DNA of 64,000 nucleotides from positions 56,208,229 through 56,272,228 of the forward strand of contig CM071570.1 in the NCBI GenBank assembly GCA_036426205.1, written 5' to 3'. The translations under genes were made by a program, and so were the position numbers. Positions within the stretch are counted from its first letter, which is position 1, and every line of letters begins with the position of its first letter. Shown one piece after another: positions 1-64,000 of this stretch. The notes beneath the pieces were generated by a model that did no database searches, was not told the DNA's origin, and saw only the letters and a program-made list of their open reading frames with translations. This DNA is from Ascaphus truei. Its lineage: Eukaryota > Chordata > Amphibia > Anura > Ascaphidae.

Positions 1-96
1 GCAACTTCCCAAGGTCACAAGGAGCTGACAATGGGATTTGAACACAGCTCCTCGGTTTCAAAGTCAGTGAATGTACTTACTGAGCCACTACTTCAG
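1..96 (-). mobile_element. tRNA-derived CORE/MIR-like SINE, 5' part
   Basis: Read on the minus strand this begins with a tRNA-like Pol III promoter: an A-box-like GTGGCTCAGTAAG near 85-95, then a B-box-like GTTCAAATCCC near 33-44. It is followed by TCCTTGTGACCTTGGG, which resembles the conserved core of MIR/CORE SINEs. The 3' part lies beyond the window start. The identification is from motif memory; the copy is diverged and not expected to be active. Confidence 0.72.
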
Positions 97-1140
97 TAGT
101 CCATCCTGACAAAGGGTTCCAAAGTCTAATTTAAGTTAATTAAAAAGGTAACACAAACAGCAGATGCACTGTATACATGATACATTTTCTGCTACAGAAG
201 TGAAACAAGAAAGATGTCCTCAGGACTACCTAAGCTAGAAGAAGGATTGTATTGTCTAATATAGTGTATTAGAAGAATCTTTTCAAAGGTTAACAGTGTG
301 TGCTAAGGTTTCTTGGAGGCAGAAGTGTGAAATATTGCTTGATTTTAGTTTGTAGATGCTGCATTTCCTTCTTTATAAAACTGTGTTTCTACTAAATTAA
401 AACACATTATTATGCATATGAATGGGAGCCTTGGGGATTTACATTTTTGGAATCATACCAAATGCTACATGGGGCAGCTAAGTATGCTAAGCTTCTCATT
501 ACTGCTTTGCCCTTGACAATAAATTTAGCCAGGCTTATAGGCTGAATTGGTTCAAAGAAGATACAATTCCCTTAAAAAAAATATGGTACCCACCAGATCA
601 ATGAAAGACCTGCTTAAATTAACTACTGTATGTATTTTTTTCTGTTTTTAGCATCTGCTCTGGAACAGTGTATGTTATAAGCTATAAATGTACTTATGTT
701 ATACTTTCCAAAATTACAAATGTTCTGATAAAATGGTATTTTAAGGTAAAGTATGGAAATATATAAATACATGTTAGCTATTCAACAATTTGTTTTTACT
801 ATACATATTTTTGCAGATGACAGTGGTGAAAAATATGCAAAACTTACCAAACATAAACATGAAAAAATATACATATGATTTCTCTTTCCATGTATGGATT
901 ATTGATAAAAGTAAGCATAATAGGTATGGGGATAAACCAGGCTGGTATTAAAATAAAACTTATGACATTAACCTCAATGTAAAACCTCTAAAAAGTTACT
1001 AGCATGTTTAGCGTGTACCAGGCCCCACCCTGTGTTGCCATGGCATAATACATCATAGAAAGTATATAAGGGAATGGAAGGTGTGAGAAGCTTAGGTTCC
1101 AGGAGGACAAGAGGAGAGTAGCCTCAGGAACGATACATAG
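97..1140. other. AT-rich DNA, no feature recognised
   Basis: No convincing gene, RNA or repeat seen. A short stretch near 1010-1075 is less AT-rich but was not recognised. Confidence 0.5.
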
Positions 1141-1682
1141 TGATGTTCATAATACAATAGTACAGACCAGGCCCCCCTCGACTTTATTATGTTGTTGCCA
1201 GGGACAAATCCCTAGTTATGTCATTGAATCTTAACCACCCCAGTGTACATCTACATTGCCCCAAAGGCAGACAGCCTGATGGGGCTCCCCAAGAGCTGCT
1301 CCTCTCTGCACAGGACCAGCGTGCTTTGGGTTAACATTTGCTTTTACTTTGTGGAACGTCAACCCCCCCACCCCCAGGCCCCCTTACCCCCCGCCCCCCC
1401 GCCACCCCGCCCCCCCGCCCCCACGTTAATGAGTCAAAAGGACACAAAGAACTTTAGTGTTCACAGCGGCATTGAATCTCAACCACCCTAGTGTACATCT
1501 GCATTGCCCCAAAGGCGGACAACCTTTGGCGCATGAAATGTCTGTGAATTGACTATATAAACTCTTTTCTTTTAATGTAACCATGTATTTTTATAACTCT
1601 GTGACATACTTGAAAACGAGAGGTAACTCCCAATGTATTACTTTCTGGTAAAACATTTTTATAAATAAAATAAATAAAAAAG
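1141..1682 (+). repeat. Interspersed repeat with A/T-rich 3' tail, internal duplication
   Basis: A segment containing CATTGAATCT, CAACCACCC and GTGTACATCT appears at 1221-1268 and again at 1469-1515, a partial tandem duplication with about 248-bp spacing and a poly-C/CCG stretch (1366-1425) between. The 3' end (GTATTACTTTCTGGTAAAAC, then AATAAA-type repeats to 1682) matches two other sites here: 26060-26128 and, inverted, 63671-63815. A shared end with a short A/T tail suggests a retroposon 3' end. Family not identified. Confidence 0.55.
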
Positions 1683-3001
1683 TAAGGATCCCAGACGAAT
1701 ATTAAGGGAGTTCACTAGAAGCATCTAACATTACTGATAATTTGCTTAAAACAGAAGGATTGTTTGTATTGTCTAAGTGCTACAGATCAGGAGTGTTTTA
1801 TGTTTAACCAGGAGGACAGAAAACATATTGCACAGAATAGCTACCCGGGAGCCAACTTCTCTCTAAACAATGATGTTTGTTGCTGTTTCTGACAGTTAAA
1901 GGGTTATGAATATCACTTACCGGTATTTAATGTTAAGTAGCCAAAGCTGCAAATGAACTCTCCTCAGTTTCATACACTTTAGTTATACACATAAACTTAT
2001 CATGGGTGGAGAAGATAGGTTTCCCACCTCAGTCAATAATTCCATGGATTGGTTCTTGTTCCAATTATTTATTCAGAGACAATAGAAAGCAATCTGCATC
2101 ATATATGGCTTTACTGGCATTCTTCGTTATGAGTGGAGAACTGCAATTTCTGTTGGTATCACTTGAAGCATGGTTGTCAGCAGTTCTGATTTCAATACAT
2201 ATAGATAAAATAGTTGTACCTCATCCACAGACATCCAGACCTGCCCAAATATAGGCTTGCCCCAATTTCAACCGTCTCTCTCCAGCTGTGCTCTTTTCAG
2301 TATGTTCCCTTAAAACCTGCTGTTTCCCATCCTGTCCTCCCCTACATTCTCTCACCATCTCATTAGTTTGATGTATATGTATTATGACCTTGTACTTTCT
2401 TACATACATTCTCTACTATTTCTACAGTTAACTATTTAGGTGCTAGCTATGCAGTTAGTGTGAATGCAGACAATATGACGTCCCTGTTCAGACTTAAAAG
2501 CCTCCCATCTTGAGGTGGGACTGCGATAACTTTTGAGCTCCTCAAGATAATGTTAGCCAGTGACATGACCATCAGTACAAAGGCTTAATAATATAATTTG
2601 AGGCTACCAGTGGATATCCTTAGCCCTTGGAATAAGCATTTGATTTGCCTCTTGGCACCAAACAAGGAACTGCCTGTCATCGGGAAGGATTGACTGCACA
2701 AAACTAAACTGTTCTTATTTTTTTGCAGTCATTTATTTGGGTTTACAGTTATCAGAGACTATGCTCTATGAAGTGTTTGTCATTGCAGTTCTAAAGGATG
2801 ATAAAGCTCTCTGTTAAGTTTGGTGAGTGTAAGTCCCCAAATCCTGCATATACTGTGCACAGTATGTATTATTCCAGAAAAAAATTGAAATCATGCTGTT
2901 TTAAACTGAAGTACTTTGGCAATACTATATTACTCAGGCCACCTAAATACAAATGTGTGCAGCCTCTTTTGTGCTGTTGGAGGGTAAAATATGTCCTAAT
3001 A
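1683..3001. other. AT-rich DNA, no feature recognised
   Basis: No coding signal or repeat was recognised. Short open frames here have no recognisable protein similarity. Confidence 0.5.
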
Positions 3002-3220
3002 CAGGGGTTCTCAACTCCAGTCCTCAAGACACCCCTCCCCCCTACCAACAGGTCAGGTTTTCAGGATATCCCTGCTTCAGCACAGGTGGCTCAATCAGTC
3101 CCTGCTTCAGTACAGGTGGCTCAATCACTGGCTCAGTTGAAGATTGAAGCACATGTGCTGAAGCAGGGATATCCTGAAAACCTGACCTGTTGCTAGCTCC
3201 TGAGGTGTTGGCTACCCCTG
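3002..3220. mobile_element. Hairpin (fold-back) hAT-like MITE, copy 1
   Basis: The ends are CAGGGGTTCTCAAC and its diverged inverse GTTGGCTACCCCTG. Inside, CAGGTCAGGTTTTCAGGATA (3050-3070) is matched by its inverse near 3165-3188, so the unit folds into a long hairpin. A short block (CCCTGCTTCAGyACAGGTGG) is repeated near 3070 and 3103. Related copies occur at 14544-14726 and 44956-45080. The CAGGGG ends suggest hAT, but no 8-bp target duplication is seen. Confidence 0.7.
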
Positions 3221-4611
3221 GTTTAGAAGGTCAACCAATAGCGATGCCTACACAGCTATATTATTATTTCCTTATATTCAAGGACAAATATTCTCATTCA
3301 TCCAATGCATGTTCTGCCTCTATTTACTGTACCATAGTTTGAGGTCGCAGGAAGAGTTGTGGTTGCCCTAGTGACTCATGCTATCTATTAATGACGTACT
3401 GTAAGTCTGTGATGTGGCACCTTTTCCTACATTTGCAGTGTTTTCCCCAAGGGAGTCCCTAAACTAATGTGTTCTGATTTGTAATTGTACTCGCGAGTCT
3501 AGTTTAAAAGATAACTTGTCCTCATTCTGTTCTAATCATTGTGGGTTTCTGCTAATTTTGTTTAGTCTCAGAATCAGTTGGGTTTAGTTAACCACATTTA
3601 CATTATACTGCTTTCTTTCAGATACTGTATATTTTAATTGTTTTGGTCTAGCTATATTAATTATGTTTAATTCTTTTGTGTTGTAAATATGCGATTATGG
3701 TATGCTTCACAGGTTATACGCAGCACAAAATTATTTTATGCTCCCTTCTGTTTGCAGATAAAATTACTGGGCAGGCTATAGTGCAGCAGGTGTATATTGA
3801 CCATTCAAGGCTTATGTATTTAAAGTATCCAGTCCAAATGGATGAGATTTCTTATAATGGTTCATAACAGCACACACAATTAACCATTCTGAGTAACATA
3901 GCTGTTGAAGAAAGCAGTGATACATTACATTTGCCATTTATGTTTACAATTAGAATGAATAGACTTGTTGGTGATTTTATTCATTTTGGTGTTCTTTTGT
4001 ACAAATTTGCTTGACAACGCAGACACCGTGCTGCTATAGGGTTTCTGCTGTATAATCAAATACAAGTACATCTACTGTATTGAGACTTGTCACAAAGAAA
4101 TTGAACATTGGATCCTCATTATGAGTTGCAAACAATTGCTGAGCAATCGAATAGTGTTGATTGTCTATCAAAATCTCCTTGCTGTAAAACTACTGTGCAG
4201 TAATGTTTCAGAAATACTTGAAACAGATTTTCTCAAATGCTTTTATCTGAAATTTTTTCTTTTAGAAATCTGGTGCTGTTTCTTTGCATCAGATTTCCAG
4301 CATTAGGATGGATTAGTAAACCTAATTTGTCTTTAAAAAAAAAAAAAATTAAACGCAGTGTTATTATCCCTCATATTTTTCCTTACGCTCAGCACTTTCC
4401 CACCATTTAGGCAATCCATGCATAACCTTTCATCTGCAATTCAAAAATAAATTCCAGATAGTATCTTATCTTCTATTTCAACAATAATATCAGTATGTAG
4501 ATAAAGAGATGGGCTGCTGCTATACAGAGATACCAGTTACGATTGAATAAATTCTTATTAAGAACTAAGAACAACTTTCATTTTTGACATAAGTTTATTT
4601 ATTGTATTACA
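3221..4611. other. AT-rich DNA, no feature recognised
   Basis: Nothing supportable seen. A pyrimidine tract plus AG at 3757 and a GT at 3790 could frame a 32-nt exon, but the 5' site is weak. Confidence 0.45.
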
Positions 4612-4985
4612 ATGAGGGAGACGGGGTGAGGGTGTGGGGGACAGGGTGTGGGGGACAGGGTGAGGGGGACAGGGTGACAGGGTGAAAGGATGTGGGTGAC
4701 AGGGGGACAGGGTGAGGGTGACAGGGGGACAGGGTGAGGGTGACAGGATGAGGGGGTGAGGGGGACAGGGTAACAGGATGAGGGTGACAGGGGGACAGGC
4801 TGAGGGGGACAGGGTAAGAGGATGAGGGGGACAGGATGAGGGGGACAGGATGACAGGATGAGGGGGACAGGGTGACAGGATGAGGGTGACAGGGTGACAG
4901 GGCGAGGGTGACAGGGTGAGGGGGACTGGATAAGGGGGACAGGATGAGGGGAACAGGGGGACAGGGTGACTGGGTGGGTGACTGA
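4612..4985. repeat. G-rich minisatellite (GGGGGACAGGGTGA-type)
   Basis: Variable units of about 9-15 bp built from GGGGACAGG, GTGA and ATGA fill this stretch. The strand bias (G and A on plus) is extreme. The minus-strand open frame of 138 codons (rich in HPVTLSP) is simply the translated repeat. The G runs could support G-quadruplex formation. Confidence 0.9.
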
Positions 4986-5040
4986 CTATTGCCCATAAAC
5001 TCTTCCACCTGTCCTGCTGTCACACTGTTGCCCTCCTCAT

Positions 5041-5650
5041 GCCCCTCTGCTCCTTCCTGCGGCCTATCACTCCCTTACCTCTTCCCTCCTCCCCCAGGCC
5101 TGGCACCATATTGCCCCTCTCTTCCCCCAGGCCTAGCATTCTAACCCCTCTCCTCCTCCCCTAGGCCTTCTGTCACTCTTTTCCTTCTCCGCTCCCCTCC
5201 CCCGGCCTCCGCTCCCCCCCCCCCCCGGCTTCCTCCCCAGGTTGGGGCCGCAGGAAAGGCTGGCAGACCCCGGATCTGGCCTGCACATGAGCCACCCTCG
5301 CCCACCCGCCTTGCTCTTCCAACACCCGGCCCGCTCACCATGGCCCAGGCCACCAGGCCCGGCTGCCAGATGCCCACCATCTCCTCAGAACTAACCGGAG
5401 CCGTGGCGGGAGAGCAGAGGTGCGGCGGTGAGGGTTGCTCGGAGCAGCAGGCTTGAGGTGTTGCGTCCTGGATCTGACTGAGTCAGCAATAGGAAATAGG
5501 TGTCGGAGAGGATGGAGGTTGAGGGGGGCCGCAAGGGGGGCCGCATGGGCCTTAAGGGGGGACACAAGGGTTGCCAGGGGGGACACAAGGGTTGCTGCAT
5601 GGGGGGCAAGGAGGGACCGCAGGACACAATGGAGGTAGGCAGTCTTTTGT
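5041..5650. other. GC-rich, CpG-containing patch
   Basis: A pyrimidine-rich half (5041-5230, with three CCAGGCCT/CTAGGCCT blocks) is followed by a CpG-bearing stretch and a G-rich half with repeated GGGGGGCCGC and GGGGGGACACAAGGGTTGC units (5520-5605). It stands out from the AT-rich surroundings. It could be the 5' end of an element or a promoter, but overlapping open frames on both strands show no known domain. Confidence 0.45.
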
Positions 5651-8600
5651 TTTTTTTTTAGCACAGAACCGCGTGTGCTGCAGGGACGGCCATGAGTGAG
5701 TCGCCAGGGGGCAATATCCAGTCGCCAGGGGCGTCCAGGCGACTGGATTTGACGAACACTGTGTGTATATATATATATATCCCGGAGAGGCAGGTATTAT
5801 ACAGTTTTGAGCAAAGTACAACAGCTTAAAACTAGAAATTACAGGTGCCATTTGCATTTAGCCAGTTATATTGGCTCTCCACCACAATTTGCCTTAATAT
5901 TACTATTTTCATCATGGTCTCATATTTAGGGGTAAATTCTATATGCTCCAAAGTGGCAGTTTGGACTATTTTTGGCTGAAGATCCCCATTGAAGTCTTCA
6001 AAAAATGGTCCGAATAGGATTGTGTATATAAGGGGTACAATATCCCAGTAATGATTTACTATTATGAAGAAATATTGCTATAGCAATGCTTTTTTTCTAG
6101 AATACATACATTTGACCTTTGTTGTCTTTTTCTAACAACTGCTTTTTAGCTCAGACCTGATCGCAGTCATTGTGGGATCCTTAAAGTCTAGAATATTAAT
6201 CTGCATTGTAGACTGTGAGATTTGGGCTTTTGCTCATCACAGTGAGGCTTACTGGCCTATATATGCTTTAAAAACATACAGTACATTAAATGATAAAATC
6301 AAAGTAAAAAAACAGTAGACCATGTTTCATTGGACTTCCACGGCGCCCAAGAATTAACGCTCCGGGGGCCCCATTCAGAAGCATGGACTTCCCCCGCAGC
6401 TCCATCGCACCAGACTCTATCTTGGGCGCCGTGACCGCGTGGGGCAGTGACACCAAAGACACTTGAGATTGCTACAAAAATATATTGGCCAAGCAAAATT
6501 GTTATGCTACTGTAGCTATGTTTCAACCCCATGAAGTTTAAATAAAAGTGAGCAGTTCCTATTAGTTTGAAAAATGTTTAGCAGAAATGTAAATACACAT
6601 AAAAGTGTCTGTAATTTCCCAGAGCACTCGTATTTGCTTTTTTCAGTAAAAATGTAATAATAGTCAGAAGCATGTAAATGCTGTGCAGAAGGATGCATAA
6701 AAAAACATTATTTTCTGGTATAGTGCATGCATCTCATTAAGCAGTTTCTGTTGACATGCATCTGTGTTACAGATTGATTCAATTCATTTTAATCTGTATA
6801 GTGTCACATCATTTTAATCTGCATAATGTCGTATAATAAGTACACGGGTAAGTAGAATATCTAAACTGCAAATGACATACAGGTGTGTTTTATAACAGGT
6901 GGGGAAAAGGGTATATGTTGCTGTGATATGTACATTGTCAACCGCAAAATGTATGTAGCAATTGGTTGTTCTATATCTGTTTAACAACATAGACCTACGT
7001 TTTATATCTGCGTTTTATTTATTTTCTCTTGCACATTATACCAGTTGTTATTTAATATATCACAAGCAGCAACTGTGCTAAGCAGTAATTTTGTGTGTAC
7101 CATTGATTAGAGATTTAATTCTTTATCCTTTACTCATCTTGATTTTCCCCCCAAAAATCACGAATTGGAATAATTTCCCATATTCCACCTACTGTAGTTC
7201 TTTGCATGAGCAAATAACACATTTTTAAATAGTTTACTTGCCCTTTAAAAAAAATCATTTTTTGGTAAAGTAACTGTGCACACTGTAATAAAAAAAAACC
7301 AGAGACTGTACCACCAATGTTTATGTACAATACATGTACAGTGGTCTCTTTTGTGACCTTTATTGTTCATTTGTCATAGGCATAACAATGTATCTCACAT
7401 GATTTAGGTACTGACACATGGCAGATTAAGCATAGTGCAACATTGTATTAAAGATGGCAAAATTCAGTACACCTCAAGTGTGATAAGCATCAAGAACTCA
7501 TTTATCATATTTCTTTAGACTTCAGTTTTTTTTGTCCTACTTTTTGTCCTTTGTATAGGAGAACTAACATTAAAGCATTGTTGATGTTTTCAAAATAGAA
7601 TCTGTGTCTGCTTTGGCTGCTATTATGTTTTATTCAAGTGGCAAGTACCACCAAGCACAAGTCCTTTATATTTATTAAATAATCAAATAAATAAATTCAT
7701 AGTATCAAAAATGTGTATGGTTTATTGCCAACTTAAACAACTCTAACATTTACATTTGTGTTTGGGATATTCATAAACATTTCTTGCCACTGAAAACAAA
7801 CATTGTGGGATTTTTGTTTTTTAATCGAGCAAACATAAATTGTCACAATGTTTGTATAGTTTTGACATGATTCTTTTGTGATTAAACCTACTTGTTTTGC
7901 AACTCTCATATTTTATGGACACAATTGATTTTTGTAATATTTATAGCTGACCAGTAAATACTGCCAACAGATCATTAAACGATTTGTATTTAAAATGTCA
8001 TGTTCAACAGATGTAAATGTCATGTTCAACAGATGTAAATGCCATGTTCAACACTGAAAGGTTGCACAATGTGAAATATGCGTTTTGATATGCAAATAAT
8101 GCATTTATAGGAATAAATAGGAACAAAATACACTAATGATTTTAGTTTTGCTAGGTTTTTTTTTTGATTGCATTATATTTTAAGGTAAATTGTGTTACCA
8201 ATTGTGTCTGTAGACGGAGATTAAGCCCTTTATAAGGGTACTACACTTGTTACTAACTATATTGAACCTCATGCATAGAAATTCTGATGAAATAACCCGT
8301 TGATATGTAAAACAATAATTTCTTATACATTTCAATCAGTTTTGCAACATTGGAATAGATCTAAGAAAATATAATCATCATAAAACATGCTAGGGAGATT
8401 GTGCAAAGTAGCATGTGCTCCAACATCTTACAAGAGTGCATGGTAACTGGCCTTAGCATAGCATTAAAAACAGTGACGAGAGATCTTTTGGAGACATCAC
8501 TGCTTTCAAATTGATTAACATAGCTTGAACACCAATATCAAATCTTTGGCACCTTGGACAATGAAAACGAATGGGCAAGTTAAACATACAGGAACTATTT

Positions 8601-9439
8601 TCTTGTAGTAGCAGAATAGCAAAATAAATAGAGTAGCTGTCCAATCCCTCAGGAAATGATTGTTATACCACAATCCCCTGACCTCAGACATGGGACTTAC
8701 AAGAGGTAGTCTCTGTGGCCCTTGACAGCACATCAAGTTTGAACAGCAAGCAACAGTCACATTGCTGGCCTCTGTATCAGATACCAGTAAAGGAAGTGAT
8801 CCCACAAACAAGGTCACACATTTGTAAGATCTGCAAACAGGAATGTTTGTTTGGTAATAGGGTTCCACTCCTAGAGAGAAGCTGAATGCATCCCTCTCTG
8901 CAGCACACCAGAGAGAGGCCAGGTCCTGGACAAAACCTTGTGTAGTAGTCTGCTTCCTCTCCCAGTCACTAACATTCAGTCCACTCGTGATTCAATTGGT
9001 CCTGACATTTGAATCCATTGAGTTAAGTATCTGGCCCAGAAGAAATTCCTGGAATCAGAGTCTGATTCTCAGTGAGGACAACTAACAGATACGGTGTATC
9101 CAACACTCTCTTGTCATACCTGTGACACATTTACACATCTCTGATCCTCATTGTAGGCAACTCCTAAACTGGCATCTTTATTTGACAGAAAATGTAAGTG
9201 CTCTTCTTTGAAACCTGAAGCTGTTCTTGAAGAGCAGTCTGATCACAATAAGTCATGGATTGTCTTGAATTTAGAAGTCTGATCAATCAGATAAAAAAGA
9301 TAACCACTAATATGACACACCTACTGTCATACTGAGTGCCTTTAACATACCTATTGTCAATCCCACTGCCATCTCAGCTGCCCATCTTATCTCTCTAATC
9401 TCCTAATATGGTCTCTCCCAGTTGACCACCTCACCTACT
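5651..9439. other. AT-rich DNA with minor repeats
   Basis: Mostly nothing recognisable. Minor items: a GTCGCCAGGGG motif repeated at 5700 and 5722 with an inverse at 5738-5746; a short TA microsatellite at 5765-5780; a 22-bp tandem (AAATGTCATGTTCAACAGAT core) in about 2.8 copies at 7993-8053. A segment at 5930-6010 (ATTCTATATGCTCC) resembles the inverted MITE near 48356-48470. Confidence 0.5.
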
Positions 9440-9926
9440 CACTGAAATGGCCACTCTCTTGACCTGGTTTACTCCTGCTTCTGCTCGAACCCATCTAACA
9501 TGCCCTTTCCTCTCTCTGATCATCACCTCCACCTTATTACCTCCTCTCACTCCCACCTGCAAGACTTTTCCTGTGCTGCCCCCTCTCTCTACAATTCTCT
9601 ACCACATACTGTACCATCAGACTCCCCTAGCTTTCAGATGTATAAAAACTCACCTTTTCAAGGAAGTCTACTCGCCTTACCTGTATCATCCAACTCCCCT
9701 CCCCACCAACCCCATTGAGATCAGCTGTGTGGCTGGACTTATTTCTACCTTATCTAACAACCCCCCCTCCCCTAACCCAAAACCATAATAGCTTCAGCTG
9801 TCAGTCTGGGCCATATTCTAACCTGAGGCACACCTTTTCCTACAATAAGCAGCCACCTCACCTTCTTGTTTTAACATTGTCCCTCATTCCCTCTAGATTG
9901 TAAACTCATAGGAGCAGGGTCCTCAC
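9440..9926 (+). mobile_element. Internally deleted LINE (L2/CR1-like) copy, 5' portion
   Basis: Translation near 9500-9530 gives FPLSDHHL, matching the SDH signature that closes the endonuclease domain of the intact L2 at 28-31 kb. Only about 80 nt later the frame reads APSLYNSLP and a segment like the last 35 residues of the reverse-transcriptase ORF (APHLWNALP). About 700 codons of polymerase between them are absent. It continues into a 3' UTR (TAGATTGTAAACTC), is interrupted at 9927, and resumes at 10789. Non-autonomous. Confidence 0.7.
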
Positions 9927-10783
9927 TGTAATGCTCGGCCTGCCCACAAGCCAGACGAGACCCCGGGACTGAGGTGGAAATGAGTAATACCACACACCTA
10001 ACAGCAAACGGGGGCACGGCCGGAGTGTGGTAGTAGCGTAGCTGGTCCTGATAACAAAAATAGACAAAGTTCAATACTTGCCAACTCCGGTGTTGAATGG
10101 TAAAGTCCGTAAGCCAATGGTCTAGGTGTAGAGAGGGCAGCGTGGTAGAGTGTCCGTAAGCCTGAGTCGTGGAGTGGAGAGAGCAGTGTAGTAGAGGTCC
10201 GTAAGCCGTGTCCAAAGGATATAGAGGTCAGCAAGGTAGAGAGTCCAAAGCCAAGTCCAAGGGGTACCAGAGAGCAGCGTGGTCGAAGTCCAAAGCCAAG
10301 GGTCAAATTCCAGGGAGGTCAGCAGAATATCCAGGGACAGGAACAGGGAACTGAAAGACAAGAGAGCCAGGCACAAGCAGACTGCACCAAGGTACAGAAG
10401 CTATGCAGAGCAAGGAGGTAATGGTGAGGTGAGACTAAATAGTGGGCTGGGGTCTATCAGAGGTAAGCGGAGGAGCAGAGGAGCGGACCGGGGAAGATCC
10501 TGATAGGAGAGAAGGGCCTGGGGGGTGGACCTGGTGGAACAGGGGCAGGGAAGAGTATGATGCGTGCGCTGCACCTGAGGAGGCGGGGTCCGGCGCCCGG
10601 CGCCAGTAAATGGAAGCCTGGGTCCGCGCGCGCCCGTAAGGGTGAGGCGCGCGACCCGGAAGTGCGGGAGCAGCCGTGGGAGAGACCGCGAGGACTGAGG
10701 CACGGCGCCGGGGAGCCCGAGCAGCAGGGAGAAAAGGTAAGGAGGCGCTGGAAGCGGGGGTACCCGCAGCGCGGATCCTTACA
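9927..10783. mobile_element. 857-bp insertion with TG...CA ends; candidate solo LTR
   Basis: It starts TGTAATGCTCGG and ends CGGATCCTTACA, which are imperfect inverted termini. The 5 bp CTCAC lie immediately on both sides (9922-9926 and 10784-10788). A 5-bp target duplication with TG/CA ends is the classic solo-LTR signature. The 3' third is very CpG-rich (10555-10780). The middle holds short GTCCAAAGCCAAG-type repeats. No polymerase or tRNA primer site is inside. A DNA transposon is the alternative. Long open frames on both strands here look like compositional shadows. Confidence 0.62.
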
Positions 10784-10925
10784 CTCACTTATTTTTATCT
10801 GTTTGTGCATGTTTGTCCTCATCTGTATGTAACTGTTTATGCTTATGTAATATACATAACTCTGTACCCCATTGTACCACGCTGCGGAATATGTTGGGGC
10901 TTCACAAATGAAAGATAATAATATG
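10784..10925 (+). mobile_element. LINE 3' end, resumed after insertion
   Basis: After the duplicated CTCAC the sequence continues as the 3' UTR (TTATTTTTATCTG), then the characteristic CCATTGTACCACGCTGCGG and GAATATGTTGGGGC, ending in AAAGATAATAAT. It joins seamlessly to 9926 when the 857-bp insertion and one duplicated pentamer are removed. The ending is common in frog LINE copies as I recall them. Confidence 0.72.
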
Positions 10926-12180
10926 AATACATCAGTAGAGGGGAGCATAGTGTGCAGACATAATAAGAAAGTCTGTAGGAGATTGTGGCAATGCCCACGT
11001 GATTTTAACACAAGGGAATATCATGCGCTTAAAGACCAACATACTCTTTGGAAAAGCTAGAAGAGGAAGACATAAAAAACAGTTATCTTCAATCTTCAGA
11101 TTAGCATTGTTTGCTCAAGGCAGAGATTCTGTATAGTTTTGTTAGTAGAGAACATATTATCCAGTATTGGGAAAATACTACTTCACAGTGCAAGCAGATA
11201 TTACAGTACATGCATGTGGGTGGCACATCCGCATTCCAAATGTCAACATTTGTATTCTTTAAATACACACTGGCTGTCTGAGAAACTTCACCACACTTAC
11301 TGTACCAGAGAATTCTGTCATGTTGGCCTGTGAGTTAATGAAACATTGACTTTTGCCCTAAAAGAAAGATTTAATATATATTTTACTGGGATGAAACATG
11401 TTACTGGGCAAGCTGCTTGAATGTTATCAATGGGTGGATATAAAAGGGAGAGCAGAGCAATTTGTCAAATAACACAACACAAGTAGTTAATCGTAAATCT
11501 TGATCACAACAGATGGATGTACAATAATATTACATTATTTTAGGAAAGAAAAACAAGTTGTGGCCTTTGTCACACTCTCCTCCTTCCAACTCCACTATGT
11601 TTTATATGAACTTATAATTTTGGTGCAGGATTGTAGTCAACAATTTAAATTAATGTGTATAACAATCTAAATAAAGACCAAAATCAAGCATAATTGTAAA
11701 GTAATAGGTATCCAGAGGAATTATGTAGGGTGTTGTATTTGGGATGTGGATTATCACTTACCTCTTTCTTGTAGAGGAAATATTGAAAATAATATGTGGA
11801 TTAGAGCATTGATGAATACACAGGATTTATTAAAATAATGAAAAGGCAAGTAACCACATTTAATATATAGAAGTACAATGAAAGCAGTCAATCCATGAAT
11901 GTCGTACGAGTTCTATGTACATATCTGTACTACAATCTTTCTGATACTTGGTAGATGCTGTGAACTCTTAAGTCCTATGATCAAGTGTTCTATTGTGTCC
12001 AAGGCAGTTTGGACACCTCTGGAACCGACAAAAACTCGAATACATTTCATTGTTTCGAGAATAAACAGCCCAGTACTTACTAACTGTAGTCAAATGACTG
12101 ACACATTCAGGGCAGCTTGCCTAGGACTAGTCTCCTGGGTTGTTGAGCTTGGGAGTGGCGTCTGTCCCGCCTGTTGGCAG
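10926..12180. other. AT-rich DNA, no feature recognised
   Basis: No gene, RNA or repeat family recognised. Confidence 0.5.
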
Positions 12181-12560
12181 CCCTATGAGTCCTCCTCTCT
12201 CTCAATCACATACACCCCCCCTCTCTCACTCCCCCTTCCCCCTCTTCACCTTCCTCTTACTCCTCTCCCAATCACCTCTCTCCCATGCCCTCTCAGTCTC
12301 AGTCCCCCCACTATCCCTCCTCTCTCACCATCTTTCCATCTCCCCTTTCTCTCACCTCCCCTCCCCTCTATCACTCTCCCCTCTCTCTATTTCCCAATCA
12401 CTCTCCCCTCTCTCGCCTGTCTCACTCTTTCTCTCTTGCTCTCTCCCCTTCTCTCTCTCACACCCCCCTATTTATCTCTCCTCTCCGCCCTCCTTTTCCT
12501 CTCTCCCACCCTTTTTTTTGCTCTCTCTTCCCCCCGCTTTCTCACTCTCCCCTCTTGTAC
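12181..12560. repeat. Pyrimidine-rich low-complexity tract (CTCTCC/CCCT)
   Basis: Nearly pure C/T on plus for about 380 bp with irregular TCTCTC and CCCTC units. All three plus frames stay open, giving Ser/Pro/Leu-rich peptides that are not proteins. Confidence 0.85.
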
Positions 12561-13317
12561 CTGGTGCCGAAGAGCTGCCCACCCAAGGGGCGGATACCGG
12601 AAGTAAGGCCTGACTTCTGGTCCCTCCCCCCACCCCTGTGCCAGATGTTGATCCGCTCCCACCATTTAGGTGAGCCTGGACACAGTGTCTAGGTTTTTGT
12701 AATTACCACAATGTCTAATATTAACTACTATGAGATTATTTAGCTCTTTTGGTGCCCCAAAACATAGTCACTACATCATGGAGTCTGGCACTCTAGGGAC
12801 CCCACAATGTAGTGGCTACGTCATGCCCAAGGAGTACTTGTTTTTCAGGTTAGATCGTGTCGGCACACAGGACCTGATCTTCAGTAAAGAGAAATGGAAC
12901 AGAAATCCTCTTCTGTTTCCGGGTTAAGGGTCACTGCTGTCACTTGACCGCGTCTTTGCAAGAGGGAGTGTTGCCCTCAAGGGGTTAATATGCTGCCCAC
13001 AACATTTAGGTTATTTTTTTTAAATAGAAATAAATATCTGTTTTAAAAGGATTTCTATTCCGAATCATCACATGCCACATTGTTCTTTTGGTTTAAATTG
13101 AAAAGGATTTGGTAAAATAAAAAAAAAAATGCAATCTTTCAGAAGTTAAAGAAAGTTTAAGAATAATAACATTCCTGGATAGAATACGAATGTTGCCAAT
13201 GTTTTGTTCTTGAGAAAAATTGTCAACTCAAATGTATGTTTAGCGCGATGCATAACAAGTACATTTTATTTCTTTTAGCACATGAGATTAAAAAAAACAA
13301 TATGTAGAAATCTTGAA
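12561..13317. other. No feature recognised
   Basis: Moderately GC near 12561-12660, then AT-rich. Nothing supportable. Confidence 0.45.
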
Positions 13318-14069
13318 TTAACTAGGAAAGAAAGGATCCCTTTTTGTGGCCCCTGATGAAGCCACGCAGGTGAAACATACGTCGGGTACGTCTGACGTCA
13401 CATTTTCAGTGACGCCGGCTCATCGGAGAGGTGTGGGCGCGTTTATGGTTAGAGTGCTTCACAGACTGCATTCGTGGGCAGCAACAGCGCTCTAACTGAT
13501 TTTGAAGACATACTTATTCAACTAGATAACTTTCTTTATCACTGCAGCACCAGCATCTATATTGATGTTGTGTACAACTGCAGTTACTTTGTGAATTCAT
13601 TGAAGTGCTACTTTGTGTAAAAACTCAACTAAACAGTTTCATTTTGCAACAGTTTAGTGGTAAGGGGTTGCAAGCCTGGGTTATTATTCTGTGACTAAAC
13701 AGAAGGCTATACGGTACACTGATTACCTTAAAGACTAAGTATATTCAATATCTATCATCCTACTGTATAAGTGATAGGATACAAAGTGGCTACACTATTA
13801 CATATCCACTTGAAGAGGTATTACCTGTGCAGATCATGAGCTTTAAGTTGTAATTTATACTATAAAATGTATGCATACTAATAATAAGCTTGATCATTAG
13901 CACATTCACACCCTCCGTCATTTTAATTGATTTTATTTGTATTGTTTTGTCCGTTCATCGTCCTCACCTCCAAACCTTATTATTTTAACTAACATTAATA
14001 AAGTTTCATTTTTATATTCGGGATGTTTTCTTCAGTGCCACACAAAGGGATCCTTTCTTTCCTAGTTAA
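13318..14069. mobile_element. TTAA-bounded element with 29-bp terminal inverted repeats
   Basis: TTAA occurs at 13318-13321 and 14066-14069. Inside it, the ends 13322-13350 and 14037-14065 are inverted repeats with one mismatch in 29 bp (start CTAGGAAAGAAAGGATCCC). The element is 744 bp and has no transposase frame, so it is non-autonomous. TTAA duplication fits the piggyBac or Kolobok groups. Immediately inside the left repeat is CTGATGA (13353-13359), a short hairpin, then GAAAC (13372-13376), a hammerhead-like core; the right end shows only a weak echo (CACTGAAGAAAAC on minus). Confidence 0.82.
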
Positions 14070-14097
14070 TACATAATCCTTAGTCCCTGTGAGCTAC

Positions 14098-14113
14098 CCC
14101 CCCCCCCCCCCCG
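14098..14113. repeat. C homopolymer run
   Basis: A run of C of about 15 nt follows CTACC. Confidence 0.9.
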
Positions 14114-14543
14114 TCACTGTTTGGGAGTTTCTCTAGTAACTAATTTTGCCCTCTCTTCACGTTGAGCAGGGTTAACATACAACTTTACAAGCGTATTTCT
14201 GTGTATGTAGAAATCTTGATGTTTAGCATACTGCACTAATTAAATAAACACGTGACTTGGCACATGATTCTGGTCTCGCTGTAGGATTTGACTGAAAAAA
14301 TGTAGTAGTTACTTGAATGTCCAGAAGCTCAATAATAATTTCTTTACAATCTGTATTGATTAATTAATGAGCTGTTTTATCAGACTCCTGATCTTACTTA
14401 CAGAATATAATTGAATCGTCTTACTGTACAGCCGCTGTATTTTATCTTGTGCTAGCGAGTACGCATTTACCAAAAGAAGCCATTGTTATAGCTAAACACT
14501 TATACTGTTTAATTAGTGTTACACTGTATGTGGCTGTAGGTGA

Positions 14544-14726
14544 CAGGTGGGCAACTCCAGTCCTCAAGGGTCACCAGCAGGTCAGGTTTTAAGGATATCC
14601 CTGCTTCAGCACAGGTGGCTGAATCAGTGGCTTAGTCGAAGACTGACCCACACCGTGCTGAAGTTGGGATATCCTGAAAACCTGACCTGTTGGTGGCTCT
14701 TGAGAACTGGAGTTGCCGCCTCCCCT
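14544..14726. mobile_element. Hairpin hAT-like MITE, copy 2
   Basis: Begins CAGGTGGGCAACTCCAGTCC and ends with the inverse CTGGAGTTGCCGCC. The internal block GGTCAGGTTTTAAGGATATC (14580-14600) has an inverse GATATCCTGAAAACCTGACC (14668-14687). Same family as 3002-3220, with the internal duplication missing. Confidence 0.7.
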
Positions 14727-14764
14727 CCCTTCTGTAGGTATTTTGTTTAAATGTGTTGTGAAAC

Positions 14765-15075
14765 CTTTACAGCGGTACAGTACGTAAAGGAGTAGTTCCC
14801 CCTGCTTCCTCCCACTCCCACCCCCTTATTCCTTTCTTTATTTGTGGGAAGTAGGGGGTCCCTGGAGTTGAACTTATTTTCAGCTCCTGGTACCCCTTGG
14901 TCCTCGAGGTGCTTGCCAGGGAAGGTGCCATTGAAACCCCCCTCACCTGGGCAAACAAAAATGCGGGACAATAAGAAGCTGGAATGTCATTCCTTGCGGC
15001 TTCAGGGATCCCCTGCTCCCCCATGGAAAGGGGTTGGTTTGGGGGGAAGGGACGGTGTGTAAACGGTTGATTTAA
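14765..15075. repeat. Possible diverged relative of the TTAA MITE family
   Basis: Starts GTAAAGGAGTAGTTC and contains GGGGGTCCCTGGAGTTGAAC and TTTTCAGCTCC, which echo the internal GGGGTCCCCGGAGCTGAAAT of the element at 20803-21221. A TTAA lies at 15072. The ends are not well matched, so the assignment is tentative. Confidence 0.35.
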
Positions 15076-15148
15076 AAGTGTGATACAGTTAAGGGCGTTT
15101 CCTCAGCTGTTGGTGTGCATGGATCCAGTCAGGCAAGCTTGTTCTATT

Positions 15149-15149
<1 letters not shown>

Positions 15150-15193
<44 letters not shown>

Positions 15194-15232
15194 CCTCACC
15201 GACACACAGCCCACAACACACCACCCGACACG

Positions 15233-15260
<28 letters not shown>
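15150..15260. repeat. (CA)n microsatellite, interrupted
   Basis: Pure CA at 15150-15192, a degenerate middle, and CA again at 15232-15260. Confidence 0.95.
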
Positions 15261-15266
<6 letters not shown>

Positions 15267-15399
15267 TGTCACAGCATCCGTAGGTATCTTGTCAGAGGTT
15301 GCTGGTGATGGTGGTTATGCTGGACTCCTCCCCTGCTCCTATTATTTGGGTTGGAAAATAAAGAGAAGTGATAGTGGAGGATGCAGTACAAGAGTATGC

Positions 15400-15917
15400 G
15401 GCTTATTCTAGTAGCTTCAAAGGTTTCAATACCAAACCCCACGGGTTGGCATGTTCACAAGTAGCAGAATGAAATGTGAGAAAAGAAAAAAAAACGGTAT
15501 TCTCTATTGCGAATCACTTCTTCTAAACCGCTTCTAAAAAAAAGTGACAAACCACCTGGTTTAACAGCCAATCCGCACGGCTTCTGCTTTAGAAGCGGAA
15601 TGGCCAGAGGGGGTGCTAACTCCATCCCCAGTCTGATTTATGGGTTTTGCTCTCATAGCAAAACCCAGATTTCAGACTCTGGGGTGTAACTTGCAATACC
15701 AATCCCGTCACCCTTTAGGTGATGTTAGAAAAATACTACTGTAGTCTTTAGAAATGGTTTGCAAAACAGCTACTACAATAGCAGTTGTGGGTAAAAAAAA
15801 TTGAGTTTGAGGCTTTTTTGGCAAACCGGTCAGATTGTCAGAGCAAGTATGAAACCACTTCTAAAAAAGTCGCTTCGACGTGGTTTGAACATGCAACAAG
15901 GGTTACTAGAATAGGCT
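15400..15917. mobile_element. Possible MITE with short inverted ends
   Basis: GCTTATTCTAGTAGC at the left and GTTACTAGAATAGGC at the right are near-perfect inverses. ACTTCTTCTAAACCGCTTC inside (15527) resembles ACCACTTCTAAAAAAGTCGC near 15855. No transposase. Target duplication not determined. Confidence 0.4.
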
Positions 15918-16121
15918 CCTAAGGCTATAAAGCAACTCTTGTTGCTGATTAACTGAAGATGGGCGTAACCTTCCTCCTTGTGGTCAGAGCACATGAGGTG
16001 GGATATGGTATGTGGCTTGCAAAGTCTGAGCGGTTTATGCTATGTATTTGTGTTTATGGACTGTTATATATTATTTTGGTGTTGCTTATTAAGGTAAATA
16101 CTGTAAGTGCTTTGGCTTTTA

Positions 16122-16219
16122 GTGTGTGTGTGTGTGTGTGTTGTGTATGGTGGTGGTGCTGTTGTGGGTGTGTGTGTGTGGTGGGTGTGTGGGTAGTCGT
16201 TGTGTGTGTGTGTGTGTGT
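16122..16219. repeat. (GT)n-rich degenerate microsatellite
   Basis: GTGTGTGTGT tracts flank a GGTGGTGG-type middle. Confidence 0.9.
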
Positions 16220-17629
16220 TATAGGCATACTGGGATTTCTCAGGCTGCAAAGCGTGATGAAACTTAATCAAATCTGCATCCATAAAAATTGTTATGTTAA
16301 AATCATATGTTAGAGCATTACTAATTCTACAAATTAATGCATTTTTAAATTCCCAGGAATGCTGCTTAGTGTTGGACTTTATTTGTTGCGTTATGCTACG
16401 CTATTTTAGTGACAATTCTGAATTGTCAATTTGACTAGCTGTGTACTATATTCAGTAGTACTCCTGGCCGAAGGTTGGGTGCTGTGCCGAATTTATAGCT
16501 CGGCAATTATATGATGTAAATACAAAGGAAATGGCTGTTCTTCCAACCACATTTAATCCATGCCTCCTACTGCTGCATCTAGAGAATTACAGCATACCAT
16601 AAAGTGAAGCACAAATGGGTTTAATAATGTTTGCCCCATACAGCCTCACAGAAAGGAAGCAAGGATCCAACGTTTTCATAAATAAGGAAAAACAAGCAAA
16701 AAAACTCAGAGAATACTTGATGTTGTCAAGGGCTACAAAATTGGGGGGGAAAGTGGGAAAAATGATGGGCAAAAAATAGCACTAGACTTGTAAAAAAACA
16801 AATTCACGTTAGAAGCAATGGAGATTGATGGCTTTTATAAATCTGCTGCTTTTTCTTCCCCAGTTTCTTTAAGTAATGAGTTCATGCTTAGGAAGTTAAT
16901 TTGATTAATATACAGTACTAAACAATTTAGTATTTAATATAGTTTTACTCTGCCAAGTGTATCTGTGGCTAGGGATCAGAAGTGACAAACCTGATGACTT
17001 CAGCATGCTGGAATTATGTATGACAACTTGTAAAACATTTTTAATGAAATGCAGTTAGCAATTTGTCCACACTTTTATAGTCTATTTAGTATTCTTAAAT
17101 GTGTGCATAAATGTCTCATATATAATTAATAGTGCCTACTTTCCAGTGAAGTGTAGCTTATATATTTCTGTAAATTTCAAATCATGTTCACTAATGCTAA
17201 TTTCTTTAAAGCAAGAGCCCTGGAGAAGTGCTACAGCATAAGACACCTACAGCATGCTGAAATCAGTCCTCTGGTGAAGCACTGCTTGGTATATATGGGC
17301 CACAATGTTAGTTTGTTATGTTTACGCTAAGAAAGTGTAGCAAAAGACCACTCGTGGAATAGTCATGCAGGAATCTGCACTATATTATGCATGCCGGCTT
17401 CTACCATTTCCTGATGATATGATGACATTGGCTGCATACTGGCAGTGATATACTGTACACTGTAATACTTGTTCTTCTTCACCTATTAACTGTAACATGT
17501 TTACTTTTTTACACATCTTATATAGTTTCATCAAATGATGCTCGCCATTAGCGATGACTAATAGCTATTTTTTTTTTCAAAGGTCAATAATTGCATTCAT
17601 ATAATATGTTTCTTGTTGTTTCATTCCAG
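16220..17629. other. AT-rich DNA, no feature recognised
   Basis: Nothing supportable. Confidence 0.5.
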
Positions 17630-17660
17630 GCTTTCCCTTGCATTTCGACTGGAATTTATG
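17630..17660 (+). other. Candidate 31-nt micro-exon
   Basis: TTTCTTGTTGTTTCATTCCAG precedes it, a good polypyrimidine tract and acceptor; GTAAGT follows at 17661, a near-ideal donor. Length 31 is not a multiple of three. It could be a poison or regulatory exon, or chance. There is no protein evidence. It sits 37 nt upstream of the juxtaposed splice motif at 17697/17698. Confidence 0.3.
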
Positions 17661-17678
17661 GTAAGTGAAATATTTGAC

Positions 17679-17705
17679 ATTTGTTTTTTTCTTTCAGGTA
17701 AGCAT
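17679..17705 (+). promoter_or_regulatory. Juxtaposed 3'/5' splice-site motif (recursive splice site-like)
   Basis: A T-rich tract (TTTGTTTTTTTCTTTCAG) is directly joined to GTAAGC, so AG at 17696-17697 abuts GT at 17698-17699. This is the zero-nucleotide-exon arrangement used for recursive splicing of long introns in flies and vertebrates. It implies a plus-strand host gene with a long intron, which is inference; no flanking exon is visible here. Confidence 0.35.
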
Positions 17706-18141
17706 TTAATTCTTTTCAAATTACTATACAATGTTAACTGCCAAAATCTAGAATATTTCTTGGTTTTAGTCACCATTTATTATTATTCATTTCATCTATT
17801 CTGACTGTGATTCTACAATGTAATCAGATTTCATATGCATCCCTTCTTCATCTCTTACAAAACAAAAACAGGTAAGCGCTGATGTTTCCCGTTCAAAGCC
17901 TGCAAGTACTGCACATTGAAGACTTTATGGGGGAAATGCATCAAGTGTTGGTAAAGGTTGTCAAGTCAATGGGAGTTAACACTGGAACGGGTGTGATAAC
18001 CCGTACTGACATGATGCATGTGCCCTTGTGGAGTGGAACAAGAACAGTGGTTGACACACACACACACAGCAAAAAAAATTAAAAATCGGTACATAAAAGT
18101 TCATTATATGCTATATAATTTAAGTGAGTTAAATAAAGTTA
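17706..18141. other. No feature recognised
   Basis: AT-rich; a short CA tract at 18055-18067. Confidence 0.5.
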
Positions 18142-18228
18142 ATTTAATCTGCATGCCAGTAATTCTTCTATTCTTCTTCTTATTATTATTATTATTTAAT
18201 CTACATGCCAGTAATTCTTCTATTCTCT
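18142..18228. repeat. Local duplication around an (ATT)n tract
   Basis: TTTAATCTGCATGCCAGTAA and following ATTCTTCTATTCT occur at 18142-18173 and again at 18197-18228 with one change (CTGC to CTAC), separated by CTTATTATTATT. Confidence 0.85.
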
Positions 18229-20231
18229 CTTATTCAGTATCTCGTATCAAGTAATACAACAAATAATTCCACATTATTTTTAGATTAAAAAATAATCTCT
18301 AATTTAGAGTGTATATGGATAATTCATTCATTAAACTGCAATGGTGCCATTCGGGGCACTACTGGTCGGATTCTCCCATTGAAGTACATCAGAGTTTCCA
18401 TGCCATAGTGCTCTGGTCGCCACTCTCAGAGTTGACACCATGGGACTTTAAACCACTAAAGTCTAAAGTTAATTTCTGCTCTGGGATCATTTGACTTTAA
18501 TATGTTAGGTTATTATGCAGCATCTTGGGTAAATGTACAAAAAAAAACTACTGTAGCTGAACCAAGAATAGACCCCATCCTAGCAGCAGGGGTTTCTGTA
18601 TTGATTTTTGGTGGAGATTGATGTGCATTACAAGAAGAAAGGAGTTCCCGTAAATGTACCTAAATAATGCTATTTATGTCTCTGATTTCTAAGCAAAAGA
18701 AACTCTCTAGACTGTTTAAAAAAAAAAAATAGTATAGTCATCTGTTTATTTTTGTTGGAGTGTCATGCAAATGTTATGCTGCTTTAAGGAAGCTTTAAAG
18801 GAAAGTAACCATATGTTGAACGCTGATAGAGGCAAACTTCATCTAATATAATGAAGAAAAGCCATCTGGGCCATGGGTCTTATCTTGCTAAAGGGCTTTA
18901 ACTGCCTTGAGAATTTCATCAAGGCTTAGAAGATATTCTACAGTGTAGTCTAGCATTATTACCTAAAGCTAGAATATGAAGGTTGCTGTTATGGAGATAA
19001 TGGTGTAACCTTTATTCATTTATTAAACCCACAGGAGACTATGACCATTCATAGATGTGCTCTAATTTGATACATATTTTGGACGATATGCAGATTCTAG
19101 TTCTTTGCGTATTACTGTACAAATGTACAGTATAGAACTGTAGCTTTAATGTCTGAATTTCTTTTCTTACGCTTTGTCTTGTATTATGTAATCTTGTACC
19201 CTAGCCAGAAGATCAGCTATTTTTCTGATTCTCTTCCAGTTTGTGTTGTGTAAGATTAATACATCCTTTCTCTATTCTTGTATGAAGCTACACTAATGTG
19301 GTTTATTCCAAAAATGGTTTTTTTGTATTCTTGTAGATGAAAGAAACGCAAAGTTATTAGCTGTCAATATAAATGTTCTTATTATTATTCTTATCTACAA
19401 TATGTGATGTTGAGACAGTGGCTGGGTCATAATCTTACCATGTAATTGATTTGAGTGGACATAAGATAAGACATTCTGTAGTAATTTAGACATGGCTATA
19501 ATTAGAAGGTGCGAAAATATTGTACTTGATGGATTCAGAATTTTTTCACAAATATAAAAATAAGTATGTCTACAGGGCTGTAATGATGCACAGCCCAATC
19601 TAGGAGCAGGGTGACCTTCAGATCAATTATGTTTTACATTTGTTACAATTAACTTTTTTAGTTTACTTGTCTGGCTGCTTCTGGGCATTTATAGTACATT
19701 TTACATTCCAGGTAATACCATTAAGGACAACCTATATTATGTGACCTGTTGACTACTACTGTACCAGGAAATTACAAGGATTTTAATTGAGCAACAGGGT
19801 TTGTCACAAATGGGCACACTTTAAAACTTTCATCTGGGAAGCTTGACCTGTTATGCACAATAACTTGGGCTTCTGCCTTAATAGAGTTCGAGGCAAAATT
19901 CCACAGAGATCTCAGAGTTTCAGGGGTTGGTTTAGGAGAGCCATTGTCACAATAGGGATATACTTCAAAGTTCTGTGGACGCTATTTCCAAAATGTGCTC
20001 TCTGTTGACTTTTGGAAGACAGGAGCCACTGTGTCTCTGGACATGACCGCTTCTTTCGACATGATGGAGCATGTTTAAAAAAAATAGATGACATCTCTCT
20101 GTCCCTCATGTCTTTCCTGGTTACTAGTCTTTGCAAACAACCCTGCTTTCCTCGTGTGTTATATTGCACTTCTGCAGTTGTCTGAACACAATACCACTGA
20201 CAATGACAGTGAAGACCTCTAAGATCCTTCC
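18229..20231. other. AT-rich DNA, no feature recognised
   Basis: Nothing supportable. A short segment at 19070-19110 (TTTTGGACGATATGCAGATT) resembles 20608-20640. The 180-codon minus frame at 19912-20454 runs into the MITE at 20232 and has no recognisable domain. Confidence 0.45.
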
Positions 20232-20555
20232 TTAAAGCAGCAAAGCAAAGCAGCAAAATGTGGGCATCACGCAATTTAAAAACAAATAAATTATTACAGG
20301 TTTGAAGCAGGTGGTCTTTGGAGGTGAACCCCATTAGTTTCAGCTCCGGGGATCCCCTCCTTCCAGAGGTGCTGCCGTCACGGCTTCCTATTGGCCCGCG
20401 TGAAGCGGGACATTTAAACACCGCCATTGTTGGGCACAAGTTCCCTGGCTGCAAATACCGGTAGCAACTTCGGAGGTAAGTATCTCTGCTTCAATCCTGT
20501 AATAAAAATGTTCAAAATGTTAAATCTCGCAGTGCAACATGTTTTGCTGCTTTAA
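20232..20555. mobile_element. TTAA MITE (AGCAGCAAA family), copy 1
   Basis: TTAA at 20232 and 20552. The left end AGCAGCAAAGC and right end TTTTGCTGCT are inverted. It contains a CAGCTCCGGGGATCCCC block shared in spirit with the next copy. No coding capacity. The TTAA duplication suggests a piggyBac- or Kolobok-mobilised element. Confidence 0.72.
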
Positions 20556-20802
20556 AGGTTCCATATAGAAGGCAACAAATACAATTTCAGATGTCCTTCA
20601 ATTTGATACAGCTTTTGGACATTACGCAGATTCAAGTTCTCACTTATTAGTGTAATTCGCTTCTTTAGGAAGACTTGATCACACATACTTTAAGTAAACT
20701 TTTAACTTTTTTGCTTATTGTGTAAAAATGTGTTTGTTTCTATTTTTTGTTTTTTTAATCTGTTTTATTCCAATCTTTTGTGGTAGTTTTTTTCCCCAGC
20801 AA

Positions 20803-21221
20803 TTAAAGCAGCAAAGAATATAGCACAGTATGATTTTTTTTAAATTACATGATTCAAGCAGGGGGTCTCCGGTGCCACGTTAACCACGTTAATTTCAGCT
20901 TCGGGCACCCCCTACTTCCAGAGATTCTTACCTCCACAGGGTGTGCCTTTATTTCTGCAGCCAGGGAGATTGTGTGCCTAACAAATGTCAGCTGACATGT
21001 CACGCATCATGGGGGCCAATAGAAAGTCGTGACATCATCCCTTGAGTTTTCCTATTGGCCCGTGAGACCTGGACATTGAAACTTCGCAGAGATACCAGCA
21101 CCTCCTTGGAAATAAGTACCTCTGGAAGCAAGGGGTCCCCGGAGCTGAAATTAACAGTTCAGATCTTGCTTTAATACTGTAAATAAAAAAAAGTGCAGTG
21201 CTACATGTTTTCCTGCTTTAA
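20803..21221. mobile_element. TTAA MITE (AGCAGCAAA family), copy 2
   Basis: TTAA at 20803 and 21218 with AGCAGCAAAGAA inside left and TGTTTTCCTGCT inside right. The halves are partly self-complementary: AGCAGGGGGTCTCCGG near 20857 pairs with GGGGTCCCCGGAGCTG near 21130. Confidence 0.75.
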
Positions 21222-21735
21222 CCAGTAAATACAACAGCTTGCAAACAATGTTATTATAAGAGATTAAGTAAAGACTTTAAAAATGTTGGTTACATTTAAT
21301 TTACTACATATCACTGCGCTTAGTTAACTTATGAAGGTCTTAGGAGATACTAGCCCCTTTAAATATTTCTTCCTTGGAAGACTCCAGAAACGCACAGGAC
21401 TTACCAAATTGTCTTCAGGGCAGCTAAAGGTTTAACATGTTATAAACCTCACATTTAATATAGATTGAAACTCGAGGGACATGTGTTTTATTTTTATTTG
21501 TATTTTTTTAACTTATCTACTATGTAACTATGTTATAAACTTGAACCACGAGCTTGGTTCTCCATGCCTGAGCTGAAATTGAGTATGAAGCAAGACCTTG
21601 TTTTTTTTTTATTCCTGCTCAGGCTTGGATCCCATGGCATTTTCCCTCCTTAAAGGTGTCCCTACCTTCACCTGCTGCCATTTTGTGTCAGTGAGGGCAG
21701 GGGAATGGAGGGTAGAAGAGAGACATAAAGTGCTG

Positions 21736-22330
21736 CTCCATCTGACCTGTCTCTACTATGTACCAGTGTACTAGTCAATTAAGTTCCAGTTGGGTTAACA
21801 TTACAACACTGTTGGGTACCTGTGTGTGTATAAAGTATGGTATATATGAAGTGGCAATGTATCACCATCTAAACTGTACCAATGATATCAGCTCCAGTTG
21901 GATTAACACTTAGGTTACCTATCCCAGTTGGGTATATACCATACCACTCTTTGATAAAGCACCTAGAGCATGAAACATGGAAGAGGAATGCTATTTTTGT
22001 GACTGCAATGTTGCTAAGTGGTTCCGTGAATATAACCTATTTTTATTACCAATTCCAGTTTTGTTCTCCGTTTTTTTCTGGAGCAGTGCTCTCCTTTTTC
22101 CTGTGTGTCAGGAGATCTACTATCTACTGTATATACCATACTACGTTGGCATAAAGATACCATCTGACCTGTCTATACTCTTTACCAGTGTAATAGTCAA
22201 TTCTGTGCCTGCTGGGTTAATACCATTAGGTTATGTTATTTTAGCACTTTCCTGCTCATTTTGAGTATTTTATACAGATTTTATTTCAATTCAATATTAA
22301 AACATTATTGATTTTTAGAACCAAAACCAT
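21736..22330 (+). repeat. Interspersed repeat with internal ~115-bp units, locus 1
   Basis: Diverged units contain CATCTGACCTGTCTnTACTnT, CCAGTGTAnTAGTCAATT, TTCCAGTTGGGTTAACA and ACTGTTGGGTA-like blocks (21738, 21890 partial, 22168). The same blocks form about four units at 41940-42400, and both loci continue into a related AT-rich tail (TTATTTTA...ATTTTT...CCAAAACCA). The two loci are therefore copies of one element carrying a tandem array. Family unknown to me. Confidence 0.6.
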
Positions 22331-22690
22331 AACCAAAAATATTGTTGAATCAAAAGGCCAGGGAAAGTGCACAACCTTAATTTATAGGCAATCACAAAAG
22401 ACAAAGGCCTGGATCCTACAATTGTTGCTATATAACATACCCTTTAACCTATCTTCACTAACCAAACACCTGACTAGTACCTTACATTTGTACCACATAC
22501 TGTACACAATACTAACCAGTTACTGCACAACTTCCAAAGTAACCACATTTATACAGTAGCAACTCACCACACATACTGGTTTTGTTTTATTCAATCCCCA
22601 AGGCAATTACCTTACAAAACTATACATATATACTATCCACATCACACTGTTATCCCTTTCTGTACACAACACAGACCTATTTATTTATAC
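22331..22690. other. No feature recognised
   Basis: AT/AC-rich; nothing supportable. Confidence 0.45.
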
Positions 22691-23150
22691 TGTGATGCCT
22701 CTGTCACGTTGCAGGGTCTTTTGCCCCATATTCAAGGCAGGAAAATATAGTTCATTGAACAGGGTTTTATTTACAGGGGATAAAACAGCAAACAAACAAA
22801 ACGCAGAGCTTCTCTTAGAGCGCGAACTAACACCGTTGTTAGTCCCTAACTACCGGCTGGAGGGATAATCCCATTACCAACAACAATATCAAAACAGTCA
22901 TATGCAGGTAACTTTACCTACTGGCTCCCAGTTCTCTCCTGACTGGGATAAGAGTGAAAGAGTCCAAGCCTCGTCCCAGGCACATCCTTCTGGGAAGCTT
23001 AATTCCCTGTGGCTCACCTTGTTCATGGCCGCACGGTCCTGCAGATTCCCAGCACACCCTTCTCGGCAGTCCCCACAGCCTCTTGCCCTGTCTCTGCAGG
23101 TTCTGGTACAGGTAGCCAGACCAACCAGCCTCCTCCTGGTTGGGAAAAAG
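22691..23150 (-). mobile_element. LTR-like fragment, family 1, copy 1
   Basis: On minus an AATAAA-type signal lies at about 22767-22772. The block GGCTGGAGGGATAATCCCAT followed by TACCAACAA (22855) matches GACTGGAGGGATATTCCCAT at 61168, another minus-strand copy with AATAAA at 61062-61067. A lone polyadenylation signal within a TG/CA-type GC-richer block suggests LTRs. Boundaries and target duplications not resolved; a CT microsatellite has expanded at 23152. Segment 23565-23700 may continue it. Confidence 0.42.
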
Positions 23151-23151
23151 T

Positions 23152-23483
<332 letters not shown>

Positions 23484-23829
23484 TCTGTATCTGGATATCT
23501 TATTTACCCCATATATCTTAACTGTTCTATACTACACCAAAATAACTTATACTGCTTTCTTCCAGATCTGACTCAAGCTTCACACGGAAGACATCGGAAT
23601 CCCCCCAAACCCAGAAGACAGGTAGGGAACACATCCCCTCCAACTTATAACATTGCGGGAATGAGGTACCTGGACACTGTAGTATAGTGTAATAAATACA
23701 TTTGTCAAAACTGAATGTTGTTCTGACTAGGAATTTATTGAATGTATTTTATTTATATATTTTATTTTAAAGCGGGGTTGGGGGCGGGCTTGGGGGCGGG
23801 ATTGGTTGGGCGAGTAGATTTTTGGGTGA
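23484..23829. other. No clear feature
   Basis: Possibly the continuation of the LTR-like piece to about 23700. At 23775-23850 a G-rich stretch ends in TTTGTCGAACACTGTATATA, similar to TTTGACGAACACTGTGTGTA at 5750, so both TA tracts are preceded by the same end sequence. Confidence 0.4.
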
Positions 23830-24059
23830 TTTGTCGAACACTGTATATATATATATATATATATATATAAATATATAATATATATATATATACATTAGCT
23901 GATATACCCAGCGTTGCCCGGGATGTAAATTCGTAATAGGTATTATTATTTATAAATAGTTGAAAAGAAACATGGAAGAAAATGTAATACGATATTGTTG
24001 TTTAAAAATGGTTTATTGTAAACACACCACAGTACAATGTATATTTTGGTGACATAAGT
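23830..24059. repeat. (TA)n tract followed by a GTTGCCCGGG-bearing repeat end
   Basis: TA repeats at 23845-23892, then GATATACCCAGCGTTGCCCG. The motif ACCCnGCGTTGCCCGGG is frequent in interspersed animal repeats as I remember, but I cannot assign a family. Confidence 0.45.
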
Positions 24060-24455
24060 GATGTAAAAATGTGAGGTGTGTGTCCCGCTAGGGTGTGAGT
24101 GGGTGTGAGGCATCGGGTGGGTGTTCAGTACGGGTGGCGGGTGGGTAGTGGAGTGCTGGCTGTGGGTGGGAGTCCCGCTAGGGTGTGAGCGGGTGTGAGG
24201 TGGCGGGTGTCTTGTGAGTGCGTGCGGCGACTGGTCAGTGATGTCTGTGCGTAGGAGTGTGAGTGTGGTGGGTGGATGGGTGTGAGCAGGGAGGCGCCGG
24301 GTGGGTGGTGAGTGGGTGCGGCGGCTAGTCAGTGATGTCGGTGCGTAGGGGCGGGAGGCGGCGGGTGTGTGTCAGTGTGGCAGGTGGGTGAGAGGCGGCA
24401 GGTGTCTGTTGAGTGAGGGCGGCGGCTGTGGGGCGCAGGGGTGTGAGGCGGCGGG
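24060..24455. repeat. G/T-rich minisatellite, left part
   Basis: Degenerate units such as GTCCCGCTAGGGTGTGAG (24081 and 24171), GGCGGGTGGGTG and GGTCAGTGATGTCTGTGCG (24232, 24325). The same G-rich sequence type resumes at 25203 after a LINE copy, so the LINE inserted into it. Confidence 0.75.
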
Positions 24456-25202
24456 TATTGTATTGTATGTCTTTATTTATATAGCGTCATTAATGTACAT
24501 AGCGCTTCACAGTAGTAATACATGTGGTAATCGAATAAATAACAGATAATATAAATAACAGATCATGGGAATAAGTGCTTTAGACAAACATAACATTAAG
24601 GAAGAGGAGTCCCTGCCCCGAGGAGCTTACAATCTAATTGGTAGGTAGGGAGAACGTACAGAGACAGGAGGAGGGAGTTCTGGTAAGTGCGTCTGCAGGG
24701 GGCCAAGCTTTATGTATCATGTGTTCAGAATGTTCACAGTGCTATTCATATGCTTCTTTAAGCAAGTGTGTCTTAAGGTGGGTCTTAAAGGTGGATAGAG
24801 TGGGTGCTAGTCGGGTACTGAGGGGAAGGGCATTCCAGAGGTGTGGGGCAGTCAGTGAAAAAGGTTTAAGGCGGGAGAGGGCTTTAGATAAAAAGGGGGT
24901 AGAAAGAAGACATCCTTGAGCAGAACGCAAGAGTCGGGGTGGTGCATAGCGAGAAATTAGGGCTGAGATGTAAGGAGGGGCAGAAGAGTGTAAAGCTTTA
25001 AAAGGGAGGAGGAGAATGGAGTGTGAGATGCGGGATTTGATTGGAAGCCAGGAGAGGTATTTCAGGAGGGGAGATGCTGAGACAGATCTAGGAAAGAGTA
25101 GAGTGATTCTGGCAGCAGCATTTAGGATAGATTGTAGGGGAGACAGGTGAGAGGCAGGAAGGCCGGACAGCAGGAGGTTACAGTAATCAAGACGGGAGAG
25201 AC
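24456..25202 (-). mobile_element. 5'-truncated L2 LINE, C-terminal RT and 3' UTR
   Basis: It matches 27773-28510 of the nearly intact element through its whole length, from the TATTGTATTGTATGTC 3' end to AATCAAGACGGGAGAGA at the truncation. The minus frame at 24742-24930 encodes the last 62 residues ([19 protein letters not shown] end). 5' truncation is typical of target-primed reverse transcription. It splits the surrounding minisatellite. Confidence 0.92.
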
Positions 25203-25380
25203 GGGTGGCTGAAAGGCAGAGGCGGGAGGCGGCGGGAGTGCAGGCGGCGGGTGGGTGAAAGGCGAGAGGGCGGCGGGCGTGTGGGCGGCGAGTGGGTGAA
25301 AGGCAGAGGCGGGAGTGCAGCAGGTGGGTTAAAGGCAGAGGCGGGAGGGCAGGAGGTGGCGGGAGGGCAGGTGGCGGGTG

Positions 25381-25382
<2 letters not shown>
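25203..25382. repeat. G-rich minisatellite, right part
   Basis: Units GGCGGGTGGGTGAAAGGC and AGAGGCGGGAG continue the array seen at 24060-24455. Confidence 0.75.
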
Positions 25383-25478
<96 letters not shown>

Positions 25479-25527
25479 TCTATCTCTCTATCTCTCTATC
25501 TCTCTTTCTCTCTTTCTATCTCTATCC
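25383..25527. repeat. (CT)n with (CTAT) interruptions
   Basis: Pure CT to about 25465, then TCTATCTCTC units. Source of three overlapping Ser-Leu open frames. Confidence 0.97.
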
Positions 25528-26930
25528 CACTTTTCACAAGTGCTTAATACCCCCAGACAGATGCACTACAATATCTTCTATAGGAAGTGGGAATTATGCT
25601 CATCATTCAATAATTGTAAGTGTCTAATTACAAAGTAATTCATCTTCTAAATCAGTACATAAAAACAGCACCATATATACCAGAGAACGGGAATCCAATT
25701 GAAAGCATTAGCAGGGTTTTCTCTGAAAAATCTGGTGCAATTTGTTTGCATTGATTGTGCCCCAGCTTTGCAGCTGGAAGACTTTAGTAAATGACTTCCA
25801 AAATATATTAACTTGCCAAATTATACTACCATAATTCGTCGATTTAACACCATTTGATTGTCATTGAATTCTGAAAATGTTATATGTAATTCTATATCAA
25901 TTAATATTCTTTATCATAAGTATTATCTAGTTATTTTACTTTAATTAATGAAAAAATTTATTAAGCAATAACCTGTTAGGACATTGCATTTTTTATTTAC
26001 TGAAATGTTAGGCTTGGTCTTTTTTTTTTTAAATACGAAAATAGCCTATGCCACCTACAACAATGTAACTCTCAGTGTATTACTTCCTGGTAAAACATTT
26101 TTATAAATAAACAAATAAATAAATACAACAAGCACATGGTAAATAGTGAGCCAAAGTGTCGCACACTGAGAAAATGGTTGCATTATATATTGTTAATGCA
26201 TTTCAATAGATAGGGGAATACAGCAATGTTATGGATATTGTATTAATGAAGCCATTGGGATTTTTTACCAAAGTCTATCTGCCTGAAAAATTGTTGCAAA
26301 AAAAGCGCTATAAAATAGCACCAGATTCATCAAAGAAAGAAATCCTATTGAAAGCTCTTTGGGAAATATGTAAATGTTGATAATAGAGCATTGCTCTAAA
26401 AACAGGTGCATATTGCATTATCTTTGCTCTGCGTTAGTTTGTGTCGTTGTGTTGAGGTGCTTTTCTCCAGTTTTGCTCCACTTGCACCAGTGAGTGATAT
26501 GGGGAATGGTTAGAGGAGGAGTTAATGTGGGGATAGTGTAATACTATAATGAGATGTTGAAATATTTGCACCTAAACGGGACTAGTTTTCCATTCTTTTT
26601 GCGTCAAATCAATTTGCCAGGTCTAAGAGTGGGCTTAACCTTTGCTCCTAAGAGACCTTTGCCAAATGTAAGTAGTAAGAACAAGCAGGGCCTGCCGACA
26701 GGGTGAGAGAGCTGGGACAACTGTCCCGTGCCTGTTGACTGCGGGGGGCCTGGCTGGCCTGCGCTGGAAATTGGGTCATGCCCAACATCCGTGTCCGGCT
26801 GCTGGGCTTCTGTTGGCTGCCGGGCCCCAGCTCGGCCTTCATTCAAGCCCCACCCATGCGCTTGCTCACCGATCGACGCTGGAAGTTGGGCTCAACTTCC
26901 GCATCTGCCTGTGGGTATATGTTTGTGTGT
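25528..26930. other. Mostly unrecognised; short retroposon 3' end at 26060-26128
   Basis: 26060-26128 carries CAGTGTATTACTTCCTGG and AAAACATTTTTATAAATAAA, the same 3' end as 1600-1682 and the inverse of 63671-63735. 26690-26900 is GC-richer with no domain recognised. Confidence 0.5.
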
Positions 26931-27500
26931 GTGTGTGTATTAGGGGAGGGTAGGTTATTGTGTGTTTATTGGGGGAGGGGGATTATTGTATGTGTATTGA
27001 GGAGGGGGTTATTGTGTTTGTGTATTGGAGAGTGGGGATATTGAGTGTATTGGGGAGCGGGGTTATTGTGGGTGGTTATTTAGGGGTTATTGAGTGTGAG
27101 GAGGGGGAGGTTGAGTGTGATAGGAGAGTATGAGTGGTGGGAGTGAAAGGAGAGGGAGGGTAAAGGTGGGGGTGTAAGAGGGAGGGGGAAGGGGATAAGG
27201 TGGGGGTGTGAGGAGGAGGAGGAGAAATACATGGAGGGGAGAGAATGAGAGGGTGGAGTGTGAGACGTGGGGGTATAAGAGATGGAGGGGGAAGAGGTGA
27301 GGCTGTAAGAAAGTAAGGGGGAAGAGATAGAAGGGGTGTAATAGGGGAGTGAGATAGGTGGGGTGTGAGAGGCAAAGAGTGAGAGATACAGTAAATGGAG
27401 GGGGGAGAGGGTGATAGGGTGAAGTGTGAGGAGGGGTAGAGAATGAGAAGGGGTTGGAGAGCAAGGAGGTGTATGAGAAGTGGGGACTATAAGAGAAAGA
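26931..27500. repeat. G-rich degenerate minisatellite
   Basis: Units of GTGTATTGGGGAGGGGGTTATT type to about 27090, then GGTGGGGTGTGAGAGG-type units. Open minus frames rich in SPPLTPP are translated repeat. Confidence 0.85.
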
Positions 27501-27772
27501 GGGGGGTGGGGTTATGCATGCCAGACCTCTTACATATGATGCTGGTGTAAATTGATGCAGCTCAAACTTTTCTCAATGTTCTGGAGCAAATTGCTCCATT
27601 TTGATACATATGTCCCTTTAATACATACCATAACTGATAACTCTTCTTGGTGTCAATGTATCAAGGCAGTTTTGGATCAAAACCGTAACATTTTCACTCT
27701 GCACCTATGTACCAAAACATTTGGCTCAAATTTTGTCCAGTCTGCCCAAGCTTTCATCTTGGGGAGAGTCAG
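27501..27772. other. Flank of the L2 insertion, possible old MITE
   Basis: AT-rich with TGCAGCTCAAACTTTTCTC and TGGAGCAAATTGCTCCATTT, a short palindrome at 27580-27600. Family not recognised. Confidence 0.4.
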
Positions 27773-28049
27773 TATTGTATTGTATGTCTTTATTTATATA
27801 GCACCATTAATGTACATAGCGCTTCACAGCAGTAATACATGTGGTAATCCAATAAATAACAGATAATATAAATAACAGATCATGGGAATAAGTGCTTTAG
27901 ACATTAAGGAAGAGGAGTCCCTGCTCTGAGGAGCTTACAGTCTAATTGGTAGGTAGGGAGAACGTACAGAGACAGTAGGAGGGAGTTCTGGTAAGTGCGT
28001 CTGCAGGGGGCCAAGCTTTATGTGCCATGTGTTCAGAATAGCCACAGTG
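27773..28049 (-). mobile_element. L2 LINE 3' UTR and tail
   Basis: Runs from the stop codon of the reverse-transcriptase ORF to a CAATACAATACTG tail on minus. It contains GATTGTAAGCTCCT-like and AATAAAGACATACAATACAA blocks. Identical in layout to the truncated copy at 24456. Confidence 0.9.
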
Positions 28050-30131
28050 CTATTCATATGCTTCTTTAAGCAAGTGTGTCTTAAGGTGGGTCTTAAAGGT
28101 GGATAGAGAGGGTGCTAGTCGGGTACTGAGGGGAAGGGCATTCCAGAGGTGAGGGGCAGTCAATGAAAAAGGTTTAAGGCGGGAGAGGACTTTAGATACA
28201 AAGGGGGTAGAAAGAAGACATCCTTGAGAAGAACGCAAGTGTCTGGATGGTGCATAACGAGAAATTAGGGCTGAGATGTAAGGAGGGGCAGAAGAGTGTA
28301 AAGCTTTAAAAGTGAGGAGAAGAATGGAGTGTGAGATGCGGGATTTGATCGGAAGCCAGGAGAGGGATTTCATGAGGGGAGATGCTGAGACAGATCTAGG
28401 AAAGAGTAGAGTGATTCTGGCAGCAGCGATAAGGATAGATTGTAGCGGAGACAGGTGAGAGGCAGGAAGGCCGGACAGCAGGAGGTTACAGTAATCAAGA
28501 CGGGAGAGAATGAGGGCCTGAGTCAGAGTTTTAGCAGTCGAGCAACAGAGGAAAGGGCGTATCTTAGTTATATTGCGGAGGAAAAAGCGACAGGTTTTAG
28601 AAATGTTTTGAATGTGAGAGGCAAATGTGAGAGAGGAGTCGAGTGTGACCCCAAGGCAGCGTGCTTGGGCTATTGGGTGAATGATCATAGTTCCAACAGT
28701 AATGTGGAAGGAGGTAGTAGGGCCAGGTTTGGGAGGAAGTATGAGGAGCTCTGTTTTAGCCATGTTGAGTTTAAGGCGGCGGAGGGCCATCCAGGATGAT
28801 ATAGCAGAGAGACATTCAGAAACTTTGGTTTGTACAGCAGGTGTAAGGTCGGGTGTTGAGAAATATATTTGTGTGTCGTCAGCATAGAGGTGATAATTAA
28901 ACACAAAAGATGTTATTAGGTCACCTAGAGAGAGTGTATACAGAGAAAAGAGAAGAGGTCCCAGGACAGAGCCCTGGGGTACCCCCACAGAGAGATCAAT
29001 AGAGGAGGAGGAGGTATTAGCAGAAGAGACACTGAAAGTACGATGGGAAAGGTAGGATGAGATCCTGGATAGAGCTTTGTTCCGAATGCCAAGAGTATGG
29101 AGAATGTGAAGTAGAAGAGGGTGGTCCACGGTGTCAAATGCTGCAGAGAGGTCGAGTAATATGAGCAGAGTGTAATGACCTCTGTCTTTGGCAGCATGGA
29201 GGTCGTCAGTTATTTTAGTGAGGGCTGTTTCGGTGGAGTGAGCAGTGCGGACGCCAGATTGTAGAGGGTCTAGGAGAGAATAGGTGTTGAGAAAATGGAG
29301 CAAGCGAGCGAATACAAGACGTTCAAGGAGTTTAGAGGCAAAAGGCAGGAGGGAGACAGGCCGATAGTTAGAAAGACAGGTAGGGTCAAGCTTGCTGTTT
29401 TTGAGTAATGGTATGACTGTTGCATGTTTGAAGGAGGATGGAAAGGTTCCAGAGCAGAGGGAGGAGTTAAAAATGTGCGTGAGCGTAGGGATTATAGTAG
29501 GAGCAAGAGGTTTTAGGAGATGGGAGGGAATGGGGTCAAGAGGGCAAGTGGTAGAGGGAGAAGAGGCGATCAACAGCGACACATCCTCCTCTGAGACAGT
29601 GGAAAAAGAGTCAAGGAAGGCAGGAGGAGAGTTAGGAAGAGGTGTAGGATGGGAGGAAGAAACAGAGGGGATGTTCTGACGTATGGATTCCACCTTTTCC
29701 TTAAAATAGTCAGCAAAGTCCTGAGCGGAGATGGAGGAAGGAGAGGCAGCTGAGGGTGGTTTGAGTAGAGTATCAAAGACAGAGAACAGTCGGCGTGGGT
29801 TAGACTTGTGCATGTTGATTAGTGAAGAAAAGTAGGCTTGTTTAGCTTGCGAGAGGGCAGAGTTGAAACAGGATAGCATAAATTTGTAGTGAAGGAAGTC
29901 TGCGAGAGTATGAGATTTCCTCCAGAGGCGTTCAGAGGAACGAGTGGAGGAACGCAGCATGCGCGTGTGGGAATTTAACCAGGGTCTAGGGTTAGAAGTG
30001 CGAGTGCGGCAGAGAGAAAGCGGGGCATGTAGATCAAGAGAGGAGGACAAGGCAGAGTTGTAGTTCCTGACCAGTTTTTCAGGGTCTGTAGCAGAGCTGA
30101 GAGGAGAGGGAGGAGTGTAACGTGGACTCAA
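28050..30131 (-). CDS. L2-clade LINE reverse transcriptase (RT half of ORF2)
   Basis: A 693-codon open frame with a complete non-LTR reverse transcriptase. Motifs: NYRPVSLLP (255-263), [13 protein letters not shown] (325-337, first catalytic Asp 327), [12 protein letters not shown] (384-395), YADD (416-419) and the L2/CR1-type thumb region with LDYCN (545-549). It ends THLLKEAYE like the truncated copy at 24.7 kb. The first Met is an artefact: the domain is the continuation of the endonuclease frame (30079-31305), which overlaps by 53 nt one frame away, so a single indel near 30080-30130 separates them. It would copy element RNA by target-primed reverse transcription. The long undamaged frame indicates recent insertion. 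The frameshift may be a true inactivating mutation or a read error. Confidence 0.95.
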
Positions 30132-31305
30132 AGTCAGGTAAGTGAATAGAGCGCAGGTTTCTGCAGAACCGGGGGGTAGATGGAGGTGGAAAACGGGAGA
30201 AGCGAGATAGAGAGAATGAGATGAGGTGATGGTCAGAGAGAGGAAAGGGGAAAATGGAGAAATCAGAGAGAGAGAAGTTATTAGTGAAAACCAGGTCTAA
30301 GTAGTGGCCATCCTTGTGGGTGCTGGCTGCAGTCCACTGTTGAAGGCCAAAAGAAGAGGTTAGAGAAAGAAATAGGGAAGCCCAAGGGAGAGAGGGGTCA
30401 TCAATGTGGCAATTGAAGTCCCCAAGGAGAAGAACAGGGGAGTCTGAGGGGAGGAAGAAAGAGAGCCAGGATTCAAAGTGAGAGAGAAAGGCAGAAGGGG
30501 GATGAGTAGAGGTAGGTGGGCGATAGATGACCGCCACATGAACAGGGAGAGGAGAGAAGATCTGGACAGTGTGAACCTCAAAGGAGGGAAAGGCAAGAGA
30601 GGGTGGAATAGGAAGAGTTCGGTAACGGCAGAGAGAGGAGAGCAGGAGCCCCACACCTCCACCTCTGCAATCAGGGCGCGGAGTGTGGGAGAAGGAAAGG
30701 CCACCATAAGAGAGGGCAGCTTCCAGAGCAGAGTCAGACTGAGTGAGCCAGGTCTCAGTTATAGCAAAGAGAAGCAGGGAGTGAGAGAGAAAGAAGTCAT
30801 GCACAGAGAGGAACTTGTTAGAGAGGGAGCGAGCATTCCAAAGGGCACAGGAGAAAGGGAGAGAGGAGGGAGGGTGGCAGGGGATGGGTATGAGGTTGGA
30901 GGGGTTAACACCAGAAGGAGTAGAAGTTGTATGTGGGAGGCGAGGATGAGAGCAAGTAGAAATAAGGCAGGGACCAGGATTGGGAGAGATATCCCCAGAA
31001 GCAAGGAGGAGAAGCATGGATAGAAAGAGGATGTGTGAGGATGATTTATAGCGGTGTGTTTTAGTGCAGGGTGTATAGTTGTGCGGTGTCAGAGGGCGCA
31101 GGTAAGAAAGGAGTTCATGTGAACTGAGAAGTGGGGAAGAAAGGAGAGATGGAGATATATGAATAGAGTTGGAGACATAAGGAGACTGGTGGAAGGAAGT
31201 GCATAATTTGAAAATAAGTGAGGAGTTGGAAGAGTTATATGGTGCACAAAAAATAAATCCATATCTGAAATGGCGTAAGTCTAAAAGTCTGCATAAGTAA
31301 GACAA
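30079..31305 (-). CDS. L2-clade LINE endonuclease half with 2A-like motif
   Basis: A 408-codon frame holding the apurinic-like endonuclease that nicks target DNA. Catalytic signatures are all present: ALWNARSL (Asn157), ITETWL (Glu184), LLLGDFN (Asp296, Asn298) and LSDHH (Asp358, His359). Upstream, residues 104-112 read GDISPNPGP after a leucine-rich run ([11 protein letters not shown]), a 2A-like ribosome-skipping motif with Ser where canonical 2A has Glu. The frame stops at 30079 after LSSQLCYRP, where the reverse-transcriptase frame takes over. The Met at 31305 is the first in frame, but the true start is uncertain; residues 1-90 may be untranslated leader. No separate ORF1 is seen. Confidence 0.93.
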
Positions 31306-32390
31306 GTATTAGATATGCTGCAGCTCTGCTCCAAAGAACTTTCTTTTTATGTTAATACATAGACCCCCTTGTGTTAAAGGAAGTATGGCGTAATACCTAG
31401 GTGTATTTTAGTCTTACTAAATACTTCAAAGGAATAATGCAGAGTACATGAGTACGCTGCACTATTGCAACTGGACTAACACAGCTATTTCTACTTAATT
31501 CAAAGGAATAAAGAATTTAGGACATGGCTAGATGGGACATGAAACTTTTCCTTTGCCGAGGCATCACTTGACTAATGCCAAGTAACCCCATGTGCTTGCT
31601 TGCCCTGAAATGTCTGATTTGTTTTCCGTAGTCTTAATCTAAATAGGCTAACTTGTTAATATGGTTACATAATAGGTAGGAGGGTTTATTTAGTATGATG
31701 GAGGTTTCTTTAAAAATAGAAAAACTTTTAAACAAAATTTGAAAACTTTATGCAGGTTTATGCAGTGATTTTATGTGATTTAAATGTGTGCCATGCAGAT
31801 TATCCATGACCAATTACAGGAAAAAAAAGCAATAGAAATGTATAATGTGCGTTACTAGAATGTGTTGCCGTTTAATCCCAGATTAAAAAGCTAGGTTGAC
31901 AGAATTAATGTTTTTTTTTTTACCATGTTTAACTGTTTAAGTGAGTTTATTTTCTTAAATACATAATATATTTCAGTGGAATTTCTATTGAATAAACATT
32001 TGTTAGGTACTATTGCCAGTGTAGTATACAATAGTTTTCTTTTTAACAGGGAATATTCTTTAGCGTGAATGGTCTTTTCAATAATTATCCAGTATTTTTT
32101 TCAGTACACTAACTTAAATTGCCAGCAGCATGTGGGAAATCTCAAACTATTTAAGAAAAACCTCTCTAGTGAACTCATGAAGGTTGTAAACTCTCATGTT
32201 TAGCATAAACATTCCTAATGGTATGAAAGGCCAATGTTTTTTTTATTTGATGCAATTCTGAAAAAAAGTACATTTCCTTTTCTCTAAAATTAGCTTGAGA
32301 TCTGTGTACTTCTCAGTTTAGGAGAAGCCAGTTTACATTCAAACTGTCACAACTGCAGTATAGGGACGGTATGAGGGACATAGTTTGGAA
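31306..32390. other. AT-rich DNA, no feature recognised
   Basis: The L2 5' boundary lies near 31310; the first bases may still be element leader. Nothing else supportable. Confidence 0.45.
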
Positions 32391-32650
32391 ACAGTAATTG
32401 GCAGTCCATTCCTTTATTCCGTTTGTTCAGCCATTCCTGACAAATTAATCACCATCAACAGTTGGCTGCAGGAGAGAGTAAACCTATGCAGCAGGAAAGA
32501 AAAATGAGGATTCTCTGTCGTCTGACAGCCTAATCATTCAATTTATCCCATTAGGCACAACTAGGGGACTCTGCATTTTGCTTGCCACAAAGTACCTCCC
32601 ATAAACAAACTGTTCACTCTCCAGCCTAGGGCTTGGCTGATGTGATATAG
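32391..32650. other. Possible conserved non-coding segment
   Basis: Unlike its surroundings it is balanced in composition, without repeats, and dense in homeodomain-type cores (CAAATTAATCACC, CCTAATCATTCAATTTATCC). No coding potential. The call is a pattern impression only. Confidence 0.25.
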
Positions 32651-33169
32651 GTTATTGAGTGCTAGCTAGGTACCTCGTCAATCAGTGAATACACGGAGGA
32701 TCAAATGGATTAGTCATGATGAGAAAGAGCCACCATGCGCTAGTTTACAAGATCAGTGAAGATAACATGATCAAAATGAAATCCTGAAGAGTGATTGGAT
32801 GTCTTGCGGGAGTCCTTTGACTTCTCAGTAATTGGGAAATGTTCTATTCTTGACATTGGAGAATACAGCAGCAACACATATTGTAAATGTTGACAAGTTT
32901 TAGTTGAGGCAATGCATTTATCAACTTTATCCTCGGGACTACTGTATCTACTGCATACACTGTTAGTGCTAAATTGGAATACATTTTTGTTATTAACTAA
33001 AATATTGGTTATTAACCAGAAAATGTTGAAAGAGATTTTAGACGGCATACAAACATATAATCACATATTGTCGGTTAAACGTTATTAGATAGAAATAGGT
33101 AGATGAAGCAACGTTAAAATAGCAGAGTAAATTCTTCACATTTTGGTCCCATAGCAGTTGCATCGTTAT

Positions 33170-33247
33170 ACAATAGATGAAGTTGAAAAAAGACATCAGT
33201 CCATCAAGTTCAACCTATGCTAAATTTAGGCAAAGATACTTATCCTA
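33170..33247. repeat. Old interspersed repeat, left half (split by MITE)
   Basis: GAAAAAAGACATCAGTCCAT and CAAGTTCAACCTATGCTAAA form a block I recall as common in frog DNA. It is interrupted at TATCCTATA and resumes at 33482 (TATGTTGATCCATAGGAAGG). Confidence 0.5.
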
Positions 33248-33481
33248 TAAAGCTAAACCCCATTATAACGCGATCCGTTACAACGCGGATCCGCTTATAG
33301 CGCGATGCGAGGGTGGCTCCCAATTTTCATATTTATGAATACTTTACAACACGATTATTGGTATCTTAAATACTTTATTGTACAATGCATACAATTGTAC
33401 ATTATTTCTAACGCGATCCGCTTATAACACAATGTGATTCTTTGGAACCCAAGCTCAGCGTTATAAGGGGGCTGAGCTGTA
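33248..33481. mobile_element. TA-bounded pogo/mariner-like MITE
   Basis: Ends after TA: AAGCTAAACCCCATTATAAC at left and, on minus at the right, CAGCTCAGCCCCCTTATAAC, 16 of 22 positions matching when extended by GC. Internal ACGCGATCCGCTTATA-type blocks recur at 33270-33300 and 33411-33424. TA target and CAG start fit Tc1/mariner-pogo elements. Nested within the older repeat. Confidence 0.65.
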
Positions 33482-33540
33482 TTTGTATTTATAGTATGTT
33501 GATCCATAGGAAGGCGAACAAAAAAACAAAGTGAAACATC
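33482..33540. repeat. Old interspersed repeat, right half
   Basis: Continues the block broken at 33247, with GATCCATAGGAAGGCGAAC. Confidence 0.45.
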
Positions 33541-33939
33541 ATTCTATCCTGAATCAACATCCTTCTCGTGTTTACTTATTTGGTATATTCCTGTACAGTA
33601 TACCTTTCCTTTCTAAAAAGATGTCCAACCTTTTTTTGAACATATCTATTTTATCTGCCATCACAGTCAACATGTTGTTTTTTTTCTCTCTTTTTTTTCC
33701 TTTGGTGTATGAATTATGTATTTTTCAAGTTTATAAGGAAATTGAGATTTTTTTCATTTTGTTTTTACATGCGTTTGTTGCATTGCTTAGGAATAATTTG
33801 ATTAATACCAATTTGTAGGGTTCTTGATGCAGTCTCTATTATAACCACCTAGTTTGAGGGACTTATCTAGGTTTCCTCATTCCTCTGTTTTCATATCTAC
33901 AAGGAATGCAGAAAAAATATAATGTTAATAAAATATTTC
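33541..33939. other. T-rich DNA, possible further part of the old repeat
   Basis: A stretch of T-rich sequence with a 95-codon hydrophobic open frame that reflects TTT codons only. Possibly the continuing old repeat. Confidence 0.35.
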
Positions 33940-34300
33940 AAGTCGCATTGCAGGTCTTAGGAAAAGAGAGAGAAGAACCCTACACCCAGAGCTCCAGCAC
34001 ACTGGCACCTTTTGATAACAGGACACTTTATGTTGTGTGACCCCAGATCCAAGGTAGCAGCGCTGGGGTGTTAGTTCAGTTAATCACTGGGTTGGCGAGT
34101 AATAACCAGCCAGTAGGTTAGTTAGACCTCCAGCGGGAGCTAAGCGTTTATTTTGTTGTTGTATTTGTTCAGTTTGTCCAGTTATTTCTGTCAACTAAGG
34201 ACAGGAACCCTATACGTTAAATAAACCTGATTTCATCGATAACCTTATGCCCAAGAGAGTTTTAGAGCACGGACAAGGTGGGCGTCTTGTCACAGCACTG
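33940..34300 (+). mobile_element. LTR-like fragment, family 2
   Basis: GC-richer than its flanks, with AATAAA at 34220-34225 and an end CTTGTCACAG near 34290. Similar CCTGTCACAG ends an LTR-like piece at 43415. No start, target duplication or coding region could be fixed. Confidence 0.35.
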
Positions 34301-35129
34301 TATATATTAACAAGGATGGACAGAATATCATACACGCATTATCTAAGATGTGATGCACAGAAAATGTAGCTTGTGTTTTTAGTCAACTTTTTAACCTAAA
34401 CAGTGCCCCCCGCCCGTGCATTTCGATCCTCTCTAGCAGAAAAGAGGTTATGGGCAGGAAATTACAAGTAAGATGACAATATTTAAAGTATTTGTGTCAA
34501 AATGTATATTTATAAGAGTAAACCTATTGTTAAAAGAGAGCATAATGGAGATTTGCCATACACGGTTCATGAAGCAAAAATCTGACTCCAAAGACTTAAG
34601 AGGCTATAAACTGTTCCATGCACTCACCTGTGTCCTAAGCACAGTTTAAACTTTATGTAGCATATCATTCATTACCTTTCGCTGAAAAGAGAGCACTATC
34701 TGGGTAGGTGCACTTGCTATGCCAGTATAAACTGCATCTATCAGAGAAATGGTCCAAACTACACTATGAGCTGCACAGTCTGCACTTCTAATAGCTTTCA
34801 ATGGATTTACTTTGATGGCTCTGGAACATTAATCATTTTCATATGCTCATAATAACCATAAAGTAGATAAGCTCATGTCTATGAGAGGCGGCTTTCAAAG
34901 ATAACTATAAACCTGTACAAATAGTCTTAAAACATTTGTCTTATTTGTTTTAATGTTCTCTTGAATATACTGTAGACAAAAAAAGGTTATTGTTTCTGTT
35001 TGGTACATTGGCGCACATATACGTATATAGGGGTGCTACTGTATGCCATAGGGCACTTTCTGGCACCGGAAGACAGCTCATGGCACATTTAAGTAAGAAT
35101 GGATCTTTGATACATTTTCCAAGTTATAA
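34301..35129. other. No feature recognised
   Basis: AT-rich, nothing supportable. Confidence 0.45.
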
Positions 35130-35430
35130 TTAAAGGAGCAATCCACCCTAACTATCCTCCAATTTTTTTGACAGGATTGAAACTGGGCGGTCCTCCAGAG
35201 CTGAATTGCACTATTTTCAGCTCCAGAGTCTATCAGTACCAGAGATACTTACTGGTAAAGATACCGGTATTACCTATTGGTTTTTAAACGGGATTTAAAT
35301 GGCCATCCAATAGGAAGCCACAAACGATGTTGAAGCTTCTTTTTAGCCTTTTCTTTCGTCTAAGAGAGATTTAAACCCGGTGAAGCCCGGAGTCCCCGGA
35401 AACGGAAAATAGTAGCTTTTGTCCTTTTAA
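35130..35430. mobile_element. TTAA MITE, diverged copy
   Basis: TTAA at 35130 and 35427. Left AGGAGCAATCC and right TTTTGTCCT (inverse AGGACAAAA) are imperfect inverted ends of the AGCAGCAAA type. It contains TTTTCAGCTCCAGAG and GAGTCCCCGGAAAC, echoing the other copies. Confidence 0.6.
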
Positions 35431-37049
35431 AACAAAACAAAATGGGGGCTAAAAAACAAACCGAGTAGGAGGAAATGCTTGTGTAAAAGTGAAGTAATAT
35501 CAGGCAGGTTCTTTTCAGCTAATGGAAAAAGAAATGGTACTGTACACAAGTACCCTAACTCCCATTCATTTCTTGATGTTCCGGAAACCATCCACCAAAA
35601 TATTGTTCTGATGGGCACACAAACAAGGGGCAAGTCAACAGTACTATACTGTACCATCCTGGAAATGTTCTGTTTCTAAACGCAAAATACTGTATTATTT
35701 TATGTTTCTGCCCACACGATAACTCATCAAAAAGGCAGTCAAGTAAGTTATGCCTTAAATTCAAAAAGGTAATTCAAATTGCTTTGATTGTATGTAACCA
35801 ATATAATGAATTGTGAACTCAAACAGTTCATTACAAAAACAAAACACACCTTTGGACCCTGAATTTAATTTTAATCAAATATGTCACCTATGATGTAGAT
35901 AATGAGTGTGCACATTGGCACTGCTTCTCTGTCATCTCTAATAAAGAGTCTAGTTTGGGAAATCTCATAGAAGAAGTTTATCCATGGCCTGTGTAATTAG
36001 ATGTCAGTTCATTTATTGAATACTGGTAATCAGATGCAGTACCAGAAGACAGCACATTTGGCATTTTAGAAATGCAGAACGCTCAACAGGTGAAATTGAG
36101 AGGAATCAATGTTTCATATAAACATGAAGGGCTCACGGGGATATTAGACACAGAATCAACAGCTTACAGGGCTTTCTGTGTTGAGCATCTTACTTATTTC
36201 TTAATTTTAAATCTCTGGCTGCAAGAAATATTCCACTTCATTTACAAACCTTGATCTTATCTGCTGGCTGGTGCCTGCATTAGAGATTCTAAATATTATT
36301 GGACGTAATAAATGAATCTCCGATTCAATAGATGTCCACAAAGAAATAAAGGGAACAATACAGGATCAAATACAGTGTGGAGAGACATGCTATATGGTCA
36401 ATTTTTTAAATAGGTACATACCGTAAATATCTAAGTGCACGGATATTTATTCAGACTCAAATAAGAGGCGACAGGGAGGGGCAGCAGCTTTTTTATGTAC
36501 TAAAAGGAAGGTCTTTACTTCCCCTTCTGTCTTATAAAACTCAAGGTCTTTTGTCTATCTAAGCCTCAAAGTACAGTATACTTTAGTTATCCAAAGTCAC
36601 TGATTTTGCCATCCCTTCCCCTAAGTTGTTTTTTAACCTTTATTGATCCTCTTGGGAAGTTTTTATTACCTCTGTTGTGTTGCTGCTCCCTTGTGAGCCT
36701 ACTCCAATTAAGTACTTTGTCATATCATTTTGAATTAAGTTTTTATATTTGTATATATTTTATTCTAATGATTTCAATCTACAGTATTTTCAATGTTAGT
36801 GCAGTATTAAGTTCCTTTACCTGCTGGGTTTACGGTAATAGTTGGTGTACCTCCACCTCTCCCCTTCTGGGGGGGTTTACAGCCTTAATGGGTAAACAGG
36901 GTGGGCTCACTCGGGTATTGCCACTCCCCATTATGTCTTGTGACCAGTGATGTCACCATAAGGAGATAGAAGGGTGTATATGTATAGCTCCACCCAATAT
37001 TCTAGTGACTGGTTCATCAAAGTTCTGACTGTGACCATGAGTCATATAA
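35431..37049. other. AT-rich DNA, no feature recognised
   Basis: Nothing supportable. Some open frames of 60-114 codons show no domain. Confidence 0.45.
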
Positions 37050-37077
37050 ATAAGTGTGTGTGTGTGTGTGTGTGTAT
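37050..37077. repeat. (GT)n microsatellite
   Basis: GTGTGTGT for about 24 bp, then TATAGC. Confidence 0.9.
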
Positions 37078-37106
37078 AGCTAACTGTATTAAGAAGTCCT
37101 GTCACC

Positions 37107-37327
37107 AGTGGCGTAGCTAGAAATGAGCAGGCCCCCAAGAAATTTTTTTTGTTAGGGCTCCATTAAAAATCAACATATTCTGTAGATTCAAAATTAAATA
37201 TACCGCACACATATAAATATAGATTAAATATAAAATATAGATTACTTATCGATATGGGGGCAAACATTTTTGCCACCCCCAAATTTTGCCGCCCTAGGAC
37301 TAGGCCTAATGGGAAATCCACCACTGG
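37107..37327. mobile_element. hAT-like ends (CAGTGGCGTAGCTAG ... CCACCACTG)
   Basis: Starts CAGTGGCGTAGCTAG and ends AATCCACCACTG, inverted CAGTGG termini typical of hAT elements. Inner CCCCC-rich and GGGGGCAAACATTTTTGCC blocks. No matching 8-bp flanks seen, so these may be two partial copies. Confidence 0.5.
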
Positions 37328-37510
37328 AAAAACTATTGAATCTCATTGTGGATGGGTGCAGAGAGGTTCCCACTCTCGACTTTACCGTAAAGTATCATAT
37401 CTCCCCCAGTCCCCCTCATCATCACATCTCACCTAGATCATCAGATCTCCCCCACCCCCCCCCAGATCTCCCTCATGCCTACTTGTGGTTATGGAGATGG
37501 TATGCGGTGG

Positions 37511-37735
37511 CACGGCCCCCGGTGTTAAAAGATAAGCAAGCCGGTAGAAGAATCAGAATCAGAGGCAGAGCAGAACCGCACGTGGTGAGGAGCGCCCTCT
37601 AGCAGCAGACACCGGAAGTAAGAAAGACTTCCGGGTCAGACTGCTAGAGTGTGCTCCTCCCCTGCCGTCCTGCTCGTCCTCAAGTGATGATTCTTCTACC
37701 GGCTTGCTTATACTTTAATACCGGGGGTGGGCCCC
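37511..37735. mobile_element. Fold-back element with ~45-bp arms
   Basis: AAGCAAGCCGGTAGAAGAAT (37535-37554) is the exact inverse of ATTCTTCTACCGGCTTGCTT (37688-37707), and the homology extends outward through GGCCCCCGGTGTTAAA / TTTAATACCGGGGGTGGGCC. The loop has ACCGGAAGTAAGAAAGACTT / CTTCCGGGTC. Confidence 0.75.
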
Positions 37736-37786
37736 CCAAAAGCGTGGGCCCCCTGCCTGTTACTATTTGTTGTTTCAATTGTCCCT

Positions 37787-38266
37787 TTAAAGCAGCAATA
37801 CTACTTTCCAACTTTCCCCCCCTTATTTTTATGTTAAACATATGACAAAATGTATTTCTACAGTCTTATCTAAGCTGGCAATCGGTACAAATCCTGATTA
37901 TATGCCTAACATAATGGCCGCTTTTCAGTTTTAATAAATCTTTCAGTCAGTGTAACTCAGCAGCTACAATGTATCCTTATATTACGAAGGTAACATTATC
38001 TATTGTTACAGTTTACAGCTCAAACTGCTGGGAATATTGGCAACAAATTATCACAAATAGGAAAGTGTTGCAAAGATCTTGTACTATTTGGGAGGTGGGC
38101 TAAAACATACTATAGATATCAAAGGATGCGTTAAAACTCATCAACAATGGCATTAAGAGTTGAATAAATAAAACAAAAAAAATCAATCACTATTATCTAA
38201 TATTAGAGAACCGATTTATTTATTTTTAAAAATACATACAAGATTTCACATGTTTTGCTGCTTTAA
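37787..38266. mobile_element. TTAA MITE (AGCAGCAAA family), copy 3
   Basis: TTAA at 37787 and 38263 with AGCAGCAATACTAC at the left and ACATGTTTTGCTGCT at the right. The right end matches copies 1 and 2 over about 17 bp. The middle is AT-rich and not clearly related. Confidence 0.7.
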
Positions 38267-38392
38267 ATAAGGTCCAGTAGTAATTATCTCAGATTGTTAT
38301 CACTATTTAAAAGGAGCAAGCATGCTTTTAGTAAGGAGTTCTCAGCATGTTAACTCTAGAGTATGTTTGGACTGTCCCAACCAGGAATCTGG

Positions 38393-38503
38393 AGTACAAA
38401 ATCAGAGGAAGGTTCACCTGTTCCTCCAGCAATGTTGTGGACCTTATCATGTGCATGAAATGCCCAGGGGGCTGCTACTACATACAGTAGGTGAGACAGT
38501 GAT
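38393..38503 (+). pseudogene. Penelope-like element, start of GIY-YIG endonuclease region
   Basis: Translated from 38393 this gives a peptide with RNLEYKIRGRFTCSSSNVV, then LIMCMKCPGGCYYIQ, a stop at 38488, then VRQ. It matches the linker and GIY-YIG start of Penelope-like elements (expected GGxYYIGxT), with the second Gly/Thr region broken by the stop. The nucleotide sequence is nearly identical to 53641-53715, so both derive from the same family. Only about 37 codons survive. Confidence 0.75.
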
Positions 38504-38559
38504 GAAAAAAGGAACTCAGGTGCTAACTCTAGAACAACGTGGGCAGGGAAAAATGAGAA

Positions 38560-39300
38560 AGTAATTATATTACCGTATCGGTGGAGGCACAGTGGTTCCC
38601 CAGATATTGATGGTAACCGGAACGGACCAGCCGAGTGCTCTACCCCTAAAAGGATCTACCCATGATACTTGATATAAGGCAGTGAAAACAAAAGAAGGGG
38701 GAGCAAAGGGACAGATCAACAGCATATAGACAAATACAGATTAAAAACAAATAAGAGTCAAATAAGACCTATCATAGAAGGGTGGGGGATGAATTGAATA
38801 AATAAATATAAAATAATAAGTGAAATTTACACAGCCATGTGTACGTACAGGCAAATAGAAAGTCCTTGTGGGAAAGGTCCTCTGTTCCAACACACTGGAA
38901 CACTTCAAGATATTCTCTGGGGCTGCACTGTCCCACTGTGCATTAACCCACAGCTCTCCCAAACAGTTAAGGGGACAAACGGAGCGTAGTTCAGATTGGC
39001 AGAAAAATTATTGACACAAATAGCAGCCAATATACACTCACATGTATAGAATGTCCAGAGCAGCTACACTGCAGACCGCCAACCCCCTCGCAGTGACAGG
39101 GCTCACCTCCCACGTCCAGTGGGAACAAACTGCGCAGGTCAAAACCGGGTGCTGAGACAGGACTACGGAAGCTTCTCTGGGACACTCTTCCTCGCGATAA
39201 GAGCAACGCATTTTGCCGACTGCGCGGCTTCGTCAGGCTCAGTAAAAGTGAAATCCAGCTTACTATATATATATATAATATATTCGTGCAAATAGATACC
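38560..39300 (-). mobile_element. Penelope-type terminal (pLTR-like) sequence
   Basis: Follows the endonuclease fragment. On minus, 39234-39205 reads CTGACGAAGCCGCGC, a GCC/GGC hairpin, then CAAAATGCGTTGC, a degenerate hammerhead-like core. Such motifs mark terminal repeats of Penelope-like elements. The rest (ACACTGGAACACTTCAAGAT etc.) has no coding capacity. Boundaries uncertain; ends in a TATATA tract at 39260. Confidence 0.45.
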
Positions 39301-39610
39301 ATGGGTTAAAAGTATCTACTAGCTCTATTATTAACCTTTTCAAGTATGGGTGCAAATGTAATGTTAAACTATTACCATCATATGAGGATGAAATTATATC
39401 TGAACTTAACACTGTCACTAATTACTTAATTTGATTTTCATTTTGTTTGAAGCGTGCCTTACTTTATTCAGTACATTTGTAATTACAAGTCAAATGATAC
39501 ACATTAGTACTACAGCATATTTGAAAAATAAGTTGTAAAATAATTTTTACATGAAACCGTTAGAAGCAAATGCTTCGTTTTTCACAGTTTTTAAGCAGAA
39601 CATTTGATTA

Positions 39611-39698
39611 AATGCAAAGCCAGTCAAACCACTCACAGACCACTGTTTCGACCTTGTGGTTCTCATCAGTGGGAAGTTGGTTGTACTGGCTTTGCAAT
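39611..39698 (-). ncRNA. Type I hammerhead ribozyme motif, minus strand
   Basis: Read on minus: CTGATGA at 39669-39663, stem II GA(A)CC-ACAA-GGTC, GAAAC at 39649-39645, a 2-bp stem III with AGTG loop, and GTC with predicted cleavage after C39638. All core nucleotides (CUGAUGA, GAA, A-U, C17) and the G-C pair at the base of stem II are present. Stem I pairs CCCA/TGTG imperfectly, then ACCA/TGGT, and an outer exact 12-bp inverted repeat (39613-39624 with 39685-39696) locks it. A very short stem III is the form used by Penelope/retrozyme hammerheads, which act as dimers. Confidence 0.7.
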
Positions 39699-39731
39699 TT
39701 TCCAGGCTGGGTAGGTTTAATATATAGAAAA

Positions 39732-39925
39732 ATGGTAAAAAAAAAAAACCCTGAAGCACAACTTTGCCAAGAACTGGTGTAGACGAAGACCAAAATGAAA
39801 GATTTATTGGATTAAAACATAACAAAAAACGGTCCTGTCAGATCCTCTTCTTTATCTTTAATTTTGGTCTTCGTCTACACCAGTTCTTGGCAAAGTTGTG
39901 CTTCGGATTTTTTTACCATTTTCCT
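39732..39925. repeat. Inverted repeat with ~60-bp arms
   Basis: AAGCACAACTTTGCCAAGAA continuing to GACGAAGACCAAAAT (39757-39798) is inverted at 39863-39905 (TTTTGGTCTTCGTCTACACC onward). Poly-A and poly-T lie at the outer ends. The left arm abuts the upstream side of the minus-strand hammerhead. Confidence 0.85.
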
Positions 39926-40516
39926 ATCCATTGAGCATGCGCCTGGATTCACGCTGAGCTGGAGAATATTGGATGTTTTCATCTTCTGTTTCTGCGCTCT
40001 GGGAATTGAGCAGAGACTTCAGTTTGAGCCCAGCTACGTGACGCACGGCTGCTTCACCTGGAGGTTCCAGTCACTACGACGACGCTCGCACCACGTGACA
40101 GCGGACACAGACGGAACCTCTACCGGAGCTGTACCCGCGACTACCGAGGTCTCACGGAAGAGGACTCATCGCTTACCTCGTTTCCTCCGCACTGCTATGA
40201 ATGCGGCTTGGCGTCACTGGGCTGATTAAGCTCCCTCCTCCTCCCCTCGTTTGCTCTTCAAGCGACTAATCGTGAGTAAAATAAGCAACTAGATTGTTCT
40301 TATAAGGTTTAGCCAGTTGCTCCCAGGCTGGGATACAGAGTTTATGTTGATACTTCACATGGGATTGAGGAGTGGTACTACTTAAGTGAGTTACTGACAT
40401 TATTTATTTATGCTCATTAAGGAACTTCAGCTACCAAGATTGTTTTACATATGTTCTCTCATTGAGCTCCGACTCTATCAAGGGCTATCTTTAGCTCTGA
40501 CAAACAGTTCACTAGG

Positions 40517-40519
<3 letters not shown>
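39926..40519. other. GC-richer segment, family unknown
   Basis: 39926-40240 is CpG-containing with a 121-codon plus frame that shows no domain; it could be the leader of a retroelement. 40241-40519 is unremarkable. Confidence 0.35.
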
Positions 40520-40571
<52 letters not shown>

Positions 40572-40581
40572 AATATATATA
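40520..40581. repeat. (TA)n microsatellite
   Basis: About 60 bp of TA with few interruptions. Confidence 0.95.
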
Positions 40582-40591
40582 CAGTTTTTTT

Positions 40592-40810
40592 ATATTCCAG
40601 GCAAAAGGTGACACATTGTGTGCTCATTTGCATGTCACCTCCCAGAATCCCTTGCTGCAGTGGGAGCACTGTATGCGAGGTGATAATGGTTGGGGTTGCA
40701 GACCTGTCTAAGACATGTGAATGTGCTCACAAGTGATATTCTTTATTGGCTATATGCTAACGATGGAGGTTTTCTGTCGCCTTTTTCACCCACCATAACT
40801 TAAAATGTAT
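40592..40810 (+). promoter_or_regulatory. snRNA-type promoter in satellite unit, copy 1 (octamer, Staf-like site, PSE)
   Basis: Octamer ATTTGCAT at 40626-40633. The adjacent CTCCCAGAATCCCTTGCT (40639-40656) fits the Staf/ZNF143 consensus at 17 of 18 positions as I recall it. At 40792-40810 ACCATAACTTAAAATGTAT resembles the human U6 proximal sequence element (ACCGTAACTTGAAAGTATT). The octamer-to-PSE distance of about 160 bp matches vertebrate snRNA genes. No TATA box follows the PSE, so a Pol II-type snRNA promoter is favoured. A start about 50 bp downstream would fall in the ribozyme stem I region. An imperfect 21-bp inverted repeat (17/21) brackets the core (TTGTGTGCTCATTTGCATGT and its diverged inverse near 40735). 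Confidence 0.6.
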
Positions 40811-40836
40811 AGTAAACCTACCCAGCCTAGAAATAT

Positions 40837-40920
40837 TTCAAAGCAAGTTTATACCAACCTCACACTGATGATACCCATCAAGGTTGAAACATGTCTGTGA
40901 GTGGTTTAAACTTGCTTTGC
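40837..40920 (+). ncRNA. Type I hammerhead ribozyme motif, plus strand
   Basis: CTGATGA 40865-40871, stem II ACC-CATCAA-GGT, GAAAC 40886-40890, 2-bp stem III, GTC 40893-40895 with predicted cleavage after C40895. Stem I is perfect for 6 bp (CTCACA 40859-40864 with TGTGAG 40896-40901), then ACCA/TGGT across an internal loop, then an exact 11-bp outer stem (40840-40850 with 40908-40918). All core bases are present. The base of stem II is a T-T mismatch instead of G-C, which should lower activity. It shares the upstream AAACCTACCCAGCC block with the minus copy at 39.6 kb. Probable function: self-cleavage of satellite transcripts. Confidence 0.72.
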
Positions 40921-40990
40921 TAGTCCCATGCTGTGTTTAAATGCTGTGTGAACGGCGACACATCATCTTAAATGGGCTCCATGTGAATGG

Positions 40991-41204
40991 ATATTCCAGG
41001 CAAATGGTGACACATTGTGTGCTCATTTGCATGTCACCTCCCAGAATCCCTTGCTGCAGTGGGAGCACTGTATGCGAGGTGATAATGGTTGGGGTTGCAG
41101 ACCTGTCTAAGACATGTGAATGTGCTCACAAGTGATATTCTTTATTGGCTATATGCTAACAGTGGAGGTTTTCTGTCGCCATTTTCACCCATCATAACTT
41201 AAAA
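40991..41204 (+). repeat. Satellite unit promoter repeat, copy 2
   Basis: Matches 40592-40805 with about five differences in 214 bp, at an exact 399-bp spacing. It keeps the octamer (41025-41032), the Staf-like site and most of the PSE (ATCATAACTTAAAA). The copy then runs into an A tract and GT/TA microsatellites (to 41246) instead of a second ribozyme, so the array is a truncated 1.5-mer. Confidence 0.9.
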
Positions 41205-41212
41205 AAAAAAAA

Positions 41213-41246
<34 letters not shown>

Positions 41247-41811
41247 TATGTACTACCACACACATACAGTATACACACACACACATATCTAGGTCAGACA
41301 GTTTTCAATATTCAGATCACAGTTTATGGTGAAATTACAGGCTTAAATTCTTACAGAGGTAACTGGACAATCGCAATGTACATTAATGCCAGTTGCAAGA
41401 TGACATGGATACTGACTAACTAATGACTAACTAATGATTTTAATTATTGTACCTGGTCTACAATGAAAACAAAATAATCCCAATTATAAAATCTTTACAT
41501 ATCTTTTAACTCGAACATAACTAAATATTTGTAGAACCTTTTAAACAGTGCACCTTTTTTATATTTAAGTGGTGTATTCACTGAAGTATCATTGCCGTTG
41601 CTCAAGTCTATGTAAATGTACTCCAATTTTGAGGCAGCAAGTGTTAACAAACCTGCTTTATTTCATACAAACCTAACTTTCCCGCTCAAGCTATTAATTA
41701 CTGCAATTCTGAATTACATTTTTGTCAGCATGAGAATATCTATATAGCAACACAGCAGGTATGCTTAATCTCTACGCTACAATTTTAGATTACATAATTA
41801 TAATATATATA

Positions 41812-41846
<35 letters not shown>

Positions 41847-41939
41847 ATTTAAAATAATTAGATTATATAATAATGTAATTATATTTATGTTCCATTTAGT
41901 AATTTTATTGTCACATATACACAGGACAATCTGACTTAT
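41205..41939. other. Microsatellites and AT-rich DNA
   Basis: GT/TA repeats at 41213-41246 and TA at 41801-41842. Otherwise nothing recognised. Confidence 0.6.
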
Positions 41940-42540
41940 TTATTCTAATTAGTTTCCTCTTTCTGCTAGTATAGCAACCAACAATTTCCAGTTGTTTTGC
42001 CACCGTTACATTACAACACTGTTGTGTAAAGTGGTTGGCAATGGCATACAGATAGTAGATGGTTCTATCTGCTAGTTATCTAGGCATTATTTTCCAGTAG
42101 GTTTAACTCCATTACATTACACCACTGTCTGGTACAGTGATTGCATACAGATAGCACCGTATGACCTCCCTTTATTCTTTTGCTTGTCTACCAGTCAATC
42201 AGTTCCAGTTGGTTTAACACTGTTACATTACACTGGTGTTGGGTGATGTGGCTGGCATACCTATAGCTTCATCTCACCTGATTCTACTCTCTGCTAATAT
42301 ATTAGCCAATCAGTGCCAGTTGATTTAACACTTTTACATTACACCGGTTTTGGGTATACTGGTTGGCATACTGATCTTACTTCTCTTTGTGTAATATTAA
42401 GAATGTTTGTCCCATTTCTAAGTTATAATTGTTTTTTATGCTTATACCTATTTTAAGCACTTTTCATGCTTGATGTTATTTTATAATTTCACTGCTTATT
42501 TTTGCCATGGATGTATAAAAATCCAAAACCAAACAAAAAA
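41940..42540 (+). repeat. Interspersed repeat with internal ~115-bp units, locus 2
   Basis: About four diverged units: each has TTCCAGTTGnTTTnnCnCnG, TTACATTACAnCACTGnT, GGTTGGCATACnGATA and a CTAnTCAATCAG-type block. The downstream AT-rich tail (TTTTAAGCACTTTTCATGCT, CCAAAACCAAAC) is related to that of 21736-22330. Confidence 0.62.
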
Positions 42541-42719
42541 TATTATTGCAATTCCAAAACACTAGTGCAAGTGTTACCAAAACACCAGATTGTGCTACAG
42601 CCTAAGCCAGTTAATTACAGAGCCCAGAATGCAAATGTCAGCTGAAACAAGAAGTGGACCCAAAGAATGCAGCAATAAAAAAATAAAGTTCAAGGAGATA
42701 CAAAAATAATATATGTAGC

Positions 42720-43415
42720 ACTGTTTCCCCCCCTCTCTGGGAGATGTTATGTCTGCTACAAGGTACTGTATTGCGATCCTGGCATTCCTGTGAGGGTCAG
42801 GAGAGCTGAGTTGGTCTGTGATGTTGATGAGGACAGGACAGGCTTTTGCTGTCATCATCTGGTGTTCAGGTTGTCAGCGCCTCCAGCTTCAGTATTCCTG
42901 GAGATAGGTCCCACTAAAGCACAGTCTCTCATACCCTTGCCCAATTACTGCAGATTCAGGCAGGGATACATTATATAAAACTAGGGCTTTATTAAGCAGT
43001 CACTGCAGATGGTATTTACATCGGTGCAGGTGCATAGAAAGGGTCCCCAGACTTCTGGATAGTGCGGGACCTCTGCTAATGATGAGGCCAGATAGAATGT
43101 AGGTGTTCTCCCAGCACCTTAGGGGCTGGAGGCACGTTTATACCGGATGGGAGAGACTCACAGCCTTTCCAGTCTTCAGAGTAGATCTCACACATGTCTC
43201 CCCTGGGAGGAGGAGAGCAGGACACTTGCTACCACACCCCAGGAGGGTGGGAGCTGGACTAACTCCACTTTAGAACTTCCCCTTTGAGCTAAGGAAGGGG
43301 TGGGCTCAATGTCTGTACCACAATTGGTTGTACACAGACACTGAGTCACCACCTCTTCCGTCACTCAGAGAGTCAGCAAGGAGGGTCAAAAAGCCCCTAG
43401 GTTTAACCTGTCACA
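42720..43415 (-). mobile_element. LTR-like element, family 2
   Basis: On minus it begins TGTGACAGGTTAAACC (43415 downward), has AATAAA at 42993-42988, and about 260 nt more to a plausible end near 42730. U3/R/U5-like proportions suit a solo LTR of some 690 bp. No matching 5-bp flanks were found, and no internal coding region is adjacent. Confidence 0.5.
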
Positions 43416-44629
43416 GCTTGCAGGTCTATCAGGGCTTCTATGACAAGAGGCAGAGAGGCAGTCTAGACCAGCTAGGCTATATATAATAAACTTAGGATGG
43501 CTTGAATTAAAGTGAAGGTAGAAGAAGAAAGAGAGAGAATTAAGGTTTAATATATTATCTTAAAATGAACCATACCAGTGATGATCTTTAACACACAGGA
43601 ATGTTTTGGACATTTACTCCAATCTTTCCAATACTTTAATACATGTTTGCTATCTTTCCCACTGGTCCTCATACAGCTCTGATATTGGAATATCTACTGT
43701 ACAATCTATCCTTTTTACATTCGATTTATATTTTCCAACGGGCTTAACATTATTCAGATTAGGGTGTTGCTCTCTAATTTGTTCTGTAAATGCCAGTACT
43801 GGTATGTAAACATCTTGAGTACATTGCTGCCTTCTTTATTTAATTGGTCACTGAAATATAGCAGTCACACTGATGAATTATTGTGATAGTAATGATATTA
43901 AACAGACGTGTTGTATAATTTGCGAATATACTATCTATTATTAACCAGTATTTATACTATACGGTATGTCCTTACAAGGTATACTTCTGTGATAGAAAAA
44001 CAGTGCACGTATACGGTACAGATGTACTGTAGCAAGACTTGCTGTCTGCGGAACCGCAGCTGAAAAAGCTTAAACTCTGTGCTCTTTAGATAGTGCTGCA
44101 GCGGTCACACTGCGGGGGTCCATGCATCTTGATCAGACCACGATCATTTTCTGGCACCCGGGCAGTCATGGTCCCGTGGCTTTCCCTGGTGCTGAAAACC
44201 ATAAGTCTTGGTACATCTGTATGAAGGTGACTTAGAAAATAATAGCTAGGTAAAGTTGTGTTACTTAGCCAAAAAATCGCGTTTTGTTCAAGCATTAGCA
44301 TGGCAATAAATCCAAATGATCTATTGCCACTAGACCCTAAATAAATAGATGCATTTTATGTTTGTCTTTAATCAAATGACTATTTGCAATGGGATGATAT
44401 ATAATTATTTTGCTGTTTATACTTGTGAAAGACAGCTGCACAAATTGGATCATATTGCCTGGGAGAACGTCTGTTTTCCATTCTACCATTCAGGAGAACC
44501 TTTATCCCTGGGTTTTTACAGAACATTGGTGTTAAATGTTAAATTATTTGGAGTGCATCTTAAATTCTGCAAGTCATATTTATGTCTGTAAAAAATATCT
44601 ACAATGCAAACGATTTGGTCGTTTAAATG
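43416..44629. other. AT-rich DNA, no feature recognised
   Basis: Nothing supportable. Confidence 0.45.
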
Positions 44630-44946
44630 GAGTGGTGTCCAAACTTTTCAGTACGAGGGACACATTGTATATTCTACACATTTTCTTTTTATAATTTTTA
44701 GATATTTATATATTTTATAAATAATAAATGAATATGTTTTTTTGGATTTTTTGGTGGTAATCAGAATGATATGATTCAGAACAAAAGAGAAATGTGACAA
44801 TTACAAAGAAAGGATGCCGTGCTTACACTGGGAAATTATATATAATGACTTAATATATATACTGTATATTTCAAGTGCTGCGGGTCGGATAAAATCTTGT
44901 GGGGGGGCCTGATATGGCCTCCGGGCCGTAGTTTGGAGACCCCTGA
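44630..44946. mobile_element. hAT-like MITE with 8-bp target duplication
   Basis: Ends GAGTGGTGTCCAAACTTTTC and GGGCCGTAGTTTGGAGACCC CTG are inverted hAT-type termini (CAGGGGTCTCCAAAC on minus). Flanks TTTAAATG (44622-44629) and TTTAAAATG (44947-44955) form a target duplication with one extra A. No transposase; AT-rich middle. Confidence 0.75.
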
Positions 44947-44955
44947 TTTAAAATG

Positions 44956-45080
44956 AAATTTTAATGATGAGCCTCTTTGACTGAGCCTCTGATTGAGCAA
45001 CCAGTGCTGAAGCTGGGATATCTTGAAAACCTGACCTGTTGGGGAGGCTTGAAGACTGGAGTTGAGCTCCCCTGCTGTAT
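44956..45080. mobile_element. Hairpin hAT-like MITE, copy 3 (right half)
   Basis: Contains GATATCTTGAAAACCTGACC and CTTGAAGACTGGAGTTGAGC, the right arm of the family at 3002 and 14544. The left arm is missing. Confidence 0.62.
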
Positions 45081-45301
45081 AATGAAACATCTGTGCTGCA
45101 TCAAATAAATATTTCGTTGATACAAAGCAACTTAATTATGCGCTAACAATACAGACCTTTTACGGTTTATGATGAGTGGAACTTGTTAGACGTTTTTGAT
45201 GCACTTCGTCCTTTTTGGGGGTGCACAGCAACTTTATTTTTTAGTACATGGCATTTACATATATTGGCCTAGCACAGTCAATTTCCGTTTACCAAATACA
45301 T

Positions 45302-46130
45302 GGTGTCACGGGAGACCAGTACTTTTACACCAAAACCACCGGGATCACTAGCACCAGACGGGACTATGTTGTACAATAAAATTAGGTTCATTCTGGCAAG
45401 CCAGCAGACAAGACAAAATACACAATAACAGGCTACTATACCAACTGGGGACCTGCGTAGTAGACTCTAGCCTCGCTAGGTGCAGGGGCCTGCTCCAAGA
45501 AGGCTTGTCCTGTCCGCTTCTCGTCCAGTATATCAGAGTGCTGAACACACAGCAGCCACTCTGACATGAATCTCCAGCTGATCACAGTCAAGATCCAAAC
45601 TCGCTCCCAGAATGTCTCTTAGATAGAATCCTGATCTCATCAGCAGCACCCCTTACATAGCACTCGTGGCTATCCTTTACATGGGACAGGAGCCGCTGGC
45701 CAACCCGTGCTCAGATTGAGTTGGTGCCACCACTGCCAGACGAGGGGGCGTGCAGAGGCATCCAAGACTGCCCCGTGGTGACAGAGCTGCTGGGAAGTAG
45801 GGAATTCGAACTGGCTAATGGGAACCATGTCTATGTGGTTAGTACCCAGCAACTGCTCACCCTTATAAGCCCTATACCTCCCACTGGGTAGGCACCTCAA
45901 AGTCTACGGGTACAAAAAGCTCTGAAAGCCTGTTCCCAGACCTAATTGTCCACCCTTCCCAACTCATCCAAAGTCTTCAAACCTCGCCTCTCCCTTCCTT
46001 TGTCTCAATCCTCAGTTCTATGCAGGCAGCTCGGCTGATTGAATCATGGAGTCTGCCTCCATTGCTGCAAGAACAGGACCTACTATGGTTCTTTCCCGTC
46101 ATACAGAGGTAAAGGAAAGGGTCCACAGTG
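45302..46130 (-). mobile_element. LTR-like fragment, family 3
   Basis: Plus-strand left end TGTCACGGGAGACCAG; on minus this would be an LTR end CCCGTGACA. GC-richer than its surroundings over about 650-800 bp, with no coding region. The other end and the target duplication were not located. Confidence 0.38.
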
Positions 46131-46400
46131 TAGTGTAGGACCTGCATTTTTGGTTATACCTTGACGTTTGGTATGCAGGCTTACGACGCTTTCGCCAAAG
46201 GGTTTAACTAAATAACCAAGTAATTATTATTGAAGTATTAAAACTTTATACTTATTACCATATATGTTTTGTCAATTGGATGTAGCATTGGGCACCCCTG
46301 TCTTTTGTTGTATACATTTGCCACGCCCAGTAGCACTCTTTTTTGACATAAATATATATTCATGATGTGGTGGGTGTAGAAGTTTGAGCTAGCTTGGGAA
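46131..46400. repeat. Interspersed repeat family A, copy 1
   Basis: Shares with 49485-49760 the blocks GCAGGCTTAnnACGCTTT, GCCAAAGGGTTTAACTAAAT, TGTATACATTTG and GATGTGGTGG in the same order, with many differences. Family unknown. Confidence 0.6.
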
Positions 46401-46900
46401 TGTGTGTTACCCATAGAAATGAACACATACAATCCACAAATCACACATGCTGGCTGGGGGAAAATACAATGATATTGGGAACACAAGGGCTGTACATTAT
46501 ATACAAGATTTAATATTATTTCCCCCCCCAATATCCACATAAAGGATCCCTCTCAGACATACCACCATTTTGAGGCTTTTTCCCCTAAAGGGTCCAAACC
46601 TGCAAAATGTATCCGCCATGCTAGCGCGTATAGGCGGATGAAAACACGCAGTCTTCGCGATATCTGAACGGACACATACCACACAGCATTTAGCCGCCAT
46701 GCAAGCATGCATAAGTGGCCAGAAACACATGGTTTAAGGGGTAGCTAGCCGGACTTCACCTTTATTATGTGAGGCCAACTACCCCTACCATCACACATGG
46801 GGATTTTTTTTTACGCTGATGAAGAAATAGAAGGATATGAGATAAGCTAATAGTCTAAAACAAATTCATACGAAGTCAATCACAATTATACCTTATACAA
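46401..46900. other. Possible MITE-like sequence 46510-46800
   Basis: Contains near-repeats TATCCGCCATGCTAGCGCGTA and TAGCCGCCATGCAAGCATGC (46609, 46691). Not assigned. Confidence 0.35.
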
Positions 46901-47246
46901 TACAGGCATACCCCGCATTAACGTACGCAATGGGTCCAGAGCATGTATGTAAAGCGAAAATGTACTTAAATTGAAGCACTACCTTTTTTCCACTGATCGA
47001 TGCATCGGTACAGGTAGGGAACCTATACTGCTGTTCAGGACATGCTGACAGGCGTATGCGCGAGCTGCCGTTTGCCTATTGGGCGAGGGGAATCAGCGCG
47101 TCACCACTATGGCGGTCTGTAGGGCAGAATAAGTGTCCGTACTCGCAAAGCGAGCGTACGGACACAGGGGTTTGGTGCTATTGAAAATATGTCCTTACTC
47201 GCGAGTGTACTTAAAGTGAGTGTCCTTAAACTGGGGTATGCCTGTA
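46901..47246. mobile_element. Tigger/pogo-like MITE with 14-bp perfect ends
   Basis: TACAGGCATACCCC (46901-46914) is exactly inverted at 47233-47246. TA is the expected target duplication, and CAGGCATACC is the start shared by Tigger-type elements. 344 bp, no transposase. Inner TACTCGCnAAGCGAGCGTACG palindrome at 47140-47160. Confidence 0.8.
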
Positions 47247-48764
47247 TAGACAAATTAGAATACAACGAAATGATAATACCATTTTGAGACAATGTAGGAT
47301 ACCTGGATTTAAAAATAAGAGAGAATACAATCCCTGCCCTGGAATGCCTGTAATGTAAATAATATGTGTGTAGACCTATATTGACAATAGACAGAAATAA
47401 AGGAAGGGCTTTGGTTAAGATTTATTAGAGTTTTCAGGAACACTGAATCATTTTCAAAGTTGCTTTAACATCAATTTAGAAAATAATGCAATGGTTTCAT
47501 TTTCTGTGCATTCCCTTCATTTGGCACGCTTTTGGATATGCAAACAAATGTAAATTAATCATCCATTCTGCTTTTAGATTTGAAATCAATCTAAATGTAA
47601 TTTTAATGACAGAAATGTAATTGACTTAAATCCTATAAACACGGCATTCACATACAGTAGCTTGCTGTCCAGCTCTACAGATGCACATGTAGAAGACGGC
47701 ACTCAAATAACCACATACAGTATAATTCCACCAAGATGCAATCATTTCGAAGACTACAGGGTGATAAGAATGAATGGGTTTAACTCCTCCTGCAGGCCCT
47801 TCTGGCTCGTAATGTTTTAATACAAATTACACTGAAATATTCAAATGACTAATCCCGAATATAACTGGCTGCATTTCAGCGGAATGCAGATAAATCACTT
47901 AATTGATTCCTACATTAATCAAATTAGTTCACTGATATGACTTGAAACATACTATTCATCTTGGCTCACAAGTAGTAAAATAAATAGATTGAAAAAAAAA
48001 GTACAGTATTTTCATTTCAAATGTCTTGATACACCCCATTTAGGTTTTTATCTCGTTATTTAGAATGAACATTGTGCATAACAATAGTCATTGTATTGGA
48101 ATCTGCTCTTTTATCATTGTCTTGTGCTGCAGTTCAGCTGCCAAACTGAACGTTAGTGTGCTGTAGGCTTCCAAAACTGAGAAAAACGCAACTATTGTGC
48201 AGAATCTTTTTCCATCTTACAGTGACTACTTCCAGTTCAGTGAATCCTTGTGTTATAAGAGTTCCAATTGGCTTTTAGTAACATTTAGAGGCAATTAACA
48301 TTGACTTCATATTGACCTTTTCTAATATGTGCTTCAACTGACTCATTGGGATATAGTCTGTAAGCTCCAAAACTACCGACCCGCAAGGTCTGCACGGAAA
48401 GCCCCAATCACGTTAATGGGGTTTTCTGTGTGGATTGGCGCTTTCGGAGCTTATAGAATATGCACCAATGACTTTATGACATAATTTGTAAATAAATCCA
48501 ACACTGAAATAAATATGCAATCTATTTACTGCAAAACATATGCTCTGAATATAAAGTGCCATTACATTTCTTGTTACTATATGAACTACTCAACCGCTTG
48601 TCTTATTGTTTACAAGTCACCAAAATCACTTTTTTTGCCATTATCTGCAGATTGTGATTGTTCATTGTAACATTATGTCTGCACATATACCATATGGCAT
48701 GCTCTTTTTAAGCAAATTGTATAAAGAGAACATTTTGGTTCACCTTGAAATGCGCTTAAAGTTT
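47247..48764. other. AT-rich DNA with possible conserved segment and small MITE
   Basis: 47490-47960 is rich in TAAT cores without repeats and could be conserved non-coding sequence. 48356-48470 has inverted blocks TAAGCTCCAAAAC / TTTCGGAGCTTATAG flanking CCCCAATC/ATGGGGTTTTC, a small fold-back MITE. Confidence 0.35.
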
Positions 48765-49055
48765 TTTATTCTATTCTGAGAAGAAATTCTGAAAACATGT
48801 CTACTCTTTTTATTTTCAAAGGACAGTAAATACAAATACCACGTGTGGTGCATTTGCACGTATCAGACAGGTCGGCAACCCGTTTTTTTTTCGCTTGGCA
48901 AACAGTGCTTCTAGTGCAGCTCAGGATTCTGGGTAATGACATGGAAATGAGTCTGTTCTTCACTCTTTACTTCTCATCCCTTTTAACATGGACCCCTATA
49001 AGCGTATGCCTGCTGTATTACACATCTTTTCAGCACAGCCTGGGTTAAAGACGTG
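48765..49055 (-). repeat. Diverged relic of the ribozyme satellite unit
   Basis: On minus: ACCCAGGCTGTGCTGAAAAG, GGTCCATGTTAAAAGGGATG, CTCATTTCCATGTCATTACC, CAGAATCCTGAGCTGCA, then CCGACCTGTCTGATACGTGC. Order matches 55938-56165 and the 40.9-41.15 kb unit. The octamer is mutated (ATTTCCAT). No hammerhead core remains. Confidence 0.7.
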
Positions 49056-49484
49056 CATAGCCAATAAACCTACTTGCAGACAGATGTCCCGACCTTTTGA
49101 GTCTCATTAATGCGAGGTTGGTTGCTGGCTATGCAGTGCGAAGCTGGTACATGGATATAACCAGACTTTGGTTTCTGTCTCTGTCTTTGTTTCTGGTTAC
49201 CCCTTTCTCCTGTCTTATTTGTCTCTTTATTATTAGTTATCCTCATCTGCTTTATCCCTCTCTCCCCCAAGTTTACTTTAAAAATCTGAAAAAAAAAAAA
49301 ATCCCTCCCTCTTGCATCCTTCGCCAATATGAAATGGTGGCAGGGGAAGGAAGGGGAGTGTTTATATTGAGGGGGAAATACAATATCTGAACTAGGCAAG
49401 AACCGAAAATGAGGTTTTGTTTCGGGTTTCAATTGAGTTGTGGTCATTCTCCCTCCACAGCAGAGGTAAATGAGAATTTTCACA
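49056..49484. other. No feature recognised
   Basis: The 198-codon minus frame 49070-49666 enters repeat family A and has no recognisable domain. Confidence 0.4.
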
Positions 49485-49760
49485 GGTAGTGTTAGGTCCT
49501 GCATACTGGTCATGCCATGAAGTGGCTGCAGGCTTATAACGCTTTGGCCAAAGGGTTTAACTAAATTACCCTTATTAATGAGAATACTAACATTGAAGTA
49601 TTTAACTATGTATTTTCTGGCACATTGCATGTAGCAATCGGTATTTTTGTCTTTTTGTGTATACATTTGGCCACACTCAATAACACTCCTTTTGACACAA
49701 ATACATATATGATGTGGTGGATTCTGGGGCTAGACCTTGCTGGGATTGTGTGTTCCGGCA
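49485..49760. repeat. Interspersed repeat family A, copy 2
   Basis: See 46131-46400: same order of shared blocks, same orientation. Confidence 0.6.
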
Positions 49761-51255
49761 CAAAGATCCAGACTACCAATCTAGATTAATCTGACACGGG
49801 TATTTATGTTTGGGACTTTATGAATCGCCCAATGTTCAGGGTTTCAAATCCGGGAGGTCCAGAACCAACAATCTCTATTAATTGTCCTATGTTATTTCCT
49901 AGTTTCCTAAATCTTTGCTCTTACTACATTCTTTTCATTAACATGCATTGCTTTATTTTACAGAAAGATTGTACATGTTTTGTTTAATTGCTCCCATACA
50001 TACATCCTTTATATCCTAAATCTATATGATTACCAAAAAATAATAATAGCAATAGTGTATTTTCAACATTTCTTTAACACACATAAATCGAAGGACAGTT
50101 GAAAAAACGATGACTGTAGAATCAGTGATGCTTATAAAACAGTCTTCTCATTCATTTAGCTGTAGTGTATTTCTGTTGGGAAACCATTAACTGAGCCTGG
50201 CACACTATTAGACTTTACTGATACATCCCAAGATATGAGTCAAAGACTAATGTAATGAAAAAAGCAATGCTAGTGAACCAATTGGCCTGATATTATCTGG
50301 AGCACTGAAACCAGAACTTCATTGGCTTTTTATGCACAATATTTAATTTCAAACTTATACCATTATAACTTTAAAATTAAACTAAAATATGTAGAAGTCT
50401 GGATATTAATTATTTACGGTTTGTGTTTAACCATAAAAGCGATGTTGTATGAACTAGCCAGATTACTGTGAGAGTATAAGTCCAGGTATGGAATTTTTTT
50501 TTAAGGCATAAAAGGGTAGAGAAAAGAAAATATTTAAGCCTAAGGAATTAAAATAACATTTCTCTTGCCAGAAAATTAAGCCAGGACAGATCTTTTTGTA
50601 GCTTGGTAATGAATGACTGTATTCCACCTCATGTTTTACTTAATGATATGTTTAGTACATGTAACAGTGTGCAGAAATCAATTGCAACATAAATAACTCA
50701 TTTTTTATGTTTAAGACCGTGGTGCCACAGTTCAGTTGGCTCCTCATTGGATCTGTTTTGGAAAGGCTGCAGCAAACTGAATATCTGGTACTGCATTATC
50801 ATTGCCAGGAATTATAATGGGACTGCCATTGCATAAAAGGTTTATTTTCCATTAAAGATGTAAACAGCATTGTAGGGGTTGTTGAATTAAATTGTGTAAT
50901 TGGCAAAGGTTCTCTTGTTACATACTGTATCAGTTTTGTTAACAATAAGCCACATTTACTATGGAGTACTTAAAGTATTTTTGGGGAGCTAGCATTTGTT
51001 ACTGCATGCTCGTTGTTTAATGTAAAATTAGAATTGTTCCATATACTAAGTATTTTGTATGAACACAGGTTACTTGTACCTTATAGCTAATACTCCCCTG
51101 ACTTTTTGTGCCCTCCTGCCTTTTCAGTATTCTAGAGAAGCACTCATTGCAGTAACATACAGTAGGCCTGAATCGCTGTTATTACTTCACCTGTTTTATC
51201 TTTTGTGAAATTGAGCCTTTAGCCAGAGTTATCGGAGTTTCTAGCTCCAGCAATC
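49761..51255. other. AT-rich DNA, possible conserved segment 50570-50870
   Basis: No repeats seen. 50570-50870 is of balanced composition with no coding potential. Confidence 0.35.
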
Positions 51256-51557
51256 GGTTTACTGTGAGACTCCTCGAGCTTATTTCTTTCATGTAATTTG
51301 ATTCCTACCTGCCTTTAGAGATTGCTTTCTGCTGTATTAGGAGGAGGGAAGACCACTGCTCTCACAGCTGACAAATAACTGCGTTAAACAATTACACTCT
51401 ATTGGGCAATGCAACTCCTTCACAGATGCCACTTTAGATTTTAAACGCAAATACTTTTAGATTGGGGCAGTTACTGACATTATATTGATCATGTTACAAT
51501 CATAAAATAGTTTTTTCCCACACTGTTAATTGCTAGCTACACGTGTACATATATATA
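51256..51557 (+). repeat. Direct duplication, left copy
   Basis: From GGTTTACTGTGAGACTCC to GCTAGCTACACGTGTACATA, repeated at 52043-52337. The sequence itself looks unique rather than repetitive. Confidence 0.95.
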
Positions 51558-52042
51558 TATATATATAGATATATCATATATATATGAACAACAAGAAAAA
51601 GCGCCCGATCCTAGTGGCAGCATGAAAAAATACAATTTAATAAAATGATAAAAACAACAAATGCGAACCCAAACACAGGATAAATAAAAGCATATAATGA
51701 GTATACTCATTCGCCAACCGCCCACGATGTGCCTTGGATGGCGCCCTCCTCTCTGTCTAGGTTTTCTCAGCTCTTCTGAACCGACACCCAGCAGGGGATA
51801 CAGGAACAGCTCACCACAATGTGACCCGAAGTCCTCCAAATGTTAGTGTATTCCGATGTGAGGTCTGCGTCCGTGACCCCGCGATGCAGGGGCTGATCAA
51901 GAAGTCTCTCTGCACTCCCCAAAGACAGTCCGTAATGAGGTGGGCAGTGAGGATAGAGTAGAATTGGTATCACAGTGTGACAGCAGCTGAAAAACGCTCT
52001 TCCCTACGCGTTTCTTCACATAAAGTGATTTCATCCGGGGAA
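51558..52042 (-). mobile_element. Insert between duplicated flanks, Penelope/fold-back-type terminal sequence
   Basis: Begins after a TA tract with AACAACAAGAAAAAGCGCCC and ends ATTTCATCCGGGGAA. On minus the right end reads CCGGATGAAATCACTTTATG, then TGAAGAAACGCGTAGGG: a hairpin followed by GAAACGCGTAGGG, the degenerate hammerhead-like motif common in amphibian repeats. No coding region. Confidence 0.5.
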
Positions 52043-52331
52043 GGTTTACTGTGAGACTCCTCGAGCTTATTTCTTTCATGTAATTTGATTCCTACCTGCC
52101 TTTAGAGATTGCTTTTGCTGTATTAGGAGGGGAAGACCCACTGCTCTCACAGCTGACAATAACTGCGTTAACAATTAAACTCTATTGGCAATGCAGCTCC
52201 TTCACGAGGCCACTTTAGATTTAAACGCAATACTTTAGATTGGGGCAGTTACTGACATTATATTGATCATGTTACAATCATAAAATAGTTTTTTCCCACA
52301 CTGTTAATTGCTAGCTACACTTGTACATATA

Positions 52332-52337
<6 letters not shown>
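52043..52337 (+). repeat. Direct duplication, right copy
   Basis: Differs from the left copy mainly by single-base losses in short homopolymers (for example CTTTTGCTG for CTTTCTGCTG, GACAATAACT for GACAAATAACT, GATTTAAACGCAATAC for GATTTTAAACGCAAATAC). That pattern suggests uncorrected long-read sequence. Confidence 0.95.
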
Positions 52338-52372
<35 letters not shown>

Positions 52373-52398
52373 TATTATAATATATATATATATATATT

Positions 52399-53157
52399 GA
52401 AACCCAGGTGTCCCACCAGAGAGTCAAAAACAGCACTCATATAAAATTGCAAAATTGTATTTGAAAAAAGCAGGCACATATAAATCCAACGTTTCGGTCC
52501 TGTATAGGACCTTCCTCAGGGGGCGTGCTGGAGACACACTGCCCAAGGAAACATATTATACACCCTCACCCACCTGTGTCCTAATCAAGAACCAGCTGAC
52601 TGTAATTTAAAACGGGAGTACTGTAGGCGCATGGGAGCCCTGTCCTCACTGTGCACAGCTCAGCCTCACCACTCCTCTGTTTACACTTAGCTATCAATGC
52701 CAAGACACACCGCACTTTTTTATGTGCGCCTGCTGGGTGAGGCCAGTGACACACAGTCATTCTAGGCATCCCCGTTGCCATGGCGACGCACTAAAGCGTC
52801 TTTAACCATGGGAGTGGGCAGAACCAGACTGCAATAGGGAGCAGGGGCACTGAGCCGTTTGAATATGATGACGTCACATCACCAGCAGCAACAGGTCCTG
52901 TAACCAAAATGAAAGTGCAGTGTGTCTGCGCCTACAGTACTCCCGTTTTTAATTACAGTCAGCCGGTTCTTGATTATGCACACAGGTTTGTGATGGGTAT
53001 ATATGTTTTCCTTGGGCAGTGTTCTCCAGCACGCCCCTGAGGAAGGTCCTATACAGGACCGAAACGTTGGATTTATATGTGCCTGCTTTTTTTCAAATAC
53101 ACTTTTGCAATATACCTTGAGTGCTGTTTTTTGTCTCCTTGGTGGGATACCTGGTTT
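52399..53157. mobile_element. Large inverted-repeat element (inverted Penelope-type termini)
   Basis: The left arm (52399-52632) and right arm (about 52927-53157) are inverses for some 230 bp with moderate divergence. Both contain a hairpin GGTCCT-ATAC-AGGACC directly followed by GAAACGTTGG and preceded by CCTGAGGA (53035-53070 on plus, 52530-52485 on minus). The unpaired middle (52633-52926) has no coding frame. Inverted terminal sequences beside a Penelope ORF remnant (53336) suggest one composite insertion. Confidence 0.75.
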
Positions 53158-53239
53158 CCTGTTATTTTTGTTGAACAAGCACCTATTTCTTTGGAGCCTT
53201 TGAAGTGCCTGCTGTTATCTTTATCTTTATATATATATA

Positions 53240-53330
53240 TATATGCAAATACAACTGTATGCTCATCTGCATGTCTTAGGCAGGTCTGCAACCCCACCTT
53301 TCCCCATCATCACCCAGCATATATATATAT
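53240..53330. repeat. Fragment of the satellite unit
   Basis: ATGCTCATCTGCATGTCTTA followed by GGCAGGTCTGCAACCCC, the two ends of the promoter repeat brought together by an internal deletion, flanked by TA tracts. Confidence 0.6.
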
Positions 53331-53335
53331 ATATC

Positions 53336-53880
53336 CTTGAATACAGACAGAAAGTAACAAGCAACAGGGTACCTTTGTTGGACACATATAACCCACACCT
53401 AGAAGCCCTACGCAAGATTGCCAGCGAACTACAACCCATTCTCCAGAAAGTTACAAGATTGTTACAGGTCTTCCCTGAAACACCCTTATTATCATACAGA
53501 CAACCTCATAATCTCAAGAAAATGATGGTGAGGAGTAAAGTATTCAACAGTACAACTAAATGCGGGACAAGACCATGCCAGGACGCAAGGTGCAAAATCT
53601 GTGCAATGCTCCACACAGCAGGCACAATACAAATACCACACAGGAATCTGGAGTACAAAATCAGAGGAAGGTTCACCTGTTCCTCCAGCAGTGTCGTGTA
53701 CCTCATCATGTGCATGAACGATCTGAAGGTGGCCATACTCAAAGGTTATCTTAGAACACCGAAAGAGAGACGGTTGCATGAATACAAATTTATGCAACTG
53801 TTCGGGACACTTACTGTAGCGGTGGCCTAAACCAAGACCACAGCTTCATGAGTCACTACTGACACAAGAAAACTCTCTTC
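53336..53880 (+). pseudogene. Penelope-like element, RT C-terminal/linker and broken GIY-YIG region
   Basis: The frame to 53830 includes RVPLLDTYNPHLEAL, FPETPLLSYRQPHNLKKMM, a cysteine cluster GTRPCQDARCKIC and RGRFTCSSSSVVYLIMC. This order matches the region between reverse transcriptase and GIY-YIG endonuclease of Penelope-like elements. After MCM a frameshift occurs; in other frames EGGHTQRLS and SGGLNQDHSFMSHY recover the rest of the endonuclease end. The reverse-transcriptase core is absent, so this is a 5'-truncated dead copy. Penelope enzymes transpose by a telomerase-like reverse transcriptase with its own endonuclease. Confidence 0.82.
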
Positions 53881-54420
53881 CCATGAGTGATAAAGGCCAT
53901 GTCTATACATACTGCATTATATGAATATACACACAGCTGTCTCTTACACATACAAATACTCTATGTAATTCCATTCCTATATACCAATAGGGACCACATT
54001 GTATCTACACACACTTTTAGTAATACAACACCCTCTTACATTTCCACACCTACCCATACCGTTGGTATACACTCCCACTCCACACACACCTTTTGTAAAG
54101 CACTGTGGGCACTTTTTAATTTTATATTTACATACATACCCACACATACACACACACTCTTACATCACTAACATTCAGGGACTATTTAACACCTCAAGTC
54201 ATAAATTGCATCCAGCACAGGGGGGGAGGGATAGGTTTCAGTCACAGATAACATTCCAAGATATACTGTTTTTAAGTTAAACCTTTCTTGCTTCATTCAT
54301 TGTAACATCGCCGGAAGAAGAGATCAGTGTATCTCGAAAGCTCGCACAAATTAAAGCATTTCGTTAGCCACAGAACGGTATCGTCTATTCATTTTTTATT
54401 ATTAAGCTTGGCTAACACGG
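53881..54420 (+). mobile_element. Penelope-like element 3' UTR and terminal motif
   Basis: AC-rich 3' UTR, then 54309-54405: CGCCGGAAGAAGAGATCAG, hairpin GAGAT/ATCTC, CGAAAGCTCGCACAAATTAA and TTTCGTTAGCC. The GAAGAAG...CTCGAAAGCT...AATAAA-like arrangement is the recurrent 3' end of vertebrate Penelope copies. It ends by a CTAT microsatellite. Confidence 0.75.
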
Positions 54421-54458
54421 TACAGATACCTCTACATCTATCTATCTATCTATCTATC

Positions 54459-54486
<28 letters not shown>
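54421..54486. repeat. (CTAT)n(CA)n compound microsatellite
   Basis: CTAT units at 54437-54458, CA at 54459-54485. Confidence 0.95.
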
Positions 54487-54489
<3 letters not shown>

Positions 54490-54673
54490 AAATAAAAAAA
54501 CATAAGGTGCCACTTGCGCTAGACTCCTGGAAGGTCACAGGTTAAACTCCAACAACGTTGCTGCAAACACCAGTCCTGGTATGCTGTGTTTGGGTTGTAC
54601 AGGCGCTCCATTCGCCAATCCTCAGACTCTGAAACAGAAAGACAAGAAAGACAGCGCACCCAGGGTAATTGAT

Positions 54674-54791
54674 TCAATAGATACTTTAAAAGCAAAAAGT
54701 AACAGAAACTTACACAGGTATATGACAGTTGAAACTGTTATTTACCTAAGTGTAAGTTTCTGTCACTTCTTGCTTTTAAAGTATCTATTGA
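54674..54791. repeat. 42-bp-arm hairpin
   Basis: 54674-54715 (TCAATAGATACTTTAAAAGC onward) and 54750-54791 are inverses with about two mismatches; 34-nt loop. Confidence 0.9.
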
Positions 54792-55116
54792 AACACACAG
54801 ACATACATGCATATATACACACGCATACATACACACTACACTTAGTTGAGCTGTGTCTGTGGAACCAGAACTAAACAGCATGGAGAATGTATGAGTTGCC
54901 TGGAGGTTGTTGTTGAAGTTGAATAAGCACTCGGTACAAAAACAAACCATTGAAAGAGAACAAAGGAGAGTACAGAAGCAGTAGTCCAACAGGCAGTGAG
55001 ATGAGGAATGATAAGAGAAGTAATGTAATAAGAATGGGTTAATTAGATTACCTTTCCGTAAAGCCACCGGGATTGCAAGCAATACTATATAATGTAAGCA
55101 ACATTTGCTTTTCTAC
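54792..55116. other. No feature recognised
   Basis: A short CA/TA-rich start, then nothing supportable. Confidence 0.45.
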
Positions 55117-55210
55117 ACGACAGAAAGGGATGTTTTTTGTCAGTATTATAAAATAGTTTTTTTACGACAGAAAGGGATGTTTTTTGTCAGTATTATAAAA
55201 TAGTTTTTTT
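55117..55210. repeat. Exact 47-bp tandem duplication
   Basis: ACGACAGAAAGGGATGTTTT...AAAATAGTTTTTTT occurs at 55117-55163 and 55164-55210 without differences, implying a very recent event or an assembly artefact. Confidence 0.95.
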
Positions 55211-55937
55211 GTGGAGGGAGGACAGGCAGGTGAGAGTTCCTATTATCAAACGGAGCATGAGGGTAAGTATTCCTTCGACTGCTAAGATCGCTTTCAGCCC
55301 TCCCAGGGAGTTGTGAACATGAGCTCTCCTGCAAACAGGCAAAATAACTTGTGATCAACTGGGCGTCACAAGAAAATCAAAGGGTTAACCGGAAAATTCC
55401 TTTAAATACCACCACTTTTTAGCTTTTTTTTCTCTATAGTATCAAATCTCATTTATCCAAATTACTGACATGTTATTTTTTTTTATTGTCCAAAAAACTG
55501 TTTTCTAGAGATGTGTACTAACAGAAAAATTACTTTATAAGCAGACAATATCACTGCTGTGAAACCTCACAACCCAGTCTTAAAAGCCGTATCTAGTTGG
55601 CCTTTCTCGCCATCCCTCCTTGAATAATCTATTGCTTAAATCAGTTTACCTGTGAAGGTTAAATGATTTATACCACTGTAGCAACTCCAGCAGTTTTATG
55701 GATCAACCATGCTAGAAGGAAAATTGAGCTTGTTGACTTGACAGCCATGATTTTGATTTTCTCTAATAGACAGCTCTACCTTAATTAACTTTGAAATAGG
55801 AGCAGATAAATAGTTTTAGTAATATTGATTACAGATCACTAAATTGTACGACATTATCCAATGCTGTTCAGCATTAATCTTGTTTAAGAAATTCTGTGTC
55901 ATATTTCGTAACTGGCTATATACAGTATAATCTTCTT
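55211..55937. other. Possible conserved non-coding segment 55640-55910
   Basis: 55640-55910 lacks repeats and is dense in developmental-factor-like cores (CCTTAATTAACTTTG, GCATTAATC). No coding potential. Impression only. Confidence 0.25.
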
Positions 55938-56165
55938 CAACCCAGGCTGTGCTGAAAATCTGTGTAATACGGCAGACATGAGCTTATAGGGTTCCATGTT
56001 AAAATGGATATGAAGTAAAGAGAGACTCACTGTGAGTGCTCATTTGCATGTCATTACCTAGAATTCCTGGCTGCAGTGGAAGCACGGTTTGCTAAATGAT
56101 AATGGGGAAAGACAGGGTTGACCTGTCTGAGACATGCAAATGCACCACAAGTGATATTACTATTT
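55938..56165 (+). repeat. Diverged satellite unit with intact octamer
   Basis: AACCCAGGCTGTGCTGAAAA, GGTTCCATGTTAAAATGGAT, octamer ATTTGCAT at 56042-56049, CTAGAATTCCTGGCTGCAG, and GACCTGTCTGAGACATGC. Same order as 40.92-41.15 kb. The PSE and the hammerhead are not recognisable. Confidence 0.75.
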
Positions 56166-56306
56166 ACTATATTTCTTAACCAATGCTTAAAAATAAGAGA
56201 TACACAGGCACTTTGCTTGTATATCAAAATACTTGCGGGTGCTGAGCTCACAGGGTGGTCTCCCAAATATCCAGATGAGGAGTAACACGCCAAAGTCATT
56301 GATCAT

Positions 56307-56420
56307 CGGTATAAAATGTATTTAAACTCCAATGTTTCAGTCCAACACAGTGGACCTTCTCATGGAGAAAGGTTCACTGCGTTGAACTGAAACGTTGGAG
56401 TTTAAATCCATTTTATACCG
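56307..56420. repeat. ~50-bp-arm fold-back with GAAACGTTGG motif
   Basis: GGTATAAAATGTATTTAAAC at the left is inverse to GTTTAAATCCATTTTATACC at the right. Each arm carries AAGGTTCACT...AACTGAAACGTTGGAG or its inverse. Confidence 0.85.
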
Positions 56421-56627
56421 CTAATAAAGTCCTAAACTCACACTAAGGGCCAAATACCCCCTTCACCCACCCCCGCTACCCACAATAAAGCAGGCACGGT
56501 GGGTTAACCCCTTCATTGCCTTAGCGGCTATCAGCTATGGTAATGAAGCAGCATTTCTGTATTTCTGTATTTTATATATATATACTGCATTACAATTCAT
56601 AAATTTATGCCATCTGGCGGACACGCG
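56421..56627. other. No clear feature
   Basis: Short TA tract near 56575. Nothing else. Confidence 0.45.
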
Positions 56628-56755
56628 AAGCATTGCAGCCTATTAAATCCTGAACCATTATCAATTAACACATCAACCGCGCGTCAGCCGGGCATGACCC
56701 CTGACTGGGAACGCGGCATGCTCCGGGTGAACAGCGTTGCATTCCAGGAACAAGA
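56628..56755 (-). repeat. Interspersed repeat family B, copy 1
   Basis: On minus: GGTCATGCCCGGCTGACGCG, TGATAATGGTTCAGGATTTA, ATAGGCTGCAATGC. It matches 63858-64000 on plus. Confidence 0.7.
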
Positions 56756-56944
56756 CAGGGACAAACCGGTGATTTGTTAGAATAAAGTCTGCCGCAACAG
56801 TAACTATCATTGGTTGAGTGCAACTGATGTTATTATTATATATCTGTGATATTATGTTCTGCACATTAGCTACCAGCTGATCCTGGAGAGTATATTAACC
56901 CATTCCTGTATTCACGTATTTTCATTTTTCATTTCTATCAAAAT

Positions 56945-57016
56945 ATATATGTATATATATATATACATACATACATACATACTTACATACTTACATACAT
57001 ACATACATACATACAC
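56945..57016. repeat. (TA)n and (CATA)n microsatellite
   Basis: TATATA, then ACATACATACAT with two ACTT variants. Confidence 0.95.
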
Positions 57017-57085
57017 GAGAGAACGGTCACTGGCACTCCAATTGCAATAGGTATAGGCATGGTGCTAAGCCCATAAGGATGAATA

Positions 57086-57306
57086 GTGAATACTTTACCA
57101 CCAGCAATGATGATAAAAATAAAGACAGCACTCAGCAGTAAAGTCCAAAAGTAACAGTGTTCAGCAAAAAAAGTCACACAAATCCAACGTTTCGATCCAC
57201 ACAACGGGATCTTTGTCAGGGGTGCGCCCACCCACTGTTACTTTTGGACTTTACTGCTGAGTGCTGTCTTTATTTTTATCATCATTGCTGGTGGTAAAGT
57301 ATTTAC
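57086..57306. mobile_element. Fold-back element, 74-bp near-perfect arms
   Basis: 57086-57159 and 57233-57306 are inverses with about one mismatch. The 73-nt loop reads, on minus, CCCTGACAAAGATCCC, a GATCC/GGATC hairpin, then CGAAACGTTGGATTTG, a degenerate hammerhead-like motif. Confidence 0.88.
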
Positions 57307-58849
57307 TATATATATATTTATCTATATATATATTTATCTATATCTATATCTATCAGCCAATCTGACCTATGAACCATTTTGCTATCTCTACTCTGGGGAT
57401 TTTATGATTTCCTTCACTGTATATATATTTCACTCTTTCGTTGTTCTTGTTTTTGAATAAAAAATTATTATTTTACCTGCGATACGAAGCACGTTGATTT
57501 GCTCACCTCAGTGATTACTTGTGGGATATTAGGATCTCGCTACACGTATTATCCCTTCTATTTTCTTACAGTCAGGGCATCATTATAAGGAACTTTTGTG
57601 ACCCCATGGTCACATTTAGTGTGTTATATATTCTATTGTATTTCCTTTTGCACCTTTTGTCATTTTATGATAATTGCCCTTAGGCTGAGCGGTCAGTCAT
57701 CACGTAGTAGTAATACACCAGGACTTTGGAAGAATGGCTGGCCTGGTTATGTACAGGCAGGGAAGAACAAAGGGTGAAGGTGCAATGATAGAGGCAACCA
57801 GGGATAAAATGTTAAATGTGACAAGATTTTGACATGATTATTGTCTGGTCAGAGGTGTCTCCTACAGTAGGTTGCACTGGTGTGGGGCCAGAAATGACAC
57901 ACCAGTTGACGGATCTAGCAGTAAGATAAATAAGACTAATGCGGCATTCGTGATGGATTTATGGGGAATTGCAGTAAGGCATGAGGACCTAGAAGAGGGG
58001 CTAAAAGACCTGTTTTGGGAGGAGGGGGTCATTTATTAAATATCGGGAATGATATCCTGATTTTAGCATGGCAAGGCGCTGGAAAAGGCAGGAAGGCTAG
58101 TGGCAGCTTGCAAGGCCAGTTTAAAGCCTGTTAAATTACCTTGCTGGTGGCGGGAGTAATGTTACTCTGGGAGGGGCACTCAGTCAGTATTGGCTCCTGG
58201 AGGGAGGTTGCAGACTTAGGAAGTATTTTAGTTGGGGAAGGCAGTACGATTCCAGGCTGTTGCGGCCGGAATGGTGATGACCTTCCAGATGGAATGTGTG
58301 GTAGGCGGTACCATTTCTGACTAGGTTCGTTTGGTGTGGTAGTTACCTCCCGATGGGAGCTCTGTGCATTCAGACCAAGGTATTGAATGGCTAGAAGAGC
58401 ACGAGCAAATAGTATCCCTCGAGTAACGGTAGATGTGAGCGGAACATTCTGGCTGGGTCCCTGGTTGGGAATAAATATGAGATATTTATCTGTTGTAATA
58501 AATAAAACTGTGGCCATAAATTTCTCCCAAGAAGTTGTATGGAGTGTTTATTGGGAATGAGAGAGGGGTCCAGATCGAGGCATGGGTAAGTCATGTGATT
58601 TGTAGGTAGCAGATAGCAGTGGGATGGGTATTGAGATACTGTACTGTATGGAGGAGGGATTGTGTGTGTTTTTTAGTGTGTCATACAGTAGCTTTCATAG
58701 AAACTGTGTGTAAACATCCAGAAGACTCTTGCTTATTGGAAACCAATGATATGAATTAGAGTGGAGAAGATCAATAAAATACTATGTGCCTGAAAGGTTA
58801 CTGTATTTCTTCATTTGTACACTTTACTCTATTACAATCATGGTCAACA
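57307..58849. other. No feature recognised
   Basis: TA-rich to 57360, then ordinary sequence. The 128-codon minus frame at 58131 shows no domain. Confidence 0.45.
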
Positions 58850-59065
58850 AATGTTTTTAAACTGATACAAAGCGAAGAGGTGGACAATTTTTTATTGTAC
58901 TAGCTTTCACAGAATACAACTTATTTGAGAGATTTCAGAAAAATGCCTTTCCTGGGTTTGTCATATACTCTGGTGTAAAGAGAAAAAATTGGGAACTGTT
59001 ATTTATAACTCAGAAATCATCAGTATGAAATAGCATGTATCAGACAAATAAAAAGGATATATCTT
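58850..59065 (-). mobile_element. Possible old Penelope 3' end
   Basis: On minus: GCTGATGAAAAAGATATATCC ... GTGAAAGCTAGTACAATAAA, reminiscent of the GAAGAAG...GAAAGCT...AATAAA end at 54.3 kb. Weak. Confidence 0.35.
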
Positions 59066-60985
59066 TTTCATCAGCGTACAATATTATCAATGATAAATTG
59101 TAACCACTAGATGTTGTGGCAGAATAGCTTCAACAGATTCAAAAGGGCAATGGAGAGTCTACTAGCAAGATGGACCCAAACGCAACTTCCGTGCCTGGAA
59201 CCTAAATTCACCTGTAATGTTGAATGCAGTAAGTGGATGATGTACTGTGCTATACTCTTCCAGACACATGTAGTACTTGCCACTATTGGTGACAGGAAAC
59301 TGAGATGTTCAGTGTGTTCTCATGTATAGTGGCACACACACATTGTTACCTAAAGAATATTTAATACTTTTAAGCAACATAATGTGCAAGATTCTTGGAG
59401 GTCAAGAAACCACATGAATACTAAGGAAGTTGTTAATGTAACAAGTTCCCGTGTGATAGTGCAGATGAGGGTGAATAATGTGTTTTTCGACAAAATATTT
59501 TGGATACACCTTCATCAATTAAATAATCATTTCTGTTTTGATCCCAATTACATTGGTGAGCAAACAACGTAAGAAATAATACTGCTGCCACTTGGGGAAG
59601 GAGCAAATCGTTGAGCTCTAAAAATGCTTCAGGTAGATTCTTCATCTAATTCAGATTCTTCAAAATAAACTGTGCAAGCGGAAGCAACATTTCCAGTCTC
59701 CATGGGATGTTTGCCTTGCACAGACTCTAAATGTATCAATGTGTTGCAACTCAAAGTATATAATGGCAACACTGTTTAATGAAAAATTCAGAGGGAGCCT
59801 GCCATCCCTTCCTGGTCTAAAATAAGCTTTTAACACAAATAAGGACTTGCTCATAAAAAGTATTTTTTGATATGGGCACTACTGCTTCTGATGTTCTTAT
59901 GTATGCTGTTATTTTTCTTGATGTTTTTATTACTTCTGTTCCTAAAATTGCAATGTGACTTACTCTGCCCTAAAGTGTAGTGTTATTATTACTTCACTTT
60001 TATAATATGATTTTATTATATTGGATACTTTAATATTATTTTTTTCTTTACTTTCACCTTTTCATCTTAATCCCACATTTATTGTTAACAGTTTTCGGCC
60101 TTTGAGAATTGGTGATCATGGACACCTATATGAATTCTTTAGCAACTACTTTAAAGCCCGTCCCAAATCACTGCAACTGTATTGTTTCCTCAGTTTGGTA
60201 CATTACTGTATAAGCGCTTAATTTGTCTCTGGTGAAAGAAGCATACGGCCTGCTATTTGTTATGTTATGTGTTTCAAAAGTTATTAAACAGACCTCTTAC
60301 AATTGGTGAGTGGTTTCATGTCTTTGCAATACAAACATCTATTACTAAATGAACTGTACTCTTTAATATGTTTCTTCCCATAGTACACCACAATAGTTAT
60401 ACTTTTTATGCTCTGATTCAAACAATAGAAACATATTCAGATAATGACATGTGTTTTTGTTTTTACAAGCACCACTTACAAATAAATTCACAAGAGATTA
60501 GTTGTTGAGGTGCTGAGAACAGGAGTGTGCACGTATCAAACAATCCATTTTTTATATACTGTATGCTATTACTACCTTAAAATACTTCTTCACTAAACGA
60601 TCAGATTTTGCCGAGGTTATAGTCCACCATATTATATCTGCAGTCTTAGAAAACGCCAGAACTACAAAAATGTTAAGTTGATTTTCATAATTTTGATAAC
60701 ATTATCATTTTTTTGATCATGTAATTAAACTGTGGATTTATGCAAATATAACAATTATTAACTCACTGGTGTCAGACATGTTTACACAAATATTTGAACT
60801 TTTCAGCTTAACAGGCATAGGAGCAATTACTGACATTTTTTGGATGGTGTTTTGTCTGCAAAATGTTCCCCAACAAATGTTTTTCTAAATATATAAAAAT
60901 CTTGAGCCAAAGGAATAACTGTTCGCTAGCATGCATTATTTCTAACTCGCTCGTTGTCAAATAAGCAGAGTTTCCACTTGGAATA
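59066..60985. other. AT-rich DNA, no feature recognised
   Basis: Nothing supportable. Confidence 0.5.
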
Positions 60986-61560
60986 CATTATGGAGGAGTA
61001 TAAGAGATGTGTGCACAGGTTCATATAATGGAGACCGATTTGGGTGAAATTATATCTTGGCTTTATTGAGCCTGTTTCTTCATCCAGGCAAAACATACAA
61101 AAACAACAAAATTACAAACCCCCCTTTGTAAGGGCTAACTTACTTCCCCAGACCCTATCTGCAGGACTGGAGGGATATTCCCATTACCAGCCTATCACCC
61201 CAAAGTTTCAGGAAGTACCGTAAGCAGGTGGCCCTCCACGTCAGTCTCTGGCAGGTTCCTGGGTCCTCTGTGTCCAGGAAATTTAAGTCTCTGGGTGTCT
61301 GTGTGTCTTGATCTCAGCACACCTTTGTGCTCAAGACAGTGTCTGTGTGCTGGCTTCTCTACTTTCATGTGTCAGCCCAATTGTGAGCTCTCTCCTGTTT
61401 CCAACAGGAGGCTTTTCTTAGAGCTCTAATGTGGCCACGTGGTGTCTAGTTAATTGCCTGTCTGCAATTAACCAGCTCCCTGCTGGATTTAGAGGTAGTT
61501 TCTCTCAACAGTTATACAGTAAGTCCCTGTTACAAGGAGGTACATGCAATATGGTTTCAT
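60986..61560 (-). mobile_element. LTR-like fragment, family 1, copy 2
   Basis: Minus AATAAA at 61067-61062 and the shared block GACTGGAGGGATATTCCCAT (61168). A related stretch with TCCTGTTCATTCAGGAG and a Gly-poor AT flank lies at 62040-62240. Boundaries unresolved. Confidence 0.42.
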
Positions 61561-63129
61561 TCTGTTTTATTTGGAAATATTCAACAACTTCTAGTTTCAA
61601 TGCAGAAACATGAGTTGTTTAAAACATAATAACACTGTTTAATTCTCCTAAGCACAGATTTAATTACTTCTTTCAGGGTTTGACATAAATAAGGCTGGGT
61701 GCATATCCAACTACAGAAATAGTTGCTGGAAAAAAGCCAGAAGCACAAAAAAAAGAAGATTGCTAGTAATTTATTGAAGAGATGTGCTGTGGCTGCATTT
61801 GTGTTCTGGCTGTGAAGCAACACATTAGATTTCTGTATAACTTCTTCATCAGCCTTGCCACAAATTCGTATTCCAAATGACAATCATATATTTTATACCA
61901 GGTACATGAACAAATGATGGTGAGTCATGAGTGCAGGAACTATTTGGTACGTAGCTAGCAGCACTCTACGTAAGAAATTAGTATCATACCTACATTACCA
62001 TAATGTAAAAATATATAAACCCAGAGGAGGCTGCAGCAAGCCCTGCTACTCTAGTTCCATCCCCATGTGGTGAATATAAAAGTGCCAAAAACTCTCTATA
62101 AAATAGCTCTGTCTCTGGCAACGTCCTGCCTTTTAAACCTCCTGTTCATTCAGGAGTGCTGTTTGTTAATTTGCTGTGCCTGCAAATAGCCTCTCCAGGG
62201 GAAGATAACTGCTTGTATGCTGGCGCCAAAATGGTCGCTAGGCAACAATATGTAAACTAACCAAATAAATAATACTTAAGGATCATTAAAAGCTGCAGTT
62301 AAACATCTACAGTATACACATAATGTTCCTGATTTTATTCGCAGAACTAGGGCACTACAAGTCGCAATCGAAACTGCAACTTGGTTGATTTATCTGAAAT
62401 TCTGCCACTGCATATTAGCGATCCCTGCTTGCAACTAATATAATACAAAATAGAAAACATATACCTTGTATGGTTAAAATTGCCAAAAAAGGTAACTATT
62501 GGCATTGCTGAGCAAGTTGCTATAGTTCAGCATGTTGGAGTCCCAAGAGAAAATGTTATCTAATACAGTGTTGTATTCCACTTATGACCACTTAGTTGAT
62601 ATTTTATCTAGTGATTAAAGGTTTGTTGTTATATTTCCAAATGTTATAATGTATAACCACAGACATGGATTTGTATTTGAGTTCTTGAATTCTGTATGTT
62701 TTGTTGTCCTATGAAAAGCCCCAAATCTCAATGCGTCAGTTTACTTATTGTAATCCAAAGTGGGCATAAGGTGTGAAAGAGAAACTCACAAGTTAATTCC
62801 CCCGGAGAAATGTACATACTCATAGGTCATGCTTCTCTGCAATCACTATGGGGAGGCGAAGGCCACAAGATATCAAGGATGTTTGCAATCCAGGGATACA
62901 ATGTTCAACAGTTTCCAACCTGACTAGACAATCTGTTCTATAAAGTCATATGTTGGAGACTTATTTAAAATCATACAAGGCATATATTTTGTAAGTGTCA
63001 AGATAGAAGCTGGACTGCGTTGTGTGAAGCCTCCAGAGTGATCCATTTTGTGGCATATACTGTAGGCAATATCCTAGCAGGAAGGGCACAATTAAAGGTA
63101 ACCGGGTTATGATTTATCAGGGTTATACA
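61561..63129. other. Mostly unrecognised
   Basis: 62040-62240 may be another LTR-family-1 piece. 61700-61870 on minus (GGCTGATGAAGAAGTTATAC ... CTTCAATAAATT) may be another very old Penelope end. Confidence 0.35.
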
Positions 63130-63660
63130 CAATGTTAATGATCCCCACAGCACAGTAGTACCAACTCAGCCAGTCCCACCATCTGGGTGTGTTTCTCCTC
63201 TCATCCTGTGCATCAGCAGCAGTATGACCTTCCACACATGCTGCTCATTTGCCTACTGCTACGTCACAACCTTCATCAAGGCACAGAAGCTCCTCCTTCA
63301 GGGACAGTCTCAGTCTTCAAAACAAAACACAAAACAGCGCACAACGCTCATGGTGAAGTAAGAATGAACAATTTATATTAAAAAGTAATTCAAGGTTCTG
63401 CGTACATCAGTTAAAGGTAAAACAGGCATGAACTGTAACTTTCCCTGATGAAGTGGCCTTTATAGTTGCTACGAAACTAGTTGGAATTTTACTTTTATTG
63501 ATCTACTAGTACCCTTAGTATTCTATCACTTTGCTGGTTAAGTGAAGCTGGCGTGGGAGGCAGAGCTGACCCTGATCGGTGAGACTGTCCCTCTACCAGC
63601 TACTCCTAAACGGAGCTTGGGACTTATCTACCTGGATTACGTGGAAGCCTAAAGGGAACC
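63130..63660 (+). mobile_element. Penelope/fold-back-type terminal sequence
   Basis: At 63446: CCTGATGAAGTGGCC, a GTGGC/GCTAC stem, then GAAACTAGTTGG. It is the hammerhead-like hairpin motif seen repeatedly in this window. No intact coding region. Confidence 0.4.
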
Positions 63661-63670
63661 CTCCGCTTCT

Positions 63671-63815
63671 ATTATTTTATTTATTTATTTATAAAATATT
63701 TTACCAGGAAGTAATACATTGAGAGTTACCTCTCGTTTTAAAGTATGTCCTGGGCACAGAGTTAAGACAAATAATACATGGTTACAAATACAGTTACATA
63801 AATGAACAGGGTATA
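63671..63815 (-). repeat. Retroposon 3' end (family of 1600-1682)
   Basis: On minus: CCATGTATTATTTGTCTTAA, GAGAGGTAACTCTCAATGTA, TTACTTCCTGGTAAAATATT, then ATAAATAAATAAA. Longest of the three copies. Confidence 0.7.
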
Positions 63816-63857
63816 CATTATATACTGCACCGACACACTTTATTCGAGCAAATACCC

Positions 63858-64000
63858 AGTATGTACCTGGCAGATACCTGGAATGCGCCGCTCCTCACCT
63901 CTGACAAGCCCCGTTGCGTTTGCCTTCCCAGCCTGGGTTCATGCCTGGCTGACGGGCGGCTGATCTGTTAAATGATAATGATTAGGATTTAATAGGCTGC
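63858..64000 (+). repeat. Interspersed repeat family B, copy 2 (runs off window)
   Basis: CATGCCTGGCTGACGGGCGG, TGATAATGATTAGGATTTAA and TAGGCTGC match 56628-56755 on the other strand. Confidence 0.7.

Follow-up and report, generated by a model that had tools for sequence, protein, structure and literature searches.

The window analysed here, a 64-kb stretch of DNA from the frog Ascaphus truei, contains an insertion in which a short module A lies between two copies of a module B (Table 1). Two direct repeats of 214 bp, about 98% identical and spaced 399 bp apart around a 185-bp spacer, had been predicted at this place from the sequence letters, and this arrangement is borne out: the module B copies are 214 nt each and differ at five positions (97.7% identity). 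(AT)n runs lie on both sides of the insertion, whose right end passes into A's, (GT)n and (TA)n. The GC content of the unit is 42.6%, below the 45% criterion for metazoan non-LTR retrozymes. No ORF of at least 130 amino acids overlaps the insertion, and no clear target-site duplication could be seen by eye at its ends. Because one hammerhead and 1.54 units are present, this locus alone would be unable to release a unit-length RNA. The unit had been called satellite-like, which holds in that a hammerhead lies within a repeat as in satellite 2 and retrozymes, but not in the arrangement: the insertion comprises 1.54 units of 399 bp, each of the four other copies in the window is partial and stands singly, and no tandem array of the satellite 2 type (about 330-bp units) occurs in the 64 kb.

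Table 1. Coordinates of the insertion, its elements and the related copies in the 64-kb window
Feature	Position	Strand	Remarks
Whole insertion	40592–41204	+	613 bp, arranged B-A-B; 1.54 units of 399 bp
Module B, first copy	40592–40805	+	Octamer, ZNF143-like site, hairpin, most of the PSE-like box
Long RNA hairpin	40612–40735	+	Predicted fold; main arm includes the octamer
Octamer ATTTGCAT	40626–40633	+	Second copy 41025–41032
ZNF143/Staf-like site CCCAGAATCCCTTGC	40641–40655	+	Second copy 41040–41054
PSE-like box CACCATAACTTAAAATG	40791–40807	+	Second copy from 41190
Module A	40806–40990	+	185-bp spacer between the module B copies; hammerhead inside
Extended type I hammerhead	40839–40919	+	Core CTGATGA..GAAA..GTC; three helices, helix I open
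Self-cleavage site (predicted)	40895/40896	+	After C17; inferred from the hammerhead fold
Module B, second copy	40991–41204	+	209/214 identical to the first; 3′ end is an A-run
c395, diverged copy	39546–39724	-	Module A only; hammerhead core intact, 39613–39697
c488, diverged copy	48829–49136	-	Ribozyme region from 49136 with mutated core, plus octamer block
c532, fragment of module B	53248–53321	-	Between two (AT)n runs
c559, diverged copy	55925–56172	+	Octamer, ZNF143-like site, hairpin; without ribozyme core and PSE-like box

All core bases of a type I hammerhead and a perfect 6-bp inner stem I had been claimed for the spacer, and both could be located, CTGATGA at 40865–40871, GAAA at 40886–40889 and C17 at 40895, with the inner stem formed by 40859–40864 and 40896–40901. 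The position of C17 also agrees with the cleavage point named in advance, which is predicted from the fold. The outer stem is present as well, but with 13 contiguous bp (40839–40851/40907–40919) instead of exactly 11, and a 4-bp middle helix lies between the inner and outer parts of stem I. Helix II opens with a basal U.U, after which come three pairs, and helix III is either a single A-U pair capped by a palindromic CAUG or, alternatively, two pairs with a two-base loop. A relaxed hammerhead descriptor matched once in the window and eight times in 200 simulated windows, none of the eight simulated matches (0/8) having three stem II pairs as the window copy has; since the descriptor requires five pairs in inner stem I, diverged copies are missed by it. 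The 84-nt hammerhead stretch folds at z -5.9, and in its predicted minimum-energy fold part of the core is paired otherwise than in the active fold. In a search with 101 bases, Rfam Hammerhead_HH9 (RF02275) was matched at 26.0 bits (E 5.4e-5), short of the curated cut-off of 52 bits. At the gathering cut-off there was no Rfam match in the 64 kb, and a search with 1001 bases at E up to 10 did not list the hammerhead, a difference from the 101-base search that is taken to be due to search filters.

Four further loci in the window are related to the element, with local-alignment scores of 79.9 (c395), 90.2 (c488, over 49122–48829), 102.3 (c559) and 33.5 (c532), where 50 mononucleotide shuffles per locus never exceeded 16.7; a profile search recovers the same four. 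The ribozyme region is present at three of the five loci, the window copy (that is, the insertion), c395 and c488, and its core is intact in two of these three. In c395 the core is kept, helix III has two pairs and a tetraloop, and HH9 is matched at 16.6 bits (E 0.12). In c488 the core has decayed to TTAATGA and GGGA while most of stem I is retained, and no Rfam match was obtained at E up to 10. A hammerhead covariance model had been proposed as a check, and HH9 stays below its cut-off. Covariation speaks in favour of the hammerhead: when the three copies are aligned, 92.4% of 79 cells are paired, three pairs have changed in both partners and pairing in the outer helix reaches 100%, against 23.6–38.0% paired and no two-sided change when the partners are slid by one to three columns. 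Shuffles reached the observed percentage paired in 37 of 500 cases, the number of two-sided pairs in 20, the covariation score in 28 and the pair types in 147, a modest control for a covariation that rests on three sequences from which the structure itself was drawn. A covariance model trained on the three copies recovers just these, matches their locations again on the opposite strand, owing to the long stem, and gives one weak further match at 7551 (E 0.18). Judged from its sequence, the segment in module A is a complete type I hammerhead, and its homologous copies covary.

The other copies differ from the window copy by 21–33%, while the two module B copies differ from each other by 2.3%, which points to long activity of the family. 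With the base that follows the cleavage point as position 1 of the unit, the window copy starts at 96, makes a full turn and ends at 309; c395 extends from 312 to 92, c559 from 9 to 259, c488 from roughly 341 to 251 and c532 from 176 to 244. The alignment of c559 thus begins about 8 nt beyond the cleavage point of the unit. c395 coincides nearly exactly with module A, the complement of module B, perhaps by chance. None of the copies in the window shows the fixed 3′ end expected of a simple SINE. An extent of more than one unit together with varying copy ends would fit copying from a circle or a multimer. Searches with the octamer-block pattern in viral contigs and in genome contigs returned no match in either.

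Module B carries elements that resemble an snRNA-type promoter. CCCAGAATCCCTTGC is named after what we take to be the ZNF143/Staf motif. An octamer, this site and a PSE-like element about 160 bp downstream had been predicted, and all were located (Table 1), the ZNF143-like site starting 15 bp and the PSE-like box 165 bp from the start of the octamer; in the second PSE-like box one base is changed (41192) and the last two are missing at the end of the repeat. Among the ten octamers on both strands of the window, three, those of the two module B copies and c559, are accompanied by a ZNF143-like site. By comparison, none of 547 octamers in 100 simulated windows had such a site, and none (0/547) had the PSE-like pattern at 130–200 bp. 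The octamer of c488, ATTTCCAT, has one mismatch.

The PSE-like box is less distinctive. Its human H1 PSE score is 11 in the first module B and 7 in the second, compared with 4 in c559, 6 in c488 and 5 in the stretch before c395, where an unrelated palindrome occupies the expected place. With a PSE-like pattern of 12 positions that was composed after the sequence had been seen, the matches are 11 in both module B copies, 8 in c559, 9 in c488 (at 170 bp) and 6 in c395. A best H1 PSE score of 11–13 was reached in 10 of 10 simulated windows, so that a score of 11 is unremarkable window-wide, and random 86-nt zones of the window reached it in 4 of 2000 cases. The box is notable for its place alone, 165 bp from the octamer. 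A box comparable to that of the window copy is found in none of c559, c488 and c395, and none of these three retains both a PSE and a hammerhead, as further copies had been expected to do. Of the original prediction, the snRNA-type promoter is less well backed than the hammerhead: its octamer and ZNF143-like site recur in c559, but the PSE-like box does not.

A DSE is often composed of an octamer and a ZNF143 motif (PMC3499247), and is normally located at -250 to -170, with the PSE about 40–70 bp before the start (PMC9652321). A start near 40850 would put the octamer near -225, and would itself fall within the 5′ strand of the outer stem of the hammerhead. Pol III promoters of this kind have a TATA box 15–19 bp past the PSE and those of Pol II have none (PMC7949045). 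A type 3 Pol III promoter was rejected, as no TATA box lies 15–19 bp past the PSE-like box.

The octamer is also part of a predicted RNA hairpin. The segment 40610–40740 folds at -58.8 kcal/mol (z -5.4) on the + strand, none of 200 shuffles being as good, and its complement at -40.3 (z -2.4). The corresponding block of c559 has z -5.0 on the hammerhead strand versus -4.3 on the other, a small difference, and in that of c488 the hairpin is gone (z -0.2). The main arm comprises 12 pairs, in which the window copy shows two one-sided changes, both to G-U and pairing on the hammerhead strand alone; in c488 there is one more G-U and two of the 12 pairs are broken, yet most of its octamer and CCCAGAATCC is retained. 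Given a stable hairpin with G-U changes, part of the apparent promoter conservation may be conservation of RNA. Folded as a circle, the whole unit has z -4.9 (+) and -2.6 (-), with 65% of its bases paired (shuffles 62%), and self-pairing above 70% is quoted for retrozymes (PMC4918200). One of 25 random pieces of the window lies lower than the circle's z and three more are at -4.91, -4.44 and -4.30, so that in this repeat-rich window the circle fold is weak evidence.

The neighbourhood contains other repeats. A LINE at 28050–31308 (-) encodes a reverse transcriptase (PF00078, E 5.6e-33) and an endonuclease (PF03372, E 6.6e-15) in two overlapping frames, and its 3′ part (27772–28509) has a 94.5% identical copy at 24455–25201. 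Translated fragments at 53204–53830 (+) and 38382–38459 (+) resemble what we take to be Penelope-like elements; no Pfam match was found for them, including the ORF 53204–53827. The former frame contains c532 in its first part, and the latter lies 1.1 kb from c395. Penelope-like elements have been proposed as partners of retrozymes (PMC7229834). A long palindrome (39724–39927, 75% self-match) adjoins the 5′ end of c395, at the expected PSE place. Beginning 750 bp past the element, 41954–42368 consists of four tandem copies spaced 106, 111 and 111 bp apart, of which three are 67–74% like the first over 87 bp, and a direct repeat of about 330 bp, 94% identical, is formed by 51256–51585 and 52043–52364. 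Two of the five element loci have (AT)n runs on both sides (40521–40581 and 41222–41246 for the insertion, and both flanks of 53248–53321), a pattern that could reflect a preference in insertion or be a by-product.

Metazoan non-LTR retrozymes are short tandem units (about 150–400 bp) present as a dimer or more, with a hammerhead in each unit. The newt element of this kind, satellite 2, has an snRNA-type promoter that was reportedly first described by Coats et al. in 1994. Satellite 2 of newts and salamanders consists of units of about 330 bp with a hammerhead and an snRNA-type promoter (PMC7229834, PMC6155905, PMC2837043, PMC2220036). It shares with the present element an extended type I hammerhead whose very weak helix III has a palindromic loop (PMC7229834, PMC6155905), by description an octamer-PSE layout, and more than one unit in tandem, whereas the present unit is 399 bp long and occurs as a dispersed 1.54-unit copy, not an array; the two are likened by description, not by sequence. 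The axolotl retrozymes Rtz_331 and Rtz_353 have units of about 330 and 350 bp; helix III of HHR_Amex1 is a single pair with a palindromic tetraloop, and in HHR_Amex2 helix II starts with a U.U at its base; cleavage is far more efficient in dimeric constructs, and circular forms occur in tissue (Cervera and de la Pena, 2020; PMC7229834). Set beside these descriptions, the present element has the Amex1-type helix III, the Amex2-type U.U and a GC content below 45%, but combines both traits in one ribozyme and has a longer unit. The main text of that paper does not mention frogs, Xenopus or Anura. Interspersed hammerhead repeats have been described in Xenopus tropicalis as strikingly like the ribozymes in the C10 and RECK introns of vertebrates (Perreault et al., 2011; PMC3088659), and by this description they share with our element a hammerhead in an interspersed repeat, HH9 being the best Rfam match here. 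The element shares with HH9 itself the core and the stem I layout, but scores 26 bits against the cut-off of 52 and lies within a repeat. A search of the open-licence literature gave no paper since 2020 on hammerhead retrozymes of frogs, and among the titles listed for a broader search none names a frog element, which does not imply their absence from print.

In our view the insertion is probably (at roughly three in four) a rather young copy, 1.54 units long, of a non-coding, dispersed hammerhead retroelement of the animal retrozyme or salamander satellite 2 kind. The repeat family in the window, the ribozyme fold with its covariation and the hairpin are observed here, and transcription, cleavage, circularisation and reverse transcription of the element are inferred. 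Source loci with at least two units would be transcribed, perhaps from an internal snRNA-type promoter in which the octamer and ZNF143 site are followed by the PSE, with a start about 40–70 bp after the PSE and near the hammerhead. The hammerheads would then cut the multimeric transcript, dimers working best since helix III consists of a single A-U pair whose CAUG loop is self-complementary. The resulting 399-nt RNA, held by the long hairpin, would be ligated to a circle, which a LINE- or PLE-type reverse transcriptase would copy beyond one full turn before insertion of the cDNA. Counting against the retroelement reading are the lack of a clear target-site duplication, the decayed core of c488, the lack of an Rfam match at the gathering cut-off and the PSE-like box without counterpart in the three other copies.

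That the hammerhead-like motif arose by chance is scarcely credible: the eight descriptor matches in simulated windows could be cited for it, but the covarying homologous copies and the HH9 match contradict it. It is unlikely, if less so, that the insertion is a dead SINE-like or MITE-like repeat with an inherited hammerhead, the direct repeat being a later local duplication made without any circle. The single, partial nature of the other copies, the inverted and direct repeats in which the surroundings are rich, and the restriction of c395 to module A (312 to 92), which is what module B leaves of the unit, are what such a repeat might leave; yet two of the three ribozyme copies have an intact core and stem I shows compensatory changes, and both the B-A-B order and the varying ends agree with a copy that went beyond one turn.

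Quite conceivable, though somewhat short of an even chance, is that the octamer, ZNF143-like site and PSE-like box form no promoter at all, the octamer being conserved as an arm of the RNA hairpin and transcription reaching the element by read-through from its neighbourhood. This agrees with the better folding of the octamer block on the hammerhead strand in two copies (z -5.4 and -5.0 versus -2.4 and -4.3), with the two one-sided changes to G-U in the main arm of the window copy, with a PSE-like box that is absent from three other copies and whose whole-window score is no better than chance, and with a review that describes retrozymes as apparently promoterless (De la Pena et al., 2020; PMC7761336). 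However, a hairpin does not need CCCAGAATNCCTTGC beside the octamer, and all three CCCAGAATNCCTTGC sites of the window (two mismatches allowed; two of them independent) lie 15 bp downstream of an octamer. Moreover, c488 has lost the hairpin but kept most of the octamer and CCCAGAATCC, the 165-bp spacing and the lack of a TATA box 15–19 bp past the PSE-like box fit a Pol II snRNA promoter, and newt satellite 2 is cited as carrying such a promoter (PMC2220036).

Hammerhead-bearing repeats of this kind are already known, including interspersed ones in Xenopus (PMC3088659). Two features could be new: an internal promoter of the snRNA type in a non-salamander element of this kind, and the double use of a palindrome as enhancer and RNA hairpin. 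According to one source retrozymes seem promoterless (PMC7761336), while another cites an snRNA-type promoter for newt satellite 2 (PMC2220036), and a dispersed copy with an octamer, a ZNF143-like site and a PSE-like box at snRNA spacing makes the question of a retrozyme promoter directly testable. The element also bears on the proposed link between amphibian hammerhead repeats and the intronic ribozymes of amniotes (PMC3088659). A more far-reaching reading, which we regard as rather doubtful, is that of a retrozyme outside salamanders that brings its own snRNA-type promoter and uses one palindrome twice, as an octamer/ZNF143 enhancer in DNA and as a circle-shaping hairpin in RNA. If this doubtful reading were true, satellite 2 of amphibians, the hammerhead repeats of Xenopus and the ancestor of the intronic HH9 of amniotes would belong to one old lineage of self-promoting RNA circles.
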